Shown here: one piece after another, positions 1 to 28,456 of the stretch
Layout of the letters: the number at the start of each line of letters is the position of its first letter
Numbering within the stretch: position 1 is the first letter of the stretch
From: Paraglomus occultum
Lineage: Eukaryota > Glomeromycota > Glomeromycetes > Paraglomerales > Paraglomeraceae
DNA: 28,456 bases
Assembly (NCBI GenBank): GCA_910592205.1
Contig: CAJVPJ010000327.1
Span: forward strand, 1-28,456
Direction of reading: 5' to 3'
The notes under the pieces: generated by a model
Databases searched by the model: none
Told to the model about the DNA's origin: nothing
What the model saw: only the letters and a program-made list of their open reading frames with translations
Program-made: the position numbers and the translations under genes

Positions 1-187
1 TCGTCCAGAATCCATCTGTCTTTGGTCGCAACGTTTTTGGCGCTCGAATTATTTCATTCCTAGAATTCAGCAAAATTGCTTCGGATTCTAATATTTCTGA
101 TTCAAAATTTGCTTGAGTAGTTATCGACTCAGCAATAGTCGCAATAAGGGTAACAATAATAGCTTTGTTTACGTTTGAAAGTGGCAT
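1..187 (-). CDS. Partial unrecognised protein, N-terminus, running off the left edge
   Basis: An open frame of 62 codons starts with ATG at 187-185 on the minus strand and stays open to the window edge, so only the N-terminus is present. The protein starts MPLSNVNKAIIVTLIATIAE. Residues about 9-20 are a hydrophobic stretch that could be a signal peptide or the start of a membrane segment. The rest is mildly charged and rich in E, S, R and K. I do not recognise the family. The frame has no internal stop, and the region upstream of its ATG is AT-rich, as expected for a promoter. It could also be a chance open frame or a first exon, so its reality is only moderately supported. Confidence 0.35.
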   Translation of the reverse strand, partial: MPLSNVNKAIIVTLIATIAESITTQANFESEILESEAILLNSRNEIIRAPKTLRPKTDGFWT

Positions 188-390
188 CTTGATCAATCGT
201 TTAACGAACAGTAATTGCGCATTTATTTATATATATTATTATTTATACTACAGACCATTATATAACATGCATAATTTGTCAACTGAAAAGGAGATTTTCT
301 GCTTACTCTATTTGGCAAGAGCTACCTCCCCATCAACTTACCCACTTGCCAAATCCAATAGGGGTGGTAAGCTAATGAGAGCACCCATAA
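188..390. other. Non-coding stretch with nested inverted repeats beside the transposon
   Basis: No credible gene is seen here. A perfect 10-bp inverted repeat (ATTTGGCAAG at 310-319, CTTGCCAAAT at 345-354) is followed by an imperfect pair, AGCTACCTCCCC at about 320-331 against GGGGTGGTAAGCT at 361-373. These could mark the left-end region of the adjacent IS607-type element or an unrelated fold. Because IS607 elements lack terminal inverted repeats, the link to the element is only a guess. Confidence 0.4.
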
Positions 391-450
391 TTACATCGCA
401 AAGTGGTCTAAAAACAGTGCATTGCCAATTGTGTTAAGTAATTGTATTGG

Positions 451-965
451 ACAATTAAATTGAATACTAATACGCCTTACAAATTGTTGTGTTCAATTAC
501 TAACATACGAGAAATCTTTAGAGATAACCAACAGACACAAATCACGCAAAAGGCCAAGATCTGTTACGCCAGAGTCAGTTCAGAACATCAACGAGACGAC
601 TTTGAATGACAAATCGCAAATCTTCGACAATACTACCCAGAATACGAAATCATCAGTGATATCGGATCGGAAACGCAGGGGGTTTTGGAACGAATACACA
701 CAGGAGGAATCGAAGAAGTGGTGGTTACCCGAAAGGTTTAATTTTTTTATTTACTCTGATTTTTATTGCCTTTATTTTTTACTAACTTTTTTTATTAGGA
801 CCGATTGTGTCGATTTGGATCCGAGCTTGTGGAATGGATCTTTGAGAAAAATGGGACTCGGCTCGTGGTACTCGTACGGATTTCAGTGCCGAAAGTAGTG
901 GAGCCAGAGAACTTGCGGAAGACTTACTCTCAATCGTCACAGTATTTGTGGCAAGACATAACGGA
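451..965 (+). pseudogene. tnpA: IS607 TnpA serine recombinase, broken, with an intron
   Basis: The frame starting near 451 reads LNTNTPYKLL, like the end of the MerR-type DNA-binding domain of IS607 recombinases. It continues with the catalytic-domain start KICYARVSSEHQRDD (about 556-600), where the first S of RVSS is the expected nucleophile. Further family blocks follow: QYYPEYEIISDIGS, EEVVVTRKDRLCRFGSELVEW (split by the intron at 736-798), KNGTRLVVL, and SRELAEDLL-like followed by VTVFVARHNG. A possible relic of the helix-turn-helix (KTVHCQLC) lies at about 409-434 in another frame. Damage seen: an in-frame TGA at 607-609 where the family has Arg, loss of several residues around the GSGLNFKR region (about 663-680), and a frameshift near 877-879. 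Intact relatives are about 190-220 aa. It cannot make a full product as it stands. Confidence 0.85.
736..798 (+). other. Spliceosomal-type intron inside the recombinase frame
   Basis: A 63-nt AT- and T-rich block begins GTTTAA and ends TATTAG. Removing it joins ...VVVTRK to DRLCRFG... in phase 0 and recreates the contiguous conserved recombinase block exactly. The polypyrimidine-rich 3' half and GT/AG ends match introns of neighbouring host genes. Bacterial IS607 genes have no introns, so this one was gained in a eukaryotic host. Confidence 0.85.
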
Positions 966-2069
966 ATGCCCAAGAAGAACAAGAGCTCCAAGATTCCAGC
1001 AGGCAAGACACAACGTATCTGTCTCTTTCCTACGCAAGAGGAGAAGTTGAAACTCAAACGCTGGATGGGAACAGCGCGATGGACTTACAATCGGTGTCTC
1101 GTAGCAGTCGAAAAAGAGGGTATCGAGCGGACAAAAAAAGCTCTACGAGCACAGTGTCTCAATGCCGTAAACTTCAATAATACTGAACTTCAATGGGTCC
1201 TTGAAACTCCTTACGATATTCGCGATGAAGCGATGAATGATTTACTTAAATCATATTCATCAAATTTGCTGCAAAACGGACGAAATTTAAGCTCTAAGAA
1301 AGATCAACAATCTATTGCAATTTTATCAAAACATTGGGGTAAATCTAAAGGAGTTTATATGTTTCTTTGTAAGATGAAGTCAGCACGACTTGTGATGAAT
1401 CGGCTTGGAGAATTTTATCTTTGTATTCCTCAACCGCTCAAGATATGGGCCGAAAATCAAGGTCTTACACAATGATGCAGTGATTGCTCTAGATCCGGAC
1501 ATTTATAACTGGATACGATCCGGGTGGACAAGCTGTAGAATGGGGCAAAAATGATATTAGTAGAATTTATCGGCTTTCTCAGATATATGACAAGATTCAA
1601 AGCAAACATGACTCTATTCCTGGAAAAGTACACAAGCGAAAACGCTATAAACTTCGTAGGGTCATGCTTCGTATACATAAAAAAATCCGTTGTCTTATTA
1701 ATGATTGTCACCACAAACTTGCCAAATGGCTGTGTCAAAGTTATCGTATTATCTTGATGTCCGAGTTTAAGACACAGGGAATGGTTAGGCGTGGAAAACG
1801 GCGAATTCGTTCTAAGACTGCGCGGATGATGTTAACATGGTCCCACTTCCGATTCCTCGCCAATATCTTCTACATAAGTTCGTGAATATCCATGGTGTCG
1901 TAATTATATGCACTGAAGAATATACCAGTAAGACATGTGGGTGCTGTGGTCATATCCATCGAAATTGGGTGGATCCAAAGTGTTTCGTTGCCCAAGTTGT
2001 ACAGCTGAGCTTGATCGGGATATCAACGGTGCTCGCAATATACTAGCCGGTTGCTGGGGATCTTCATGA
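948..2069 (+). pseudogene. tnpB: TnpB/Fanzor2-type RNA-guided nuclease, broken
   Basis: Four segments in successive frames make up one TnpB/Fanzor-like protein. The first (948-1475, best start ATG 966) has the N-terminal block TQRICLFPTQEEK...RWMGTARWTYNRCL. Next is RuvC-I, VIALDP, at 1480-1497 with the catalytic Asp at 1492-1494; the expected GVRT after it is deleted, with a frame change near 1500. The third segment (about 1502-1860) reads FITGYDPGG...LMSEFKTQGM...SKTARMMLTWSHFRF, where the E of SEF is at the RuvC-II position. The frame changes near 1856 to RQYLLHKFVNIHGVVIICTEEYTSKTCGCCGH, then near 1964 to LGGSKVFRCPSCTAELDRDINGARNILAG, ending at TGA 2067-2069. CxxC pairs form the zinc ribbon, and Asp 2013-2015 and 2019-2021 belong to RuvC-III. 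TEEYTSKTC may hold the alternative glutamate known in Fanzors. It is inactive as read. The start lies in frame with the end of tnpA. Confidence 0.87.
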
Positions 2070-2240
2070 ACATGTATATTTCCTTATTGGGCATGATCAG
2101 AAATGTGATGTTTTATTAGGAATGTATAGGTTTAATTGTAGGCGTGCTGACTTGACTGAATGTGTACCTAGTACATGTACGTGACAGCGGGAATAAACTT
2201 TGTGATTGGGCGAGTGTAATTTTTGACTATTACCTTTTTT
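2070..2240. other. Right flank of the IS607 element, possible relic guide-RNA region
   Basis: In TnpB/Fanzor elements the guide (omega) RNA comes from the 3' end of the nuclease gene and the right end of the element. This stretch is where that RNA would lie. A 10-bp palindrome, GTACATGTAC, sits at 2171-2180. I cannot define the RNA or the element end from sequence alone. Confidence 0.3.
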
Positions 2241-2353
2241 GGGGAAAGGCTAAAGCGGAGCAGAACGTGATCCTGTATTTGCAGTTTTATTGGCTGCCAT
2301 ACAAATTTGACCAATGGAATTGCGAGGGATCTGCTCCGCTTTAGACATGCCCC
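2241..2353. mobile_element. 113-bp MITE-like hairpin element with T6 flanks
   Basis: Perfect 15-bp arms CTAAAGCGGAGCAGA (2250-2264) and its reverse complement (2330-2344) sit inside outer GGGG (2241-2244) and CCCC (2350-2353), giving terminal inverted repeats of about 24 bp with a 5-bp mismatched stretch. The unit is flanked on both sides by TTTTTT (2235-2240 and 2354-2359), a possible 6-bp target duplication, although T-runs are common in such DNA. There is no coding capacity. A non-autonomous DNA transposon is the simplest reading. Confidence 0.65.
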
Positions 2354-2368
2354 TTTTTTGTGCCCCTA

Positions 2369-2388
2369 CCCGTTACCGTTACCGTTAC
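2369..2388. repeat. Short (CGTTAC)x3 tandem repeat
   Basis: Three tandem copies of the hexamer CGTTAC (2371-2388), preceded by CC, lie between the MITE and the kinesin gene. The repeat is too short and of the wrong unit to be a telomere repeat. A regulatory role in the kinesin promoter region is possible but untested. Confidence 0.5.
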
Positions 2389-2592
2389 CCGATGCAGAAA
2401 CTCCTATCGCTATTAGATCGGTCATAACACGTGATAATAAGGCGTTAATTGTTACACAAGTCGACACGACAACAAAAAGGTGAATGTGTCACGTCAAAAT
2501 AAAACAAGCGGACAACATAAAATAATAATGATTCCTTGGGACTAAATTCATTAAACAAAAATAACTCTTCGTAATAATCGAGATCCGACTCT

Positions 2593-5500
2593 ATGCAGTT
2601 TCCAATAAAGAAAATTACAAAAACAGATAATCCTATCTCTCAACAAAAAGTAAAAGTAGTCTGCCGTGTTCGACCATTCTTACCTCATGAATTTCCTGAC
2701 GACACGGTAGGCGTTGATGGCAATTCTATTAAAATAACCAACCAGAGAAACCCGTCAGAAATATTGAAGTATAGGTACGAATAATATAAATATCAATTGT
2801 CTAACTTTTTACACCTTTAGCTCAGCGCGTTTCTCTTCCGGAATTGTAACGTACAAGTTTCAATGCTTGTTACGGACCAACTACTACACAAACAGAGCTT
2901 TTCAATAATGATGTCTATCCGTTGTTAGACCATGTGCTTAAAGGACTAGTAAGTGACTAGACGACATTCTTGCATATTCGTTTCACGTCTACGTTTTACT
3001 GACGAACGGCTTGCAATAGAATGCTACAATATTTGCTTATGGTGTAACTGGATCAGGTAATATTCGTCAGTTTTCGGCTGTTCTATCTGCTTAATTTGGT
3101 TACGCTTAATGATATTGGTTTATTACAGGTAAGACTCACACCATGCAAGGAAACCAAGAGCATCCTGGTATAATACCGAGGACACTGAGGAGGCTGTTTG
3201 AAATCAAGAACACGTCAATCAATCGTATTGACATTAAAGTTTCATACATGGAAATCTACAAGGAGAATGTATACGATTTATTAGTTCCGAGGGACTCGGT
3301 GAGTTCCATGTTGAAATTATATTTACGATAGATTTTTAATGTGTCGAAATGTCCCATCTCTAATGATAGAGTTTTCATGATCGAATTTGCAGATCACTGG
3401 CCTGGCAATTCGAGAAGATATGAACAGAAATATTTTTGTGGCCAATTTGACCGAGGTACTTATATAATGAACTCGAATTATGTTTTTCTCTATATTCACG
3501 CGCACTTTTTTGTGCTAATGGGCCGTGTAATCATGCATAATTTATCCTGATACCTCATTGCAGAAAGAATTAAATTCATATGCGGAATTTGAGAAAGTTT
3601 ACGCCGCCGCCTGCAAACACAGGTCTACTGCAGCAACCAAGTTAAATGTTCACTCAAGTCGATCCCATGCAATTCTTTGTATATATGTGACATGCCGAGA
3701 TGATGCTAGTGGCACAACATTATTTGGGAAAATCAATCTTATCGATTTGGCTGGATCGGAAGACAACCGGAGAACAGAAAATGGTAAAGAACGATTAGTA
3801 GAAAGCGCCGCTATCAACAAGAGTCTTTTTGCACTTGGTCAAGTCGTTGAGGCATTAAGCCAAGGATCGGTAAGTATAGATGAAGCGTACTTTTAGTTAG
3901 GCCACTAACACTAATAAGTAAATCATTCTATAGTCACGGATTCCTTACCGTGATTCGAAAATGACACGAATACTTCAGGTAAGCTTTCGATCCGCTATTC
4001 AGTAGAGGCATTCCACACTAACGCGAATAACATTTCCGCATCGAAGGATTCTCTTGGCGGCCGGAGCCTTAGCATGATTATCATAAATATTTCGCCCGGT
4101 CAGGTAAGACATTTGGTGTTAAATTTATCGAGCTCTGAAGACAAGTCTAACTTGATATTCATGTATATATTCGAAAGGCATTTTACACGGATACTTACAA
4201 GTAGGCAATGTGATGGTCTTATCAAATGCGTTACGTGTTTTTACTTAATTTGACGCTATTATTTGTCCTGCATTGAGTACTCTGAATTTTGCAACAAGAA
4301 CAAGAGAAATTGAAAATAGACCAGAAGTGAACCAAATAACTGGTGAGTAAACCGCGTGATCAGTATTATCCGTACGAATATGCGTTTTATAATTGAGATA
4401 TATTAGATGTTAGGCATGTTGCCGAGCAATTGGTTGTGGCGAAATCCCAGAAGACAACGCGTGTTTTTCCTTCTGAACGCTCCAATGCTCAGTCAGACAG
4501 AAAGAAACAAAGATTCAGCGACCCATTGTCAGATAAGACCTTGAGCTTGGGCAATAAAAGGAACACCTCTACAAAAAATGAACGTCTCAGCGATAGTATT
4601 TTTGTGTCAACGAAGAATGTGGAATTTCATGATTTTTCTTCCAAAAGTTCACATGGTTGTTTAGCAGAGACCTTTAGCGCTAGAAATGCGGCAAACCCAA
4701 GGGCTTTGTTGTCAGAGAAACAACTAGAAGAAATTGAAAAAAAACTTACAATGAAGATGGAAGCTAATCTTGATGAGAAGCTTGAGAAGAAAATCAAAGA
4801 AATCTCAGGGAAACAGGAATTTTTAAGGTTTGTCAATAAATTTGGATTTTACAAGTGGGTAAGAAAAGCCTACTAATAGAGACCATTAAATTGATTTTAG
4901 CCCAGTATCTCAACAAAAAGCCATCTTTGAGGAAACTCTGCAAGAACGATTGGAACAACGAATGTATGTTTATTCATTGGCAAATGAGTGTCATGTCTCT
5001 TGTAAGACTTGCTAACAATGACGTAATTCACAACGACGAATAATATAGGGAAACAAGTATTGAACCCCAGCTTGTTCAATTGCTTACCCCAGAGACCAAG
5101 ATAAAAAACGGTAGAGCTTTGATTGCGCTTGCGCGGATGCACGAGAAACAGGACGAGCTTGTTCCCGCACTAGAAATATACGAAAAAGGTTGCTGGCCAT
5201 GTTGATATTTTACCCGCCATTGCAGTGTAATAACTAACTATTATTCTGTTGGTTAGCACGTGTCTATTTACCAGAGTATGCTAGACTGGCTACTAAAATC
5301 AGTGTTTTACAAGAAGAAATTAAGACTGGCAAAGTGACAAGATACAAAGCAAGCGGACAAAAACGTATAGGCGAGAGGTTGCGAAAGGAACGAAGTCAGG
5401 GTGATAAGGAGAACAAACCTTACAGTCGAGATTCTCTAACGAAAGATCAGCCAGTGATGTCAAACGAAAATTGGCAGTTGGTGAAAAAATCTATATTAGA

Positions 5501-5833
5501 AGTCATCAACACAGCCGATGCAAAGCAAATAAAGTCATTGAAAGGTATCGGAAACGCACGAGCGCGAACAATAGTCGAATATATCAATTCACATGGACCG
5601 ATTCTCGAAGTATTTATCTGGTGATTATTTGTATATCAGAAATGTGCAGAAAATTAATGTATCGTCTTTGATCTGTAGATATCCTCTCTTGAGTATGCTG
5701 GTGTTAGTGGGAAGGTGCTTTCAAAATTGGTAAAGGTAAGAGAGCTTCTATCATTGTTATTTTCGTAATACTTTTGACAAATATATTGTGTTTTTTTTTT
5801 AAGGATAATATAATGTTGGTCAAGCCAGGCTAA
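2593..5833 (+). CDS. Kinesin-10 (KIF22/Kid-like) chromokinesin
   Basis: This is a plus-end motor of the chromosome-binding kinesin-10 type, expected to push chromosome arms along spindle microtubules. Sixteen exons give an exact 700-aa frame: 2593-2774, 2858-2948, 3020-3056, 3129-3298, 3393-3455, 3564-3869, 3934-3978, 4047-4103, 4178-4200, 4278-4342, 4407-4827, 4901-4963, 5049-5188, 5257-5609, 5679-5735, 5804-5833. The motor domain spans residues about 15-348: P-loop GVTGSGKT (about 99-106), switch I NVHSSRSH (about 209), switch II DLAGSE (about 242), then YRDSKMTRILQDSLGG. A charged coiled coil is at about 450-510. The C-terminal helix-hairpin-helix SLKGIGNARA...HGPI...LEYAGVSGKVL (about 645-695) is the DNA-binding tail that marks KIF22/Kid rather than other kinesins. 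The length matches human KIF22 (665 aa). All junctions are GT-AG, and the 23-nt exon at 4178-4200 is unusual. Confidence 0.92.
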
Positions 5834-6790
5834 ATAGCCGATTGGATATCCCCCTTCCGTGAATGCAGATAGTTTGTGATCAGCCCTTTAGGTTGCCATG
5901 CGTCATGCTATGCTTGGAGCCAGTCAAATGACCGTTGGCCCATTCCATAATAGAAAATCCATCTAGACTGTCCAATAAACATTATGCATTATGCTCGTTT
6001 AATTATTATCGGTGATTGAGATACAAATAATGATTTTTTGAACTTTCCCGCCAAAATTATTAAGACATCGAATATATTAATATGGTGTTCCTAATCTGAT
6101 CGCGAAAACCGATTGTTACGTTAAAGATAATGTATGCCATTGGCGATAATGTTGGTGACCCCTTACGTATGAGATCATTGACATCGCAGGCGTTTGCAGC
6201 ATCATCAGGATCGGATTAATAACCATACATGTCGGATGAAGCGATGTTTCTTTGTCTCCGAGGAAAATTCAACGTGTGCGTATATGCAGTGTTCATCAAA
6301 CCCCACAGATATTTTATGTGCCATATTATATGCCCGGCTGATGCACTTGCCCGTTAACTAAGGAATCTTTGTTATATTTGAAACATGAGGAAAGTAGTTC
6401 GCTTAATGTATGCACCTGCCCGAATATGTTGCCTCACTATCACGTATTCGCTTACCAAAATTTAGACTTCCTGCTAAATTTGGGCATGTGTTACTAAACA
6501 TTCTGCTTCTGTTTATCAGTTGGGATACTTCTTACTAAACCCCTTAAAGAATAATTTCTATTACCAGCACTTTATATTTCATTCTACGTTTACCCATACG
6601 CTTTATTTTTTCCTGTAGGAATCACGCGGACTCTTTATATAAACCGAGTTTACCGGTCAATTTAGTGTACATTCCAACTTCGCACTGTACTATTCAGACC
6701 AATCTCTATTCTTTTACTACCTCAGTGTTGATGAAGTGCGTTCGTTTTGCTCTATTCCGCTGGGGAGCATACTTCTAATTTATCACTATA
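5834..6790. other. Intergenic region between kinesin and low-complexity gene
   Basis: No frame of note is seen. A short near-repeat TGCAC(T/C)TGCCCG occurs near 6340 and 6413. A TATA-like box lies near the right end. The left part should hold the kinesin 3' UTR and terminator, but no clear site is visible. Confidence 0.5.
6634..6643 (+). promoter_or_regulatory. TATA-like box upstream of the low-complexity gene
   Basis: TTTATATAAA lies about 150 bp upstream of the ATG at 6791, in the right orientation and at a spacing that leaves room for a short 5' UTR. The assignment rests on sequence similarity and position only. Confidence 0.35.
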
Positions 6791-9233
6791 ATGACCACGG
6801 CCTCCGCGCCAGCGACACCAACTGAATGCGGAAATACCTTCATACGACACACTAAGAATACAATAGCTTCCCTTTCGTCAAGACATAAAGAGGTATGACA
6901 ATTCGAACGGTTTACTGTTTATAGAATGAAAAATTCGTGCGTCGAAGGGATCGTCTACTGACAGTCAACTTTTGGTAATTTGCACTTTGCAATCGTGGCT
7001 TCAATACGCTAACAGTTGCACTATCGACTACGTTTTTTTACAGATTCTTGACCAAATAACCCAGCTGCAGCAATCTCAATCACAAGCACTCACTGATATA
7101 AATAACCGGATAGAAAACATCGCACCGCGTGATATAAGCGATTCGGAAAAGGATATTGATACTCTAGTAAACAATCTCAAATCACGACGAAGACGAAGTA
7201 GTGCACAGCAGCAATCCGTTTCTTCTATCCCACAACTTGAATTTTCTTTGAAGGTTGACGAAGTTTTTGGGGGGGGGGGGAAGATGACTATATGGAGAAC
7301 TTACAAACTCTTCCAGAGGAGGACAATCGAGGTTCTATGCAAAAAACAGCCAAACAAGTTACTCATCGTCTAAATAAGGAGCAAAATGCTGATTTATTGA
7401 GTACGGGGGAATTGGATTTGAAGTATCTTTCTGCAGAGAATAATAATACAACAGACTCGGATTCCTGTGATGATACTATAAGCAATAATCTAGATAACAG
7501 TAATGCTAAGGATACGAATGAGACTATTAATCGGAGAGCTAATAAATTACAGCCCGGTTTAACCATAAATACAAAATCTTTAAACTCTAAACGTCGTCCT
7601 CTTACACCCGAGTCATCGGATTCAGAATTTGATATGGCGAGTGCTCATTTACAGATTACTCCATCTTTGATGGGTAAGGGTTCATTGCGACGACGTTACG
7701 GAACTGACAATAACCAATTAGATTTCAGCAACCGCAGTCGTCCAGCGAGCATGCTTTACACTTCCATGGAAGAAATTGAAGAAGAAGCAAGTCCATTCTC
7801 TGATAATGGTGCTGGTGAGGGAAGCAAAGCCATACTACCCGCCAGTAAGTTGACTACTGCTTCTGTGAATGGACGAAGACTATCTTCGCTGCAAAAGTTT
7901 TCGAAAGATAGCGGTGACATTACTTCAAGAATAAATAGAACGACTGGACGACGTCCCGATGATCGTCATGCATCAACAGAGATTGCTGACGACAATAGTA
8001 GTGTTGTTTCGGGAGAATCCTTACTGGAAGAATTAGGAAACTTAAAATCACGCATTCAAAGACTTGAATCTGAACATATTGGTAAGTATCAGCCATATGC
8101 CAACAACTTACGAAATCGCCAGACTGAAAAAAAAAAAGATTAAAGCAAAGGAATCAGAACAAGTGAGATGTTTCTGACCCGTGAACTTTTTTCTTCCGAC
8201 AGACTCCCCTATCGATCGTCGACGTCGACGTTTCGCATACGACATGATGTCGCCGAGCGTGACATCTCCTAATGACTCACAAGGTACGAGTTCAACAGCC
8301 ACTAGTTCGTCAAGTCGCTCTACTGTATCCGCTCAACATCAGAAGCATTTGCAAAATGCTTTCGAATTCTTTGAAAAGGCCTTTCCGACAATGATATCAC
8401 AATCGACTGAAGATGCATCTCCGGCACCCTCACGATCTATGGCGATGGTTGTGTCAACTGCGCTACTATTGAATCAGAGGTTTCGTAGTATATTGGCACA
8501 ACCAGATATGGATCCTCAAAATTTTGAAAGGACCATGAAGGACTTGCTGAAGACTAGTGATGAACAGGTACGCAGTTTGACGGAGTGTTTGCTCGCATTG
8601 GGGCCATTAGCACAGAGAGCTTATGCAGTAAGGAAGATTACTACAGAGAGAAATTATCAACAAAATGTGCAAAATGGGCGTTCCTCAACGAGTTCCTCGA
8701 TCTTGGGAGTCCCTACAGCGACTCATACGAACAGATCTGTATCTCCGTCGCTGGCATCTTCGATTTCGCGTCTTCCGATAGCTAACGGCTCGACTCAGGA
8801 AATTCAAACATCATATCATGAAATGCAACAAGGAACCGAACAGGGTGATCAAGCTGACCGACGAACTTCTCCAGTTTCTTCTGCCGGTCCAACTTCACCA
8901 ACATTATCTTATTATGGTGGTTCCCGGACTACATTACGGTATAATCGTTCTGCGTACCAAGTTTCTGCAAACTTACCATCAGAGTCAGTCAATGATTTTC
9001 AGCAGCCATCACGACGTACTCTTGAATCTCGAGAACGTCGATCCCGTCGGTCTTCTGGTGGTTCTATCAGTTCTTTTTCAGGAACTCTACCCTCATCACC
9101 ATCTCCACCACCTTTACCAACCCAAAATGAACATGAGTCGACGACGCAGAGTCCCCGCGTGCAATACAAGCGCGAGCATCGATTTCCTGCTCATCGCTAT
9201 AGTATGTCTTCTGGTACAAGTCAACCTCGATAA
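6791..9233 (+). CDS. Low-complexity coiled-coil protein, unrecognised, frame broken at a G12 tract
   Basis: Three exons are inferred: 6791-6892 (MTTASAPATP...), 7044-8081 and 8203-9233, with introns GTATGA...CAG and GTAAGT...CAG. The frame before the G run (7269-7280) ends KVDEVFGGGG. The acidic continuation EDDYMENLQTLPEEDN is in another frame, so 10 or 13 G would be needed where 12 are seen. The protein would be about 723 aa. It has a Q-rich coiled coil (ILDQITQLQQSQSQ..., about 35-62), a long S/N/D/T-rich disordered part, a second coiled-coil segment LLEELGNLKSRIQRLES (about 365-382), a helical block KHLQNAFEFFEKAFPTM...LLKTSDEQVRSLTECLLALG (about 435-540) that looks like the conserved core, and an S/R/P-rich tail with a PSPPPLP motif. 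A cytoskeletal or scaffold role would fit this make-up, but no family was recognised. Confidence 0.75.
7269..7280 (+). repeat. G12 homopolymer in a coding exon
   Basis: Twelve consecutive G residues encode a glycine run and coincide with a switch of open frame. Either the assembly has a miscounted homopolymer, or the allele is truly shifted, or the tract is a slippage site. The flanking exon is otherwise open on both sides. Confidence 0.9.
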
Positions 9234-9276
9234 GTCGGCCAAGGCGGGGCTGGTCTGGTGGCCGACTTTGTCGAGG
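9225..9276 (+). terminator. Strong hairpin straddling the stop codon / start of 3' UTR
   Basis: The left arm CCTCGATAAGTCGGCCA (9225-9241) includes the last codons and the TAA at 9231-9233. The right arm TGGCCGACTTTGTCGAGG (9259-9276) pairs with it over about 16 bp with one bulge and a 17-nt loop. In RNA this would be a stable stem-loop over the stop codon. It could affect termination, 3' end formation or stability. The function is inferred and it might simply be chance or a relic of a mobile hairpin. Confidence 0.5.
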
Positions 9277-10239
9277 ATCAATATATAACAATGATGATTA
9301 TTATAATAAATATTACATAATATAAAGGTATACAAAACTTGTAAAAAAGCTATCTATAGTGGTTTGTTTCTTGAATTGATTGTTACTTTCTTATCCTAAT
9401 AACAAAGGAACTTCTAATTTCCTAATAACATGAGTTTTTTTGGTGTGAATTCATTAATAAATGTTGTGGGCAGCGAAATGCCTACCGAAAGTTCCCCGAG
9501 CCTTTAATTCTAGATGACTGAACGATATAGAATTTGCCAATTTTGATACAATGTATTTCCAGCCACGTATGCCGGATTAGTGTCCGAATTTAAGATATAA
9601 CATGGAAAGAACGACTAATCTTTAAGTAATTTGTAGAGCTCTTCCAAATTCAGTTAAATTCCCTTTGGGATAACTTACACATCCTTGTAAGGTTTTTAAA
9701 GAAAGAATATCATCACCCGATCAGCGTAAAGTTGAAGCATGGACTGACTGAAAACCTTTTCCTTAGCCGGTAGTGTTTTCTGTCGTGGAACTTTGTGTTA
9801 AAGGAATAGGTGACAGTATAACATCTCGTATTCAGGCTAAATTCCTGCTTTCTCTAATTAAAAAGGGAAAGAGCTATAATTGCTGAGAGGTGACAATTCC
9901 CAACGTCAGCTAACCACAAATAAAACTTGAAAAGCCTGATATGGGAAAAAATGAATACTCTACTTCAAGCTCCTTTTGCTATAAAGATTATTGTGATGTG
10001 GGGGATGGATCACGATCATCCTCGAAGAATATATACTAATTCGATATGTGAGAACTTTTCGCCGAAAACATCAAAGCGATTGAACAGGTGATAAATGACT
10101 GCAATAGAATCGAGTCACTTCTCTCGATTATTCGCAGACTGTTTGAAGAATTCACAGTTCAACAATGATATGGCACCACATCTGATCTGGGCCAATCTCA
10201 AATAAAGTACGTGCAAGATACGCTCATTTTGCTCAAAGT
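9277..10239. other. Convergent intergenic region
   Basis: This lies between the 3' ends of the low-complexity gene (+) and the RING gene (-). Most of it is AT-rich and without frames. One open segment on the plus strand, beginning at 10052, is listed separately. Confidence 0.5.
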
Positions 10240-10246
10240 TTATTGA
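10052..10246 (+). other. Orphan open segment with helical coding character, interrupted by a TGA
   Basis: The frame from 10052 reads ELFAENIKAIEQVINDCNR and then ESLLSIIRRLFEEFTVQQ. After a TGA at 10166-10168 it continues YGTTSDLGQSQIKYVQDTL to a TGA at 10244-10246. The composition is that of an amphipathic helical protein, not random AT-rich DNA. There is no ATG, and a stop lies directly upstream, though an AG at 10051-10052 could act as a splice acceptor. It may be a gene relic or an exon of an unannotated gene overlapping the RING gene's 3' end. No family was recognised. Confidence 0.25.
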
Positions 10247-13235
10247 CGTCTATTCCCATTAGTCGACATAAGTACAAGTTTTTTCCTCTTTTGTTTTTTC
10301 CCAAAATAAACTTCCTCCTCTTGAAAATCGTAAAAAACATCGTCTTCCTCCGAACCACGTCCGCGGGTAACATCCGCGAACGAAACTGCGGGAGTACCCC
10401 AGACTGTTCTAGGACCATTGTACTCGACCCTAGGCGCAACTGAATTGCCGCGTTCAGAGCTTTCACTATCAGATATTTCGTCTCGTGTATTGTTCCTTTC
10501 CGAAGGCAATGGTTGAAAAGAGAAGTCATAATCTTCATTAAATTTACGCTCGCCCACAGTCTTTTTTTGTTGCTTTTGTTCAATACGAAACTTCTCTTTC
10601 CGGCGACGTTCACGCTGATCAAGTTCCTCTGGAATTACAGTTGACAGTTACTGTGAATCCCATAATCGATTTCAAGACAATAAGAAAGTAACTTACTCTT
10701 AAATGCCTGCAGCGTAGCCGTAGACACAATATCCGTTAGATCCGCTTCTATAAATGTCACATCACAGCTCAGAGGCAGATGGTTCAAGTATTTAAATCGT
10801 TTGCGCAGGTCCTTGAAACGTAGAGAGTAATTTAGAGACCATTTAAAAGTGAACGTTCAACTTGTTTCAAATTCATACCTCAGTCATTGTGCTCTCTTGA
10901 ACCCCAACAACAGGTAATGTAATGGTATTAGGAAAGTTTTCGAAACTACCGAATTCATGTTTTAAAAGACGAATATCCAAGGGATGCAAATAGACATGCT
11001 GGCCATCACCCGCCTGGTAGAAATGATATACAGGATCACGTGTATTTCCAACGTTCGCCTTCGTGGCCGCAGGATTATCTGTAGGCTCATGTAGAGATTC
11101 TTGCGTGGCAATATGGGCATTTTCTCGGAATTCGTCTGGAAGATAAGCAGGAATATCGTCTTCCGAGACAGTGTTAGTCATCTGGATCCGAGAATTGGGG
11201 CTTTGCAAAGAATAGTTTCCATAATCTTCGTTCGAAAACGTTTCCTGAACTTTCCCCTGTTGAATAATAGTATTTAGCTCTCTATTTGGCACTAAAAATG
11301 TAGCAGGTAAGTATGACCATGACTTACTCCTGCTTTAGTACTACGCACAACAGATTTCATGTCATCCCAATAACCTAACCCTCCTTCTATTTCGAGTTCC
11401 TCGGCTACATTCTTTACTTTTGTCGACTCGGTTAAGCTGTGAGTACGCTTTTCAAGCTCAGTCGCACTAGCAAGAGTAGGTTTCTGGAGAAGGTCAAGCT
11501 GGTCCTGAATTTTTAAACAAAATTTAATAGTCGATATCAATAGTCTGACCTCCACATTGCTCTTTTAACATGGAGTACAAACCTGCACAGTTACGATAGC
11601 CATTTCGATGAAAGGAATCTCTTCTTGGTAATTCAAATGCCTGGCTTCCTCCAGTATTTCATCGAGTTCCCTAAGATCTCTATGATATTCTGTTTTCATA
11701 TAGTCTGCAGAAGCAAGCATCATTTTTGCAAAAGCCAATGCATTAGGCGTAAAATGCCATGGGAGTGATTCTGTTGCACTGTCGTTTTCGCGAGACGACC
11801 AGGTCGAAGTTCTAGGCAATGCTATGGTCGAACTCTATAGATAAGATAGGTCAACACGTTAATTATGGGACTACGAAATTTGTAGTCTGTTTATATTCAT
11901 GCGCTCACCATGGAACGATAAATCAGCCTCATAGTAATCGCACTCTCGGCCGGTTTGCTATTGCCAAGTCTTTTAAGATCTTCAACAATCCAAAATCTAA
12001 CACTCTTCAGATCCCGAGCATATATGGCATCCCAGCAAATTGGACATTTCCGCCATTTCTTGTTGGGTTTCTCTTCATCGTCAATCAATTGTAAATAATG
12101 AATTATACAAGAAAGGCAGTAAGAGTGTCCGCATTTAGTAATTCGAGCTGCAGTGGGTTGCTGAAGACAAATCGGACAGCTCGGTATCATGGAAGTTGTA
12201 ATAATCTGAATAACAAATTGCTTCCGTTATATTGGATAAACTGAACTATTCTCGTTTGCATTGTAAAATACTGAATACATACCACTTGTTCGATATCCGA
12301 CCAATTCAATAAAATATCTAAAGATATGTTAATGAATACAATCAATTATTTTGTTAAATTGCTAGTTTCTAAATCTACAATTTGCACGTACCCGGGTCAA
12401 CTTGATAGACAGTATAGTCACCCGTTGACTTCACTAAAAAACGAAAACTATAACGAAGTCGGTCAATCGATACATCCAACATTAACATAAACGTAAAATG
12501 TATAACGAAAAGGCTTGGACTCACTTGGCATTCACAAATCGTTCTTTGTTGTAAGGCTGATAGTTTGATGGTCGATGTCGCCGAGGCAACATAGCGGGCG
12601 TTTGTTGTCTTTCTGGAAAGGAAAACCGCAAAAGGTGATTTAAAGATATACGACCTTTTCTGTCTGGAACTCCATAGATCTATTGACATGATAAATATGT
12701 GTAAGCGCTCGCCGGAATAATGTGCTAGGAAAATACAGAACTTTACATACTGCAGGATCATCATTTGCTATGGTCAAATCAGACATGGCGGTTGCAACCT
12801 CTTGAACAGAGGAGGACGACACCGCATTGTCATCAGTTGATGGAACGTCATTAAGCTCATAATCGAACGAGCTATTCTTTTGTTTCTCGCGGGTAGTAGG
12901 AAAACTACGTTGATCGTAACGCGACGAACCGTTATTCTTGCGACGAGGGTTAGATCTCTTATTGCTATGATTTAAGCGAGCGACTAAGAATTCAAAACCG
13001 CATTAGTATTATGAAAGCGATTTATTTTCTTAACAACATACTACGCACCAGACTGGTCGCTTTGAAAGGAATCTCGTGAATTTCCCGATGTAAATTTCCT
13101 GTTTTCATGCGGGTGCGAGCTCCGTGATTGAGAGTAAGCGTGGCCGGGTGATCGTCGATCGCAGGATGAAGAAGTGGAAGCGCCAGCCCTCACAGTAGCA
13201 TTCTGAGGAATGAAGGTGGGTGCGTTGGCGTTCAT
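10240..13235 (-). CDS. RNF10/MAG2-like RING-type E3 ubiquitin ligase
   Basis: Eleven exons on the minus strand are inferred: 13235-13049, 12983-12751, 12679-12525, 12447-12392, 12317-12283, 12205-11909, 11834-11583, 11504-11328, 11277-10879, 10811-10697 and 10628-10240, giving 764 aa (human RNF10 is 811). After a disordered N-terminus (PTFIPQ..., S/R-rich) comes the family block [36 protein letters not shown] and [12 protein letters not shown]. The C3HC4 RING starts at residue about 232: CPIC...CGHSYCLSC...CPIC. The C-terminal block [18 protein letters not shown] is also typical, followed by a basic stretch [12 protein letters not shown] and [14 protein letters not shown]10-type ligases ubiquitylate ribosomal proteins in translation quality control; that role here is inferred from the family. 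The exon 8-9 junction is uncertain: the clear acceptor TTTTTAG (ending about 11290) would shift the frame, so a weaker acceptor was chosen. Confidence 0.88.
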
Positions 13236-16078
13236 TTTTGCGATAATTAGTACTAACGCGAGAGTCGTGTGATTTTCTTGGGAAGAATAAAATTAAACAA
13301 TTCCAATTGCGTGAAGCAATAATAGTAGCCAGTGATAATACGCGTAACGGTGAATACAATAGATAAGATATATATTGAGAGTAAATGTTATCGAATTTCT
13401 CTCGACTTTTCCTTGGTAAGGGAAAGAGTAAAAGTGCCAAATTGAAAATGAAATAGTATTGAAACAACCAGTTTCTTGAAGTTCTCTTGGAACCAGCAAA
13501 ATAGAAAAATAATGGGAATATTATGCTCTCCATTTAGATGGCGAAAGACATAGTGAAATCCATACTGAGCATTAAAATATTAATAAATAAGTAGAATGTG
13601 ATATAAATAATTAAAAGTTTGGTAGGTGAGATTATTATTAAAAAATCGTAGGTAAACTGCGAGAACCAAGAGAATATTATAGAACCAATACTAGCTTTTC
13701 CCTTATTTCTTTTTGGAGACTAGTATTGCTAGTGCTCGTAATTGTTATAAAATCGCAAACAGTACAAAGCAACTTAGCTCAAATTAAGGGGGACGTTATA
13801 ACTGGTTCAGTAGGAAGCTGTGAAGGTATCTCAGACTAACAGGATGTATATTAGTCTCCGCGGTGTTGATAACGGCAGAGACTGAGGGTTTGCTATTGTG
13901 CGTGAGCGACCTGCTTTGGTGCAAAAGAACTCGAGCGAAGCAGAGAATTCGTCCATTTACGATACATTGGTTGGCGCAGGACATTTGAATCACGTGTCAC
14001 AAACAACTTGCGGCCGTAATGACTCGTAAAGTTATTATTGTTCGCATCTCGAAAGCTACCTTCTTATAATAGATTTTTTACGTGGCTTCTTTTGAGCTTT
14101 GCGAGATGTCGTGAATGTTGCAGGAATTTGGTTTTTAAATCTAGTAGCATATTTTGCTGAAAAGATATGCGTAATTACTCAAAGTCCAATCACAAGTAGG
14201 GATTTGTTGGAATACATCCAAACAGCACTGAGGTGGTTCAAACATGTTACTCTTGGTAAGACGCATAACATGTTCATCTGGATTATCCAATAACGCGTCT
14301 TGTATAAATAGAGAAATTTTCTCCATGAACTGTCTCTAACCCCTGAATTATATCGGCTCGTAAAAGCATTTTGGCAGTTTCAAACCACTCTCAACAAGTC
14401 ATTGAGATCCATAAAACCCGCTATCTGAAACATTGCATTGATATGCTACCTAACGCTTGCATCAGAACGTCTACGCTGTGTCACTCCTCTATTGAGTGTG
14501 TAAAGATAGTGAAAACTATTACCAGTCTCGTCAACAATCGATCCCCAGACCGGTTTTGAGATGATCATTAACAATACTTACAGGCTATGAATATGAATAG
14601 CATAAAGAAAGTATTACATCAGTTGAAGGTCCCTTTGAATAGTATATTATTTGTAAAAATGCTATATTCACAATACAATAAATCGCCATCTACGTTAATT
14701 CGGACGATAATATGGAAATGGCCTGCTTCACAATAAGTATATTCTTTTTTATATAGATTTTTATGATATATATTCGGCATTCTAAAATCAACGTCATGCG
14801 TAATACAGAACCATCGCGCTAGAGAAGAAAAAAAGGGTTTCTTTCCTATATTTACATAAAACAACTCATTGGGAACTAAAGTCTTGTAGAAATAGCAGCA
14901 ATTGTATTCAAAAATCTGCATCAATTCACTGTAAACAACAACGGCGAATCTTAATCTAGATTATTGTCTTTACTATTTTATTGAAGTGTGAAATGATTCT
15001 AGTATATTTGCACAATGATTCTCATTCACTTTAGTTTAAAAGCATTTTCATTGAATGTGAAGGATTTAGTCCATCATGTTCCTATTGTAATTATAATTGT
15101 TATTATTGACACTCTGCTGTATTTTCTATATTAATGTAAATTAATTATTGGCAAGCAATTTATCGATAAATATTTAGACATTGCTTTTTTAATATACTCT
15201 TTGTATGTATGCTTGATCATACTATTATTATGTATTAGTATGTATTCGAAAACTGAATTTATGATCACGTGAATTCATGAGGAGGTGAATCTTGTGTGAC
15301 GGTGATTTAACTACTATTACTATTACTATTACTATTACTACGAGTTATTACTATTAATTACTATGAGGTGCAATCTTTAAACGTTTGCAGATCCCTCTTA
15401 TTAGCATTTTTGCTTGATTGCATGAGACTTGGGCGACCACTGCGTTAGAATTTAACCATAGTAGCGAAAATAGAGCATCTTCAACACTACCTCTCGGATG
15501 TCCGATTATCACGTGAGTGATTTCTTCATAATCACCCGTTGTTGCTTACAAAAATTTCATCATCACAGGAACATAGTCTAAACTTCTTATTGAGGCGTTT
15601 ATTCTTTTCAACCTTAATGCCGCTTGTACTTAATTGTTTATTCCACTCTACAAATATTCACAAGAATACTCGACACTCCTCTGAGCTAAAATCTTTTTGA
15701 CTAAAATCCACCTTTCCCTTGTACATATTCCGTTTTATTTACTGTAATTTACTCTTCAGTTTACAGACCTTTGTAACTCGAATTCGTTGTATTCGCCAAC
15801 TCCTTCTTATAAATACACACCACAAGAAGAAACTACTAAAATTCCAACAACTGCATTTGACACGTTCACGAAAACGAATAACTGCACATATCTTTCACTA
15901 GAGGTCCTCTTGTAACAGAAAGGCAACTATTTGAATTGATAAGAATTGGAGAATACTCGTTTATTTCATGTTTGTCTTCAAGTAGACTATCATTCCCTCT
16001 CGCGAATAACATCCGTTGTCAGATAATCAAAACGCAGCAAACGGGCTGAATTCCGACAATATTAAAATTTCCAATATA
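13236..16078. other. Long divergent intergenic region between RING and YTH genes
   Basis: This 2.8-kb AT-rich stretch holds the upstream regions of both genes. It contains a microsatellite (15312-15340), a 9-bp inverted repeat CAATACTAG (13686-13694) / CTAGTATTG (13720-13728), and CACGTG-type sites near 15265 and 15511. Short open frames occur at 13993-13796, 14326-14141 and 14924-14619 on the minus strand, but none shows family motifs or clear splice structure. The one at 14326-14141 (SLFIQDALLDNPDEH...) has somewhat protein-like composition and could be a gene relic. Confidence 0.5.
15312..15340. repeat. (TATTAC)n microsatellite
   Basis: Between four and five tandem units of TATTAC/ATTACT, with imperfect ATTACTATTA continuing to about 15362. 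A simple-sequence repeat in non-coding DNA. Confidence 0.85.
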
Positions 16079-19000
16079 ATGTCTCGTGAGGAATTAATTG
16101 AACCAGAATCACAGACCTCGTCTTCGCCAAATGAACAACGAGATAACTCCATGGCAATAACGGCAGCTAGAAAAGCCACAACCCTACCTCAAACTTCTCA
16201 ACAAGTAACGTCAAGCACAAACGCAAATTCAAGTCAGGAAGCAAGAACTCTTATGAATATAAAACAAAGCCAAGATAAAGACATTACTAATAGTTCTACT
16301 CAAAATGACAAAGACATTAGCAAATTAAGTAATGGCACGCCTCCATATGCTTCTGCAGAAGACAACAGCAGTGTTACGAGCACAGACGCCAATTGTACGT
16401 CTACAATGAATTCCGATGATGCGACACAAGATAGCACATCCACAAAAATTAGAAGATTAAGTGGTTCACAAAATCAACGATCTACCAAATCATTCCCGCG
16501 CAACAATCCTCAACGCCAATTCCCGTATACCAGCGGCAATAATTGTAATCCAATCCACGCCGTTACTTCCGTCTACCCAAATGGTATCGGCACGACACCA
16601 ATGTACGAGGATATGTCTCATGGCCTGTATCATAATCCCGCGTTCATGCCAGTTGCGTCGCCTTACTTTACTCCTCAATTCTTTCCTTCCAACGGACAAT
16701 ATTTCTATGATCCTCAGTATAGCAGGTTTCCGCGACCCCCACAAACTCCGCCAACTTACGTCCGCTCAAATGTATACTCATACCCGGCCATGCCTATCAT
16801 CCCAACATTACATCTTCAACAGTTTCAAAATCCCCCACCATTTTTGTTTCATCAACAACCAGCTAGATATCATTCTGTTCATAGTGCTGCTGGCGGTGAT
16901 TCAGGATTTTCTTCGCGAAGAAGTTCCTTAGATCCAAATAGAACGCCCGAATTCGGCCCACAGCATTCGCAGAGAATGCAACAGAAAAAACCGAAACAAT
17001 TGGATAAAGCATTATGGGTTGGCAATTTGCCAGACACGACTACGCAGGAAGAGCTGAAAGAATTTTTTGCAGATGAAAACATGGAGGTATAATATTACTG
17101 CTTAGAGTATAGATGTAAATGCGGTCGGTTATGATGGGTGTTAGTGTTAAGTGTTGTGTTTGTCCGTCATGATCCCCCTCACACACACACAAAATGCAAT
17201 TAGAGCGTGTTCCTGATCAAAAAGTCTAACTGTGCTTTTGTGAACTATAAAACGCACGAAGCAGTTGATGAAGCGGTGCAAAAGTATAACGAATGCGGTA
17301 ATTAATTTGTTTCTTCTACCAACATTCACTTAAATGTTCCGATATGAAATGGTTCTGATTTATTGTTATGATTATTTTGTAGAATTCAAAGGCATAAAAC
17401 TAGTCTGCCGACCTAGAAAGGTATGAAGATCGCAGTACGTGTTCTAATAAAGATATTACATTACTTGACCACCTCTATACCATAGCAAACGGCTGCTGAC
17501 ATAAAGGCCAAGACAAATCCACAGATCAGCACGTCATCGGAAAATACTCTATCGCGCACGCCATCCGAAACTGCGTCGACAACATCCTCTTCCGCTCGAT
17601 CACAACATTCTTCCTTCCCTCTGCGTCAAAACTTCAGACAATCATCTATCGCGTCTATGTCCCCCGCTTCCTCAGTATCTTCAACTAAACAACAGTCACC
17701 AAACCGATATTTCATTCTCAAGTCATTAACTCAGGATGATTTGGACATATCTGTGCAAAGTGGCGTATGGGCTACACAACCACATAATGAAGCAGCGTTG
17801 AATAAAGCTTATAAGGTTGAGGTTTCGTTTTTGTATTCTATTATTTTTAGTTCTCAGCCACTAATGTTTATAGTCGTTTATCCCAGACTGCAGAGAATGT
17901 GTTTCTGATTTTTAGTGCAAACAAAAGTGGAGAGTTTTATGGCTATGCCAGGTAAATCATTACAGTAGATTCCTGTTAGCCTGCAGCATAATAACGTGAT
18001 TGTCTATACCGTAGAATGGCAAGTCATATCAATAAAGAAGCTACTGAGTCTATTCAATGGACGCCCATCGATGAAGCAGCACTAGCAGCCTCCTCTTCGC
18101 GACCGTCACCAGTGCCGGATGAATCCAAGACAAGAATAAAAGTCAAGAATGATGCAGATAATGAGGAAGAAGAAGAAGATGTTACGCCAAGTCGGAGTTG
18201 GGGTACAGCTTTCAAAGTAGAATGGATAAAAGTGTAAATTTCAGTATATAAATATATCAATATTTTCTATCCATTAAATCTGCACCTTGTTGATAAATCA
18301 CTACTTTGAATTTGAATTCTAGTCAGAAGTTACCGTTTACACGTACAAGACATCTTCGTAATCCATGGAATGCCAACAGGGAAGTAAAGATCAGTCGAGA
18401 CGGTACAGAAGTTGAGCCTGTTGTCGGTGAGAGATTGCTTGCCGAGTTCCATAGGGTGCCCGTCACGACTCCTGCTCAAACGTCTTATGGAGCGTTACCT
18501 GGACCATTGTTGGCTCAGCCGTTGAATATCGATAACCAGCACATCGAAAACTGTCAAGAGAGGTAATTCTCATGTCTTTCTATTACATTGATGCATTATT
18601 GTCTGCTTACTAACACTAAATTAATTACAGGAAGTCTACAGCTCAATCTGGAGCCATTACTCCAATACAACCTCCAATACCCTCAATGATGGACCCTAGT
18701 TTCATACAAACGCCACAGGGAGCTTTCTTTGCTCCCACATATTGGCCTCCGCAACCAATTTTGGTACCGCCTTATGCCACCGGACCTGCACCTGCTACTT
18801 ATCTTACCACTGCGCAGTCCGGCTGGTCTACAACTGCAAACAAAGATCCTTCGAGTACAATGAATCGAGCGCAACCACCTGCTCCTACAACCGTTGTTGG
18901 AAACGCTGCAGTAATGACTCCTATTATGCCAATCGAGCAGCAATACGTTGAGGTGAATTTTAATGACAGTATTATATATCAATTATTTCTAGCATACGTA

Positions 19001-19294
19001 TCCGTAATCTTGTATGATCTTAACTTTTATATTAATGAATATTATTTGAATTAGACATCAACGGCACCAAATCACACAACTCATTATAATAACAACAATC
19101 CTTCTCATCTTCAATCAACGCCTGCTACCTGTTCCCCATTTCAACAGTCCAGTGCGTCTCCAGTGCACTATTATAGGTCTGTTGACGATTCTACAGTTGA
19201 ATCATCGTCATATCAAACACAACGACAGTCTTTAGATGATAACGAGGTTTTCGATGATAATCTGAAGATGGAAGCCATTAGCAGTAGTGTTTAA
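16079..19294 (+). CDS. RRM and YTH domain RNA-binding protein (m6A-reader-like)
   Basis: Nine exons: 16079-17086, 17204-17297, 17383-17420, 17486-17815, 17887-17951, 18015-18233, 18323-18562, 18631-18952 and 19055-19294, giving an exact frame of 851 aa. The N-terminus is a long S/N/Q/P-rich disordered region. An RRM follows at about 309-380 with RNP2 LWVGNLP and RNP1-like SNCAFVNY. The YTH domain (about 453-628) starts RYFILKSLTQDDLDISVQSG, continues FLIFSANKSGEFYGYARM and ends LPFTRTRHLRNPWN...VKISRDGTEVEP. Trp about 475 (GVWAT) and Trp about 582 (VEWIKV) fit the aromatic cage that reads N6-methyladenosine. An acidic insert (about 532-572, with EEEEED) interrupts the YTH domain. The C-terminus is P/T/Q-rich. 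ATG 16079 is the first in-frame ATG; the frame stays open upstream to a TTG at 16016, so an upstream exon cannot be excluded. Confidence 0.92.
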
Positions 19295-21136
19295 GCGCGC
19301 CGACAATCCATAAGTCAATTTGGTTTGCATATTAGAGTTTTCTTCACAACCATCCGGATTAGTTGTGGAGTTGTGTATTTCACACTTTCGGTGTTACGTT
19401 TTCTCCGATGCCCGGACTGATTTCTCTATATTTGGTGGTTTATTTATTGGACACACATTTAATGATTTTCCTGAGGCGAGAGTTTTAATTTAATATGTTT
19501 CGTACATATATGGTTGAAGTAAAACGAGATCAGTTTGGATTCGGCATTCGATTATTAGCAACAAACTGATAACAAATCTCTTCGTTGTATCTTGTTATAT
19601 ACGGTTCTGCTTAGAATAAGAAGGAATTGATTTTTGAATTCGTCCTTTACGTTCTGCCAGCTCTCAATCAAAATAACAAGATACGAATACCTTTGATTCG
19701 GATCTAATGAGTTTTATGGTCTAACTTCATTGGGATCTTTGGTTTTCTTTTGCTGGTCTTGTTACATATAATAATAATCCAGTTGTGTGATGACTGAGTA
19801 TAGATGAAGCAATGAATTAGTTGGTCTCAATAAAAAAGGAATAGGTGTCGTCATCGGCCAATAATTTTGGTTATCGTTATTATTATTGTTAATAATTATG
19901 AAAGATGAATAATATGGTCCTTAGCGACATATATTTTGTTCCTATACTGATACACTTTTGATTATTGTAACTTAAGGAGAGTTGACAAAAAATAATATTG
20001 GAGCGAGATGTAGTGGAATAAATTAATGTCGAAGGATGATGGAAGTTGGACCTTAATAATGACATCGCTAAATTAACGTTGGTGAGTTCCAGTAGTAAGA
20101 GATAGGCGAAGTTAAAATAAATGGAGCGTACTAGACACCGCCGTCGGCAAGCGTAGTCCGTGGTGGCTTTTGGAAACTAATAGTGAAGACATTAGCATGT
20201 ATCTTTCATCTATTAAAATTACGTCCTTGTGTCGTCTTTGTGAATTCGTCTCCATAATCGAATTCTAGGTTCGAACTATGTAGAAAGAGACTTGCTCCAT
20301 CTCAAATAATCTTGTGCATGTCTATCATCTTAAGTTTGGCTAATATGTGCTTCCAAATACTAATTTATAAAATATTCAGCTGTCTTCCTCTATCGGAGCG
20401 AGGAAAAGAATACTTCAATTGCGTGTCTGTGCTATTACAACAAGAATTCCATGAAAAATTGAACCCTTCCATCTTCCATTCTTAATTCTCTGATGAGAAT
20501 TTAGGGACCAGATTTGTTGTATTAACGACGCGAGCTAACAGCGGACCCAAAGAAGGCTTCTCAGAGCTAAGAACATCAGGTTCTCACTCTTTAACAGCAA
20601 ATGAGTGAACTTTAAATGCGTAATACTGTCGTAGTCATATTGTAAACAATGCTTTATGGTATCCTTTCTGATTTTGTGTCCTTTATTAAGCATATGGTAT
20701 CCTTTCTGAATGAACCATCAAATTATTATTTCTTGAATATTCCCTGTCATATTGATTCGTCAAAAAACTTATCAATTACCGGTGTTCCTCTTGTTCAATC
20801 TTTTCGATCTCTCTTTTCCGAAGTATGTCCGTTATCTAAATTAAATGAGCGGATCAAAGGAAGGAGGCAAGTTTAAGTTGCTTAATTGTAGGTTTGTTTA
20901 ATGCTGGTCATATTCGTTTTAGCTGCCAGAAAAGTAATTTTAACATGACGATCAATACTTTATTAAGATAATTTTGACCTTAACGTAATATTAATCCCCA
21001 CTTTTTTTGCGTATTAGTATCTCGTAAACGTGACCATACAAAATTTTTGCAAAAAATTTAAGATGATGTCACCAACAAGATCATTTTCTCCCTCTCCCCA
21101 GCTCTTCTGTGAAATTATTCATAGAGCTCATTCAAC
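19295..21136. other. Intergenic region between YTH and eS1 genes
   Basis: AT-rich and without convincing genes. A 17-bp direct repeat TATGGTATCCTTTCTGA occurs at 20655-20671 and 20693-20709 within a short spurious frame. The last few hundred bases should hold the eS1 promoter; no clear element was identified. Confidence 0.5.
20655..20709. repeat. 17-bp direct repeat pair
   Basis: Two perfect copies of TATGGTATCCTTTCTGA start 38 bp apart (20655 and 20693). The likely origin is a local duplication. Confidence 0.8.
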
Positions 21137-22744
21137 ATGGGTAAGGATGAATGAAATGTTCTTGCGCAGCAATACATGTTGTATTGTTTGAATTAACGAG
21201 TGACTGACTCTAATTCCATTTGGGTTTTATTCGGACTGTCGCGGGGGCCGTAATTAGCCGTTGGCAAGGTTTGTATCAGATTACAAACTTTCTTCGAAGC
21301 ATCCATCAGTTTCTATCATTCTATTTAGTGATATAATAACTAAGAGTGTAATATTTTAGAATAAACGTCTTAGTAAAGGAAAGAAGGGATTAAAAAAGAA
21401 GATGTAAGTTGATTCAGTAAGGTTATGCTGCGTGAGGAAATGTATATGGAATGGGGTGAGCGTGTCGTCATATACTCCATAATCAATGCGTTTCGTGAAT
21501 AGTTTGTGCTGATCAGAGTACTTGCTTGAGCAAGTGAACGATATATAGTAACATTATTTAATACGAATATACCGGCATTTGATTTTGTTTTTGGCAAAAC
21601 ACAGAGTTGATCCCTTTACCAGAAAAGACTGGTATGATGTCAAAGCGCCTTCGCTTTTTAAACAAAGAAACGTAGGAAAAACTCTTGTTAACCGTACGCA
21701 AGGTCTAAGTATGTAATCGTTTAATCGGTATTATAATATTGATTCGTTATTTGTGTCAAGAATAATAAATGATAGAATTGATGTTCCGACACTAACATTA
21801 ACGGTTTATTGCCTAAAAATTAGAAAACGCCAACGATGCCTTAAAAGGCCGTGTGTTCGAGATATCTTTGGCGGACCTGAACAATGATGGTGAACATAGC
21901 GATGATCGTCATGACCAGGCCTTCCGTAAGATCAAGCTCAGAGTAGATGAAGTTCAGGGCAAGAACCTCCTCACCAACTTCCATGGTATGGATTTCACAT
22001 CTGACAAACTTCGGTCTTTGGTAAAAAAATGGCAGGTTTGTAACAATAAATAGGCGACCGTAGCGACTACTTTATGTCAATATCGAGCCGTGTGCTTACA
22101 TGGATGCATATTAGCTTGAAGACCAGAATATCATGACTGTTTTCGCTTTAACTTTAATAATGATTTTCATTCCAACAGACTCTCATTGAAGCTCACGTCG
22201 ATGTCAAGACAACCGATGGCTATCTTCTACGTCTATTTGCAATTGCATTCACCAAGAGACGTCAAAATCAAGTACGAAAGACTACGTATGCTCAGACATC
22301 TCAGATTCGTCAAATTCGAAAGAAAATGTTTGAGAGCATGACAAAAGTAGTATCGCAAAATGAATTGAAGGTATTAGTTAGTAAACATCTGTTGACCGAC
22401 GCTATCGGTAATAATATTGAGAAGGCTTGTCAGGGAATTTATCCTTTACAAAACGTATGTTACAAGATCTGTCAGATAGGACCCTGACAGTATTTCTGTT
22501 AGGAAAGGGAGGAATGTTAAAGATAAAGGGTTTGCGTATCTTGCTATGTTCTAATACAGTCTCCATGCTAACACTTATCTATTACATTACCTAGGTATAT
22601 ATCCGCAAGGTAAAAATTCTAAAGAGCCCCAAGTTCGATATACAAAAGTTGCTTGAACTTCACAGCGATGCGGCCGATACAGGTTCTAAAGTGGGGGGTG
22701 CAAATAGAGACTTCAAAGAACCAGAGGTCTTACAGTCTGTGTAA
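21137..22744 (+). CDS. 40S ribosomal protein eS1 (S3a/S1A)
   Basis: A component of the small ribosomal subunit near the mRNA exit site. Seven coding exons: 21137-21140, 21258-21268, 21360-21403, 21605-21708, 21824-22035, 22179-22454 and 22595-22744, giving 266 aa, normal for eS1. The protein starts [19 protein letters not shown], then [47 protein letters not shown] and RQIRKKM, and ends with SVGGANRD-like and PEVLQSV-type tail residues. The start is reconstructed from tiny exons: ATGG at 21137-21140 before GTAAGG, then 11 nt (CCGTTGGCAAG) between TTAG and GTTTGT, which together recreate the family N-terminus exactly. Such early introns are common in ribosomal protein genes and may carry transcription or export signals. 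Every junction is GT-AG and phase-consistent. Confidence 0.95.
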
Positions 22745-23306
22745 ATTGCGCCCAAATATAATAATCTACAAACAAAAAATTTTGTTCCACAATTTGACAC
22801 GCTGAAGTAGAAATAGCTGCCGACCTTATTAATGGGGAGATATATATTTGACCGTTCATGTGTAGTAATAGCGACTAGGTCGAAAAAAGAATTACATAGC
22901 AGTGGATAACCAGAGAAACAAGATATATGTCTTTTGTGCAGAGCGTTTTACCAGCAAATTGATATAAATTCACCAAGTTTATAAATTACATAATCTAGCC
23001 AGAGTCTCAACACTTACTCTTATAGTAATAGGAAATATTCTTTGTCTGCCTATTCGTCAATTGATGCTATTAAGGGCAAAACCAAAAAAATGATGCAATC
23101 TTTGTGAAGTTATCTATGTTAGCATGTATATATACGACGACGAAAAAAGCCGTCTTATCGATAGCGAGGGTTTTGAGCATCCGCTGGCCATTTCAAAGCT
23201 ACCTGAAAAACGAATTTTTGAACAATTTTCCGATTGGATATATATTAAATATTCAGAACCATTCTGATTCTTTGCATATTCAATAAGATACAGTTTATGA
23301 AATATT
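22745..23306. other. Intergenic region between eS1 and SNAPC4-like genes
   Basis: About 560 bp without a supported gene. It holds the eS1 3' UTR and presumably the promoter of the next gene. A short frame at 23104-23286 overlaps this region but shows no family signal. Confidence 0.5.
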
Positions 23307-25685
23307 ATGTCCTCACAGCATGCTTCAATAGCCAACGAGAATAATTACGAAGAGATAGGAAACACGCGTGAAGAAATAACAAAGACACTTGAGTTGAATA
23401 GAGCTTATCAGGCGGAGTTAAGCAAGTGCATTCAGAACATTGAAGCCGCACTGAACCATAACCGAACGATACAGGTTAGTCGCGTTTGATTTGTATTGTG
23501 TAGCCAAGGCATTTTAAACTCATGTTAAGCTTGCTATAGGAACGCTTGGATATAATCAAACAGACTCAAGAGAGATCGGATAAAGAAAGGGCTGAAGCAA
23601 GATCTGATAGCACGAGATGCTGGGGTCCACCCTTCTTTGTGAATGAACATGGACAGGTCAGTACGCGACGATTTGTCGAATTTGTTGAGGAACAGTTTGC
23701 TTAAAGACTTATTTTATTAGGGGCCGCCTGAACTCGAAGACAGTAACTGTAACACTGTTCGTCCGCCAGTTTTACATAAATACCAACGATGTAAGTAAAC
23801 AGAATGATGTTTCTCTTATACAGTCGTAGATGTTATTCATTCGAAATATTAATACTTGGGCTTAATGCTCACCCGTAATAACAATGATGCTGTAGGGAAT
23901 AGCAATGAGCGAGCTGCATTAACAAAGGGAATTAAATTTATCAATATGAAAAAAGAAGCATCCAAGATTCTTGCTCAGTAAGTCATATATATTGAGATCT
24001 TGTTCATTTATGCGTACAAATATATTAAAGGTTCTGCCAATTTTTGGTAGGGGCGGCAAGATGAAAGACTTACAAAGGCTGTCCAATGCATATTTGCTAG
24101 AAAACGTCCGTGGAGTTGATTGGCGTTTCATTGCTAAGCATTTTGTAAAAATCTCCTTTTTCCCGTTTATTTGTTTTATCCGTTTTATTCTGTCTCATGT
24201 TACAATCTTAATATCAATCTTTAAATCCTACCTCAGGTACAAACGAAGACCGCTTCGGAATGTCTGATGCAATGGACCAATCATGACCATCCACGGATAA
24301 ACAAAAGTTCTTGGACAAAACCAGAAATAGCAAAATTACGCGCTATTGCCCAGAGGCACAAGTTTCGTAATTGGCAGGCAATTGCACTCGAAGTGGCGGT
24401 AAGCAAAATGTCGAGTCGTGATTTGTTTAGATCATACTGCTTTCCATCTGTTAGAATGAATAATTTCGTCAATATGCTGATTGCCCATCTATCTTTATAA
24501 TCGTTTATGTGGCAGACTAACAGAACGGCTGCAGAATGCTTTAAAACTTATGTTAGACAAAACAGCGAACCAAGGTAATCGTTTATTTGATTAATGACTC
24601 TCATCTTGTTCGAACATAACGTAGTTAAAATATTATTAAAAATCCAAGAAAATGGACGAAAGAAGAAGATGAGATATTAATACAAGCTGTCGACTTATAC
24701 GGAGAGAAAAACTGGCAGCAAGGTAAATAGTCTTGTTGATAATTTGATCCTGGTATAATTTCATTTTATTTGCGAAGCATTCTAACGTTCGTGATAATAT
24801 TACTATCAAGTTGCTTCCTGTCTTGAAGACAGAAGTGGTCAACAGTGTCTACACAGATGGACGAAAACGCTAAATCCAGCAATAAAACGTGGCCGGTGGA
24901 CGCGTGCTGAGGATGAGGTTTAAACCTAACGACTTATGTTCAAATTCAGTAGTTGGACTACTAACTGATCTCTATATTCTACGTCACGTACGCATTCAAC
25001 GCGGGCGTTGTTTTGTTTTTAGGCATTGAAAGATGCCGTTAAGCTGTACGGTGCAGGCAATTGGGTTAAGATACAGTCTTACGTACTCGGTCGAACTGAT
25101 GTAAAGTGTCGAGAACGATGGGTTAACGTTCTCGATCCGGCCGTTAAAAAGGATCCTTGGACAGCAGAGGTAAACCATACAATACCTGAAAAAATTGAAT
25201 CCTACTTATTTACGTTATTGAAACACTAATTCTATGTGCATTCGTGATACACAGGAAGACAAACTATTACTCTCACTGGTCCGAAAGCATAATCCTGGTA
25301 ATTGGTCAAAAATTTCTGCGGAAATGGATCGACGTACTGATAATCAGGTATTTGCAATTGTTTATGTGCTGTGTAGAGTGAGCATCTTGTGAAGAGACAA
25401 GATTTAAATGTTTTTACAACTGTATAGTGTTGGAGAAGATATAAATGTCTCTTGAAAAAGACGAAGCAGGGAGAAATTATTTCCTTAACCTCAGAGTCTG
25501 AGGACGAAAATCGAAACACAAGCCCAGATATTAATGCGAATAACAGTCCTAATGAGGATACAACGACTACAGCTAAGGACGTAGTGATACCAAATATCGC
25601 AAGTCGATATCCAAAAATAGCTCCCGCTCCTATCCCGAGGACTGCAGAATATAAAATACCAGTTACGTCTATAGAAAAAAAATAG
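23307..25685 (+). CDS. SNAPC4/SNAP190-like Myb protein (snRNA-activating complex large subunit)
   Basis: Twelve exons: 23307-23474, 23540-23656, 23721-23790, 23896-23977, 24051-24144, 24237-24398, 24516-24574, 24649-24722, 24811-24917, 25023-25169, 25255-25347 and 25428-25685, giving 476 aa. The N-terminus is a helical segment (LELNRAYQAELSKCIQNIEA). It is followed by one half and four full Myb repeats: about 155-200 (VDWRFIAKHF...ECLMQW), 203-250 (SSWTKPEIAKL...), 251-301 (RKWTKEEDEIL...), 303-353 (GRWTRAEDE...) and 355-402 (DPWTAEEDKLLL...). The 4.5-repeat layout is characteristic of SNAPC4, which binds the proximal sequence element of snRNA genes and recruits Pol II or Pol III. The tail is acidic and S/N/T-rich. 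It is far shorter than human SNAPC4 (about 1,470 aa), lacking the long C-terminal extension. A generic multi-repeat Myb factor is the alternative. The exon 5 start (24051) is the least certain junction. Confidence 0.85.
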
Positions 25686-25703
25686 AATACGTAAAGTAGC
25701 AAA

Positions 25704-26150
25704 TACAGTCATGGTCAAAAGTAATTGCGATTTTGTATTTTGTTAGTAACGCCCGATTTGTACGTTAATTTATTATACCAAATTGGACGGTAAACAATAA
25801 ATACGAGCTTAAAACTTGTTTTCGTGTTCAATTTACTTTCTCAATGGCACCCACATCTATTGAAACCAGCCGCGAAATCGTAAAGTTTTCTTGACAAAAG
25901 AATGTTCGTAATGCAAGAGAAATCTCCAGAAGAACTGGTATTCCTTTGCGTTCTTGTGAACTTTATGCAAAATTCCTGATATTCATCGACCTGCCCACCC
26001 GCGAAAATTGTCTTCCAAAAAACGTCGCCAAAATCGGAATGACTGTTAAGTACGATCACTTCACAACAGCTAAAGAATTGATTATCCAAGGTTGGAAGTG
26101 AGTGAACGAACCGTTTGCCGTGACCTTAATAGACTTCGAAAATTGCTTAA
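25704..26150 (+). mobile_element. Truncated Tc1/mariner transposon, left part
   Basis: TACAGTCATGGTCAAAAGTA at 25704-25723 matches the usual Tc1-type terminal repeat, beginning at a TA dinucleotide. A broken transposase start follows at 25844. No matching right inverted repeat is present before 26748, so only the left part survives. It lies 19 bp after the SNAPC4-like stop codon and probably supplies part of that gene's 3' UTR. Confidence 0.75.
25844..26150 (+). pseudogene. Tc1/mariner transposase N-terminal fragment
   Basis: The frame from ATG 25844 reads MAPTSIETSREIVKFS, stops at TGA 25892-25894, then continues QKNVRNAREISRRTGIPLRS, the first helix-turn-helix of Tc1-type transposases (paired-like DNA-binding domain). 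After a frame change near 25975 come DIHRPAHPRKLSSKK, a GRPR-like hook region, and finally VSERTVCRDLNRL (about 26097-26138), the second helix-turn-helix. The catalytic DDE domain is missing. Length is about 100 residues of a usual 340. It is clearly dead. Confidence 0.78.
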
Positions 26151-26172
26151 GTTTGTCACGTGAACATTTGAA

Positions 26173-26668
26173 TTAAAGTCTTATTACTGTATTACTATGT
26201 ACTGTACAAGATTCCTTTTTTATTGCATCGCCTAACCAAATGAGGTAATAATCGACTAATCTCGCGCAAATAATAATAATAATATAAAACGTGATTAAAA
26301 TTGTATTGTGGGATATCTGAGTGAGATACAACTGAGGTGGATTAGTAGAATAAGGAAAATTCGTCCCAAACGATGATGGTATCTTTAGCAGTCCCAATGT
26401 ATCGTCATACAAAGTATTCACAATGAAGTAAGATTTAGCTGTATCATCACATGATGTAAGTTTAGAACGATTTATCGTCAATAGGCAACGCAAATGATAT
26501 ATATAAATCCGGATTCCACTCTCTGGATGTGTATCATCATGCAGTGACAAACCAATTACAAAAAAAAATGGTTAAATTATATTGTAACGTCATTCGGAAC
26601 TCACAAAAGCCTATTACAAAAGCTGCTCCAATTAAGTAGCTTAACGATAAGTAAGTAACTGTATTCAT
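26173..26668 (-). other. Possible small minus-strand gene of unclear structure
   Basis: From ATG 26668-26666 the minus strand reads MNTVTYLSLSYLIGAAFVIG, a clear hydrophobic segment, up to a donor-like GTGAGT at 26604. Further along, a 125-codon frame (26550-26173) has protein-like composition (SGIRIYIYHLRCLLTI...DDTAKSYFIVNTLYDD...) ending in a hydrophobic run encoded by an ATT repeat. I could not find a phase-consistent AG acceptor joining the two that avoids a stop. Splicing to the last AG before TGGAATCC would give a 34-residue membrane peptide. A small membrane protein or a pure coincidence are both possible. Confidence 0.2.
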
Positions 26669-26747
26669 ATATGACATGATTACTACAGCCTTATACAAAA
26701 GTTAGACGAGGATGACTTTGCTTTCCAGATGTATAATCATCGATCTC

Positions 26748-28136
26748 TCATATATTCAATTCTTTCAACGCCATCATTGATAAATCATCGATAGCATTGA
26801 TAACGTCCCAATTAATTTTTCCGCAATCTTTATAGCTCACTTCCAACACTGCTCTAGCGCTTGCTGACAATTTTACCGCCTCCTCTACAGCCGTTCTGCC
26901 ACCGCTCGTACTGTTCCAAAAACACTTGGCCATTGTATACAGATGCAACCCAATCATAGGATGATATTTAGGATAGCATAGTATGTATATGGCTAGTATA
27001 CGGTATCCAATTCCTGCCGCAATGTCCCACAGTTCGTTTCTAAGTAGATCAGACAGGTGTTGACTTAGTAAGGTAAGCGGAGTATGTGGTTGAGAGAGTA
27101 ACGATGGGAGCAGAGTTGGTGGGATGGAAGTAGGAATGGTGAATAAAGAAGGAAGTAGAGGAGAGAGAAGCGTCCGTTGACGAGTAGACAGTTCTAGCAG
27201 AAGTGTGGTAGGCATAGTCGATGATGCTGGCACCAGCAAGTGATCTACATCTTTAAACGTCATCAACGGAACGTTGTCATTACATCTAATACACTCGCAG
27301 TCAAAGTAGTATTTAGCAGTAAGCAACTGTTGTCTTGTTGTTTTTGTATTTGCAGTATCAATATATGATATCATAACCTCGTCGTTACTGCTGATATCTT
27401 CAATCGCTTTTATGACTTGAACGTTTCCATGGTACATTACAACTGCATTTGGATAGCAAGAATGATTGAATAGAGATCCAACTGGATAAGTTCCTTCTCC
27501 AACAGGAAATATCTGATTATCATGCACTGTGAAATTATTGCACCCAAATATGCAGAGAAAGCTTACAAGATTATTAGTTGTAAAATTGTTCTTATTGAAG
27601 TTCTTAATCGATGATAGCTCATTGAGAATTGCTGTAGCGACATGATTAAAGTATTCAAGCATGTCCTGGCTATAATCGTTCTTATGATCCATGAGCCCAC
27701 CAAATGTTTCATATAGGACATCATAATCCGTCAGGTACTCTTTTTTGGCTATTCCACCAATGACTAGACAGACTCTCCGCAACATCTCGTAATCTCCATT
27801 CGTGTTATTTGTAATTATTCCATCGCACAACCATTTGTGATGTAAATTCCATGCTTTTCGCTGACATCGAACACTGCAATAAAGCGCCGATTTACATCGA
27901 GAGCATCGCATCAAGCTGTGAGAAGAGGAAACTTGTGAATTGAAACAATGATTACAGATAGAATCGGCAACAGAAGATGTCGGAAATGAACACAGAGGAG
28001 GAGATTCTATTATTACACTTCCTTTAGATATCGGAGAACGAGTTACAACGGCTCGATAAGATGATTGTCTGGGTATCAATGCAAGGTTATGCGCCGCAAG
28101 ATAACTGTCAAGTGCCATTGCCTTTGGAGTAAACAC
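26748..28136 (-). CDS. SET and MYND domain protein (SMYD-type lysine methyltransferase)
   Basis: An intronless frame of 462 codons; MALDSYLAAH at 28118 is the likelier start, 6 codons inside. SMYD enzymes transfer methyl groups from S-adenosylmethionine to lysines of histones and other proteins. The split SET domain begins with GSVIIESPPL, and the MYND zinc finger is inserted (CNHC...CSRCKSALYCSVRCQRKAW...HHKWLC, about residues 61-104). The SET core has GEGTYPVGSLFNHSCYPNAV, where NHSCxPN binds the cofactor and shapes the active site, and EVMISYID with the catalytic Tyr. The post-SET CECIRC binds zinc. The C-terminal part is helical, TPR-like (IAAGIGYRILAIYILCYP...), as in SMYD2/3. The lack of introns is striking beside its intron-rich neighbours and could reflect retrotransposition or a fungal SMYD expansion. 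Its target is unknown. Confidence 0.93.
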   Translation of the reverse strand: MFTPKAMALDSYLAAHNLALIPRQSSYRAVVTRSPISKGSVIIESPPLCSFPTSSVADSICNHCFNSQVSSSHSLMRCSRCKSALYCSVRCQRKAWNLHHKWLCDGIITNNTNGDYEMLRRVCLVIGGIAKKEYLTDYDVLYETFGGLMDHKNDYSQDMLEYFNHVATAILNELSSIKNFNKNNFTTNNLVSFLCIFGCNNFTVHDNQIFPVGEGTYPVGSLFNHSCYPNAVVMYHGNVQVIKAIEDISSNDEVMISYIDTANTKTTRQQLLTAKYYFDCECIRCNDNVPLMTFKDVDHLLVPASSTMPTTLLLELSTRQRTLLSPLLPSLFTIPTSIPPTLLPSLLSQPHTPLTLLSQHLSDLLRNELWDIAAGIGYRILAIYILCYPKYHPMIGLHLYTMAKCFWNSTSGGRTAVEEAVKLSASARAVLEVSYKDCGKINWDVINAIDDLSMMALKELNI

Positions 28137-28171
28137 CGGATACTATCGGTGGCTGTTGGGGTAACAGTATA

Positions 28172-28200
28172 GTTAAAAAAATTTTTTTTCTTTTTTTAAC
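28172..28200. promoter_or_regulatory. A/T palindrome in the SMYD gene promoter
   Basis: GTTAAAAAAA (28172-28181) and TTTTTTTAAC (28191-28200) form a perfect 10-bp inverted repeat around TTTTTTTTC, about 40-80 bp upstream of the SMYD start codon. Poly(dA:dT) tracts of this kind exclude nucleosomes in fungal promoters. The promoter role is inferred from position. Confidence 0.45.
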
Positions 28201-28456
28201 TAATCATAGATCGGTGCACCATTTTTATTCACAGACACTAACACCACTACAGTTGCAAGAGTTCAACTCGACGTTGAATTTTACAATGCAGGCGATCACG
28301 AAACAGTTCTCATAACAAATTAGAAGGCACATGATTACAAAAAAGATTAGCATTATGTAAAGAAACAAAAAACTGAAGCATACACTCACTGGACAAAAGT
28401 CTACGTAATTTTTGCCGATCATCGATCCAAACGATTGTACAATCAAACTTTGAGAG
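28201..28456. other. Right edge, no supported gene
   Basis: A minus-strand frame of 73 codons (28446-28225) contains a hydrophobic stretch (FSFLFLYIMLIFFVIMCLL) that could be a membrane segment. AT-rich DNA often yields such frames by chance. No motif or splice structure supports it, and the window ends here. Confidence 0.3.

Follow-up and report, generated by a model that had tools for sequence, protein, structure and literature searches.

A decayed IS607-type element with a Fanzor2 gene on a Glomeromycotina-like contig, and a probable spliceosomal-type intron in its tnpA

The window analysed here, a stretch of 28,456 nucleotides, is contig C327 of a 32.3-Mb genome in 1408 contigs. At about 481–2145 of its + strand it carries a decayed IS607-type element, in which the remnant of a serine-recombinase gene (tnpA, 481–968) is followed by a Fanzor2 nuclease gene (about 966–2066; Table 1). 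Direct observation covers the remnants of both genes with their order and family, the occurrence of the element in many copies, and the boundaries of an intron in tnpA with its presence or absence across copies. Very probably, this is a dead copy of a transposon whose ancestry is bacterial and which has been resident in Glomeromycotina-like fungi for a long time, and it belongs to a clade whose tnpA has gained an intron. IS607-linked Fanzor2 elements have already been published (Bao and Jurka, 2013, PMC3627910; PMC10711439, 2023), and so has the occurrence of Fanzor2 in fungi (PMC10432273). With this kind of element known, what appears to be novel, judging from the sequence, is the spliceosomal-type intron in an IS607 tnpA.

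An initial annotation of this DNA had described an IS607-type transposon at 391–2069, with a recombinase followed by a TnpB/Fanzor protein. The profiles of both proteins are indeed found in the expected order, with IS607 TnpA and TnpB/Fanzor matches within 541–2069, and the three motifs named at the time (RKDRLCRFG, SKTCGCCGH and DRDINGARN) are present on the + strand. The element stands, but its limits have to be moved: the alignment of the window to relatives begins at about 481, not 391, and the right end common to other copies lies near 2145, past 2069. The left end and most of the HTH domain are unrecognisable in the window (tblastn with relative P0226); the catalytic profile of a serine recombinase is present there, and an intact N-terminal HTH sequence is found in relatives P0226 and P0227. 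Profile searches were run on the separate open stretches of the window, and all NCBIfam matches fall under the curated cut-off and the OrfB match under that of Pfam, as expected from broken pieces; the HTH and TNB models are matched above their own cut-offs. The decay that had also been recognised consists of an in-frame TGA at 607–609 and several frame breaks. The window tnpA is without an internal stretch that its relatives have, and the Fanzor frame is interrupted several times, in its C-terminal part at about 1882–1900 and 1965.

Table 1. Parts of the element in the window, with the sequence features and matches on which each part is based.
Feature	Positions	Strand	Sequence features	Basis
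tnpA exon 1 remnant	481–735	+	End of HTH domain and N-terminal half of serine-recombinase catalytic domain (YARVSSEHQ)	tblastn with exon 1 of relative P0226 (residues 41–132 of 132); IS607 transposase profile, 499–735, E 3e-9
tnpA intron (best reading)	736–798	+	63 bp, spliceosomal-type; AAG/GTTTAA ... TACTAAC (780–786) ... TTATTAG/GAC	
tnpA exon 2 remnant	799–968	+	DRLCRFGSELVEWIFEKNG ... ELAEDLLSIVTVFVARHNG; one frame break at ~870	IS607 transposase model (NCBIfam NF033518), 799–1047, E 1.1e-5, and weak C-terminus match, 846–1472, E 0.028; tblastn, 799–873 and 867–968
Fanzor2 N-terminal half with HTH_OrfB_IS605	966–1472	+		HTH_OrfB_IS605 (PF12323), E 4.6e-7, and TnpB models (IS200_TnpB), E 5e-5, on 846–1472
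Fanzor2 RuvC-I region to RuvC-II region	1472–1882	+	ALDP, frame broken right after DP; ILMSEFKTQGM	guided_TnpB, E 1.1e-9, and OrfB, E 1.2e-4, on 1493–1882; best PDB sequence match mimivirus L79 9b0l, E 1e-3
Fanzor2 alternative Glu, C4 zinc ribbon and RuvC-III	1858–2066	+	CTEEYTSKTC (first E at 1915–1917); LDRDINGARN	Cas12f1-like TNB zinc ribbon (PF07282), 1816–2043, E 1.4e-7
3′ non-coding part and right end	2067–2145	+	TTGTAGGCGT	Right ends of ten copies aligned

The assignment of the nuclease gene to Fanzor2 is supported by a profile of 40 relatives, chosen from the 120 listed among 2452 found. Against the PDB, the best match of this profile is the mimivirus Fanzor2 L79 (9b0l; E 1.9e-45, nearly full length), the closest solved relative by sequence profile; the next PDB match has an E value of 4e-17, and TnpB 8bf8 reaches only 1.7e-11. 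L79 is a viral protein with a 520-aa chain, whereas the complete-looking close relatives here (P0001–P0004, 75–84% identity) have 406–452 aa, each in a single open frame on a short contig. The Fanzor fingerprint combines DPG in RuvC-I with a Glu placed six residues ahead of the zinc finger (PMC10711439). This DPG and alternative-Glu fingerprint of published Fanzor2 is shared by 109 of the 120 listed relatives, as scored by a regular expression with slightly wider spacers than in that work, and the canonical Glu position is variable among them (E in 34, K in 39, and others). In the window copy the alternative Glu is kept, and the DPG is no longer readable, interrupted by a frame break. Profile and fingerprint together uphold the earlier proposal of a Fanzor/TnpB-type nuclease. 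The gene lies in an IS607 element of a eukaryote, with tnpA directly upstream on a eukaryotic contig, and the named species among the best matches are Diversispora epigaea (83% over 67% of the query), Rhizophagus clarus and Gigaspora margarita.

In the window, the tnpA and Fanzor frames run together after ARHNG. An in-frame TnpA–Fanzor fusion was considered and rejected: alignment with copies C90, C379 and C711 shows that the window has lost a stretch there, and in C90 the Fanzor start codon (MDYVQPQ) lies out of frame within the 3′ end of tnpA. A start of this type fits the N-termini of P0001, P0003, P0004 and P0022. The start in the branch of the window and P0002 is unsure because the C90-type ATG is missing there; P0002 and P0005 begin further upstream. 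As a separate observation, an alternative frame of the window is open at 464–898, through both the tnpA region and the intron. An R. clarus gene model, P0034, follows this alternative frame too, and it is also the one in which the Fanzor frame of P0002 and P0005 continues upstream. This openness may reflect chance or overlapping coding.

The recombinase had initially been seen as decayed blocks only. The decay is real, but the gap between the two blocks, at 736–798, is best read from its sequence as a spliceosomal-type intron, which had been missed. The tnpA frame runs into a stop codon at the second codon of this segment, whose edges are GT and AG within an AAG/G proto-splice site, whose donor is GTTTAA or GTTTGA, and in which the TACTAAC of the window ends 12 nt before the last intron base. 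An intron at exactly the same position is present at five of the 15 tnpA sites displayed from this genome (the window copy, C379, C468, C711 and C90), with lengths of 43–63 bp, two of the five not being multiples of three, and its removal rejoins the conserved reading from TRK to D(R/Q)LC in the window copy, C711 and C90. Sequence identity is 0.70 within the intron; the 60-mers of exon sequence on its two sides reach 0.84 and 0.88. The intron is absent at nine of the 15 sites (C244, C52, C12, C291, C642, C493, C7, C924 and C1247), some of which are degraded around the intron position. C437, a candidate third intron site, was rejected, as there is an internal deletion there.

A different reading of 736–798 is that the segment is no intron and arose by slippage or by insertion of AT-rich sequence, to be passed on within one clade; elements of that clade would then have no working tnpA and would be mobilised in trans. 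The decay of all five intron-bearing copies of this genome, the unusual donor and the exact TACTAAC, kept only in the window copy and absent from the other four, would agree with such an origin. The exact GT-AG edges speak against it, as does the restoration of the conserved motif even where the length removed is not a multiple of three, and TnpA relatives add to this. Among the 120 listed (the best of 208), 109 are contiguous across the site, five cannot be classed, and the intron is seen in six, of which five end there, exactly at VVVTRKV or VVVIRKV, and one reads through. P0226 and P0227 have an intact exon 1, HTH included, and stop exactly at the intron position. P0212, judging from its protein sequence, reads through the intron, and its translation is compatible with TTACTAACT near the 3′ edge; two R. 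clarus gene models among the five unclassed relatives (P0168 and P0208) resume at DQLCRF, that is, at the same 3′ edge. On balance, an insertion or slippage product appears improbable.

As for the history of the spliceosomal-type intron, a quick tnpA tree of 135 short, gappy rows places the ten labelled carriers and C468 in one 15-row set (SH-aLRT 95). The same set holds two R. clarus models that are not labelled as carriers, the contiguous P0155, and C7, which has a very long branch and no visible intron. On this tree no fewer than three changes of the intron label are required, and the preferred reading of these sequences is a single gain in one clade, with losses or misplacements. P0155 itself is a relative of tnpA exon 2 (90%), contiguous at the intron site and located on an 818-nt contig; this contiguity, within the intron clade, may be explained by intron loss or by a spliced transcript.

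The genome contains other families of the same kind. Less damaged copies had been expected elsewhere in it, and open stretches do occur in two other IS607-Fanzor2 families, in part truncated at contig edges, but no intact gene was seen among the copies in the stretches of contig viewed; the search suggested for intact copies led only to the complete-looking database proteins described above. In family B, the Fanzor piece C517 used as a query gives at least 43 matches, including cross-matches to the window's family (family A). Pieces of family B are found at contig ends (C980 and C1247), at contig starts (C778, C602, C812, C600 and C1155) and, as with C517, inside contigs; the tnpA pieces C980 and C1247 are 92% identical over 233 bp, and the assembly appears to break in the younger copies of this family. 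Contigs under about 10 kb seem to be missing from the assembly. Loci of family B (L087 1240–1736, L078 1299–1790, L091, L092, L093, L094 and L097) have a common left end, with GCTAATRATGAC in most of them. After TE, C1247 carries a different GT-AG segment, of 61 bp, whose removal restores IVVAHRDRLCRFA, and this segment is a candidate for a second, different tnpA intron. Both of its sides are visible only in C1247, since C980 ends inside the segment, and no further copy turned up when the pattern spanning its 3′ edge was searched for. In the third Fanzor2 group (C109, C1356 and C880) the C-terminal end is open and includes the alternative Glu; at its loci (L095, L096 and L005), the open ends of C109 and C1356 lie at contig starts, and C880 is a related piece.

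By analogy with known systems, we infer recombination, a guide RNA, DNA cutting and actual splicing. As a serine recombinase whose N-terminus carries an HTH, a live TnpA would excise the element and insert it at a short core sequence, and Fanzor2, with the RNA of the right end, would cut matching DNA, with the result that the element is kept or spread. The clade of the window copy has very probably acquired a single spliceosomal intron in tnpA, which separates the half with the catalytic serine from the half with DRLCRFG, so that spliced nuclear mRNA would be the only source of full-length TnpA. That this dependence on splicing regulates transposition is speculation. A more far-reaching proposal, which seems unlikely, is that tnpA gained introns independently at least twice (in family A after TRK, and in family B behind TE, at a site six codons further upstream) and that the intron is a gate. 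In family A, unspliced RNA would end TnpA within a few codons, and the overlapping Fanzor2 frame would still be available; if this were true, splicing would set the balance between recombinase and nuclease.

Published IS607-Fanzor2 elements likewise combine a tnpA serine recombinase with Fanzor2 in eukaryotes or their viruses (PMC3627910, PMC10711439). The element described here differs from them in its Glomeromycotina-like host and in a tnpA apparently split by a spliceosomal-type intron, and no word beginning with “intron” occurs in the main text of either article. In IStrons an intron is likewise associated with an IS607-type or IS605 element, but those introns are bacterial group I ribozymes that splice themselves (PMC4227781), whereas the one considered here has GT-AG edges, lies inside tnpA and, at only 63 bp, does not qualify as a group I ribozyme; no Rfam family reached its gathering score within the window. 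The IS607-family serine recombinase genes of Saccharomyces kluyveri were likewise acquired by a fungus and multiplied, but the available text mentions no Fanzor2 partner, and its single use of “intron” refers to mobile group I introns (PMC2715888). It is known in general that introns can be gained after bacterial gene transfer to fungi (PMC3584928).

No description of a spliceosomal intron in an IS607 tnpA was found in the titles and abstract openings of the open-licence papers listed. Jiang et al., in Science Advances in 2023, are said to have reported that Fanzor genes captured introns, which would likewise be a case of a mobile-element gene of prokaryotic ancestry gaining spliceosomal introns. 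Here, by contrast, the intron is in the recombinase partner, tnpA, and the Fanzor2 relatives P0001–P0004 are uninterrupted. Fanzors are the RNA-guided nucleases of eukaryotes. On the question of how two-gene elements from prokaryotes adapted to the nucleus, elements of the intron clade beside intronless sisters in one genome offer a before-and-after view. The complete-looking Fanzor2 proteins and mycorrhizal fungi are candidates for testing.

With regard to copy number, one RuvC segment has at least 35 matches on at least 26 contigs, the window's included; the figures are minima, as scoring was limited to the best candidates. The long copies C379, C90 and C711 align with one another over ~2 kb, with 72–78% identity in the main blocks. 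Nine copies were tested for the distribution of their mismatches to the window, and in six of them the third codon position is clearly favoured (C711, C90, C379, C291, C642 and C71; p below 1e-4), with rates by codon position of 0.20/0.15/0.40 against C90. The closest copy, C468, has little third-position excess (0.12/0.06/0.14, p 0.03), and the bias is absent or weak against C437 and C31. This bias indicates that the lineages diverged under selection and that the window copy died later. It would also suit a domesticated host gene built from Fanzor2, as opposed to a dead transposon copy, but the in-frame stop and the several frame breaks across both genes, the decay of the other copies seen and the weak bias against C468, as expected after death, make domestication very improbable.

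The gene next to the element encodes a kinesin (E 2.6e-29 for one exon). Eight of its introns, measured by hand-chosen GT-AG joins, have lengths of 46–108 bp; a GTTTGT donor is found among them, and three of the eight carry GTAAGT or GTGAGT, from which the GTTTAA or GTTTGA donor in tnpA deviates. At the other end of the contig lies a SET-MYND protein, whose best match overall has 89% identity and whose best named relatives, from Funneliformis and Ambispora, have 30–38%. The named relatives of the SET-MYND and Fanzor proteins, together with the intron-bearing kinesin, point to a Glomeromycotina-like fungus as the host, in agreement with the fungal-type genome proposed initially. Contamination of a fungal assembly by bacterial or viral DNA, conceivable in view of the mostly prokaryotic IS607-TnpB elements and of Fanzor2 in giant viruses (PMC3627910, PMC10432273), can be dismissed almost entirely, given the kinesin gene on the same contig, the spread of related pieces over at least 26 contigs, the fungal identity of the named close relatives, and scans with P0002 that found no relative in viral contig collections or in collections of prokaryotic genome contigs, scans which reach close relatives only. 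A TnpA relative compared with viral contigs gave one distant locus, L090. A further IS607 TnpA with 54% identity (P0137) is deposited under the insect Lygus hesperus and is possibly a contamination.

The right end is conserved between copies, as seen in the ten aligned, and the consensus fold energy is only −2.4, on a poor alignment. By analogy, 2067–2145 is presumed to be the end of the omega RNA scaffold. IS607 elements insert at a dinucleotide core and do not duplicate the target. The ends of the element were set where copies stop matching, and a GT seems to be common to both ends of family A, as deduced from three left ends and six of the ten right ends. The repeat at 2241–2353 was considered as a part of the element and rejected, being a separate inverted-repeat element of 113 bp, with 24-nt arms that are 88% complementary, between T runs. 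It occurs at no fewer than 35 other places with 86–100% identity (best 40 of 87 candidates scored), and it resembles a young MITE, situated about 95 bp beyond the right end of the transposon. Just after it, at ~2375–2395, lies a short GTTACC tandem repeat.
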